This document shows positions 1-35,890 of a DNA stretch of 35,890 bases, piece by piece. The notes under the pieces are model-generated. The model saw nothing but the letters and a program-made list of their open reading frames with translations, ran no database searches and was not told where the DNA came from. The DNA lies in assembly GCA_017391905.1 (NCBI GenBank), contig JAFOWX010000060.1, forward strand, positions 1-35,890. Direction: 5' to 3'. The DNA comes from Paludibacteraceae bacterium (GTDB lineage: Bacteria; Bacteroidota; Bacteroidia; Bacteroidales; Paludibacteraceae). Positions within the stretch are counted from its first letter, which is position 1, and each line of letters opens with the position of its first letter. The position numbers were made by a program, and so were the translations under genes.

Positions 1-489
1 CCACAAGAATTATCTAACAACCCTGGTTTGGTACGTCGTTTGGGCTTAATTACCATTAACACCGCATTAGAAGCCGACATTTACGGTAACATTAACAGTA
101 CACACGTTATGGGTACCAAAATGATGAACGGTTTGGGTGGTAGTGGTGACTTTACTCGTAACGCTTACATTTCTATCTTTACCACTCCTTCTACCGCTAA
201 AAATGGTGCTATCAGTGCTATTGTTCCTATGGTTTCGCACATTGACCACAGCGAACACTCGGTAAAAGTGCTTATTACCGAACACGGTATTGCCGACTTG
301 CGTGGTAAATCGCCTATTCAACGCGCTAACCTAATCATTGACAACTGCGTAGATCCAAGTTATCGTCCACTTATGCGCGAATATTTGGCATCGGCAAGCA
401 AAGGCCACACACCTACCAACTTGTCAACCTGCTTTGGCATGCACCAAGCGTTTATGGAAACGGGCGACATGCACAACGCAAAATTTTAA
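1..489 (+). CDS. Acetyl-CoA hydrolase/transferase family protein, C-terminal part (5' end outside window)
   Basis: The reading frame is open from the first base and ends with TAA, so only the last 162 residues are present. The visible part matches the C-terminal domain of the acetyl-CoA hydrolase / succinyl-CoA:acetate CoA-transferase family: a glycine-rich MMNGLGGSGDFTRNA segment, IVPMVSHIDHSEHSV, and ITEHGIADLRGKSP followed by RANLIIDNC and a DPSYRPLM segment. Members move CoA between acetate, succinate or propionate in the cytoplasm, and in anaerobic Bacteroidota they usually serve acetate or propionate formation. The catalytic glutamate lies upstream of the window, so the substrate cannot be judged. 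A terminator follows directly, so this is the last gene of its unit. Family assignment is firm; exact specificity is not. Confidence 0.88.
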   Translation, partial: PQELSNNPGLVRRLGLITINTALEADIYGNINSTHVMGTKMMNGLGGSGDFTRNAYISIFTTPSTAKNGAISAIVPMVSHIDHSEHSVKVLITEHGIADLRGKSPIQRANLIIDNCVDPSYRPLMREYLASASKGHTPTNLSTCFGMHQAFMETGDMHNAKF

Positions 490-508
490 GTAGCGCTTGC
501 TATATTTT

Positions 509-544
509 AACGCCTCGGCATGGTAACGTGCTGGGGCGTTTTTG
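509..544 (+). terminator. Rho-independent terminator after the CoA-transferase gene
   Basis: The arms AACGCC (509-514) and GGCGTT (535-540) pair, with a further GCA/TGC pairing inside, and are followed by a short T run. It starts 19 bases after the stop codon. Confidence 0.7.
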
Positions 545-588
545 TATGCGGAGTAGTGTGGGAATTACTAAGGAGTTGAACGAAATTA

Positions 589-620
589 TTTGCAAGATAG
601 CATAAAACATACTACTTTTG
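589..620 (+). promoter_or_regulatory. Bacteroidota-type promoter for the 57-aa/GNAT pair
   Basis: TTTG at 589-592 and TACTTTTG at 613-620 are separated by 20 bases, which fits the -33/-7 consensus TTTG-N19..21-TAnnTTTG of the Bacteroidota primary sigma factor. Transcription should start near 626, about 40 bases before the ATG at 664. Confidence 0.65.
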
Positions 621-663
621 TGCTGTGTAACAATCATTTATTCACCATTTTAATTTAACCGTT

Positions 664-837
664 ATGAAGAAATGTAAGAAAGTGTACTTTGAAGGTACCG
701 CGCCAGTGTATGGCAAAGCAGCAAGACGTCTTGAACGTCTAATAGCAAACCCTCCTAAAGCGACTGCAGAGGAGATTGAACAAATGAATAGAGATTACGA
801 ATATTTTAAAAGTATTTCTACGTGTAATTTATTATGA
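664..837 (+). CDS. Small protein (57 aa), putative antitoxin partner of the GNAT protein
   Basis: ATG at 664 opens a 57-codon frame. It begins MKKCKKVYFEGTAPVYGKAA, continues with a basic helix (RRLERLIANPP) and an acidic segment (TAEEIEQMNRDYEYFKSI), and ends at TGA 835-837. The stop overlaps the ATG of the GNAT gene in an ATGA junction, which implies translational coupling. A good promoter lies about 40 bases upstream and a terminator follows the GNAT gene, so the two form a closed bicistronic unit. A small charged protein encoded before, and coupled to, a toxin-like enzyme is the usual toxin-antitoxin layout, but I recognise no named antitoxin domain such as the DUF1778 ribbon-helix-helix. 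The antitoxin role is therefore inferred from context only. Confidence 0.6.
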   Translation: MKKCKKVYFEGTAPVYGKAARRLERLIANPPKATAEEIEQMNRDYEYFKSISTCNLL

Positions 838-1367
838 GTTCAATCTTACAAAACCGCAGGTTTCGCCAATTAGAGAATGGAGAAACAGTTAAATCGTTCA
901 ACTGCGGAGATACTGAGTTGAACGATTTTATTTTAAAGCATGCAGATGATTACAGAAAATCATTATTATCAGTATCATACATCTTTGAAGAAGAAGATAC
1001 ACTACTAGCCTATTTTACTTTATCCAATGATAGTTTACGGCACGAAAGTTTCAACAACAAATCATCATTTAACAGACTTAATAGGAATATAAATAATGCT
1101 AAGCGTATGCGTGAATATCCTGCCATGAAAATAGGCAGATTTGCTATAAGCATAGAATATAAAAACAAAGGAATAGGTAAATCTATATTAAACCTTATAA
1201 AAAAGACCTTGATAGAAGACTACCCATCTGGTTGCCGATTTATTACTGTGGATGCCTATAACAATGCAATAGAATTTTATCAGAAAAATGGGTTTGTTAT
1301 GGTAAATGATTTTAACCCAGAAAGGCGAACCCAACCCATGTTTTTTGATTTAGCTCAACTACTATAA
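834..1367 (+). CDS. GNAT family N-acetyltransferase, resembling TacT-type toxins
   Basis: This 177-residue protein has the GNAT fold signature. Residues 24-31 (CGDTELND) match the N-terminal motif typical of TacT-like acetyltransferases. The acetyl-CoA loop KNKGIGKS lies at about 110-117 after the strand KIGRFAISIEY. A late VDAYNNAIEFYQKNGF segment supplies the Tyr of the F-Y-x-x-x-G-F motif (Tyr149), which is the catalytic position in TacT, and a PMFFDL strand ends the fold. TacT-type toxins acetylate the amino group of charged tRNAs and stop translation; ordinary GNATs of this size acetylate proteins or small molecules. The start overlaps the stop of the 57-residue upstream gene by four bases. 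The fold is secure; the toxin role is a context inference. Confidence 0.82.
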   Translation: MSSILQNRRFRQLENGETVKSFNCGDTELNDFILKHADDYRKSLLSVSYIFEEEDTLLAYFTLSNDSLRHESFNNKSSFNRLNRNINNAKRMREYPAMKIGRFAISIEYKNKGIGKSILNLIKKTLIEDYPSGCRFITVDAYNNAIEFYQKNGFVMVNDFNPERRTQPMFFDLAQLL

Positions 1368-1386
1368 TTGTCAAAACAATGTAAAG

Positions 1387-1419
1387 CGCCCTTGCACATT
1401 GATGCAGGGGCGTTTTTTT
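1387..1419 (+). terminator. Rho-independent terminator after the GNAT gene
   Basis: CGCCCTTGCA (1387-1396) pairs with TGCAGGGGCG (1403-1412) in a 10-bp stem with one G-U pair, a 6-base loop and seven T. It starts 20 bases after the stop codon. Confidence 0.88.
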
Positions 1420-1568
1420 GTGCTCTCTTTTTCCAAATTCTCCAATCTTTTTCTGCAAAAAAGTCGTTTCTACACTACTACAACGGCTATTTATTATTCA
1501 AGTTTTGCATAAATATACATTCGTACAAAAGTTGTATATGGCTGATTTTCTTGCTTTTGCGAAATGTT

Positions 1569-1597
1569 AAAATCTTCCTCTCTTGTTAAGAGAGGAA
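1569..1597. repeat. Leader hairpin repeat, copy 1 (second copy at 35569)
   Basis: A 29-base stretch is identical to 35569-35597. It contains a perfect 10-bp stem (TTCCTCTCTT with AAGAGAGGAA) and the loop GTT. It lies 170 bases before the ATG of an unrecognised gene, and copy 2 lies 153 bases before another. There is no strong T run downstream, so it is not a typical terminator. Confidence 0.85.
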
Positions 1598-1611
1598 TTT
1601 TAAGCAGTATT

Positions 1612-1692
1612 ACCCGCGGAGCAGGTTAAACCTCATTGTAGGCAGCCCTTAAGGCGATGCGGTCCCTGAGCCTGATTACCCGCGCAGCGGGT
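1612..1692. repeat. REP-like palindromic cluster
   Basis: Two related units, each with ATTACCCGCG followed by an AGGTT or GGGTT arm, flank the 14-mer CGGTCCCTGAGCCT (1660-1673). The second unit forms ACCCGC-GCA-GCGGGT at 1678-1692. The 14-mer recurs as its reverse complement at 22441-22454 inside the barrel gene, and its 10-base core TCCCTGAGCC recurs at 23364-23373. This points to a dispersed palindromic repeat family. Confidence 0.6.
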
Positions 1693-1766
1693 TACACTTG
1701 ATAATAGGCAGGTCTTAAACAAGCAAAGCGCAGCGCAAGGCCTGTACAAAACGCAACATAACAACC

Positions 1767-2195
1767 ATGACAATACAAGAACAAGAAGAAACAAGAAAGC
1801 AAAGAACCTTTGGATTTATAGGTTTATTAGCAGTGGTATTATACCGCAGAGGCATCAAGATACATTATCAAACCCTATCGGACATACTTTCCGATAAACT
1901 AAACGATACATACGACGCACTTTGCGGAGGTATGGTACAAGCTGTAATAGCAGCAAGTTATAGATGGAGTAAAACAACTCAAGGCGAAAAAGTTTGCAAA
2001 GCCATAGATTGTGTTTACGTAAATGCAAAGGGCGAAACAATTCAACGATACAAAGAACTTTTTGGCAAAGAACTTGAAACCTCAATTGTATTTACCTTAA
2101 AAGAATATGTGGATATTAAAGACGTTGTAGATCTAACATACAGACATTGGCTTTACTATCATAAAAACGCAATAGAAGCCGTAGAAATTCTTTAA
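1767..2195 (+). CDS. Unrecognised protein (142 aa)
   Basis: I do not recognise this family. The protein begins with a charged segment (TIQEQEETRKQRT), then a short hydrophobic stretch at about 15-28 (FGFIGLLAVVLYRRG) that is too short for a confident membrane helix. A largely helical, mixed-charge body follows, with a WSKTTQGEKVCKAIDC segment and an aromatic C-terminus (LTYRHWLYYHKNAIEAVEIL). Three cysteines are scattered and no catalytic motif is visible. The ATG at 1767 is the first in frame after the repeat-rich leader. The CotH gene begins 34 bases after the stop with no terminator between, so the two may be cotranscribed. Base composition is more AT-rich than in the housekeeping genes, which is compatible with accessory origin. 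Confidence 0.6.
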   Translation: MTIQEQEETRKQRTFGFIGLLAVVLYRRGIKIHYQTLSDILSDKLNDTYDALCGGMVQAVIAASYRWSKTTQGEKVCKAIDCVYVNAKGETIQRYKELFGKELETSIVFTLKEYVDIKDVVDLTYRHWLYYHKNAIEAVEIL

Positions 2196-2229
2196 CAACG
2201 CAAACAAAACAAATTAAAACAAAATACTT

Positions 2230-5200
2230 ATGAAAAATTTTACAAACAATTTTAAACAAATTACCTCGCGCCTAAGCGCAAGGTGGCTTATCATGGCCTT
2301 AATGCTACTTGTGGGAACAAGTAGTCTGTGGGGGAAAACTATATATTTTAAAGCCAATGGCAGTAATAACTGGGCAGCTGATAATGCTGTTATACAAATA
2401 AGCGTTGGTTCTAACACCTCGTGGAAAAAAATGACAAGCCTTGGTAATGGTATGTATTCGTACGAAGCAAATAACGGAGCTACAGTATATTTTGCCCGTG
2501 GTGCATCAGAAGGAAGTACGTGGAATGTAACAGGAAAGCTGACTGTCCCAAGTGATAAAAATTTATTTACTCCTAATGGATGGTCTAACTGTACAGGAGA
2601 TTGGTCTACCTACACTCCGCCTACTACCTACACAGGTACAATTAAATTTCAAAGGCCTAGTGCATGGAAAAATGTTCCTCACATCCATATGTTTTATGAC
2701 GGAAGTAATACTTTGGTTGACAATAAAACAATGACATTAGAGGGTGTAGATGCTAGCGGAAAAACATGGTATAAATATGATTATAGTATAACAACAACTT
2801 TCACTACAGCTACTATTATGTTTAATAATGGCGGTTGGGGTAATGGTCAAACAAATGAACAATTTAAAGGTAATCTTGGAACTGATTATTGTTTAACTGG
2901 AGGTAGCTCTGCAGATGTAACATCAGTTGATTGCCCTGTCTTTTGCACCACCGTTAATGCTCCTGTCGTAACTTCGAATGGACCTATCTGCGCTGGTAGC
3001 ACTGCAACTCTTACATTGACTAATAGACAAGAGGGTGTTACTTATAAACTAAATAGCACAACAGGTACTACTATATTTACCTCTGGTAACAACACTTATA
3101 CAACACCAGCGTTAAATGCGAATACAACCTATAAAATTTATGCATCACACGCAAATGCTTGTACTAACAATGTAGAAGGTTCTGTTACCGTTACTGTTAG
3201 TCCAAAACCTGCAATCACTTTAAAAGCAGCACCTACTATTTGTCAAGGTACTACTATTACATTTGCAAACTATGTAGACAATAATAACACTATTGGTACT
3301 GTAACATGGCATACTAAACAAGACTTTTCGGATGCAGCTATTGCAACAGCAAAACCAAACCAAACAACAACTTACTATGCAAAGGCAACAAGTGGCAATT
3401 GTACACCTGCAACAGCTTCATTAAAGGTTACTGTTGACCCAAAACCTGCAATTACCTTAAATGCGGCACCTACTATCTGTCCTGGGGATGAAGTTACATT
3501 TGCAAACTATGTAAAAAATACAAGCATAGGTACTGTAACATGGCATACTAAACAAGACTTTTCGGATGCAGCCATAACATCTGCAACACCAAATACAACC
3601 ACAACTTACTATGCAAAAGCAACTAATGGTGTATGCTCTACACCTGCTACAGCTTCATTAAAAGTTACTGTTAAACCAACCCCTACCACACCTGCTATTA
3701 CATTAATTCCAGCAGATGGTAAGATTGTGAAAGGTGAAAATGCAACATTAACTGTAACTGCACAAGACGATGTAACATTTACACTATATAAAGATGGTGC
3801 TTCTACTGGCAAAACAGAAACTCCATTTACTATTTCAGAAGAAGGTACATACCATGTAGTTGGTATAAACTCTTGTAAAGTTTCTTCTCCTGAATCAGAC
3901 AAGAAAACAATTACCATTTGTACCCCAAATGCTACATTGATAAGTGCAACATATAACCAAGTAACAGATAAGATAGACCTGAGCGGTAATTTAACTGAAA
4001 CTTGCGGTAAGAGCTTATACTATGGTTTCTTATGGAAAGTTGAGGGCGATGATTGGAATACAAATAATGCAATTTCTGGAACAGGTGGCAATAATAATTA
4101 CACATCTACCAACAATACTGCATTTAATCAATCATGGGCTGATGCTGTAATGGGTACAACATACGTATTTACAGCATACGCTTTAGATGCAAGTTCTGGA
4201 AATCCAAGCACTTATGTTTGGTATTATGACACAGAAGGTATTGAGGTAAGCAAATGTATCACTATTACAGAGCCAGACATAACAGCAGCCCCTATCTGCA
4301 CTGGCAGCACAGCTGTACTTACATTAAACAACAGACAAGAGGGTGTTACTTATACTTTAAACGACACACCAATCTTTACAGATAAGGACACCTATACAAC
4401 ACCACCATTAGCTGATAATGCAGACTATACAATCATAGCTACATCAGGTAGTTCTTGTACTCCTGAGCAAGAAGTACCTGCAACAGTAACCGTTCAAGTA
4501 GAGCAAATACCTGCCGCCCCAGCCATTACTACCAAAGCTACCATTTGCCCTAATACAGATACTCAGTTAAGCAGCTTTAATAATGGTGTGGCAAACGTAA
4601 TGTGGTATTCAGACCCTGAATGTAACAGTCCTGTTACTACCGCCAATATTAGTTCTGAAAAAAGCTATTATGCACGTATAAAAAGCGGTATTTGTTTTTC
4701 GGAAGTGGCACAATTAGACTTGTCTGTATATATAGCCCCAGAGCAACCATCTATTACCCCTTCTGGCACTATTCCCGTAGGTCAAGGCAAAACAGCTACC
4801 ATTACGGTAACCAATTACAATGCAAATGTAACCTACACCTGTTATGATGAAGAAGAAAATGTAGTAGGCACCTGGAACGAAGGCACGCTTTCTATTGTAG
4901 CAGGCGATGCTTTGGGCAAAACCGATTACCGCATAGTAGCTAGTAGCAAACAGTGCCCCAACTTAGCAGAAGAAGTTTCGTTTAGCATTAACGTAACCGA
5001 ATCGGGTGCTAAAATAGTTCAATTAGGAAACTTATCGTTGTGTACCAATATTGTTACAGACTTTGTGCCCATGTACGTTACAAACGATGGTATAGCCGAC
5101 TTTGCTGACCAAGGTGCTACCAAAGTAAAAAGTTATACCTGGCAATGGTATACAAACGGAGCATGGGAAGATTGCACCGTAAATTATGGTGCTAATGCAG

Positions 5201-7167
5201 TGGGTGTTACCAATGGCGGAGCCGATTGTAACAACTGGCGTGCTAACAAGGTAGGCCGCTATCGCTGCCAAATAACCTACGCTACAGATAATGATGTGGT
5301 AGTAGGCACTCAAGAATCTAATATATTAGTAGTTACAGAATCGGCTGGTAATGCTCCTGCGGTGAATGCCTTTGGCGATTTACCCATTATTTCTGTAAAC
5401 ACAGGTAGCAATGCATTCCCATCAGACCCTGCAAGTGGCTACCCATCAGCCAAAGCCGATGAGATGAAGGCAAAAATATCGGTGGATGTTAAAATCTTTG
5501 ATAAACAAGGTAATGTACACTACGACCGCAAAGCACGTATGAACTACCGCGGTTCTTCGTCCTTGAACTTCCAAAAGAAATCGTACGCCTTTGTAACCGG
5601 TAAAGAAAAAACCAAAAACGAAAAAGGCGATGTAGATACCGGCAAAGAAAACTTGTTTGGACTATCAAACGGTGCAAAAGACAAAGACTGGGTACTTTAC
5701 GCAGCTAACCCAGACCCCTCTATGATGCGTAACCGCCTTGCCTTTGACCTTTACAAAGAAATGACCGGCAAATGGGGCGTAAGCAGTATGTATGTAGAGT
5801 TGGTTGTTAACGGCGAATACAAAGGTGTTTACGTGTTAATGGATAAGATTACCAACAACGAAAAACGCGTAAACATTACTTCAAGCAACGGCTTTATTGT
5901 AAAATTTGATAAAACCGATGTGGTGGACCGTGTAGAGAACAAGGAGGGCGACCAAAAAACCTTTGCTACCACCAGAACGGGTACCGGTGTGGATGGTAGA
6001 CACCCTAATGGCATAGACTCTTACGGTACTAAAATTGATCAACGTTTTGAAATAGAATACCCTGAAAAAGAAGATATTGAGGACGCTGGTGGTAACTGGA
6101 CCGAAACCTACACCATTATCAAAGACCGTTTTGAGGAATTTGAGGCAGCGTTGGCCGAAAAAGATTATCCTACCGTACGTAAGCTAATTGATTACGATAG
6201 CTGGGCAGACTGGTTTATTCTTTCCGAATACATTAAAAACCAAGACACCTACCGTGCCAGCAACATCTTTGTATTTAATGGCGATAAAATTGAGGCATGG
6301 CCTTTGTGGGACCAAGAGTTAAGCTTTAACAACCAAACACGTACCGCACATGGAAGTGCAAGTACCACTGGTTTAATGGCTACTACCCAAACCATATACG
6401 AAGATGCATTTAAAGCCGTATTCTGGCTAACGGGAGGCGATGCCGACGATAAAGGCGGCTTACTTGGCGACCCCTGTTTTGTGGCCTTGGTAAAAAGCAA
6501 ATGGGAAGGATATAAAGCCAACCAACTAAGTGCAGCTAAGATTAAAGACAAAGTAGATGCTTACCATGCAGAATTAGGCAATGCGCAAGCTCGTGAGGAA
6601 GTACGCTGGCCCTATACAGGAGAAAAACGTGGTTTAACTTCTAAAGGAGCTACCACAGGATACTACGGCAAAAACGAAGGTACAGCAGTAGGCTATACAG
6701 ACTCTAAAGATGCCATTACTTCATGGGCTACAGGCCGTATAGGCGGTCTTACTACCGCATTAAATGCCTATAGCACAGAAGATTTAATTTTTGGTATTTC
6801 GCCCGAAACTACACCTGCTACTCCATGGCAACCAGTAATTCTTACCGTATCGGTACCAGAAGGCTTTGAATACGACATTGCTTACCCAGAGCTTACCGCA
6901 GCGGGTGCTATTGTAACCAAAACCAAGGATATGTACCAAGTTAAAATTCCACGTCCTACTGGCGATGGCTGGACTATAGGTGGCAACGGAACGGACAGTA
7001 ACGGACAACCCACTGCACAAACCAAAACATTTACGGTAACGGCTACTATTACCAAAAGTACCGATAATGCATGTGGTTCCGTAAACAAAGACAAGGTAAC
7101 CTCTACCATTACATTACAAGACGTAACCGAAGCTTGCAATCCAGAAATTGTAAAACAACAACCATAA
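2230..7167 (+). CDS. Giant secreted CotH-kinase protein with carbohydrate-binding-like and Ig-like repeats
   Basis: The 1645-residue protein opens with a signal peptide (hydrophobic WLIMALMLLVGTSSLWG). Two starch-binding-like beta modules follow (about 36-118 and 135-225; the second has IMFNNGGWGNG), then a string of Ig-like modules to about 1000 that repeat the pattern PAITLxAAPTIC. A CotH kinase domain lies at about 1050-1410. It shows YRGSSSLNFQKKSYAF (near 1104-1119), LFGLSNGAKDKDWVLYAA (near 1141), YKGVYVLMDKI, and WPLWDQELSFNN with the conserved metal-site Asp at about 1361. CotH domains are atypical protein kinases known from Bacillus spore coats. A final beta-sandwich ends in EIVKQQP without a recognisable T9SS tail. 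It is probably exported and cotranscribed with the next gene 35 bases downstream. Substrate is unknown. Confidence 0.85.
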   Translation: MKNFTNNFKQITSRLSARWLIMALMLLVGTSSLWGKTIYFKANGSNNWAADNAVIQISVGSNTSWKKMTSLGNGMYSYEANNGATVYFARGASEGSTWNVTGKLTVPSDKNLFTPNGWSNCTGDWSTYTPPTTYTGTIKFQRPSAWKNVPHIHMFYDGSNTLVDNKTMTLEGVDASGKTWYKYDYSITTTFTTATIMFNNGGWGNGQTNEQFKGNLGTDYCLTGGSSADVTSVDCPVFCTTVNAPVVTSNGPICAGSTATLTLTNRQEGVTYKLNSTTGTTIFTSGNNTYTTPALNANTTYKIYASHANACTNNVEGSVTVTVSPKPAITLKAAPTICQGTTITFANYVDNNNTIGTVTWHTKQDFSDAAIATAKPNQTTTYYAKATSGNCTPATASLKVTVDPKPAITLNAAPTICPGDEVTFANYVKNTSIGTVTWHTKQDFSDAAITSATPNTTTTYYAKATNGVCSTPATASLKVTVKPTPTTPAITLIPADGKIVKGENATLTVTAQDDVTFTLYKDGASTGKTETPFTISEEGTYHVVGINSCKVSSPESDKKTITICTPNATLISATYNQVTDKIDLSGNLTETCGKSLYYGFLWKVEGDDWNTNNAISGTGGNNNYTSTNNTAFNQSWADAVMGTTYVFTAYALDASSGNPSTYVWYYDTEGIEVSKCITITEPDITAAPICTGSTAVLTLNNRQEGVTYTLNDTPIFTDKDTYTTPPLADNADYTIIATSGSSCTPEQEVPATVTVQVEQIPAAPAITTKATICPNTDTQLSSFNNGVANVMWYSDPECNSPVTTANISSEKSYYARIKSGICFSEVAQLDLSVYIAPEQPSITPSGTIPVGQGKTATITVTNYNANVTYTCYDEEENVVGTWNEGTLSIVAGDALGKTDYRIVASSKQCPNLAEEVSFSINVTESGAKIVQLGNLSLCTNIVTDFVPMYVTNDGIADFADQGATKVKSYTWQWYTNGAWEDCTVNYGANAVGVTNGGADCNNWRANKVGRYRCQITYATDNDVVVGTQESNILVVTESAGNAPAVNAFGDLPIISVNTGSNAFPSDPASGYPSAKADEMKAKISVDVKIFDKQGNVHYDRKARMNYRGSSSLNFQKKSYAFVTGKEKTKNEKGDVDTGKENLFGLSNGAKDKDWVLYAANPDPSMMRNRLAFDLYKEMTGKWGVSSMYVELVVNGEYKGVYVLMDKITNNEKRVNITSSNGFIVKFDKTDVVDRVENKEGDQKTFATTRTGTGVDGRHPNGIDSYGTKIDQRFEIEYPEKEDIEDAGGNWTETYTIIKDRFEEFEAALAEKDYPTVRKLIDYDSWADWFILSEYIKNQDTYRASNIFVFNGDKIEAWPLWDQELSFNNQTRTAHGSASTTGLMATTQTIYEDAFKAVFWLTGGDADDKGGLLGDPCFVALVKSKWEGYKANQLSAAKIKDKVDAYHAELGNAQAREEVRWPYTGEKRGLTSKGATTGYYGKNEGTAVGYTDSKDAITSWATGRIGGLTTALNAYSTEDLIFGISPETTPATPWQPVILTVSVPEGFEYDIAYPELTAAGAIVTKTKDMYQVKIPRPTGDGWTIGGNGTDSNGQPTAQTKTFTVTATITKSTDNACGSVNKDKVTSTITLQDVTEACNPEIVKQQP
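3202..3672 (+). repeat. Tandem 237-bp duplication in the CotH-protein gene
   Basis: Two consecutive units (about 3202-3438 and 3439-3672) each encode an Ig-like module of about 79 residues starting PKPAITL and containing GTVTWHTKQDFSDAAI. Long blocks are identical at the DNA level, for example around 3300-3325 and 3534-3559, so the duplication is recent or kept uniform by recombination. Confidence 0.8.
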
Positions 7168-7202
7168 TAACCTTAGTAAGAACAAAATAAAAAATACACA
7201 AT

Positions 7203-10200
7203 ATGAAAAAATTTTATAACAATACATTAACGCGCGGGGCTTTTAGTAAGGCCCTACGCCTTGTTGCCTTACTCTGCGTTCTTATGGGCGTAAGCAGTAG
7301 TGCGTGGGCAGATAATATTTATGTTACCGGGGATGCTTTTGATGGTTGGGGAAAATGGACTCAAATGACATCTATTGGTGACAATAAATATACCTGTGTA
7401 ATTAAAAATTCTTCAGGGAAATTTAAGTTATCATCTTCTGAAGGTTACGGGAATACATGGAATAATCTGTCATGTGGAGATGGAAGTGTAACATGTAATG
7501 GTGCAAATGACCACCAAATAAATAAAGCGGGTGTTTTATATTTTGAATGGAAGGACAATGGGTATGTTTGGGTAGAAGAAAATTCATCTTCCGGCTGCGA
7601 CCCTTCAGCCGATATTTACCTAACAGGTTCATTCAACAGCTGGAATACCGCTCAAGCTAATTATAAACTGACCGCAAATCCTGGTAATGATGCGGAGGTA
7701 ATGATTAAAGGCGTTACACTAGCTGCTAATGCTGAGTTCAAAGTTTTTCAGGGATGTTTTTATGGTTATGAAAATTTGGTTCAAACGGACGATAACAAAG
7801 GTTTTGTTGCAAATACAGATGGTAACATCAAAGTAACCAAAGCTGGTACATACGATGTTTATTTTGATAAAAACGACCATCACATTTATATTGGTTTAAA
7901 TGTACCTTGTACCGAAGATGATAGCAACCTAGGCGAGTGCGACCGTATTGAAGTTTATTGTAGATACACAGAGAATGACAACTGCAATATGAAAATCTAC
8001 GCATATAGTAGTTGTACTTCAAAAATCCTAAATTCTAATGGTACTGCTGGAAATTCTGGGGAAAAAGTAAATGTCAATGGTACTAATTATGCAAAATGGG
8101 TATTCCCTACAACTGGTAGCAATATTTGTGTTAAGTTTATTTCTGGTACAGATGCTAGTTATGCTACTACTGTAAGATGTAATCTGTCTAGTGGATATAA
8201 ATACTATTTCACATTGCCTTCTGGTTGGGGAAATCAATCATTCGACCCAACATCAGAAAAAATTTCATGTGGTGGCGGTGACGACCCAGACGACCCATCT
8301 GATGTACCCAGCTGCGATGCTATTGAAATTTGGTGTAAGGGTGAAGGTGGTTACATAGGCATGCACTGCTACGCTTGGCACCCCGATAACAACTCCGACA
8401 ATCCACTTGACGGATGGCCTGGCTGTACTACCTCAAAAACAGGTATGTACAACGGTGTAAAATACGCTGTGTGGACGGTTACAGGCAAGGATAGATTAAA
8501 CATTATCTTTAACAACGGTGGCGATGGTTGCAAAACAAACGACATTGTAGGCTTAGAAAAAGGCAACCGATACATTTATACCTTAGCAAGCAGTTGGTGC
8601 GGTACTACCCCTACGTGTAAAGTAATTAACTGCGAAGGCGGTGGCGAAGTAGATGTAGTAAATGGTACGGTATATTTAGATGTATCGTCGTTTAAAGATT
8701 GGTTAAAAGAAGGGGCTATTTTTAAAGCGGTACTTACAAAGAAAGCGGGTGGTACCGAAACTAAAAATATGATTCAGTGTGCCAGCGAAACCAATGTATT
8801 TTATGTAGACGAGGTATTGAACCTTACCAATTACAGCAAAATACAGGTATTGCGTTGCAACCCAGCAGATGGTGGACAATGGAACTATTCCTCAACGTTA
8901 AACCTAAGCCCCACTACCACCTGTGTAAAAGTAACAGGCTGGGATAATACGGGTTCGATTACCAAATACACGGGTTCTTGCGGTGTATCTACCAATACTC
9001 CTGTTTATTTAACCAACCCTGCAGTGGTGGGTGCCGATGGCAGATCGGTTACCATGTATGCTTACCTTTCTGAAACCTACTGTACTTCTATTACCGAGTA
9101 TGGTTTTGTATATTGCCCCGGCACACTTTCTGCAGGTTGTACGCCTACCGCATCGTCGCCTAAATTAAAGGTAGGTAACGGTAACGCTACACAAATTTTC
9201 CGTGGCGAAGCTTATCAACTAAATACCAGTGCATTAAGCATGGGTAAGACCTATGGATACAAAGCCTACGTAAAAATAGGCAACATGACCTATTTGAGTG
9301 CCGAAACGGGATACTTTAAATTATCGGATTGTAACACACGTCCTGAGGCCGAAAGTGGCACCATTACCTATACGGTTAATGCCGCATTGGGCGAGGATTA
9401 CGAAGACGACTGTACGCTTACATACGGTAACTTGCAAACGGCTATAGACCGCTTAAAACAATCGTACAGCAACCCAGAACCTATATATCAATACGTAACT
9501 AAAAACGGGGATAGCTACAACTTGCGTCAGCCTATAGTAATGAAAGTACACTATTACGATGATACCCCAGAGGACGATACCATCGATTACATTTACCGTG
9601 GTACTACCAACATTGGCAAATATGCAGGTAACGCTAAACCTACGCATAGTAACTTATTGGAAAACATTAACCGTAGCAGTGCTAATGCAGCCAATACCCT
9701 AACCATTAAAGCGGGCGATAACAAGGCTAAACCTTGGGTGCACCACATTGTACTACGTAATAGTAAAAACATTGTGTTGGATAGTTTGGCTATTTTCTCT
9801 GACCCTGCCGACTCTGACCCCCAAAAAGCTGGCACACAAACCATTGGCGATAATGCCATTGAAATGGATAAAAACATTGCTTCTGGCGACGCAGGCTGGA
9901 ATACGCTAAATACCAATGGCTATGTAGATGATGCCAATATTGTGGTACAAAACTGTATGATTGGGTCTGATGGTTTTACGGGTGCACACATTTCAAGTTA
10001 CGATGGTGTAACGTTTAAAAATTGTGACTTTGAATCTGTGTTTAACGACCCTTCGGGCAACGCTATTGCATGGGGTGCCTCGTTTAAATTGTTGTATTGC
10101 AAAAACATCAAGTTTATACAAAACAACTTCCGTGGCGACCACGCTACGCTTATGTGGATTCAGGAGGTACAAAACATGTTGGTAATGAACAACGTGTTCT

Positions 10201-12563
10201 GGAATACCAACAAGTTCTTAGCAGGCAAAGACCAACGTAACCCAGCTGCCATGCGTTTGGTTACTCAATGGAATCCCGTAAAAAATGTAGGTTTCTATTA
10301 CAATACCTACTTCTTTGCGGATAATGGTATAACCTCAAGTTCTACCTACGACTTTATGTCGTTTGCCGAAACAGCAGACATCAACGTGGCTACTGTAGAG
10401 TTTAAATACAACAACTGCTATAGCTACGATAAAGACTGTCCTGGTAAGAGCGGCAACCCATTTAATGGAAAAAGTATAGGCGGTAACTATGCCAGCAACT
10501 TCTGCCCCAATAACTTCTGGAGCCAATACGATGAGCTAAATAAAAAATCGTCGTCTGTGTTTGCTTTTGGCGATTGTGACGATAAGAAATTTATCAACGT
10601 AGCTAAACAAGTATGTTCTACTACTGCCAGTGGTCCAGCTTCGCTTCAAATTAAAGGTCAAGCTATGGACTTGGGTATTAAACCAGATATTACTAAAACG
10701 GGCATTACCCTTACCGCTGATGAATGGTATTCGGACAGATACCTAAAAGACCAACGCCCCAAAACTAACCAAGAATGGACGTATGGTGCTTATCAAAGTA
10801 AAGACAATGTTGAAACACAATATATTTACTGGGTAGGTATATCAGAAGACTGGGACGACCGCAACAACTGGGAATACGAGGTAGAAGACGATAAAACACG
10901 TGCATTGGTGCGTCAGCGTTTATCGTGCGTAAATACCTTGTCGCCAAACCTAATTGCTGTAATTGAAGAAAAAGGTACAGTAGAAGTTGCTGGTGGTAGA
11001 AAATGGCCTTGCATACCAGATTCGTTTACTGGAACACGTAGTAATCAAAAGGATGCAGAAGGAAATATTGTAGATGAACATGTTTCGGCTGGTTTGGGAA
11101 CAAAAACTACCACAGAACTATTTGCTAAAACCATTATTGTTGAGGCTGGTGCGGCTATTAAAGGGGTTGAGCACTTAAAAAATGGTAGCCTACACTACCA
11201 AGATGCAACGGTACAGATGAATGCACCTCGTAGCAAATGGGTGTTAGTGGGCGGTGTGGTTAAACCATTTAGCGAAAATGGTAATCCCAACAGTGCTTTG
11301 CGTGACATTGTATCGGGCGATTACTTCAAAGATTACATGCCTCAAGTATATATGCACCAAGCCGAAATTGACGGTACAAATGCTACATGGGCAAGAACAT
11401 TCCCTGATTTGGATGTACCTGTACTGCCCCAAACGGTATTTGCTATCAATATTCCAGACGAATATGGCGATTACAAATTGCCGGCTGCATACTACAACAA
11501 GTATTTTGGAGGTGATGTAGATGGCGAAGCACCTGTTTTGTACGAATTTAATGGCCGTTTTGCGGACGATGATGCTATGCGTACCTATAGTGATTTAACA
11601 GCCGGTGTGCCTACCCTTATTAACAATACCTATCCATGTAACTTGGATGCAAGAAAGGTAGAAGAAATAAGCGGTGGTACCGTATTGTTCTACAACTACG
11701 AGGCTGCCACCTTTATGAGTACGGCATCTACGGCAGGTAAAGTATTGCTAAGACCTCAACATGGTTTCATCTTTACACCCGCTGCAGGTAAAGACGAGTT
11801 GGAAATTACCAAAGACATGATTGCCGATGGTAATACTCGCTCGCGTAGTGCTGCGGCTATCATACCTACCATTTCTATTAACTTGTTTAATGCCAATACA
11901 CAAAAAGGCTTTAGTAACATTGTGCTACATTACAATGCCCAAGTAGAAATAACCAATGGCACAGCAACCGACGCCGAGAAAGTATTTGCTCCAAATGCTG
12001 ATTCGCCAGAGTTGTACATTATGGCAAACGACAAGAAATACACTCGCTTTACGGCTGGTTCTACCATGGTAACCATTCCATTGGGTATTCACTTGCAAAA
12101 AGACATGAATGTAAAATTTGAACCCGTTTACTTTGAAGGACTTAACGAAGTGATTTTGTTTGATGCATTTACTGGTCAAACAATAGACTTGTTACGCCAT
12201 GAGTTTACCACAGAGTCGCTTATTGCTGGCGATATAGAAGGTAGATACTTCTTAAACATCGAACTGAAAGAAGAAAGTGACTACGTACCTGACGAAGAAA
12301 TTGAAACGGATATTGAGGAGTCGATAGCTCCCGAATGCGCTATCAATATTTACACAAACCAAGCTACTGGAAACGAAATTAGCATTGTAACGGCTAACGT
12401 TGAATTGCAAACCATTTACGTTAGTGATATGACCGGCAAAACCGTAGAATATAAAGCCGTAGGCAACAATGCTTTGCTACGTTTGTCTGTTGCGCCCGGC
12501 GCATACATCGTTAAAGTAGTTGGCGATAAATTAACAAGAACAGAAAAGGTGATTTTAAAATAA
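7203..12563 (+). CDS. Giant T9SS-exported surface protein: carbohydrate-binding-like modules and beta-helix
   Basis: The 1786-residue protein has a signal peptide ending SSSAWA (about 36). Several beta-sandwich modules follow: DNIYVTGDAFDGW at the start, a glycogen-binding-like module with IYLTGSFNSWNTAQ (about 134-233), and two Cys-bearing modules, CDRIEVYC (about 243) and CDAIEIWC (about 369). The latter has PLDGWPGC and NIIFNNGGDGCKT as in CBM26-like starch-binding domains. From about 840 to 1160 come right-handed beta-helix-like rungs (IVLDSLAIF, VVQNCMIGSDGF, VTFKNCDFESV, IKFIQNNFRG, MLVMNNVFWN). Residues about 1714-1786 match a type A T9SS sorting domain, with IYVSDMTGK, PGAYIVKVVGDK and final KVILK. 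It should cross the outer membrane through T9SS and be anchored on the surface. A polysaccharide-binding role is inferred; no glycosidase active site is seen. Confidence 0.85.
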   Translation: MKKFYNNTLTRGAFSKALRLVALLCVLMGVSSSAWADNIYVTGDAFDGWGKWTQMTSIGDNKYTCVIKNSSGKFKLSSSEGYGNTWNNLSCGDGSVTCNGANDHQINKAGVLYFEWKDNGYVWVEENSSSGCDPSADIYLTGSFNSWNTAQANYKLTANPGNDAEVMIKGVTLAANAEFKVFQGCFYGYENLVQTDDNKGFVANTDGNIKVTKAGTYDVYFDKNDHHIYIGLNVPCTEDDSNLGECDRIEVYCRYTENDNCNMKIYAYSSCTSKILNSNGTAGNSGEKVNVNGTNYAKWVFPTTGSNICVKFISGTDASYATTVRCNLSSGYKYYFTLPSGWGNQSFDPTSEKISCGGGDDPDDPSDVPSCDAIEIWCKGEGGYIGMHCYAWHPDNNSDNPLDGWPGCTTSKTGMYNGVKYAVWTVTGKDRLNIIFNNGGDGCKTNDIVGLEKGNRYIYTLASSWCGTTPTCKVINCEGGGEVDVVNGTVYLDVSSFKDWLKEGAIFKAVLTKKAGGTETKNMIQCASETNVFYVDEVLNLTNYSKIQVLRCNPADGGQWNYSSTLNLSPTTTCVKVTGWDNTGSITKYTGSCGVSTNTPVYLTNPAVVGADGRSVTMYAYLSETYCTSITEYGFVYCPGTLSAGCTPTASSPKLKVGNGNATQIFRGEAYQLNTSALSMGKTYGYKAYVKIGNMTYLSAETGYFKLSDCNTRPEAESGTITYTVNAALGEDYEDDCTLTYGNLQTAIDRLKQSYSNPEPIYQYVTKNGDSYNLRQPIVMKVHYYDDTPEDDTIDYIYRGTTNIGKYAGNAKPTHSNLLENINRSSANAANTLTIKAGDNKAKPWVHHIVLRNSKNIVLDSLAIFSDPADSDPQKAGTQTIGDNAIEMDKNIASGDAGWNTLNTNGYVDDANIVVQNCMIGSDGFTGAHISSYDGVTFKNCDFESVFNDPSGNAIAWGASFKLLYCKNIKFIQNNFRGDHATLMWIQEVQNMLVMNNVFWNTNKFLAGKDQRNPAAMRLVTQWNPVKNVGFYYNTYFFADNGITSSSTYDFMSFAETADINVATVEFKYNNCYSYDKDCPGKSGNPFNGKSIGGNYASNFCPNNFWSQYDELNKKSSSVFAFGDCDDKKFINVAKQVCSTTASGPASLQIKGQAMDLGIKPDITKTGITLTADEWYSDRYLKDQRPKTNQEWTYGAYQSKDNVETQYIYWVGISEDWDDRNNWEYEVEDDKTRALVRQRLSCVNTLSPNLIAVIEEKGTVEVAGGRKWPCIPDSFTGTRSNQKDAEGNIVDEHVSAGLGTKTTTELFAKTIIVEAGAAIKGVEHLKNGSLHYQDATVQMNAPRSKWVLVGGVVKPFSENGNPNSALRDIVSGDYFKDYMPQVYMHQAEIDGTNATWARTFPDLDVPVLPQTVFAINIPDEYGDYKLPAAYYNKYFGGDVDGEAPVLYEFNGRFADDDAMRTYSDLTAGVPTLINNTYPCNLDARKVEEISGGTVLFYNYEAATFMSTASTAGKVLLRPQHGFIFTPAAGKDELEITKDMIADGNTRSRSAAAIIPTISINLFNANTQKGFSNIVLHYNAQVEITNGTATDAEKVFAPNADSPELYIMANDKKYTRFTAGSTMVTIPLGIHLQKDMNVKFEPVYFEGLNEVILFDAFTGQTIDLLRHEFTTESLIAGDIEGRYFLNIELKEESDYVPDEEIETDIEESIAPECAINIYTNQATGNEISIVTANVELQTIYVSDMTGKTVEYKAVGNNALLRLSVAPGAYIVKVVGDKLTRTEKVILK

Positions 12564-12564
12564 A

Positions 12565-12639
12565 TGGTGATACGGTGATGCGGTGATGCGGTGAGTTGAG
12601 CTTCAGCTCACCGAATAACCAAATCACCAAATAACCAAA
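12565..12639. repeat. Octanucleotide repeat array forming a long inverted repeat
   Basis: Four 8-base units (TGGTGATA, CGGTGATG twice, CGGTGAGT; 12565-12596) are followed by a hairpin apex (12590-12612, about 10 bp with a GCT loop), then four units in the opposite sense (TCACCGAA, TAACCAAA, TCACCAAA, TAACCAAA; 12608-12639). A related array lies at 23781-23820. There is no T run, so it is not a standard terminator. Confidence 0.85.
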
Positions 12640-12655
12640 ATTTCGAAGAAATTTT
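12637..12655 (+). other. Hairpin just before the Cys-rich gene start
   Basis: AAAATTTC and GAAATTTT form a perfect 8-bp AT-rich stem around GAA, ending 4 bases before the ATG at 12660. It covers the ribosome-binding region and might modulate initiation, though chance is possible in AT-rich DNA. Confidence 0.4.
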
Positions 12656-12659
12656 AAAT

Positions 12660-13094
12660 ATGAAAAAGCAAATTTTATTGATAGTAATGACCTTGTGTGC
12701 CATGAGTGCCATGGCGGTTAGTTTGCCACGTGTATCGTATAATGCTTTTGTAACGGAGTCTAATGCAGATAACTCGTATTCGCTATCGGTGGGTACCACT
12801 TTTGTAAACCAATCTACCGTAGGTGCCTATACTGGAGGATGTTCGCCCGATTCATGGCAAAGCGATATGAATAGCTGTAAAACGTGTTGTACGGGTGAGC
12901 TTATGCAGTGTGATATGGCTTGCGCTGGCGATAAAGCATGCGAGCAACGCTGTATGGAACAAAACTTGGCGTGTCACGAGGTTTGTGAACATCCAGAGTT
13001 AGGACAACCCCTTGACGCTCCCACCGCCTTCTTGTTGGCAATGGTTGCTGCGTACGGCGCACTGATGTTGTACAGAAGAAAACAATGTATTTAA
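12660..13094 (+). CDS. Small exported Cys-rich protein with CX3C pairs and C-terminal membrane anchor
   Basis: The 144-residue protein has a signal peptide (MKKQILLIVMTLCAMSAMA). Residues 20-60 are Ser/Thr/Asn-rich. Ten cysteines lie within residues 61-109: C61, C73, C76, C77, then three CX3C pairs (C84/C88, C94/C98, C105/C109) in a helical, charged context. This spacing resembles disulphide-linked helical hairpins. The C-terminus GQPLDAPT, a hydrophobic stretch of about 15-18 residues, then YRRKQCI resembles the Bacteroidota tails with a P-I/L-D motif, a membrane segment and a basic end that are thought to be sorting signals; here the match is by eye. It lies 96 bases after the giant T9SS protein, separated by the octamer array, and may share its transcript. 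No function can be assigned. Confidence 0.75.
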   Translation: MKKQILLIVMTLCAMSAMAVSLPRVSYNAFVTESNADNSYSLSVGTTFVNQSTVGAYTGGCSPDSWQSDMNSCKTCCTGELMQCDMACAGDKACEQRCMEQNLACHEVCEHPELGQPLDAPTAFLLAMVAAYGALMLYRRKQCI

Positions 13095-13100
13095 TACAGA

Positions 13101-13128
13101 AAACGTTCCGCCCATGGGCGGAACGTTT
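13101..13128. terminator. Bidirectional terminator between convergent genes
   Basis: A 28-base perfect palindrome (13-bp arms AAACGTTCCGCCC / GGGCGGAACGTTT around AT) lies between the plus-strand Cys-rich gene and minus-strand cdaA. Each strand ends the stem in TTT or TTTT, so it can stop transcription in both directions. Confidence 0.8.
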
Positions 13129-13157
13129 CGTTTATAGCTACTCTCCAAAAAGAGGTG

Positions 13158-13919
13158 TTAATTGCTAAGCCATTCGGTAAGGCGTTCTTTGGTAACACCT
13201 AACAGCATTTGTCCTTGGCGCATGCAGGATATGCGGCCGGTTTCTTCGGACACAATAATAACATACGCATCGGTTTTTTCGGTAATGCCTAAAGCAGCGC
13301 GGTGGCGCAGACCCAACTCTTTGGGCAAATCGCGCTTGTGCGAAATGGGCAAAATACAGCCCACAGCTTTAATTTGGTTGTTTACAATAATAAGAGCCCC
13401 GTCGTGCAAGGGGGTGTTTTTAAAAAAGATGTTTTCTATTAGTCGCGCTTTGATGTTGGCGTCAATAATTTCGCCTGTTTGGCAGTAGGTGGTTAAATCG
13501 CCCTCTTTTTGAATAACCACAAGCGCACCGGTTTTGGTTTTGGCAAGCGCAGTCATGGCTTCTACAATTTCGTTAATTTCTTCTTGTGGTTGTTTATCGT
13601 TGGGGCGAATAATATACCTTTTTACCCGTAGGTACAGGTTGTTGGCGTATTTTCCGCTTAACGCGCTAAGAAAGTTTCTAATTTCGTCCTGAAATAAAAT
13701 AACCAACAAAATAACACCCACATTGGCCACCTTATTTAATATAGAGCCAAGCAGTTCCATTTGAAAAACAAACGAAACCAAAAACCACACGCTGATAAAG
13801 CTAACCAACAGGGCAAAGATACCCATGCCCGAGGTGCCTTTTAGCAACTTGTACGTTTGGAATAGCAGAATGGCTACTATTAAAATATCAAAAAAGTCTT
13901 TTATTCTAAATTCTATCAT
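13158..13919 (-). CDS. cdaA: Diadenylate cyclase CdaA (c-di-AMP synthase)
   Basis: The 253-residue protein condenses two ATP into cyclic di-AMP, a second messenger for potassium, osmotic and cell-wall control. Three N-terminal hydrophobic helices (about 10-27, 32-52 and 63-77) anchor it in the inner membrane. The DisA_N/DAC domain follows with both signature motifs: Asp-Gly-Ala at 173-175 (in TPLHDGALII) and Arg-His-Arg at 205-207 (in ELGLRHRAALGI). Length and layout match CdaA rather than DisA or CdaS. It lies 43 bases downstream of folP on the same strand, an arrangement that is common in Bacteroidota, so it is probably cotranscribed with it. No CdaR regulator gene is present here. Confidence 0.96.
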   Translation of the reverse strand: MIEFRIKDFFDILIVAILLFQTYKLLKGTSGMGIFALLVSFISVWFLVSFVFQMELLGSILNKVANVGVILLVILFQDEIRNFLSALSGKYANNLYLRVKRYIIRPNDKQPQEEINEIVEAMTALAKTKTGALVVIQKEGDLTTYCQTGEIIDANIKARLIENIFFKNTPLHDGALIIVNNQIKAVGCILPISHKRDLPKELGLRHRAALGITEKTDAYVIIVSEETGRISCMRQGQMLLGVTKERLTEWLSN

Positions 13920-13962
13920 ATATGATTTGTCGCTTGTTGCTTGTAATGGAATATACTAACGA

Positions 13963-14724
13963 TTAGTGACTATTGACATTCAACTGTTTATAAATTGCTA
14001 TGGTTTGCTGTGCGGGTTCTACATCGTGTACACGCAAAATATGTGCCCCCCTTTCTAATAGGTGGCTGTGCAGCATGCACGTGCCTAATAGCGAGTTTTG
14101 TGGCGTAGTGCCCAATACTTTTTGAATCATGCTTTTGCGCGAAATGCCCACCAACACCGGCAACCCAAAGGTTTGTAGGCAGGTAAGGTTTTGGGCAATT
14201 TCGTAATTTTGTTCCAGCGTTTTGCCAAAGCCAAAACCGGGGTCTAAAATAATGTCGTTTACGCCCATGCGGGTTAGCGTGGCTATTTGTTTGGAAAAGT
14301 AAAACAGCATATCGCTGCTACCACCGCCCAAGGGATAGGTTAAAACATAAGGTACTTGGGTTTGCGCCACCACCTCAAACATGGCCTGGTTTCCGCCCGA
14401 AACATCGTTTATAATGGCAGCTCCCTGCTCCGTTACTGCCCATTGGGCAATTTCCGGTCTAAAGGTATCTACCGAAATGATGGCGTGGGGGTAATGCTCT
14501 TTTAGCAGGGCAAAGCCTTGCGTAAGGCGTTGTTTTTCTTGCTGGGCTGTAGCTATTTCGCCACCGGGGCGTGTGGAACATCCGCCTAAATCAATAAATT
14601 GCGTGGACGCAGGCAAGGTGGGTTTTACGCTCTTGCTGTAAAAAGAATCGGGGCTCACGTTAAAAATACCCATTACCACCGGGCTATCCAAACTTACTAA
14701 TGTTCCTTTTATATTTAGTTGCAT
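13963..14724 (-). CDS. folP: Dihydropteroate synthase
   Basis: The enzyme joins p-aminobenzoate to dihydropterin pyrophosphate in folate synthesis; it is the sulfonamide target. Motifs run in the expected TIM-barrel order: MGIFNVSPDSFY, IDLGGCSTRPGG, ISVDTFRPE, INDVSGGN, LDPGFGFGKTLEQN, VGISRKSMI and RVHDV. At 253 residues it is slightly short for the family (about 270-280). The loop that reads GGESTRPG in E. coli has Cys in place of Glu; Bacteroidota enzymes vary at this site, so it need not affect function. The gene is divergent from gldJ across a 205-base gap. On the minus strand a TAATTTTG box at 14797-14804 could be its -7 element, though no clear -33 partner is visible. Confidence 0.96.
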   Translation of the reverse strand: MQLNIKGTLVSLDSPVVMGIFNVSPDSFYSKSVKPTLPASTQFIDLGGCSTRPGGEIATAQQEKQRLTQGFALLKEHYPHAIISVDTFRPEIAQWAVTEQGAAIINDVSGGNQAMFEVVAQTQVPYVLTYPLGGGSSDMLFYFSKQIATLTRMGVNDIILDPGFGFGKTLEQNYEIAQNLTCLQTFGLPVLVGISRKSMIQKVLGTTPQNSLLGTCMLHSHLLERGAHILRVHDVEPAQQTIAIYKQLNVNSH

Positions 14725-14792
14725 GTTGATTGTTGATTGTTAATTGTACTTAGGTGTACGGGAAGGAGCAACGGTCATTTTTGCACATTTTT

Positions 14793-14823
14793 TTTGCAAA
14801 ATTAAAAATTATCCGCATCTTTG
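14793..14823 (+). promoter_or_regulatory. Possible upstream promoter for gldJ
   Basis: TTTG at 14793-14796 and CATCTTTG at 14816-14823 are 19 bases apart. The -7 box deviates from TAnnTTTG at its first base. It lies about 100 bases before gldJ. Confidence 0.35.
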
Positions 14824-14888
14824 TAGTCATTTTTGAGAAAAAGTAAAAAAAAATCTAATTTTGCACAATAAGGAACAAAAATTTGAGT

Positions 14889-14896
14889 TATCTTTG
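14889..14896 (+). promoter_or_regulatory. -7 promoter element before gldJ
   Basis: TATCTTTG is a perfect TAnnTTTG box 33 bases before the gldJ ATG. The nearest TTTG upstream (14860-14863) is 25 bases away, longer than the usual 19-21, so the -33 element is uncertain. Confidence 0.5.
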
Positions 14897-14929
14897 TAGC
14901 CAGCTAATTATAGAACCTTAATATATACC

Positions 14930-16459
14930 ATGAAATTTAACATCCTTACCAAAACATTTCTTTTCGCCTTATTTGTTTTAGGCCTTGTTGCTTGTAACAA
15001 AAGCACTTCAAACACAACAGGTTGGAAATACAATGACGCCGAGTACGGTGGTTTTCAAGTAACAGATGGTTACGAACAACAAACCCCTCCCGGAATGGTG
15101 CTTGTAGGTGGTGGTACCTTTACCATGGGTCGTGTAAACGAAGATACCTACAGCGAGTGGAACAACTACCCACGCCGTGTTACTGTAAATACCTTTTACA
15201 TGGACCAATACGAGATTGCTAACCGCGACTGGCGCGAGTATGTGTATTGGATGAACTTTATGTATGGTAAAAAAGTTTCTGACAAATGCCGTCCCGACTC
15301 TACCGTTTGGCGCGAAGAGATGGCGTATAACGAACCTTATCTAAACTATTACTTTACACACGTTGCATACGATATGTACCCAGTAGTAGGTGTTACTTGG
15401 GAACAAGCTACCGACTATTGCGTATGGCGTTCTGACCGTGTAAACGAGCTATATTTGAAAGAAAACGGTGTAATTGACTTCCCCGATTTTGAAGCTATTT
15501 ACCGCGACTCTACTCTTTTTGAAAACGACTCTACCGCTAAAACCAAAGTATTTAACACCGGTAAATACTTAGCTGTAGATGATTACAACCCTGCTTCTGG
15601 CGAAACCACTTCTGTAAACGAATTTGGCGATCCTCGCAAAACCACCATGTCTGATGGTTTGTTGATGCCTAACTATCGTCTTCCTACCGAGGCAGAATGG
15701 GAATTTGCCGCATACGGTTTGCAGTCTGAAGAAGGCATGGAAAACTACGATTTGCGTCGTATCTATCCTTGGGATGGTTCTCAAACACGTAACCCAAGCC
15801 GCAAAGACCGTGGTAAAATTATGGCCAACTTTGCTCGTGGTCGTGGTGACATGATGGGTGTGTCTGGCGACTTAAACGATAAAGCCAACATTACCGCTCC
15901 TGTAAACTCTTTCTGGCCTAACGACTTTGGTTTGTATAACATGGCAGGTAACGTTAACGAATGGGTAATGGACGTATATCGTCCTACCAGCGGCGACGAA
16001 TACTCAGAATACAACCCATTCCGTGGTAACATGTACGTTGCTCCTGTTAAAGACTCTATTGGTACTTATCAATTAGACAGCTTGGGACGTTTGGCATACG
16101 CAGTGCCTGTTTCTAAAGACAGCTTGGCTGCTTACAACAAATTGGACGTTCGTAACTGGAAAGACGGTGACGCACAAAGTAGCGTAAACAAATGGAAAGA
16201 AGTGGTAGATCCAGACGAAGCTACTCGCCGTTTGTACGATGCCGACTATGCTAACGCAGACTTAGAAAAATTATTGGCTACCCAAATTTCTAATACCACT
16301 CGCGTTTACAAAGGTGGTTCTTGGAAAGACCGCTCTTATTGGTTGAGCCCATCAACACGTCGTTACATGGAACAAACCAAATGTGCTAACGACATTGGTT
16401 TCCGTTGTGCTATGGACCGTGTAGGCTCTGACAAGGGTAACAACAACAAAGAAAAGTAA
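14930..16459 (+). CDS. gldJ: GldJ-type lipoprotein (T9SS/gliding, SUMF1-like domain)
   Basis: The 509-residue protein has a lipoprotein signal with lipobox LVAC (Cys22). It then carries the family opening TTGWKYNDAEYGGFQV and PPGMVLVGGGTFTMGRV, with a formylglycine-generating-enzyme-like (SUMF1) fold across the rest: PRRVTVNTFYMDQYEIANRD, YPVVGVTWEQATDYC, YRLPTEAEWEFAA, NMAGNVNEWVMD, VYKGGSWKDRS and DIGFRCAMD. GldJ is an outer-membrane lipoprotein that in Flavobacterium johnsoniae is needed for gliding and for stability of GldK and hence T9SS. The opening separates it from GldK/PorK. The catalytic cysteines of true FGE are not expected in this family, so the role is structural. Frequent GGT, CGT and AAC codons suggest high expression. 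It fits the T9SS cargo at 7203-12563. Confidence 0.88.
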   Translation: MKFNILTKTFLFALFVLGLVACNKSTSNTTGWKYNDAEYGGFQVTDGYEQQTPPGMVLVGGGTFTMGRVNEDTYSEWNNYPRRVTVNTFYMDQYEIANRDWREYVYWMNFMYGKKVSDKCRPDSTVWREEMAYNEPYLNYYFTHVAYDMYPVVGVTWEQATDYCVWRSDRVNELYLKENGVIDFPDFEAIYRDSTLFENDSTAKTKVFNTGKYLAVDDYNPASGETTSVNEFGDPRKTTMSDGLLMPNYRLPTEAEWEFAAYGLQSEEGMENYDLRRIYPWDGSQTRNPSRKDRGKIMANFARGRGDMMGVSGDLNDKANITAPVNSFWPNDFGLYNMAGNVNEWVMDVYRPTSGDEYSEYNPFRGNMYVAPVKDSIGTYQLDSLGRLAYAVPVSKDSLAAYNKLDVRNWKDGDAQSSVNKWKEVVDPDEATRRLYDADYANADLEKLLATQISNTTRVYKGGSWKDRSYWLSPSTRRYMEQTKCANDIGFRCAMDRVGSDKGNNNKEK

Positions 16460-16482
16460 TTTGTATATAATTGCATACTAAT

Positions 16483-16520
16483 AAAATAGAGGGCGGCTGC
16501 TATAGTCACCCTCTTATTTT
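16483..16520 (+). terminator. Terminator after gldJ
   Basis: AAAATAGAGGG (16483-16493) pairs with CCCTCTTATTTT (16509-16520) with one bulge. It lies 24 bases after the gldJ stop and 7 bases before the M16 gene start. Confidence 0.7.
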
Positions 16521-16527
16521 GTGTTAT

Positions 16528-17742
16528 ATGGTACACACATTTACTCTATCCAATGGTTTGCAGGTGCTACATTTGCCAGACACGGGCAATGTGGCATACG
16601 TGGGTATGTACATAGGTGCAGGCACGCGCGACGAACAGCCCAACCAACACGGTTACGCGCACCTAACCGAGCACATGCTGTTTAAGGGTACTCACAAACG
16701 TTCTGCCGGGCAAATCATTAACCGTTTAGAGGCGGTGGGTGGCGAACTAAATGCCTACACCACCAAAGAAGAAACCGTGGTGTATGCCGTATCGTTGCAA
16801 CGCGATTTGTCTCGTGCGGTAGAATTGGTGGCGGATGTAGCACTAAACATGCACCTAACCCCTCAAAACTTGCAAAAAGAGTGCGAGGTGGTAATGGACG
16901 AGATTGATAGCTATTTAGACAGCCCTGCTGAATCTATTATAGACGATTTTGAGGATGCGGTATTTTTGGGCTACAGCTTAGGACGTAATATTTTGGGTAG
17001 CAAGCAATCGCTGCAAGAAGTGACGGTAGATTCCTTACAAGCTTTTTACAACCACGCCTATACACCCAATAACTTGCTGTTTTTTGTAATGGGCAATGTT
17101 TCGCCCAAACAAGTAGAAAACTGGGCAAACAAGTACTTGGGGCATTACACCGGTGTTTGCAACTTGCAACGCACCGCTCCCACCCAGTACACCCCCTGCC
17201 AATTGGTGGTGGAAAAACAAACCTCGCAGGCGCACTGCTTAATAGGTGGCAGAGGCCCTTCGGCTTTTAGTGCAGACAAGTACGCATTTACCTTGCTAAA
17301 CAATATTTTGGGTGGCCCGGCTACCAATAGCAGGCTAAACATGAGCTTGCGCGAAAAGCATGCGTTGGTGTATCAGGTAGAATCGCAACATACGCCCTAT
17401 TCCGATACCGGCATTTGGAGTGTGTATTTGGGCACAGACCACCGCGATTTAAACAAAGCCATTGCATTGGTGCACCGTCAGTTGCAAGATTTGCAAGAAA
17501 AACCGCTTTCGCCACAAAGCTTGCAAAAGGCCAAACGCCAATTATTGGCGCAACAGCTTATTGCCATAGAGAACAAGGAGGCGTGGGTGCTTTCGGTAGC
17601 TAAAAATTATTTTTTACACAAAAAAGTGCCTGTGGTGGCGCAAATGGAAGAACAAATAAACGCCATTACCGCGCAACAGCTTATGCAGGTGGCACAGCAT
17701 TACTTTGCTGCCAAAAACCTTTCGCAGTTAGTGTTTAGATAA
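16528..17742 (+). CDS. M16 family zinc metallopeptidase (processing-peptidase/PqqL type)
   Basis: The 404-residue protein carries the inverted zinc motif HxxEH as HLTEH (residues 45-49) in HGYAHLTEHMLFKGT, and the third ligand Glu lies about 70-75 residues later in ECEVVMDEIDSYLDSP. The C-terminal half has the family's NNLLFFVMGN, GGPATNSRLNMSLREKHALVYQV and YLGTDHRD strings. M16 proteins form clamshell chambers that degrade or process peptides. With about 400 residues it is a single M16A+M16B unit, as in bacterial dimers. There is no signal peptide, so it is probably cytoplasmic. I chose ATG 16528 rather than the in-frame ATG at 16471, because the extra residues would be encoded by the gldJ terminator and the protein family starts with the strand VHTFTLSNGLQV. 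Confidence 0.92.
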   Translation: MVHTFTLSNGLQVLHLPDTGNVAYVGMYIGAGTRDEQPNQHGYAHLTEHMLFKGTHKRSAGQIINRLEAVGGELNAYTTKEETVVYAVSLQRDLSRAVELVADVALNMHLTPQNLQKECEVVMDEIDSYLDSPAESIIDDFEDAVFLGYSLGRNILGSKQSLQEVTVDSLQAFYNHAYTPNNLLFFVMGNVSPKQVENWANKYLGHYTGVCNLQRTAPTQYTPCQLVVEKQTSQAHCLIGGRGPSAFSADKYAFTLLNNILGGPATNSRLNMSLREKHALVYQVESQHTPYSDTGIWSVYLGTDHRDLNKAIALVHRQLQDLQEKPLSPQSLQKAKRQLLAQQLIAIENKEAWVLSVAKNYFLHKKVPVVAQMEEQINAITAQQLMQVAQHYFAAKNLSQLVFR

Positions 17743-17756
17743 CAAGTAACAGAATT

Positions 17757-18410
17757 ATGTTAGAAAAATACATATTGGAACATTCGCAACCCGAGTCGGA
17801 GCTGTTGCAACGCCTTACGCGCGAGGTGAACATTGGCATGTTGCACCCACACATGCTTTCGGGCCATATTCAAGGCCGTTTGTTAAGCATGTTGGTACAC
17901 ATGATAAAGCCTAAACGCATTTTGGAATTAGGAACGTACGTAGGCTATTCTGCTATGTGCATGGCAGAGGGACTACCCCAGGACGGTAAAATAATTACCA
18001 TAGACATTGACGACGAAATAGAGGACATAGCACGTGGTTACATTGCCCAATGCCCTCACGCCGACAAAATAGAAATGTTGGTGTGCGATGCCCTTGAATG
18101 GCTTGCCACCTGCAACGAAACCTTTGATTTGGTATTTATCGATGCCAACAAAAGACACTACATAGAATACTTTGAAGCGGTGTTTAGCAAGGTAAACCCC
18201 GGAGGCTTTATTTTGGCCGATAATACCTTGTGGGGTGGAAAGGTGGTAGAGAAAGTAGCGTCTAACGATTACCAAACCCAAGGGTTGTTGCGTTTTAACG
18301 ATTACTTAAAAACCGTATCGGGGATAGAATATTTTATTTTACCTTTGCGCGACGGAATTACGTTTATTAGAAAGTTGCGATTAAGCGAGAACAATGACAA
18401 GCTCGCTTAG
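17757..18410 (+). CDS. O-methyltransferase, class I SAM-dependent (COMT-like family 3)
   Basis: The 217-residue protein has the SAM-binding motif I ILELGTYVGYSAMCMAEGL (about 59-77), the acidic motif II IITIDIDDE, motif III EMLVCDALEWL, and the metal-site region FDLVFIDANKRHYIEYFE. It ends with NPGGFILADNTLWGGKVV and the family end RDGITFIRKL. These match the cation-dependent small-molecule O-methyltransferases (caffeoyl-CoA type and bacterial YrrM/TrmR-like proteins). TrmR in Bacillus methylates 5-hydroxyuridine at tRNA position 34, so a tRNA role is possible here as well as a catechol-like substrate; sequence alone does not decide. It lies 14 bases after the M16 gene and is probably cotranscribed. 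Confidence 0.92.
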   Translation: MLEKYILEHSQPESELLQRLTREVNIGMLHPHMLSGHIQGRLLSMLVHMIKPKRILELGTYVGYSAMCMAEGLPQDGKIITIDIDDEIEDIARGYIAQCPHADKIEMLVCDALEWLATCNETFDLVFIDANKRHYIEYFEAVFSKVNPGGFILADNTLWGGKVVEKVASNDYQTQGLLRFNDYLKTVSGIEYFILPLRDGITFIRKLRLSENNDKLA

Positions 18411-18433
18411 GCATTGTCGAGCGAGAGCAACTT
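18372..18433 (+). other. Nested, mutually exclusive hairpins over the O-methyltransferase stop
   Basis: AAGTTGC (18372-18378) can pair with GCAACTT (18427-18433). Inside lie AAGCGAG (18383-18389) with CTCGCTT (18402-18408), and ACAATG (18391-18396) with CATTGT (18412-18417); the last two cannot form together without a pseudoknot. There is no T run. It could be 3'-end processing or a repeat. Confidence 0.4.
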
Positions 18434-18556
18434 ATTACATGATTTTAGGCTTCGGTTCAGCATAACCCATGTAAATATGGTTTCTGCATTCACCTCGCAC
18501 TAAAATTCATGAGGGCGAAGCCCGAATAAAAATATATAAATTGACATCTCCAAGAT
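18434..18556. other. Intergenic leader before the TPR gene
   Basis: No gene is visible. TTACATG (18435-18441) can pair with CATGTAA (18468-18474), and GGCTTCG (18448-18454) with CGAAGCC (18516-18522). No TAnnTTTG box is visible, so the promoter of the TPR operon is not located. Confidence 0.4.
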
Positions 18557-21500
18557 ATGAAAATTAAACTTCTTACACTAACATTTTTTTTGCTAACTGC
18601 AGGCGCTTGGGCGCAGCAGTCTGTGTTAGACACCCATCCCAAACACTTGCTTGAAACAGGCTTGAGTTTGTATGCCGAAAAAAACTACCCTGCCGCCAGC
18701 AGGTATTTGGAAAGTGCCTTGGAAACCCATGCTTTTGAGGGAACAGAAAGCGAACGCATGGCCAAAAGCGCCGTGGCTCTTTCGGCTTTCTATCAACAAA
18801 AAGACGATGCCGCACATTTGTTAGAGGCATACGCCGAAACCTACCCATACGCATCCAACATGGATCAGGTGCAACTATACAGGGGTATTTTGGAGTTGGA
18901 AGACGGTAAAAACAAATTAGCATTAGACCGCTTTGCCAGCATTAGAACCTCGCAACTAAGCCAAGAGGACGCACAAGCCTTGCAATACTACCGTGGATTG
19001 GCGTATAGCAAGCAAAAAAAATACGACAAGGCAGCTTACGAGTTTGGCACCTTGCTAAAAACCGGTGCCGGTCAATACCAAACCCACGCCACCTACCATT
19101 ATGGGTATGCGCAATACCAATTGGGCAACTACGCAGAGGCTTTGAAAAGCATGGAACAAGTAAAAAACTCGCCCCAGTTTAAGGCCAATGCCAAACCGTT
19201 GATATGCCAATTGTACTTTTTGCAAAACCAATGCGACAAAGCAACCGTTTTGGGTGCAGAATTGGTAGAAAACGCCAAAAACGACAAAAAAAATGCGGAA
19301 ATTTTGCGCATCATGGGGATATGTGCGGCTCGCAGCAACCAGCACGCCGAGTCTATTGCCTATTTGGAACGCTACCAAAAAGTAGCCAAACGCATTAGTC
19401 GCGAAGACTGGTATGTGTTGGGTATGGCTTATTTTTTTGTAGAAAAATACGAAAACGCCGTTAAGGCATTGGCAAAAACCACCGGCAAAAAAGACCGCCT
19501 AACCCAAAATGCCTACTACCACACAGGGGTTTCTTACCTAAAATTGGGCGATAAAAAGAACGCGCGCATGGCCTTTGAGCAAGCATCGCGCAGCGACTTT
19601 GACAACAGCATTAAAGAAGAAGCCTTGTATAACTATGCGCTTATTACGTACGAGATGTCTTATCAGCCGTTTAACGAGTCTGTGGCAGCGTTTGAGCGTT
19701 TTTTAAAAGAGTTTCCTAACTCGCAATACAAAAACAAGGTGTACGAATACTTGGTTAATTCGTACCTAACCACCACCAACTACAGCGAGGCGTACAAGTC
19801 TATTCAAAATTTGAATACCACCAACAAAACGGTAAAAGAGGCAGAACAACGCGTGCTGTTTGGCATGGCTACCAACGCCATTGCCAACCGCCAATACGCG
19901 CCAGCCATGCAGTATTTGGAAACCATTATGAAAAACAAGTCTTACAACGACGATATAATGGCACGTACGTATTTTTGGTATGGCGAATGTTTGTACCGCA
20001 GCCAAAAATACCCCGAAGCACAGGCGTATTTTGAAAAATACTTGAAAAATGCCCTTTCGCGCACGCAGGACGAGTACAATTTGGCCTACTACAACTTGGC
20101 TTACTCGTATTTTGTGCAAAACAAGTTTACCGAATCCAATAATTGGTTTAGGCAATACGTAAACCAAGAGAAAGAAAACACCGTGTTGCTATTGGATGCG
20201 TACAACCGCATTGGCGATGCTTATTTCCACGATCGTGATTTTACACGTGCGTTAGAAGCGTACGGTAAAACCATCAGCATGGGTGGCACTGCCGTGGGTG
20301 TGGACTATGCGTTGTACCAAAAAGCCTTTGTACAAGGTTTGCAACGCAAATACGAAGACAAAGTGGCTACCTTGGCTACCTTGCAAAGCACGTTCCCAAA
20401 ATCGGCCTGGATAGACGATGCCATGTACGAAACGGCACGTAGCTATACCTCGTTAAACAACAACACCAAAGCCATTGCCATTTACCGCGATATTTGTGGC
20501 AAGTTTGCCCAAAACAGCGACGTGGTGCGCAAAGCCAAATTGCAAATTGCCATGTTGCAGTACAACGAGGGTCAAATTGAGGAGTCTATTAACATGTACA
20601 AGCAAATTATTGCGCAATATCCTAATAGTGAGGAGGCTGCTACCTCGTTTACTACCTTAGAAAGCATGATGGTGGACAACAACCGTGTGGACGAATACAA
20701 CCAATTGGCGCAACAGTTGGGCAAATCGAGCACCACCAAAGAAGACTCGTTGCAATACAAAGCGGTAGAGAAAATTTACTTCCGCGACGATTTTCCGGCG
20801 GCTACCAGTGGTTTTGAAAAATACCTAACTACTTATCCACAAGGAAAATACAACGCATTGGCATCTTACTATTTGGCTAACTGCTACTACCGTCAAAACA
20901 AAAACGCCGAGGCGTTGGCACAGTACAAACAGTTGGTTTCGCACCCCGAAAACCCCAACTTGGAAACCACGTTGGCACGTGCGGCCTCGCTTAGCTACGA
21001 TGCCGGTGCATGGGCAGATGCGGCTACGTATTTTGACCAATTGGCAGGCATAGGCAACCAAGAACACAAGCAAGCGGCTGCGTTGGGCTTGTTGCGTTGC
21101 TACTACATGCTAAATGATTACCAAAAAACCATTAGCGCTGCCAACGACATAGTGGAAACATACGCTTTACAAAGCGATATGGTGGCAGAGGCACGCTACA
21201 ACCGCATGAAGGCTTATTTGGCACTTAACAAGCCTGCCGATGCCTTGGCAGACATTAAAGCCTTGGCAAAAGATACACGCAGTGCCTTTGGTGCAGAGGC
21301 TAAATATTATTTGGCAAAACATTATTTGGATAACAACCAATTGGATAAAGCAGAAGCAGAAGTGTTTGACTACATAGACAAGGGTACAGACCACCAACAC
21401 TGGTTGGCAAAAGCCTTTGTGGTGCTTGCCGATGTGTACATGGGCAAAGAAAACTACTTTGAAGCCAAACAATACTTGCTTAGCTTGCAAGACAACTACG

Positions 21501-21592
21501 ACACCACCAACGATGCCGAAGTGGCTGCCGATATTACCAATAGATTAAAGAAAATAGAGAGTTACGAAAACGAAACTGTATCTAACAATTAA
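18557..21592 (+). CDS. Large tetratricopeptide-repeat protein, exported
   Basis: The 1011-residue protein begins with a clear signal peptide (MKIKLLTLTFFLLTAGAWAQ). Almost all the rest is helical TPR, with many 34-residue units of the form ALxxYxxxLxxxP and YYxGxxYxxxxxYxxAxxxF, for example YYRGLAYSKQKKYDKAAYEF, YWYGECLYRSQKYPEAQAYF, YYLANCYYRQNKNAEALAQY and YYLAKHYLDNNQLDKAEAEV. It should be a periplasmic or outer-membrane-associated scaffold; no enzyme domain is present. Its stop codon is 3 bases before the start of a predicted outer-membrane barrel, so the two are almost certainly made together and probably interact. TPR genes beside such barrels recur in Bacteroidota, but I know of no established function. 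Confidence 0.85.
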   Translation: MKIKLLTLTFFLLTAGAWAQQSVLDTHPKHLLETGLSLYAEKNYPAASRYLESALETHAFEGTESERMAKSAVALSAFYQQKDDAAHLLEAYAETYPYASNMDQVQLYRGILELEDGKNKLALDRFASIRTSQLSQEDAQALQYYRGLAYSKQKKYDKAAYEFGTLLKTGAGQYQTHATYHYGYAQYQLGNYAEALKSMEQVKNSPQFKANAKPLICQLYFLQNQCDKATVLGAELVENAKNDKKNAEILRIMGICAARSNQHAESIAYLERYQKVAKRISREDWYVLGMAYFFVEKYENAVKALAKTTGKKDRLTQNAYYHTGVSYLKLGDKKNARMAFEQASRSDFDNSIKEEALYNYALITYEMSYQPFNESVAAFERFLKEFPNSQYKNKVYEYLVNSYLTTTNYSEAYKSIQNLNTTNKTVKEAEQRVLFGMATNAIANRQYAPAMQYLETIMKNKSYNDDIMARTYFWYGECLYRSQKYPEAQAYFEKYLKNALSRTQDEYNLAYYNLAYSYFVQNKFTESNNWFRQYVNQEKENTVLLLDAYNRIGDAYFHDRDFTRALEAYGKTISMGGTAVGVDYALYQKAFVQGLQRKYEDKVATLATLQSTFPKSAWIDDAMYETARSYTSLNNNTKAIAIYRDICGKFAQNSDVVRKAKLQIAMLQYNEGQIEESINMYKQIIAQYPNSEEAATSFTTLESMMVDNNRVDEYNQLAQQLGKSSTTKEDSLQYKAVEKIYFRDDFPAATSGFEKYLTTYPQGKYNALASYYLANCYYRQNKNAEALAQYKQLVSHPENPNLETTLARAASLSYDAGAWADAATYFDQLAGIGNQEHKQAAALGLLRCYYMLNDYQKTISAANDIVETYALQSDMVAEARYNRMKAYLALNKPADALADIKALAKDTRSAFGAEAKYYLAKHYLDNNQLDKAEAEVFDYIDKGTDHQHWLAKAFVVLADVYMGKENYFEAKQYLLSLQDNYDTTNDAEVAADITNRLKKIESYENETVSNN

Positions 21593-21595
21593 ACT

Positions 21596-23359
21596 ATGAA
21601 ACAACGCATTATTATAGGTTTGTTGTGCTGTGCGGTGGCAAGTAGCCTGTGGGCTACCAACGAGGTAAACCGCGATGTTACTGTAGAGCGTGATTACAAC
21701 CCCACCATACAACAAGTACCCAAACAGGTGCTTACGCCCCAAAAAGAAGATTTGAAACCCGAGCCATTGCCGGTAACTTACAGCTCGTGGACACAACCAG
21801 AAGAGGTATCGCCCCAGCCAACCATGCAAAAAGCGGCCGATGCGGCGCTACAACGCAGTTACGATTACAAAAAAGGCACAGCCAAAGTGGGTTTTGGTTT
21901 TTACTTGCAAACTTTGGCGGAGTTTTACTATCCGCTGTTGCAAGGCGATAAATACTTGTTGGACATCAATGCCAACCACTTTTCTAACTGGAGCAAAATT
22001 AACTTGCCCGATGGTACGTCGCCACGTGGCATGAGCAACTATACAGACGTGGCGCTTAATTACGAGCACCAATTTACAGACATGCGCTTAAACATGAAGG
22101 CGGGTTATGCCTACACCGGTTACGACTATTACGGCATGAGCACCGAGCCTGTAACGCCTTTTTACAAGGATACGGTGGGTAGAAACTCGGCGGTAGAGGT
22201 GGAAGCTAAGTTGTTTTCTACCAATACCAAACAGTCTGCACAGTTTGAGGTGGGCTTGGATTATTTGTATTTTGGCCGAAATTTTGGCGTGTCGATGCAC
22301 GAAATTGGCGTGGACGCTGATGTGAGCGGTGTCGTGGGCAATGGCCGCTTGGGTGGGGCTGTGAAGTTGGATGTACACGTGTTGGGTATGGAGCATGGTG
22401 AGGCTATGGGTGCTAAGCCTGCCTCTTCGGGCCCTTCGGGAGGCTCAGGGACCGAAGAGGCAGAGGGCTCTGATCACAGCCCCACCCATACGGCTGGTAT
22501 TTTAACGCTTAATCCGTACTACGCTTTTGGAGGCGAAGACTGGGGCGTTAAAATAGGGGCAAACATGTTTGCCCACATTGCCCGCGACAGCGTTAATTGG
22601 CCCGTTAGCGGTTCGGCAAACATTACCTCGCACTTTGGCATTGTACCCGAACTGTTTTACCTATACGCCAACTTGGGTGGTAGCTATAGCAGCAACGACT
22701 ACTTTAGCATTATTCGTGAAAACAAATACATTACCCCAAACTTGGTGGTAGAACCTACCTACACCCCCATAGACATAGACTTGGGCTTAAAGGTTCGCAT
22801 TATGCAAGGCTTATTGTTCGACGTGCATTTTGACTACGAGCTTATGCTAAACCAATACTACTACGTAAATCACGTGGTAGAAACCTTTGACGAGGATGCA
22901 CAGGTAATGAAACCTGCCTACTATACCAATACCTTTGACGTGGTGTACGACCCCACCTCGCACCGTGTAAGTGCCGGAGCCGGTTTGCACTTTGATTACG
23001 TAAAAGGGCTAAACCTTTCGGCCTCTGTTGCCTATAACTATTGGACCACCAGCCAACAAGCATACGCTTGGCAAAAACCTTCGTGGGAAATCAATTTTAA
23101 AGGTACTTACCAATTTTTGGAAAAATGGGAAGTGGGCGTTTCTTACGCTTACTTAGCCGGCAGAATGGCTTTGGTACAAGGCGAAGCGGTACGAATGAAC
23201 GATTTGCACGATGTTAATCTGTGGGCTTCTTACCAAGCGTTAGACTGGCTAAGTGTATTTGTGGAGGGCAAAAACTTGGCTAACATAGAGAGTGACGTGT
23301 ATTACGGCTACGAAAGTTTTGGCATCAATGCCATGGCGGGTGTAACCTTTCGTTTTTAA
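21596..23359 (+). CDS. Outer-membrane beta-barrel protein (TonB-receptor-like)
   Basis: The 587-residue protein has a signal peptide ending SSLWA. A short conserved-looking periplasmic stretch follows (VNRDVTVERDYNPTIQQVPK), then a Pro-rich linker, then alternating amphipathic strands typical of a barrel (FGFYLQTLAEFYYPLL, MRLNMKAGYAYTGYDYYG, AQFEVGLDYLYFGRNFGV, LNLSASVAYNYW, WEVGVSYAYLAGRMAL). It ends in a hydrophobic Phe-terminated strand, INAMAGVTFRF, the outer-membrane insertion signal. No plug domain or TonB box is evident. A Gly/Ser/Glu-rich segment at about 276-291 (ASSGPSGGSGTEEAEG) comes from a palindromic repeat inserted in frame, probably in an extracellular loop. It is coupled to the TPR gene upstream. 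Transport or structural role is unknown. Confidence 0.82.
   Translation: MKQRIIIGLLCCAVASSLWATNEVNRDVTVERDYNPTIQQVPKQVLTPQKEDLKPEPLPVTYSSWTQPEEVSPQPTMQKAADAALQRSYDYKKGTAKVGFGFYLQTLAEFYYPLLQGDKYLLDINANHFSNWSKINLPDGTSPRGMSNYTDVALNYEHQFTDMRLNMKAGYAYTGYDYYGMSTEPVTPFYKDTVGRNSAVEVEAKLFSTNTKQSAQFEVGLDYLYFGRNFGVSMHEIGVDADVSGVVGNGRLGGAVKLDVHVLGMEHGEAMGAKPASSGPSGGSGTEEAEGSDHSPTHTAGILTLNPYYAFGGEDWGVKIGANMFAHIARDSVNWPVSGSANITSHFGIVPELFYLYANLGGSYSSNDYFSIIRENKYITPNLVVEPTYTPIDIDLGLKVRIMQGLLFDVHFDYELMLNQYYYVNHVVETFDEDAQVMKPAYYTNTFDVVYDPTSHRVSAGAGLHFDYVKGLNLSASVAYNYWTTSQQAYAWQKPSWEINFKGTYQFLEKWEVGVSYAYLAGRMALVQGEAVRMNDLHDVNLWASYQALDWLSVFVEGKNLANIESDVYYGYESFGINAMAGVTFRF
22421..22461. repeat. Palindromic repeat element inserted in frame in the barrel gene
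   Basis: The 15-base arms GCCTCTTCGGGCCCT (22421-22435) and AGGGACCGAAGAGGC (22447-22461) are inverted with one mismatch around an 11-base loop. The right half contains AGGCTCAGGGACCG, the reverse complement of the 14-mer at 1660-1673. The element starts exactly on a codon boundary (codon 276) and adds a disordered Gly/Ser/Glu stretch. Confidence 0.82.
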
Positions 23360-23396
23360 AAGCTCCCTGAGCCCGCAATAATGTAAAACCGACGTC

Positions 23397-23762
23397 ATGT
23401 ACGCAGCACATTACTTAGGCCAAACCGGCGAAGAAGCCGCCCAAAACTACCTAAAAGACCGCGGCTACACCATCCGCGAAGTAAACTGGCGATACCGCCG
23501 CATAGAGGTGGATATTTTGGCCCAAACCAGCCAATATTTGGTGGTGATAGAGGTAAAAAGCAGGCGTAACACCTTGTTTAAAGACCCTGCCCAAGCAGTA
23601 AATACCGCCAAAATAAACCGATTGGTAAAGGCGGCGCAGGCGTATGTGTTGCGTTATGGCATTAACAAGGAGGTGCGCTTTGACATCATTGAGGTGGTAT
23701 CTACGGCCAACGGCTTTGCCATTAACCACATTGCCGATGCCTTTGTGCCCCCCGTGGAATGA
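23397..23762 (+). CDS. yraN: YraN family (UPF0102) putative endonuclease
   Basis: The 121-residue protein matches the UPF0102 layout: G-x-x-GEEAA-x-x-YLKDRGY at the N-terminus, then NWRYRRIEVDILAQ, VVIEVKSRR, an AVNTAKINRLVKAAQAYV helix and a final RFDIIEVV strand. The PD-(D/E)xK nuclease-like core is visible as Glu37/Asp39 and Glu52-x-Lys54. The family is near universal in bacteria, and a role in DNA recombination or repair has been proposed but is not well established. The ATG at 23397 lies 37 bases after the barrel stop. The short gap includes TCCCTGAGCC (23364-23373), a fragment shared with the palindromic repeats elsewhere in the window. Confidence 0.9.
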   Translation: MYAAHYLGQTGEEAAQNYLKDRGYTIREVNWRYRRIEVDILAQTSQYLVVIEVKSRRNTLFKDPAQAVNTAKINRLVKAAQAYVLRYGINKEVRFDIIEVVSTANGFAINHIADAFVPPVE

Positions 23763-23780
23763 ATCTAATTGTTGAGCATC

Positions 23781-23820
23781 TCACCGCCTCACCGCATCAC
23801 CGAATAACCGAATAACCGGA
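23781..23820. repeat. Octanucleotide repeat array
   Basis: Five consecutive 8-base units (TCACCGCC, TCACCGCA, TCACCGAA, TAACCGAA, TAACCGGA) lie 18 bases after yraN. They match the right-hand half of the array at 12608-12639. They are followed by two copies of GAGCGAAGCGA (23819-23829 and 23838-23848), a motif found reversed at 26417-26427. Confidence 0.82.
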
Positions 23821-23851
23821 GCGAAGCGATTTTTCCAGAGCGAAGCGACAT

Positions 23852-23883
23852 TTTGTATTTGTGCAAAAAAATACGTACTTTTG
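23852..23883 (+). promoter_or_regulatory. Promoter for the small membrane protein and downstream genes
   Basis: TTTG (23852-23855) and TACTTTTG (23876-23883) are separated by 20 bases, an excellent match to the Bacteroidota consensus. Transcription should start about 20 bases before the ATG at 23912 and may continue through tadA and tyrS, since no terminator intervenes before 26077. Confidence 0.7.
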
Positions 23884-23911
23884 CCACCACTAACTATCAA
23901 TTTCTTATTGA

Positions 23912-24103
23912 ATGATGAAATTTGACAAAAAACTACCACTGCTCATATTTAGATGTGTAGCATTGGGTTTAGGTTTAGGAACAGTAACCCTATTGGGCAT
24001 GGAAAAAATGGACGCTAACGAGGCTGTTTATTTGTTAGGATTGGCGGTTACATGCTTGGCGGCCTGCTCGTTGGGCGAAAGTTCACAAAAAGATAAAGAA
24101 TAA
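23912..24103 (+). CDS. Small membrane protein (63 aa)
   Basis: The protein starts MMKFDKK and has two hydrophobic segments (about 9-28, PLLIFRCVALGLGLGTVTLL, and 38-52, AVYLLGLAVTCLAAC). They are joined by a short acidic stretch (MEKMDANE), and the hydrophilic tail is LGESSQKDKE. It looks like a two-helix inner-membrane protein with no recognised domain. It is supported as a gene by the promoter directly upstream and by its place at the head of a run of close genes. Either ATG of the pair at 23912 and 23915 could be used. No function can be assigned. Confidence 0.65.
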   Translation: MMKFDKKLPLLIFRCVALGLGLGTVTLLGMEKMDANEAVYLLGLAVTCLAACSLGESSQKDKE

Positions 24104-24126
24104 GCGGTAGTAGAACAACCAGATTT

Positions 24127-24342
24127 ATGGCAAAAAAATCGTCTAAAGTAAAAGTAGCTATTCGCGAAAAAATGGTGCGCAAAAATCGCATCAGTTTTTT
24201 GTTGAACGATAAAGAAATGGATGCCGTAAATCGTTATGTAAAACGCTATCGCGTACAAAATAAATCGCGTTTTTACCGCGAAACCCTTATCAGGGCTATT
24301 TTAAAGCAATTTGACGAAGACGCACCTACCTTATTTGACTAA
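24127..24342 (+). CDS. Ribbon-helix-helix-like small basic protein (71 aa)
   Basis: A strongly basic N-terminus (AKKSSKVKVAIREKMVRKNR) is followed by a strand RISFLLN, a helix DKEMDAVNRYVKRYRV, a turn with NKS, and a helix RFYRETLIRAILKQF, then an acidic tail. This strand-helix-turn-helix order is that of MetJ/Arc-type DNA-binding proteins, which act as dimers. No toxin gene is next to it: the neighbours are a membrane protein 23 bases upstream and tadA, whose ATG follows the stop by one base. It is probably a DNA-binding regulator or accessory protein. The fold is inferred by eye. Confidence 0.65.
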   Translation: MAKKSSKVKVAIREKMVRKNRISFLLNDKEMDAVNRYVKRYRVQNKSRFYRETLIRAILKQFDEDAPTLFD

Positions 24343-24343
24343 C

Positions 24344-24781
24344 ATGCAACAAGACGATACCTACTACATGAAGCAGGCGCTGTTAGAGGCCCAAAAGGCG
24401 TATCAGGCAGACGAAGTGCCCATTGGTGCCGTGGTGGTTGCAGGCGGAAAAATTATAGGACGTGGTCATAACCTTACCGAAACCCTGAACGATGCCACTG
24501 CGCATGCCGAAATGATTGCCATAACGGCTGCCATGAGCGAGTTGGGGGCTAAATATTTGCCCGATTGCACGGTGTACGTTACCGTAGAACCTTGCGTTAT
24601 GTGTGCCGGGGCTATGTATTGGGCAAAAATAGCACGTTTAGTGTATGGAGCAAGCGAAGAAAAGTACGGCTTTACTGTAAAGGCACCCACTTCGCTACAT
24701 CCTAAAACAGAAATTGTATCGGGCATTATGCAAGAAGAATGTGCCCAACTTATGAAAGTTTTTTTTAAAGCAAAACGATAA
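24344..24781 (+). CDS. tadA: tRNA adenosine(34) deaminase TadA
   Basis: The 145-residue cytidine-deaminase-fold enzyme converts A34 to inosine in tRNA-Arg(ACG). Zinc-site motifs are His54-Ala-Glu56 (in [10 protein letters not shown]) and PCxxC at 83-87 ([16 protein letters not shown]). The family's EVPIGAVVV and RGHNLTE strings are upstream. I chose ATG 24344, which follows the upstream stop by one base, over the in-frame TTG at 24311, which would overlap the previous gene and add residues not typical of TadA. The stop TAA shares its last base with the tyrS ATG, so the two genes are tightly coupled and tRNA function is shared across the pair. Confidence 0.96.
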
Positions 24782-26070
24782 TGGATTTTATTGAAGAACT
24801 AACCTGGAGGGGCATGATCCACTCCATGATGCCCGGAACCGAGGAACAATTGGCCAAAGAAATGACAACGGCTTATTTGGGTATTGACCCTACTGCCGAC
24901 TCGTTGCACATTGGTCACTTGGTGGGTGTAATGATGTTGCGTCATTTTCAACGTTGTGGCCATAAACCATTGGCGTTGGTAGGTGGTGCTACCGGTATGA
25001 TTGGCGACCCTTCGGGCAAAAGTGCCGAACGTAACTTGTTGGACGAAGATACCCTTCGCCACAACCAAGCTTGTATCAAAGAACAATTGTCTAAGTTTTT
25101 AGATTTTGATAGCGATGCGCCCAATGCGGCCGAAATGGTGAACAACTACGACTGGATGAAAGATTTTTCGTTCTTGGGCTTTATTCGCGACATTGGCAAA
25201 CACATTACCGTAAACTACATGATGGCAAAAGATTCGGTTAAAAAACGTCTTTCGGCCGAATCGAGCGTAGGTATGTCGTTTACCGAGTTTACTTACCAAT
25301 TGGTACAAGGTTTTGACTTTTTACATTTGTACGAAACCAAAAACTGCCGTTTGCAATTGGGTGGTTCGGACCAATGGGGTAACATTACCACCGGTTCGGA
25401 GCTAATTCGTCGTAAATTGGGTGGCGAGGCTTTTGCGCTTACTTGTCCGCTTATTACCAAAGCCGATGGCGGTAAATTTGGTAAAACCGAGAGCGGTAAT
25501 GTATGGCTATCGCGCCGTTATACCACTCCTTACAAATTCTACCAATTCTGGTTAAATGTAAGCGATGCCGATGCCGAAAAATACATTAAAATCTTTACTT
25601 TCTTGAGCCGCCAAGAGGTGGAAGAGCTTACCGCACAACACGCAGAAGCTCCACACTTGCGCCTATTGCAAAAACGTTTGGCTAAAGAAATTACCATTAT
25701 GGTACACTCTGAGCAAGATTACGAAATGGCGGTAGAGGCTTCTAACATTTTATTTGGCAACGCTACTTCCGATTCGCTTAAAAAATTAGATGAAGACACT
25801 TTGTTGGCTGTATTTGACGGTGTGCCTCAATTTGAGATAAGCAAAGAGGCTGTTGGTTGCAAACTAATGGATCTTTTAACCGAAAAAGCAGCGGTGTTTG
25901 CTTCTAAAGGCGAAATGCGCAAACTTATCCAAAACGGTGGTTTTGCTATCAATAAAGAAAAATGTGCCGATACAGAAGCGGTGCTTTCTGCCGATATGTT
26001 GCTTGATGGTAAATACCTTTTGGTGCAAAAGGGTAAGAAAAACTATTTCTTGCTAACATTTGCAGAATAA
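24781..26070 (+). CDS. tyrS: Tyrosyl-tRNA synthetase
   Basis: The 429-residue class I synthetase charges tRNA-Tyr. The HIGH motif is at residues 43-46 (SLHIGHLVG), preceded by [11 protein letters not shown]. The tyrosine pocket strings [26 protein letters not shown] and [13 protein letters not shown] follow. The KMSKS counterpart is KFGKT at about 232-236, as is usual in the bacterial TyrRS. The C-terminal part ([16 protein letters not shown]) is the S4-like RNA-binding domain. Length fits the TyrS family. The start codon overlaps the tadA stop by one base. A strong terminator follows. Confidence 0.98.
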
Positions 26071-26076
26071 TTTACA

Positions 26077-26109
26077 AATAGGTCTCAAGCCATTGAGGCC
26101 TATTTTTTT
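26077..26109 (+). terminator. Terminator after tyrS
   Basis: A 12-bp stem, AATAGGTCTCAA (26077-26088) with TTGAGGCCTATT (26093-26104) including one G-U pair, has a 4-base loop GCCA and a seven-T run. It starts 7 bases after the stop codon. Confidence 0.93.
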
Positions 26110-26161
26110 ACTCCTCACTCCTAACTTTTTTCATCTTTTATGCTATTTTTCTTGCATTTTT

Positions 26162-26192
26162 TTTGGAGTTAAAAAAAAATGTATTACCTTTG
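26162..26192 (+). promoter_or_regulatory. Promoter of the tRNA-Gln/tRNA-fMet unit
   Basis: TTTG (26162-26165) and TACCTTTG (26185-26192) are separated by 19 bases. The tRNA-Gln begins 20 bases further on. Confidence 0.75.
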
Positions 26193-26211
26193 CAGTCGCA
26201 AAACCAATGAT

Positions 26212-26282
26212 TGCCTCATGGTGTAATGGTAGCACTACAGATTTTGGTTCTGCCTGTCGAGGTTCGAATCCTCGTGAGGCAA
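26212..26282 (+). tRNA. tRNA-Gln (anticodon TTG)
   Basis: Acceptor arms TGCCTCA (26212-26218) and TGAGGCA (26275-26281) pair fully. The T arm is CGAGG-TTCGAAT-CCTCG, and the anticodon loop TTTTGGT gives TTG. The U1-A72 pair is typical of bacterial tRNA-Gln. The CCA end is not encoded. The outermost anticodon-stem pair is A-C. Confidence 0.93.
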
Positions 26283-26288
26283 CAATAT

Positions 26289-26363
26289 CGCGGAGTGGAG
26301 CAGTGGTAGCTCGCTGGGCTCATAACCCAGAGGTCAGTGGTTCGATCCCGCTCTCCGCAACCA
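26289..26363 (+). tRNA. Initiator tRNA-fMet (anticodon CAT)
   Basis: The acceptor arms CGCGGAG and CTCCGCA leave C1 opposite A72 unpaired, and the anticodon stem has the three GC pairs GGG/CCC around CTCATAA. Both are the defining marks of an initiator tRNA. The T loop is TTCGATC. The CCA end is encoded (26361-26363), unlike the other two tRNAs here. It is 6 bases after tRNA-Gln and shares its promoter. Confidence 0.95.
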
Positions 26364-26370
26364 ACAGCTT

Positions 26371-26396
26371 AGCAACCCAATCGGGTTGCTTTTTTT
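26371..26396 (+). terminator. Terminator of the tRNA unit
   Basis: AGCAACCC (26371-26378) pairs perfectly with GGGTTGCT (26383-26390) around AATC, followed by a run of T. Confidence 0.93.
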
Positions 26397-26403
26397 GTTT
26401 TAT

Positions 26404-26475
26404 CCCCGCGTTGCAGTCGCTTCGCTCCCTTAACACGGGGTTATAATACAGGAATACCCCTACGGGGTAATTCCT
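26404..26475. other. Two intergenic hairpins before glnN
   Basis: CCCCGCGTT (26404-26412) pairs with AACACGGGG (26432-26440) with one mismatch. AGGAATACCCC (26450-26460) pairs with GGGGTAATTCCT (26464-26475) with one bulged T. The loop of the first contains TCGCTTCGCTC (26417-26427), reverse of the repeats at 23819 and 23838. They lie before the glnN promoter, so they are not part of its leader. Confidence 0.5.
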
Positions 26476-26515
26476 CACTCAAATTACCAAATCGCCCAAA
26501 AAATAACAAACGTTT

Positions 26516-26547
26516 TTTGCTTTTGCGCTTGGCTTTCGTTATCTTTG
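26516..26547 (+). promoter_or_regulatory. Promoter of glnN
   Basis: TTTG (26516-26519) and TATCTTTG (26540-26547) are separated by 20 bases. The glnN ATG is 25 bases downstream of the -7 box. Confidence 0.75.
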
Positions 26548-26572
26548 CACCTTTAGAAACAAAAGACGCATT

Positions 26573-28768
26573 ATGAGCAACCTAAGATTTCAAGTGGTAA
26601 GCGAGGCTTTTAAGAAAAAGCCCCTACAAGTAGCTGCGATGGACACAAATACCTCTGCGTATTACGGTAAAAACGTGTTTGGTAGAAAGCAAATGCAGCA
26701 GTACTTGTCGGCCGATGTGATGCGTGTTATTTGCGCTTCTATTGATAATGGCGAACCTTTGGGACGCGAAATTGCAGACGACGTTGCCGAAGGCATGAAA
26801 AAATGGGCCATGGATATGGGCGCAACCCACTACACCCACTGGTTTCAACCCCTTACCGAGGGCACTGCCGAAAAACACGACTCGTTTATTGAGTACGCTG
26901 GCGCTCCCGGTGGCGATATCATAGAAAAATTTTCGGGCAAAATTTTAATCCAACAAGAACCTGACGCATCCAGCTTTCCAAACGGTGGTATTCGCAATAC
27001 GTTTGAGGCGCGCGGTTATACCGCTTGGGACCCTTCGTCGCCTGCCTTTGTGGTGGACGATACCTTGTGTATTCCCACGGTGTTTGTATCGTACACAGGC
27101 GAGGCGTTAGACTACAAAACCCCGCTTTTAAAGTCTGTAAATGCAGTAAACTTGGCGGCAACGGCTGTGTGTCAATACTTTGACACTTCGGTTAAAAAAG
27201 TAACCTCTTTTTTGGGTTGGGAACAAGAATATTTTTTGGTGGACGAGGGTTTGTATGCAGCTCGCCCCGACTTGTTGCTAACCGGACGCACCCTTTTGGG
27301 ACACGAATCGGCCAAAAACCAACAATTAGAAGACCATTATTTTGGCGCTATTCCTGCTCGTGTTCAAGCCTTTATGAAAGAATTGGAATACGAGGCTTAC
27401 AAATACGCCATTCCTTGTAAAACCCGCCACAACGAGGTGGCTCCCAACCAATTTGAAATTGCGCCTATTTTTGGCGAAACCAACTTGGCCATAGACCAAA
27501 ACTTGCTAATGATGTCGCTCATGAACCGCATTGCACGCAAGCATGGTTTCCGTGTGCTTTTGCACGAAAAACCATTTGCCGGCATTAACGGTTCTGGCAA
27601 ACACTGCAACTGGTCTTTGGGTACAGACACCGGCGTTGGCTTGTTTACTCCCGGCAAAACCGCTGCAGAAAACTTGCAGTTTATTACCTTTTTGGTAAAC
27701 GCGTTAATGGCTGTGTATAAGCACAATGCATTGCTAAAAGCCTCTATTATGACGGCGCAAAACGCTCATCGTTTGGGTGCTAACGAAGCGCCTCCTGCCA
27801 TTATTTCGGCCTTTTTGGGTACGCAACTAACCGCTGTGTTGGACAAATTGGAAAACAGCACCAGCGACGAGGCTATTTTATTGGACGATAAGAAAAAAAT
27901 GCACTTGGGCGTGGCGCATGTGCCCGAGGTGTTGTTGGATAACACAGACCGCAACCGTACATCGCCTTTTGCCTTTACCGGCAACCGTTTTGAGTTCCGT
28001 GCATTGGGTTCTTCGGCAAACTGTGCTTCGGCCATGATAGTGCTTAACGCCGTTATGGCAGACCAACTAAACGAGTTTAAAGCTTCTGTAGATGCCAAAG
28101 TGGCTCAAGGTCAAAGCACACAAAGTGCTATTTTTGAGGTACTTAAAGAATATATTAAAGCGTCTAAGGCCATTCGTTTTGACGGCAACGGCTACAGCGA
28201 GGCTTGGAAACAAGAGGCCAAAAAACGTGGATTGGATTGCGAAACCAGCGTACCTTTTATTTACGATGCATATACCCAAGAGCAAAGCGTGGAATTGTTT
28301 GCACGCACCGGGGTGTTTACCGAAAAAGAATTGGAAGCACGTAACGAGGTAAAATGGGATACTTACACCAAGAAAATTCAAATTGAGGCACGCATTTTGG
28401 GCGATTTGTCGCTAAACCACATTATTCCGGTGGCTACACGCTACCAATCTATGTTGTTAGACAACGTGTACAAAATGCAACAAGTATATAGCGCCGAGTT
28501 GGCTCGTGAGTTGTCTAAACACAACAACGATTTGATAGAACGCCTTGCCAACCACATTTCGCAAATTACCATTGCGGTACAAAAAATGGTGGCAGCACGC
28601 AAAACTGCCAACAAAATTGAAAGCGAGCGCGAAAAAGCAGTAGCGTACGAAAGCACCGTGTTGCCTTACTTTGACACCATACGCCACCACGCCGACGAGT
28701 TGGAATTGATTGTTGACGACGATTTGTGGTCGCTTCCTAAATACCGTGAAATGCTATTTATACGCTAA
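26573..28768 (+). CDS. glnN: Glutamine synthetase, type III
   Basis: The 731-residue enzyme makes glutamine from glutamate, ammonia and ATP. Its length and the opening FQVVSEAF with KNVFGRKQMQQYL are those of GSIII, the form common in Bacteroidota, rather than the roughly 470-residue GSI. The active-site strings are WFQPLTEGTAEKHDSF, FLGWEQEYFLVD (about 214-225), RHNEVAPNQFEIAP, and INGSGKHCNWSLGTD (about 338-352), followed by NRTSPFAFTGNRFEFRALGS. It works as a large cytoplasmic oligomer. It has its own promoter. The stop codon shares a base with the next start, so a predicted outer-membrane protein is translated with it. No PII gene or amt is next to it. Confidence 0.97.
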   Translation: MSNLRFQVVSEAFKKKPLQVAAMDTNTSAYYGKNVFGRKQMQQYLSADVMRVICASIDNGEPLGREIADDVAEGMKKWAMDMGATHYTHWFQPLTEGTAEKHDSFIEYAGAPGGDIIEKFSGKILIQQEPDASSFPNGGIRNTFEARGYTAWDPSSPAFVVDDTLCIPTVFVSYTGEALDYKTPLLKSVNAVNLAATAVCQYFDTSVKKVTSFLGWEQEYFLVDEGLYAARPDLLLTGRTLLGHESAKNQQLEDHYFGAIPARVQAFMKELEYEAYKYAIPCKTRHNEVAPNQFEIAPIFGETNLAIDQNLLMMSLMNRIARKHGFRVLLHEKPFAGINGSGKHCNWSLGTDTGVGLFTPGKTAAENLQFITFLVNALMAVYKHNALLKASIMTAQNAHRLGANEAPPAIISAFLGTQLTAVLDKLENSTSDEAILLDDKKKMHLGVAHVPEVLLDNTDRNRTSPFAFTGNRFEFRALGSSANCASAMIVLNAVMADQLNEFKASVDAKVAQGQSTQSAIFEVLKEYIKASKAIRFDGNGYSEAWKQEAKKRGLDCETSVPFIYDAYTQEQSVELFARTGVFTEKELEARNEVKWDTYTKKIQIEARILGDLSLNHIIPVATRYQSMLLDNVYKMQQVYSAELARELSKHNNDLIERLANHISQITIAVQKMVAARKTANKIESEREKAVAYESTVLPYFDTIRHHADELELIVDDDLWSLPKYREMLFIR

Positions 28769-29856
28769 TGAGACGCTTTTTAGTAGGGCTAATTGGTTTT
28801 TTAAGCGTGGCACTGCAGGCAGTGGCAGGTGGCGACAGCATCAAGGTAAAGTTTGCCTACGATGCCGACTTCTTGTTTTATTTTGACAACCGAGAATTTA
28901 ACAGAACCCAATACCAACGCGATTTTACGCAGTTTGGGGTGCGTCTTGCGCCAGAAGTGGGTGTTTCTATCCAAGATAGCAGCAACTTTACGCACCGTAT
29001 TATGGTGGGTGTGGCGTACAACCAACCCATTGGCACAGATTATTGCCGTGCCGAATTCAGACCCACGGCATACTACCGTTTGCAGGGCAAAGGGTTTGAT
29101 GTAAACTTGGGTTTTGTGCCTTATACGCACCTTATTGAGCCCATGCCCACGTACCTTTGGTACGACTCGTTGGCGTATCAATGTGCCAACATTCAGGGGG
29201 CTTTGTTGCAGTACCGCAGCGAAAAAGGGCATGTAAGTGTGCTGGCCGATTGGCGCGGTATGTATGGCGAAAATACGCGCGAGGCTTTTAGGGTGGTTAT
29301 AAACGGTAGGTATCAACACAAATGGTTTTACGTAGGTGGTATGGCAGCGCTTAACCATTTGGCCAATAGCAAAGATCAACACCAAGGCGTATGCGACGAC
29401 TATCTGGTAAATCCGTACGTTGGTCTTGACTTTAGTACCTATACGCCCTTAGATTCTTTAGCACTTAGAGCTGGGTATATTTTTGGTATTCAACGCGATA
29501 GAAATATAGATTTTAATGCCCTAACGCATGGTGCCTGCATCGAGCTAATGGTAAAATGGAAATACGTGGGGCTTAAAAATACCCTGTACGTGGGCGATAA
29601 CATGTTTCCGCTGTACCACGTTTATGGCAGTTTGTTAAACCAAGGCGACCCATGGTACAGAGCCAACGTGTACAACAGAACGGATTTGTTTGTGTACATT
29701 TACAACAACCGTTTTGTTAACGTGCATGGGGCGTTTACCGTAGATGTTACCAAAGAGGGCACGTTTAACTGTCAACAACAAATTATTGCGCAATTTAATT
29801 TGGGCAGGGTGTTTGACAAAAAAGCACCAAAATTGCAAACGCTTTTTGGTAGGTAA
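28768..29856 (+). CDS. Predicted outer-membrane beta-barrel protein coupled to glnN
   Basis: The 362-residue protein has a signal peptide (FLVGLIGFLSVALQAVAGG). Amphipathic, aromatic-rich strands throughout suggest a barrel (FAYDADFLFYFDNREF, HRIMVGVAYNQPIG, AEFRPTAYYRLQGKGFDVNLGF, HKWFYVGGMAAL, LALRAGYIFGI, VNVHGAFTVDV, QQIIAQFNLGRVF). No named domain is recognised. The ATG overlaps the glnN stop by one base, a coupling that suggests related expression; transport of a nitrogen source is one possibility, but nothing in the sequence shows it. The barrel call rests on composition and strand pattern, and the last strand is followed by a short tail (DKKAPKLQTLFGR), which is less usual for a classical barrel end. 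Confidence 0.75.
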   Translation: MRRFLVGLIGFLSVALQAVAGGDSIKVKFAYDADFLFYFDNREFNRTQYQRDFTQFGVRLAPEVGVSIQDSSNFTHRIMVGVAYNQPIGTDYCRAEFRPTAYYRLQGKGFDVNLGFVPYTHLIEPMPTYLWYDSLAYQCANIQGALLQYRSEKGHVSVLADWRGMYGENTREAFRVVINGRYQHKWFYVGGMAALNHLANSKDQHQGVCDDYLVNPYVGLDFSTYTPLDSLALRAGYIFGIQRDRNIDFNALTHGACIELMVKWKYVGLKNTLYVGDNMFPLYHVYGSLLNQGDPWYRANVYNRTDLFVYIYNNRFVNVHGAFTVDVTKEGTFNCQQQIIAQFNLGRVFDKKAPKLQTLFGR

Positions 29857-29857
29857 T

Positions 29858-29888
29858 TTTGCTAAATAAAAAAATAACACTATCTTTG
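29858..29888 (+). promoter_or_regulatory. Promoter of the tRNA at 29905
   Basis: TTTG (29858-29861) and TATCTTTG (29881-29888) are separated by 19 bases, 16 bases before the tRNA. Confidence 0.75.
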
Positions 29889-29904
29889 CATCGCTTAAAT
29901 GCAG

Positions 29905-29978
29905 GGGCTCATAGCTCAGTCGGTTAGAGCATCGGACTCATAACCCGCAGGTCCTTGGTTCAAGTCCAAGTGGGCCCA
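29905..29978 (+). tRNA. tRNA with anticodon CAT (elongator Met, or Ile2)
   Basis: Acceptor arms GGGCTCA (29905-29911) and TGGGCCC (29971-29977) pair with one G-U. The D arm GCTC/GAGC and the T arm CTTGG-TTCAAGT-CCAAG are intact. The anticodon loop CTCATAA gives CAT. The anticodon stem TCGGA/CCCGC has only three pairs, with mismatches at both ends. The full acceptor pairing excludes initiator. A CAT tRNA can also be Ile2 after lysidine modification; the sequence does not decide. CCA is not encoded. Confidence 0.85.
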
Positions 29979-29982
29979 CCTG

Positions 29983-30013
29983 AAAAACCGCTAACAGATG
30001 TTGGCGGTTTTTT
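29983..30013 (+). terminator. Terminator after the tRNA
   Basis: AAAAACCGCTAAC (29983-29995) pairs with GTTGGCGGTTTTT (30000-30012) with one G-U pair around AGAT, ending in a T run. Confidence 0.92.
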
Positions 30014-30074
30014 GCGTATAAAGTGGTGTAAAAAATTGAGGTTGTACTTTTTTTTATGTATATTCGCAGTCGCT

Positions 30075-31022
30075 ATGAAAGTTATTACCAATTTTAAGGA
30101 ATTTGAAGCACAACCTTCGGCTGTAGCCATTGGTTTTTTTGATGGTGTACACAAGGGACACGTTACGTTGCTTCACCAATTAACGCAGCAAGCTAAATTG
30201 CGCGGTTTACAATCTGTAGTTATTACCTTTGCCAAACATCCTCGCGAAATATTGGGTGCAAGCTATGTTCCCAAACTATTAACCATCAAGGACGAACGCA
30301 TTGACTTAATTGCCAAACACGGTGTGGATGTATGCGTGGTGCTTGATGCCAACAAAGATTTGTTTGAGCTGTCTTCTCGCTATTTTATGAAACATTATTT
30401 GGTGGAAAAATTGCAAACCAAATATTTGTTGGTGGGATACGATCATCACTTTGGCAACGACCGCGAAAATGGCTACGACTACTACAAACAATTGGGCGAA
30501 GCCTGCGACATTGATGTGGATCGTACCGTACCTTTCCAAGTGAATAATACCAACGTAAGCTCTTCGGCTGTAAGAAAAATTTTGGGCGAAGGTCAGGTTA
30601 AACAAGCCATTAACTACTTGGGCTATCCTTACTTTATTTGCGGAACGGTTGTTTCGGGCCAAAAAGTGGGCAGAACCATTGGTTTCCCTACGGCTAACAT
30701 TGCCATTAACGACGTACGCAAGCTATTGCCTAAGCACGGTGTGTATGCGGTTCGTGCAAAATTGGATAACGACGATACCATTTACAACGGTATGTTGTAC
30801 ATTGGCGAGCGTCCTACTTTTGTAACCGGAAGCATTGCCAAAAGCATCGAGGTGCACTTGTTTAATTTTTCGGGCGATATTTATCACCGTAAAATTAGAA
30901 TTGATTTCTTGCAATACGTAAGGGACGAGGCTCGTTTTGATTCGCCCGATAGCTTGGCAAGACAATTGCAAATAGACCGCGACGACTTGCAATTGTGGTT
31001 TAAAGACCAAAAATTTGACTAA
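30075..31022 (+). CDS. ribF: Bifunctional riboflavin kinase / FAD synthetase
   Basis: The 315-residue enzyme phosphorylates riboflavin to FMN and adenylates FMN to FAD. The N-terminal FAD synthetase domain shows GFFDGVHKGH (residues 20-29), VITFAKHPRE, YLLVGYDHHFG and the SSSAVRKIL motif. The C-terminal flavokinase domain shows GRTIGFPTANI, GVYAVRA, GMLYIGERPTF and RIDFLQYVRDEARFDS. I chose ATG 30075, which gives the normal family length, instead of the longer open frame that begins inside the tRNA. A TATATTCG box (30059-30066) with TTG 20 bases upstream could be a promoter with a very short leader. It heads a close run with the M23-like gene, dxr and rseP. Confidence 0.96.
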   Translation: MKVITNFKEFEAQPSAVAIGFFDGVHKGHVTLLHQLTQQAKLRGLQSVVITFAKHPREILGASYVPKLLTIKDERIDLIAKHGVDVCVVLDANKDLFELSSRYFMKHYLVEKLQTKYLLVGYDHHFGNDRENGYDYYKQLGEACDIDVDRTVPFQVNNTNVSSSAVRKILGEGQVKQAINYLGYPYFICGTVVSGQKVGRTIGFPTANIAINDVRKLLPKHGVYAVRAKLDNDDTIYNGMLYIGERPTFVTGSIAKSIEVHLFNFSGDIYHRKIRIDFLQYVRDEARFDSPDSLARQLQIDRDDLQLWFKDQKFD

Positions 31023-31049
31023 TTTCCTATTGTTTCTACTGTTTGGCGT

Positions 31050-31904
31050 ATGAAGCATGGCAATAACATGAGTTTTTTTCAGCGTATTCGCATGAAATAC
31101 AAAGTTACTGTATTGAATGAGAATACGTTAGAGGAACTTACACATTGGCGCGTATCTGCGTTGCGTTTTTTTGTGTGGAGTTTCTTGCTTATTTTGCTCA
31201 TTTTGGCCTTGTTTTCTACGCTTATTTTAACTACTCCCTTGCGCCACTTATTGCCAGAAAACGTGGACGTGGGCTTGCGCAAAGAGGTGGTTAGGCAGGC
31301 CATTTTGGTGGATTCGCTTACCGAGGAGGTGAGCTTGCGCCAGGCGTATATCAATACGTTTAGGGATGTGGCCATGGGAAATATTTCTATCGATACTACT
31401 ATACAATCTGCCAATGTCTTGGCGCACGAGCGCGACGAGCGTTTGCTGGAAAAGTCTGAAAAGGAAAAAGAGTTTTGCGCCAATTTTGAGGAGGCCGAAC
31501 AGTACAACTTATCGGCTCCGGCTACAAACGATTTGCCCGAAAACATGGTGTTTATGAAACCCATTCAGGGCATTATTACCGAAACGTTTTCTTCGGCCAA
31601 AAACCATTTGGGCATAGATATTCAGGCTTTGCCAAAATCTACGGTGTTGGCGGTGTTTCAAGGCGTGGTGCTTTTTGCCGGGTATAATCCGCAAGAGGGC
31701 TATATTATGCAGGTAATTCACCCACAAAACTACATCTCGGTGTACAAGGGTGCGGCTATGATTTTGAAAAAATCTGGCGATATTGTGCAAACTGGCGAGG
31801 TTATTGCTACCATGGACCCTAACTCGTCCAACAATATGTTGCATTTTGAGTTGTGGAATGGCATGCAGGCGTTAGACCCCACTAAATACATTGTTTTAGA
31901 ATGA
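31050..31904 (+). CDS. M23-like (LytM fold) membrane protein, catalytic residues missing
   Basis: The 284-residue protein has a cytoplasmic basic start, one membrane helix (about 38-61), a helical linker (about 75-150), and a periplasmic LytM domain (about 165-284). Zinc ligands His186 and Asp190 (NHLGID) and His265 are kept. The first His of the HxH motif is Met263 (NNMLHFELW), and the usual His of the Y-x-H motif is absent (VYKGAAM). The two catalytic histidines of LytM enzymes are thus both lost, so it is probably not an active peptidoglycan hydrolase and may regulate one, like EnvC/NlpD proteins. ATG 31068 is an alternative start. The stop overlaps the dxr ATG by four bases; ribF ends 27 bases upstream. 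Confidence 0.87.
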   Translation: MKHGNNMSFFQRIRMKYKVTVLNENTLEELTHWRVSALRFFVWSFLLILLILALFSTLILTTPLRHLLPENVDVGLRKEVVRQAILVDSLTEEVSLRQAYINTFRDVAMGNISIDTTIQSANVLAHERDERLLEKSEKEKEFCANFEEAEQYNLSAPATNDLPENMVFMKPIQGIITETFSSAKNHLGIDIQALPKSTVLAVFQGVVLFAGYNPQEGYIMQVIHPQNYISVYKGAAMILKKSGDIVQTGEVIATMDPNSSNNMLHFELWNGMQALDPTKYIVLE

Positions 31905-33055
31905 AAAGAATAGCTATATTAGGTTCTACCGGTTCTATTGGAACGCAAGCATTGGATGTTATTGCGGCAAATCCTACGTTGTTTGAGGTGTTTGCCATAA
32001 CGGGTCATAGCAATGTTGAGTTGTTGGCTCAACAAGCAAGAAAGTACAAACCCAATATGGTTATTATTACGGACACGGACAAGTACAGCACGCTAAAGCA
32101 GATGTTGGCAGATGTGGACGATGTAAAGGTGTTTGCCGGGATGGAGTCTGTGTGCGATATGGTGGCTATGTCTATGGTGGATATGGTGCTTACCTCTATG
32201 GTGGGCTATGCCGGTTTGCAACCTACCATTGCGGCGGTTAAGGCTGGTAAAACCATTGCGTTGGCTAACAAAGAAACGTTGGTGGTGGCTGGCGAGCTTA
32301 TTTGCCAGTTGGCGGCTAAGCACCGCAGTGCTATTTTGCCGGTAGATTCGGAACACTCGGCTATTTTTCAATGCCTTGCAGGCGAACAAGATAAAAGCAT
32401 CGAAAAACTGTTGCTAACGGCTTCGGGCGGACCATTCCGTACCTTTAGCATGGAGCAATTGGCGCACGTTACCAAGGCGGATGCGCTTAAACACCCTAAC
32501 TGGGACATGGGGGCTAAAATTACCATCGATTCGGCCAGTATGATGAACAAAGGCTTTGAGGTAATTGAGGCTAAGTGGTTGTTTGGGGTGCAAAAAGAGC
32601 AAATTGAGGTGTTGGTTCACCCACAAAGCATTGTGCACTCTATGGTGCAGTTTACAGACGGATCGGTTAAAGCGCAGTTGGGTATGCCCGATATGCGTTT
32701 GCCTATTCAATATGCGTTTGGTTATCCTAACCGTTTACCCAATAACTACGAAAGGGTTGATTTTACCAAATTAAACACCCTTACTTTTGAAAAACCAGAC
32801 TTGGAGCGTTTTAGAAACTTGGCGTTTGCGTACTATGCCATGGAAAAAGGTGGTAACATGCCTTGCATTTTAAATGCTGCCAACGAGGTGGTGGTGGCTG
32901 CTTTTCTTCGTGACAAAATTGGCTTTTTGGCCATGAGCGATGCCATGGAATGGGCCATGCAGACACTTCCGTTTATTCAAAATCCTACTTACCAAGATTA
33001 CGTGGAAACAGACGCACACGTGCGTAAAATGGTAGCAGAAAAAATTTCTTTATGA
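31901..33055 (+). CDS. dxr: 1-deoxy-D-xylulose-5-phosphate reductoisomerase
   Basis: The 384-residue enzyme converts DXP to MEP, the second step of the non-mevalonate isoprenoid pathway; fosmidomycin targets it. The NADPH-binding motif GSTGSIGTQALDVI is at 8-21. ALANKETLVVAG follows, then the metal and substrate site LPVDSEHSAIFQ, LTASGGPFR, HPNWDMGAKITIDSASMMNKGFE (given here as adjoining motifs HPNWDMG and MMNKGFE) and EVLVHPQSIVHSMV. Length and order match the family completely. Both junctions are ATGA overlaps, with the M23-like gene before and rseP after, so the three are translationally coupled. Confidence 0.98.
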   Translation: MKRIAILGSTGSIGTQALDVIAANPTLFEVFAITGHSNVELLAQQARKYKPNMVIITDTDKYSTLKQMLADVDDVKVFAGMESVCDMVAMSMVDMVLTSMVGYAGLQPTIAAVKAGKTIALANKETLVVAGELICQLAAKHRSAILPVDSEHSAIFQCLAGEQDKSIEKLLLTASGGPFRTFSMEQLAHVTKADALKHPNWDMGAKITIDSASMMNKGFEVIEAKWLFGVQKEQIEVLVHPQSIVHSMVQFTDGSVKAQLGMPDMRLPIQYAFGYPNRLPNNYERVDFTKLNTLTFEKPDLERFRNLAFAYYAMEKGGNMPCILNAANEVVVAAFLRDKIGFLAMSDAMEWAMQTLPFIQNPTYQDYVETDAHVRKMVAEKISL

Positions 33056-34359
33056 TACAAATTTTGCAATTTTTGGGCGCATTATCGCTCATGGTTATAT
33101 TGCACGAATTAGGGCACTTTTTGGCTGCTCGCGCTTTTGGCGTTCGTGTAGAAAAGTTTTACCTGTTTTTTAATCCGGGGCTAACGTTGTTTAAGTACAA
33201 ATCAAAACGTTCACAAACCGAGTACGGTGTGGGCTGGTTGCCGTTGGGCGGTTACGTAAAACTATCGGGCATGATAGACGAATCGTTAGATACGGAGCAA
33301 CTTAAAACAGCACCTCAGCCTTGGGAGTTTAGAAGCAAACCGGCTTGGCAACGCCTTATTATCATGGCTGGCGGTGTGTTTATGAACTTTTTAACGGCAG
33401 TGGTGGCGTATGCCATGTTGCTGTTTGTGTATGGACACGAATACGTGGCGCTAAGCGATGCCAAATACGGTATGGCATTTTCTGAGGTGGCGCAACAGCA
33501 CGGATTTAAAGACGGTGATAAGTTGCTTATGGCCGATGGCGAGCAACTTGTTTCGTTAGACATGGACCAAATGCGCCGTTTGTTTGATGCCAAAGAGGTT
33601 ACGGTGTTGCGCAACGGCGATTCGGTAAACATACCCATAGACGAGTCGTTAAAATTAGATTTGGTGGCTTCGCAAAAGGGATTTGCCTCGTATCGTTTTC
33701 CGTTTGTGGTAGAGCAAGTGGGCAAAATGACCCCGGCAGAGTTGGCTGGTTTGCAAGCCGGCGACAGCGTGGTGGCTATGAATGGCGTTGCGGTACCTAC
33801 GCACCAAGATGCTAACGTAATACTTAAAGCCAACAAGCTACAACCGGTGGTGATAGATTACTATCGCAACGGTACGTTGTGTACTACCACGGCTACCACA
33901 GACTCGGCTGGGCTGTTGGGTGTGTACCTAACCCCTTACTACAAGTTACTACCTGTTACCAAAATTGAGTACGGCTTTTTTGAGTCTTTCCCCCAAGGAT
34001 TGGCAGAAGGTGCACGCATGTTTACCGGCTATGCCGACGATATGAAAATTATTTTTACGGCCGAGGGTGCAAGTAGCATCGGTGGCTTTGGCTCGTTGGC
34101 AGGATTGTTTCCCAATGCTTTTTCGGCACAATACTTTTGGACGGTAGTAGCCTACCTTTCGGTGGTATTGGCGTTTATGAACTTATTGCCCATTCCCGGC
34201 TTGGACGGTGGCCACATTTTGTTTTTACTTATTGAGTGCATTAGACGCAAACCGCTTAGCCAAAAATTTATGGTTCGCGCCCAAATAGCCGGCATGTTAT
34301 TGCTCTTTGCCCTCTTATTTTACGCCAACGGCATGGACCTTGTAAGGTGGCTTAAGTAA
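33052..34359 (+). CDS. rseP: RseP-type site-2 membrane protease
   Basis: The 435-residue inner-membrane zinc protease cleaves transmembrane segments, typically anti-sigma factors and remnant signal peptides. The HExxH motif is His18-Glu19-Leu-Gly-His22 in the first helix, and the third zinc ligand is in the NLLPIPGLDGGH motif (Asp at about 385). A conserved GYVKLSGM string follows the first helix. One PDZ-like domain is visible around 215-275 (KMTPAELAGLQAGDSVVAMNG), and the region before it (about 125-210) may hold a second, weaker one. The dxr-rseP order is common in Bacteroidota. A strong terminator starts 25 bases after the stop. Confidence 0.96.
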   Translation: MIQILQFLGALSLMVILHELGHFLAARAFGVRVEKFYLFFNPGLTLFKYKSKRSQTEYGVGWLPLGGYVKLSGMIDESLDTEQLKTAPQPWEFRSKPAWQRLIIMAGGVFMNFLTAVVAYAMLLFVYGHEYVALSDAKYGMAFSEVAQQHGFKDGDKLLMADGEQLVSLDMDQMRRLFDAKEVTVLRNGDSVNIPIDESLKLDLVASQKGFASYRFPFVVEQVGKMTPAELAGLQAGDSVVAMNGVAVPTHQDANVILKANKLQPVVIDYYRNGTLCTTTATTDSAGLLGVYLTPYYKLLPVTKIEYGFFESFPQGLAEGARMFTGYADDMKIIFTAEGASSIGGFGSLAGLFPNAFSAQYFWTVVAYLSVVLAFMNLLPIPGLDGGHILFLLIECIRRKPLSQKFMVRAQIAGMLLLFALLFYANGMDLVRWLK

Positions 34360-34383
34360 GTTTACCTTTTTTATACCGCATCT

Positions 34384-34423
34384 AATCACCCTTGCTTCTG
34401 TGTTGGAGCAAGGGTGATTTTTT
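34384..34423 (+). terminator. Terminator after rseP (near-copy at 35294)
   Basis: A perfect 13-bp stem, AATCACCCTTGCT (34384-34396) with AGCAAGGGTGATT (34407-34419), has a 10-base loop and six T. A near-copy lies at 35294-35336, after higBA. Confidence 0.95.
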
Positions 34424-34442
34424 GTATGGTTTTACATATATG

Positions 34443-34473
34443 TTGATAGATAGAGATAAATATATTATCTTTG
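34443..34473 (+). promoter_or_regulatory. Probable promoter of higBA
   Basis: TTG (34443-34445) and TATCTTTG (34466-34473) are separated by 20 bases. It would give a leader of about 170 bases before higB. A second TATCTTTG at 34641-34648 ends only two bases before the higB ATG and lacks a -33 partner, so it would need a leaderless transcript. An unsupported 44-codon frame (34506-34640) lies in the leader. Confidence 0.55.
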
Positions 34474-34650
34474 TGCCGATATTAATCGTCTTAATTTTTA
34501 GTCAAATGAAAGCGCATACTACATTTTTCTCAACTGAGTATTGGACTTTACTGAAAACCAATCATTTTTTATTACTCACTTCATTTTCTCTTGTCGGTAA
34601 TATTTTGCGTACAGAATTACCAAGTATGGTAACTTTTTAATATCTTTGCC

Positions 34651-34992
34651 ATGGATAATAGAGAAATTATAACCTATGGTGGTTATTTTGAGCGTTTCTT
34701 TGAAGCACTATCGCACGCAGAACAAGAAAAAATTGGTTATGCCATGCTATTGCTAAAAACGCAACATAGACTGCCCACTAAATGGATAAAACATTTAAGG
34801 GATGGATTATATGAGTTACGTATAGAATATAATGGCAATATTTACCGAATATTTTTTATATTTGATGAGGGTAACATTGTTGTTTTGTTTAACGGTTTCC
34901 AAAAGAAAAGTCAGAAAACACCTAAAAATGAAATAGATTTGGCCTTAATCCTAAAACGTTGTTATTATGAAGAAAAGACTTGCAGAAAATAA
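34651..34992 (+). CDS. higB: HigB-like toxin (RelE superfamily, phage Gp49-like)
   Basis: The 113-residue protein begins REIITYGGYFERFFEAL, has KIGYAMLLLKTQHRLPTKWIKHLRDGLYELRIEYNGNIYRIFFIF (given as adjoining motifs WIKHLRDGLYELR and GNIYRIFFIF), then the hallmark VVLFNGFQKKSQKTPKNEI and a helical basic end. This is the Gp49/HigB-like branch of RelE-fold ribosome-dependent mRNA interferases, common in Bacteroidota. The gene overlaps the downstream antitoxin gene by 26 bases, and toxin before antitoxin is the HigBA order. AT-rich coding differs from the neighbouring core genes, which suggests acquisition. The start at 34651 fits the family's N-terminus. Confidence 0.92.
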   Translation: MDNREIITYGGYFERFFEALSHAEQEKIGYAMLLLKTQHRLPTKWIKHLRDGLYELRIEYNGNIYRIFFIFDEGNIVVLFNGFQKKSQKTPKNEIDLALILKRCYYEEKTCRK

Positions 34993-35278
34993 CCATACCA
35001 TTAAAAGTTTTGACCCCATTTTGGATAAACTTTTTGGCGAGGTAGGAACCGAGCTACGCAACGAGTCTGAAGAAAAAGCGTATGCATTTTATTCTGGAAA
35101 ACTAATAGAAGATGCCAGAAAACACGCCAATATGACACAATTAGAGTTGGCTCAAAAAATAGGAACTTCTAAAACATATATTTCGCGCGTAGAAAATGGC
35201 TACGTAGAACCTAAGGTATCAACTTTTTATAGAATAATGAGTGCTCTTGGTTGTAGCATCCAAGTAGTATTCTCGTAA
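34967..35278 (+). CDS. higA: HigA-like antitoxin (XRE family helix-turn-helix)
   Basis: The 103-residue protein has a helical N-terminal part (about 10-50) and an XRE DNA-binding domain at about 54-98: NMTQLELAQKIGTSKTYISR, then VENGYVEPKVSTFYRIMSAL. HigA antitoxins bind HigB through the protein and the operon promoter through the HTH, so this module should repress itself. The ATG at 34967 lies inside the end of higB (26-base overlap), typical of coupled toxin-antitoxin pairs. A terminator follows 16 bases after the stop. Confidence 0.93.
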   Translation: MKKRLAENNHTIKSFDPILDKLFGEVGTELRNESEEKAYAFYSGKLIEDARKHANMTQLELAQKIGTSKTYISRVENGYVEPKVSTFYRIMSALGCSIQVVFS

Positions 35279-35293
35279 CACCTACTAATACCT

Positions 35294-35336
35294 AACCACC
35301 CTTGTTTCAACACTGGAGCAAGGGTGATTTTTTTTT
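35294..35336 (+). terminator. Terminator after higBA, near-copy of the rseP terminator
   Basis: AACCACCCTTGTT (35294-35306) pairs with AGCAAGGGTGATT (35317-35329), with one mismatch and one G-U pair, around a 10-base loop, followed by a long T run. The right arm is identical to that of 34384-34423. Confidence 0.9.
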
Positions 35337-35749
35337 AGCATAAATCAACGTACTTATAAGGTTATCTAAACGCTACAATGCTCTAAAAGGATATTAAAAT
35401 AAATGGTTTTATTTTAAATATAATTAACTTACGTTAACTACAAAAACATGCTATTTATGCTCGTTTAAAGGCAAAAATGCACATTCTCTCAAACTACGTT
35501 GTAAAACGCTCCAAATTTTACCTTTTTTTGCCATTTTATAAAAACCTAATCTTCAATATTATACTATCAAAATCTTCCTCTCTTGTTAAGAGAGGAAGAC
35601 ACCTCTTTTGCATAACAATTTGACGTACAATAAGCTGCAAAGCACTTGGCAAAAATTTTTGCATTGCATACCCTTTTACGCCTCTTGGTGGTAACCCGCC
35701 TCTCTCTCAACCCGCATGGCGGGTTGAACAAACCATTAAACAGAACAAC
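35337..35749. other. AT-rich non-coding stretch and structured leader
   Basis: About 230 bases after the terminator are AT-rich and I see no gene or clear promoter. The shared hairpin repeat follows at 35569-35597. A further hairpin at 35708-35726 pairs CAACCCGC with GCGGGTTG around ATG. The A-rich, C-containing stretch before the ATG at 35750 resembles the one before the gene at 1767. Confidence 0.55.
35569..35597. repeat. Leader hairpin repeat, copy 2
   Basis: It is identical over 29 bases to 1569-1597, with a perfect 10-bp stem and 3-base loop. It lies 153 bases before the next gene start. Confidence 0.85.
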
Positions 35750-35890
35750 ATGGAAGAAAAAGTATATCCGCCACAATTCATGCGCGACAACACCCAAAAG
35801 GACGGCCACACCGAAACCATTATGGATTACGTTATTTCTCGGTGCATTCGCAGAGCAGATAAAATATGCAGCCACGAAAAACCAATCCTC
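35750..35890 (+). CDS. Unrecognised protein, N-terminal part (3' end outside window)
   Basis: ATG at 35750 opens a frame that stays open to the window end (47 codons). The visible part is MEEKVYPPQFMRDNTQKDGH, then TETIMDYVISRCIRRADKIC and SHEKPIL. It is hydrophilic, with one probable helix (about 21-41) holding two cysteines. No domain is recognised. Its leader shares the 29-base hairpin and an ACCCGC-type hairpin with the leader of the 142-residue gene at 1767, which suggests common regulation or common origin of the upstream DNA, although the two proteins show no obvious similarity in the visible part. I cannot exclude a different start or that the frame closes soon after the edge. Confidence 0.5.
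   Translation, partial: MEEKVYPPQFMRDNTQKDGHTETIMDYVISRCIRRADKICSHEKPIL

Follow-up and report, generated by a model that had tools for sequence, protein, structure and literature searches.

A cysteine-rich exported protein with an exosortase-type tail accompanies a family of giant T9SS cargos in Paludibacteraceae

The small exported protein encoded at positions 12660-13094 (+ strand) of the window, by which we mean the whole 35,890-nucleotide stretch of DNA analysed here, from a gut bacterium of the Paludibacteraceae, is best read as belonging to a divergent offshoot of XrtX/PID-CTERM, in which it would be processed by an exosortase and act as the partner of a T9SS giant. We assign a probability of about 0.6 to its being both a dedicated partner for the giant of the gene directly before it and a substrate for an exosortase, distantly XrtX-like, whose gene is located elsewhere in the genome. 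This reading was built from sequence, and the cleavage by the exosortase and the contact with the giant are both presumed in it.

The ORF is real, as first described, and encodes 144 aa with a signal peptide (judged by eye to end near AMA), a conserved mature N-terminus, a cysteine-ladder ectodomain and an exosortase-type tail. The likely mature N-terminus carries the motif AVSLPRVSY (12714..12740, + strand), which has the form AV[TS]LPSxSY in the family and in which A19, V20, L22, P23 and Y27 are found in 90-100% of 29 members. There are 12 cysteines. Ten belong to the ectodomain (positions 61, 73, 76, 77, 84, 88, 94, 98, 105 and 109), and the other two are C13, within the signal peptide, and C143, within the basic end. 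The tail, PLDAPTAFLLAMVAAYGALMLYRRKQCI (13008..13091, + strand), resembles a C-terminal sorting signal and consists of PLDAP, a hydrophobic stretch and RRK. The initial annotation had noticed an exported protein with ten cysteines, three CX3C pairs (C84/C88, C94/C98 and C105/C109) and a tail made of PLDAPT, a hydrophobic stretch and RRK, and all of these features are indeed present in the ORF. On the 3' side of the stop codon, a perfect inverted repeat, AACGTTCCGCC-CATG-GGCGGAACGTT (13102..13127, + strand), can be read from the sequence and is a possible transcript end; the terminator scan did not include it among the listed terminators. Two other identities were rejected for the small protein. 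It is not itself a T9SS cargo by the TIGR04183 profile, which had no match in it at E<=1 and does match the upstream giant, and PHROGs gave no match that would make it a phage gene.

A homologue search retrieved matches in 13 of 61 genomes, and a scan of the genome contigs with the single protein as query found no relative. We count 38 members of the family in the genus, from 14 of its 16 genomes, which leaves aside L170, L171, L172, L074, L167, L168 and L169 because they belong to other genera or are weak. The own genome (1.61 Mb in 149 contigs) encodes two further paralogues, and a profile of 29 members matched 18 of 150 genomes of the taxonomic family, some of them weakly. The genomes are mostly draft MAGs, and those relatives that carry a name are MAGs of Paludibacteraceae obtained from horse faeces. 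Genome G006 has two weak candidates, one of which is without the tail; in G008 no member was found, although an exosortase is present. The residues conserved in at least 90% of the 29 aligned members are A19, L22, P23, Y27, G45, C61, C73, C76, C77, C105, C109 and P117. Given the two paralogues in the own genome, the 38 members in the genus and these conserved residues, including P23, the cysteines and P117, the family is more than a chance resemblance. The homologue search looked at cysteine spacing, tail and neighbouring genes, and within the genus it did not reveal the loss of cysteines, tail or similar neighbours that would have spoken against the initial annotation.

Some loci deserve mention for their own sake. 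A weak member in another genome, G061 (7863-8180 of locus L167), has the same N-terminal motif, a PLG tail and no ectodomain cysteine, and lies directly behind a T9SS giant. On contig C84 of the own genome, a 28-residue open frame (L069, 6585-6644) matches nothing but the last part of the sorting tail; it lies 0.5 kb behind an intact member and seems to be what is left of a copy since lost. In four genomes (L003, L015, L029 and L030), one subgroup of the family adjoins a gene recognised by eye as an AsnC/Lrp-like regulator.

The cysteine core that is widely kept is restricted to CxxCC...CX3C, where the CxxCC (C73/C76/C77) faces C105/C109; the exact CxxCC is missing in five of the 38 genus members. 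C105/C109 is the only CX3C pair found family-wide, and C84/C88 and C94/C98 are confined to a subset, so that the three pairs initially emphasised do not describe the family as a whole. The number of ectodomain cysteines, counted from the LP motif to the tail motif, is even (6, 8 or 10) in all 29 aligned members, and the extra cysteines that some members have in signal peptides and tails lie outside this count. In the window's protein, the positions of four pairs each sum to 182 (73+109, 77+105, 84+98 and 88+94), a pattern expected if the pairs bridged two antiparallel helices like the rungs of a ladder, with residue 91 at the centre. The corresponding disulphides would be C73-C109, C77-C105, C84-C98 and C88-C94, and C61-C76 would make a fifth pair. 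We examined this register, to within one residue, in the 19 members left from 46 profile matches once 13 had been set aside for want of the exact CxxCC and 14 for having no inner cysteines. It is kept in 12 of the 19, against a mean of 1.6 and a maximum of 8 in 20,000 trials of random placement, a figure that overstates the independence of the observations because the members are related. The seven members in which it is absent include the own paralogue on contig C84.

Structure prediction is consistent with this arrangement. AlphaFold2, run on nine sequences (the query and eight homologues), placed helices at residues 70-88 and 92-110 with a turn at 89-91; the helices have pLDDT values of 75-86 (means per ten residues), and the whole model is of medium confidence (mean 60.8). 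Folding from the single sequence was poor (mean pLDDT 55.8). Together, the parity, the register and the model support a predicted helical hairpin over residues 70-110 (12867..12989, + strand), with its cysteine pairing presumed, and so uphold the disulphide-bonded hairpin proposed at the outset. The exported protein is thus probably disulphide-bonded. The even and in-register cysteines argue for structural disulphides rather than for the redox partner that was also suggested; no redox family matched the protein, yet a CxxC does sit within the conserved CxxCC. Searching the PDB and viral libraries with Foldseek gave no match at E<=0.001 for the query model (mean pLDDT 60.8). Sequence searches of the PDB returned nothing at E<=1 with the family profile; with the single protein, serotransferrin was weakly matched twice (E about 0.09).

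Directly upstream of the small gene lies giant B (7203..12563, + strand), a T9SS cargo of 1786 aa with a type A C-terminal sorting domain matched by TIGR04183 (12348..12560, + strand). It is preceded by giant A (2230..7167, + strand; 1645 aa), which has Ig_7 repeats and a CotH domain, gave no T9SS type A match, and is the first gene of a likely three-gene unit. An upstream gene is available for 36 of the 38 genus members, and in 35 of these it encodes a same-strand giant directly adjacent to the small gene. Every one of these 35 is a homologue of giant B; their median length is 1529 aa (range 401-2563, some being cut by contig ends). TIGR04183 matches 37 of the 38 upstream proteins scanned (35 from the genus and three others), the miss being from G006. 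The exceptions to adjacency are L162 (G010), where the T9SS giant is downstream, and L074 (G017), where a T9SS giant is on the contig but not adjacent. The coupling to T9SS giants proposed by the initial annotation is thereby supported, and of the two giants it is the second that is the constant neighbour. Among the counterparts of giant A, inspection revealed an acidic stretch and a lone cysteine near the C-terminus in 21 of 26 same-strand second-upstream genes. The own genome encodes 20 T9SS signals at E<=0.01 and the genus genomes 12-46 each, which indicates that what accompanies the small protein is one particular family of cargo and not T9SS cargo generally. The agreement between best matches of small proteins and giants is modest (142 of 319, for a permuted mean of 116, with 2 of 500 permutations as high). 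It was 137 of 316 with the ectodomain alone and at chance level with the first 50 residues.

The other half of the main reading concerns the tail, whose three parts (motif, hydrophobic stretch and basic end) are conserved in the family and are retained where the ectodomains differ. The PID-CTERM profile (NF046080, cut-off 26 bits) gave no match to the window's protein at E<=1, and the best score in the genus was 16.8 bits, so the tail falls below the cut-off. The exosortase-like gene that the initial annotation had suggested looking for does exist: the own genome has a single exosortase-family gene (G000:C65:25362-25949, 199 aa), located on another contig, apart from the cassette. Its product passes TIGR04178 (54.7 bits, cut-off 23) and PF09721 (34.9 bits, cut-off 25.7). 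XrtX (NF046081) is its best subfamily at 54.5 bits, far under the required 170, and it passes none of the named-subfamily cut-offs among those scanned. The XrtX scores are graded, from 192 and 187 for two neighbours of PID-CTERM genes in the class through 136 in G046, 107 in G016 and 65 in G017 down to the own enzyme. Exosortases have a catalytic Cys-Arg-His triad, and Cys110, Arg151 and His170 are invariant in the 11 exosortases aligned, eight of which are from the genus. In nine of 11 regions the gene has the same two neighbours (tsaD and coaX, judged by eye). A profile built from the aligned exosortases detected the gene in all 16 genus genomes and in 102 of the 150 family genomes. It is present in 24 of the 26 genomes with tail proteins, as picked by inspection (including G006 with its doubtful tail and leaving out a weak match in G025), versus 78 of the 124 others. 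G158 and G109 are the two genomes where tail proteins are present and the exosortase was not found.

A profile of the tail alone, run over the 150 family genomes, identified such tails on nine small proteins from other genera, which the profile of the cysteine family had not matched. They were chosen by inspection from 15 non-genus rows besides G017; L215, L217, L219, L222 and L223 were rejected as long proteins or for want of an ORF, and a second row from G022 was left out. These companions have different, often low-complexity ectodomains, seven of the nine being without cysteine after residue 20. For each of the nine, the gene directly upstream is on the same strand and ends in a TIGR04183 match (E<=0.05; over the cut-off in five), although they are not nine independent cases because L210 and L211 resemble each other. 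At the level of the class, PID-CTERM is over its cut-off in 105 of 295 genomes, and we sampled 30 loci from the positive genomes, one per genome. In 14 of the 30, the PID-CTERM gene directly follows a T9SS cargo. The same-strand genes upstream of PID-CTERM number 23, of which TIGR04183 matches 14 and PF18962 also 14; we assume these to be the same 14 that were spotted by eye. An exosortase adjoins the PID-CTERM gene in 15 of the 30 loci; five have both an exosortase and a T9SS cargo, 24 one or the other, and six neither. We infer from the adjacency of both the genes and the accessions that NF046081 (XrtX) and NF046080 (PID-CTERM) are partners. Inspection also revealed a C-[WF]-PPPC motif just before the PID motif in 16 of the 30 PID-CTERM proteins (L226-L253), so that cysteine pairs close to the tail are not peculiar to the family of the window.

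These data bear on whether an exosortase acts on the small protein at all. Its C-terminal helix could simply hold a plain tail-anchored periplasmic protein in the inner membrane, where it would chaperone or dock the emerging giant with no exosortase involved. The sub-threshold PID-CTERM score of the tail would suit such a protein, as would the many genomes that encode an exosortase and no detected tail protein (102 versus 26 of the 150). We nevertheless think it unlikely, since the tail is kept although the ectodomains differ, exosortases occur throughout the genus and in nearly all genomes with tail proteins, and true PID-CTERM genes adjoin them in half of the sampled loci.

The cargos themselves provide a further link between the genus and the class. 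The domain of giant B that precedes the T9SS signal (11598..12275, + strand) had no match in Pfam, but it matches a profile of nine PID-CTERM-linked class cargos. In HHalign, these nine (of the 14), taken without their T9SS signal, aligned with the window-type giants of more than 600 residues over 217 columns (probability 99.1, E 1.4e-18). Four other class cargos used as a control reached 21.9% against the window giants and 95.7% against the nine; the latter value indicates that they are not unrelated to the nine, which makes the control weak. The window-type domain was also found in three genomes from outside the genus, each time in a cargo encoded next to a tail gene (L212, L218 and L220), and in a cargo beside a PID-CTERM gene of G046 (L174). 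It was not found in two other tail-linked cargos (L169 and L216), nor in L209, the sole T9SS cargo examined that is not known as paired.

Such a recurrence has to be weighed against the idea that the small protein has only its operon in common with the giant and is an effector, redox protein or adhesin secreted in free form, for which one could invoke the modest best-match agreement with the giant and the CxxC within the conserved CxxCC. We hold this to be improbable, because the same cargo family is adjacent in 35 of 36 genus members, a related cargo domain is found beside tail proteins elsewhere, and no redox family was matched. That the small protein, being variable, membrane-anchored and encoded directly behind a large secreted effector, confers immunity to a toxic giant fits the gene order and the variable ectodomain loosely and is highly improbable, given that the giants of all 35 pairs share a homologous C-terminal part, that the giants which were scanned matched no toxin domain, and that the companions of other genera carry other, often low-complexity ectodomains.

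If the small protein is an exosortase-processed partner of the giant, its path can be sketched. It would be exported by Sec through its N-terminal signal peptide, and its C-terminal hydrophobic stretch would then hold it in the inner membrane with the basic end inside. Oxidation in the periplasm would lock the helical hairpin by disulphide rungs, as parity, register and the medium-confidence model suggest. By analogy with the exosortase family, the enzyme would cut near PLD and pass the new C-terminus to an acceptor. The small protein would finally assemble at the surface together with the giant, which would cross the outer membrane by the T9SS; this last step is suggested by the gene linkage and by the presence of the cargo domain alongside such tail proteins elsewhere in the class. 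The small protein would probably anchor or cap the giant, although the roles of anchor, cap and assembly factor fit its sequence equally well.

The tail-plus-giant pairs across Bacteroidia suggest that two protein-sorting systems work together. More tentatively, this T9SS cargo family of Bacteroidia and its exosortase-processed companions might form one surface structure, on whose two halves PorU and the XrtX-like exosortase would act, perhaps attaching both halves to a common type of surface glycolipid; the ectodomain of the companion would be swapped by lineage among the cysteine-ladder, low-complexity and CWPPPC types. This would, if true, give the exosortases of Bacteroidota a defined role in T9SS surface display. 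The pairing provides, at once, candidate exosortase substrates and candidate partners for Bacteroidota, and it predicts that loss of the exosortase alters the display of particular T9SS cargo. A 2024 study of Flavobacterium johnsoniae reports that xrtF and T9SS genes are both needed for surface colonisation, and there the exosortase substrates are deferred to future work (PMC10936215). Another article has speculated that T9SS sugar-linkage genes and exosortase systems are connected (PMC7468200). Our literature search, whose scope left out most subscription papers and all preprints, found no paper in which XrtX or PID-CTERM is connected with T9SS cargo.

The system most similar to that of the window is XrtX/PID-CTERM, with which it shares small exported proteins bearing P-[IL]-D, a hydrophobic stretch and a basic end, and whose enzyme is the best subfamily match of the own exosortase. 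It differs in that its tail and exosortase are both under the family cut-offs, in that the own-genome exosortase gene is not beside that of its substrate, and in that the ectodomain is a cysteine ladder of about 85-105 residues instead of the short Gly/Pro-rich ectodomains of PID-CTERM loci. The enzyme belongs with the exosortase/archaeosortase superfamily, being over the cut-offs of both TIGR04178 and PF09721 and having the presumed catalytic residues, while it stays below every cut-off listed for the named subfamilies. Small Tim and CHCH proteins have CX3C-Xn-CX3C across two antiparallel helices. The same arrangement is predicted here, but the family of the window has extra rungs, an export signal and a tail. 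Finally, T9SS type B cargo binds PorP-like partners, as SprB does SprF, according to a published abstract (PMC9143113), and the small protein would likewise be a dedicated surface-anchorage partner for a T9SS cargo. Unlike in SprB/SprF, the cargo of the window is of type A, and its partner is a small protein with an exosortase tail and no beta-barrel.

Follow-up and report, generated by a model that had tools for sequence, protein, structure and literature searches.

A hairpin-forming repeat lying in frame in a probable outer-membrane barrel gene belongs to a family dispersed between and inside genes of a Paludibacteraceae clade

The window analysed here is a stretch of 35,890 nt, contig C45 of a Paludibacteraceae genome (G000; 1.61 Mb in 149 contigs), and the features with which we are concerned are listed in Table 1. 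The host barrel protein has no Pfam match, its single-sequence structure prediction was unusable (pLDDT 30), and a homologue was found in 191 of the 200 family genomes searched. An earlier note on this DNA had described a palindrome inserted in frame into a membrane-protein gene, and such a palindrome is indeed present inside the ORF. It is well beyond chance: a search for inverted repeats with 15-nt arms gave three places in the window, whereas dinucleotide shuffles averaged 0.05 (a hit in 1 of 40), and as RNA the palindrome has a folding energy of -31.2 kcal/mol (z = -2.9). The note gave it 41 bases with 15-base arms and a start exactly on a codon boundary. The inverted repeat stands, but its arms (94% complementary, 11 nt between them) are longer and the repeated unit is the 31-nt element, which starts at codon position 3; the apparent codon-boundary start results from where the arms are cut. 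Residues 276-289 of the protein (ASSGPSGGSGTEEA) are encoded by the inverted repeat, and the element itself is predicted to be translated as ..S SGPSGGSGTE. Two loop positions are changed with respect to the family consensus (ACA to GGA), and the outer GCCTC/GAGGC arms are particular to this locus and lie outside the repeat unit.

Table 1. Coordinates of the repeat, its host gene and related features in the window
Feature	Position	Strand	Remarks
Host gene, probable outer-membrane beta-barrel protein (587 aa)	21596-23359	+	Signal peptide, alternating strands, C-terminal Phe
Whole inverted repeat, 17-nt arms	22419-22463	.	Arms 22419-22435 and 22447-22463
31-nt palindromic element TTCGGGCCCTTCGGGAGGCTCAGGGACCGAA	22426-22456	+	Two differences from family consensus TTCGGGCCCTTCGACAGGCTCAGGGACCGAA
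Half copy of element (GGCTCAGGGACCG)	1660-1672	-	Between genes, joined to another repeat (ACCCGCGCAGCGGGTTA)
Remnant of a further element copy	23361-23373	-	Directly 3′ of the host-gene stop codon

The core that the note took to be shared with a repeat at 1660 is exact there over 13 nt, although that repeat amounts to half a copy. At the place orthologous to the remnant behind the host gene, a full element copy is present in the sister species G149. It may be noted that the window holds other palindromes as well. Two neighbouring intergenic palindromes of the ACCCGCG.AGCRGGTTA type lie at 1613-1700, one of them joined to the half copy; an inverted repeat with 15-nt arms (AAATCGTTCAAC..GTTGAACGATTT, 889-930), unrelated to the element family, lies within the ORF 834-1367; and the hairpin AATCACCCTTGCT..AGCAAGGGTGATT followed by T's at 34384-34419 is a likely transcription terminator.

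The window palindrome contains one member of a family of dispersed 31-nt hairpins, TTCGGGCMCTTCGACARGCTCAGKGACCGAA, for which the consensus is TTCGGGC(C/A)CTTCGACA(A/G)GCTCAG(G/T)GACCGAA. The 13-nt core alone has 38 matches in the G000 genome at no more than 1 mismatch, against 0 for the reversed control. With the pattern CGACARGCTCAGNGACC and at most 1 mismatch we counted 51 copies in G000, 148 in G149, 53 in G096, 34 in G153 and 12 in G123, the assemblies being fragmented bins that are 78-91% complete; the other 11 genomes of the genus gave no match, and the reversed pattern gave none in any genome searched. The copies have in common the 11-nt loop TCGACARGCTC. The stem varies and yet pairs (87% of cells). 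The double-changed cells number 55; shuffles gave 22.3 ± 3.3, and 0 of 500 came as high. Pairing above the shuffle level extends beyond the core, at positions 8-12 outward, giving locus-specific stems of up to 19 bp, of which the GCCTC/GAGGC of the window is one such local extension. About half of the copies have the short loop, while in the others the arms are the same but enclose 24-25 nt or about 69-70 nt, so that the element measures 31 nt in its short form and 55 or about 100 nt in the longer-loop forms. Most copies are intergenic, some beside terminators. The loop TTCGACARGCTCAG is sporadic across Bacteroidota (58 of 392 genomes), again with varying stems, and one such genome has 202 copies of it, mostly as intergenic inverted pairs in the stretches read. 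An exact match to the element was found in one viral contig, and the viral contigs searched gave no sign of spread by phage.

Other repeats are found in the company of these copies. A second palindromic repeat with a varying stem (CGGCATAATCAA..TTGCTTCTGC) often holds the element in its loop (L013, L094, L171 and many other clade loci), and it is also seen inside the long-loop forms of the element, as nested palindromes. Many copies are flanked by long runs of loosely repeated words (CACCGAATCACCGATTAGTCGATT...), as at L026, L061, L118 and other clade loci, and these runs are present inside ORFs too. In two genomes from different families, G387 (L201/L214) and G435 (L202/L213), near-identical stretches beside a Y1 transposase bear hairpins with the loop of the element and may be a mobile unit.

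Besides the barrel gene, about 25 other genes carry the element in their reading frame. Out of 213 copies, 40 are in frame inside genes judged to be real by Pfam or by an orthologue; since the 213 comprise all listed copies of G000, most of those of G149 and a sample of those remaining, the numbers given for genes are minimum values. The hosts, enzymes of DNA repair and of the cell wall among them, include DNA polymerase I (PolA, with three copies), PriA, MutL, UvrB, ABC-F, DXS, DsbD, ThiC, MurF, IspG, RnfC, the ATP synthase gamma subunit (AtpG), LeuA-LeuC, an N-acetylmuramoyl-L-alanine amidase and a glycosyltransferase. Weaker among the hosts are L088 (no family), L136, L125 and L015 (marginal family) and L002, L008 and L112 (element near the end). 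Most inserts fall between domains and both orientations are seen, the predicted peptides being hydrophilic and composed of Ser, Gly, Thr, Pro and Glu: SGPSTSSGTE in one orientation and SVPELVEGPE in the other, with SVPEPVDVLLTDR as a further predicted peptide at the element junctions. The search for further copies inside genes, which the note had proposed as a check, thus found them in unrelated conserved genes and in a preferred codon phase. Among 34 independent sites inside genes, 29 share one phase, whereas 15.7 would be expected from the phases that are open in each sequence (P ~5e-6). The lengths show a similar bias. Medium-loop forms come in two lengths 1 nt apart; the length that keeps the frame of the short form occurs 11 times in ORFs and 2 times outside, and the shorter one 0 times in ORFs and 12 times outside (hypergeometric P ~2e-5, with L028 and L157 counted by length and with L088 included as an ORF without family support). 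A smaller first table gave 9:0 against 0:9 (P = 4e-5).

At the barrel locus, the loops of G096, G123 and all the more distant proteins compared are without the element and are 20-29 residues shorter. The same loop of the G149 barrel, which is 69% identical, carries GCATCT-TCGGTCCCTGAGCTTGTCGAAGGGCCCGAA-GAA, the exact reverse complement of the consensus, and that of G153 carries a medium-loop form, likewise reversed, whose left end is partly duplicated. In either orientation the element can be read through here in one and the same phase, with SSGPS..GSGTE or SSVPELVEGPE as the predicted peptides. The note had asked whether residues of about 272-295 are a clean insertion relative to the orthologues. 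The insertion is not a clean one: the element gives about 11 of the 20-29 residues, and the loops of G000, G149 and G153 have also gained residues of non-element origin. We also looked in distant orthologues for the same peptide in unrelated codons, which the note had named as the refuting observation; it was not found, the loop there being shorter and the peptide absent. The two closest element-bearing species, G149 and G153, have the same DNA element inverted and not the same peptide from unrelated codons.

Differences of this kind are not confined to the barrel. At three shared sites (the barrel, L096/L159 and L018/L127) the element is oriented differently in different species, so that either its interior can be inverted or replaced or the same palindromic spots were hit repeatedly. 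The loop form also differs at shared sites: in the ABC-F gene it is short in G153 and long in G149, in DsbD short in G000 and medium in G149, and at LeuA-LeuC short in G096 and medium in G000. In the last case LeuA (2-isopropylmalate synthase) and LeuC (isopropylmalate isomerase large subunit) form one ORF of 977-998 aa in G000 (L001:3-2942), G096 (L232) and G149 (L233), and they are separate genes in G123, G064 and G082. The element forms the linker in G000 and G096, and the linker of G149 resembles a simple repeat of another kind. The element often sits in the middle of a palindrome, as is seen on comparing AATCAATGC[element]GCATTG at L171 of G096 with AATCAAAGTAAACTTTG at L094 of G149.

No cognate transposase was found for the family in these incomplete genomes. 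In G000 no Y1 transposase was found, and in G149 and G153 none scores above the cut-off; the one in G123 is of subclass 1.2 type, has no element copies in its vicinity and was rejected. In Bacteroidota at large the presence of Y1 is independent of copy number (14 of 14 copy-rich and 17 of 18 copy-free genomes), which also speaks against RAYT/Y1 enzymes as the mobiliser. Within the clade a single RAYT-like gene was found (L257, contig C66 of G096); it scores 50 bits with NF047646, for which the cut-off is 80, and one element copy lies about 60 bp upstream of it. The gene was rejected as the cognate one, as the palindrome that brackets it on either side is a different one, tagged with GTAG (GTAGGGACGCAC..GTGCGTCC). 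This palindrome apparently also has a copy in frame within the gene itself (THEPCVPT), and in G123 (L260) a C-terminal fragment is all that remains of a RAYT-like gene.

Taken together, the feature is very probably an in-gene copy of a non-autonomous, REP-like hairpin repeat that has spread in one Paludibacteraceae clade. As a passive repeat it probably relied for its movement on a trans-acting enzyme, with a single-stranded hairpin as the form that was moved, and it would often insert at the centre of other palindromes, which would explain the local extensions of the arms. Insertions in genes would persist where the frame and the peptide are tolerated, adding hydrophilic peptide to tolerant linkers and loops, so that surviving copies keep the frame by length class and phase; purifying selection is thus the probable cause of the phase bias. 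The barrel copy would have been gained in the ancestor of G000, G149 and G153, and since then its interior would have undergone at least one inversion or replacement in place.

Other readings have to be weighed against this one. A variable, Ser/Gly-rich loop whose length differs among orthologues could in principle be ordinary low-complexity sequence that is palindromic by chance, yet the 31 nt match a genome-wide family absent from the reversed-pattern controls and sister species carry the same DNA inverted; we regard this reading as refuted by the core count and the inverted element, and give it hardly any credence. An artefact of assembly or binning at repeats would be easier to accept for G153, whose contig ends about 20 nt or less from the barrel element, and for fragmented bins in general. 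It is nevertheless highly improbable given that separately assembled species have the same in-frame sites (barrel, LeuA-LeuC, DsbD, ABC-F), that the window copy lies mid-contig and that a typical read is far longer than the element. The strongly covarying stem and the intergenic majority of copies, some near terminators, are what would be expected if genes retained the hairpin because of the RNA structure that it forms (pausing or mRNA stability), with the peptide as a by-product, but this sits poorly with the strong bias in codon phase and length class within genes, with in-gene copies in both orientations and with the diverged loop of the window copy, and we consider it very unlikely.

A further reading takes the copies inside genes for cassettes that can be inverted or exchanged, in which the arms flip or swap the inner part within a species and so change the loop between SGPSTSSGTE, SVPELVEGPE and long forms. 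The differing loop forms at LeuA-LeuC, DsbD and ABC-F, and a frame that is kept in every state, are consistent with it. Against this, the differences are seen solely between species, no recombinase or within-population variant was observed, several shared sites retain their orientation, and the picture would be no different if one palindromic hot spot had been hit several times independently; switching within species is accordingly rated as improbable.

In its behaviour the repeat is closest to Rickettsia palindromic elements and to intragenic REPs (PMC2229807, PMC3733652). The likeness to the former, which the note had drawn, is supported by the copies in unrelated conserved genes and by the preferred phase. 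RPE-1 and its relatives, like the coding palindromes of Wolbachia, are dispersed outside genes and in frame in unrelated conserved genes whose proteins tolerate the insert (PMC2229807), and the present family is likewise dispersed inside and outside genes and lies in frame in unrelated conserved genes whose orthologues are without it. It differs from them in sequence, phylum and length (RPE-1 is 105-146 bp; PMC2229807), in having a constant loop with a covarying stem, and in strongly preferring one codon phase in both orientations; among the described RPEs other than the shorter RPE-4 and RPE-6 it has no match in sequence or length. REP superfamilies are recognised by a tetranucleotide, GTAG or CGTC, that marks one foot of the stem, and intragenic examples are known, as in O. 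terrae and R. conorii, with uvrB and DNA polymerase I among the hosts (PMC3733652). These too are small hairpins, mostly intergenic and sometimes in genes, repair genes included, and complementary stem variants among copies are found in our family as well. However, its consensus has neither terminal tag nor the loops of those families, and no tyrosine transposase, and no TnpAREP gene as in a REPtron, was found flanked by its copies. The RAYT/REP systems of Bacteroidetes (TnpAREP subclass 2.6, PMC6006769) are similar in phylum and in their many-copy hairpin repeats, whereas the one RAYT-like gene of this clade is flanked by the different palindrome described above. We found no earlier report of such coding palindromes in Bacteroidota in the open-access literature (subscription papers being mostly outside this scope), and a full-text search for the loop sequence returned no paper.

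The conversion of repeats into protein sequence is known chiefly from Rickettsia and a small number of other bacteria, where it is often put down to genome decay. Here, in gut Bacteroidota, an unrelated hairpin has made repeat DNA into predicted protein sequence, and it has done so in as many as four or five sister species. Since orthologous genes can be compared in a filled, an empty, an inverted and a re-formed state, the origin of the inserts, the survival of the frame and a possible part in building new linkers and gene fusions can be tested. A bolder proposal, which we hold to be possible though rather unlikely, is that the in-gene palindromes have served as exchangeable cassettes whose interior is inverted or swapped among short, medium and long forms, always in frame, that the long form compatible with coding is a different one from that found between genes, and that the repeat helped to join leuA and leuC. 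If this is true, one dispersed repeat would diversify the loops and linkers of many proteins.
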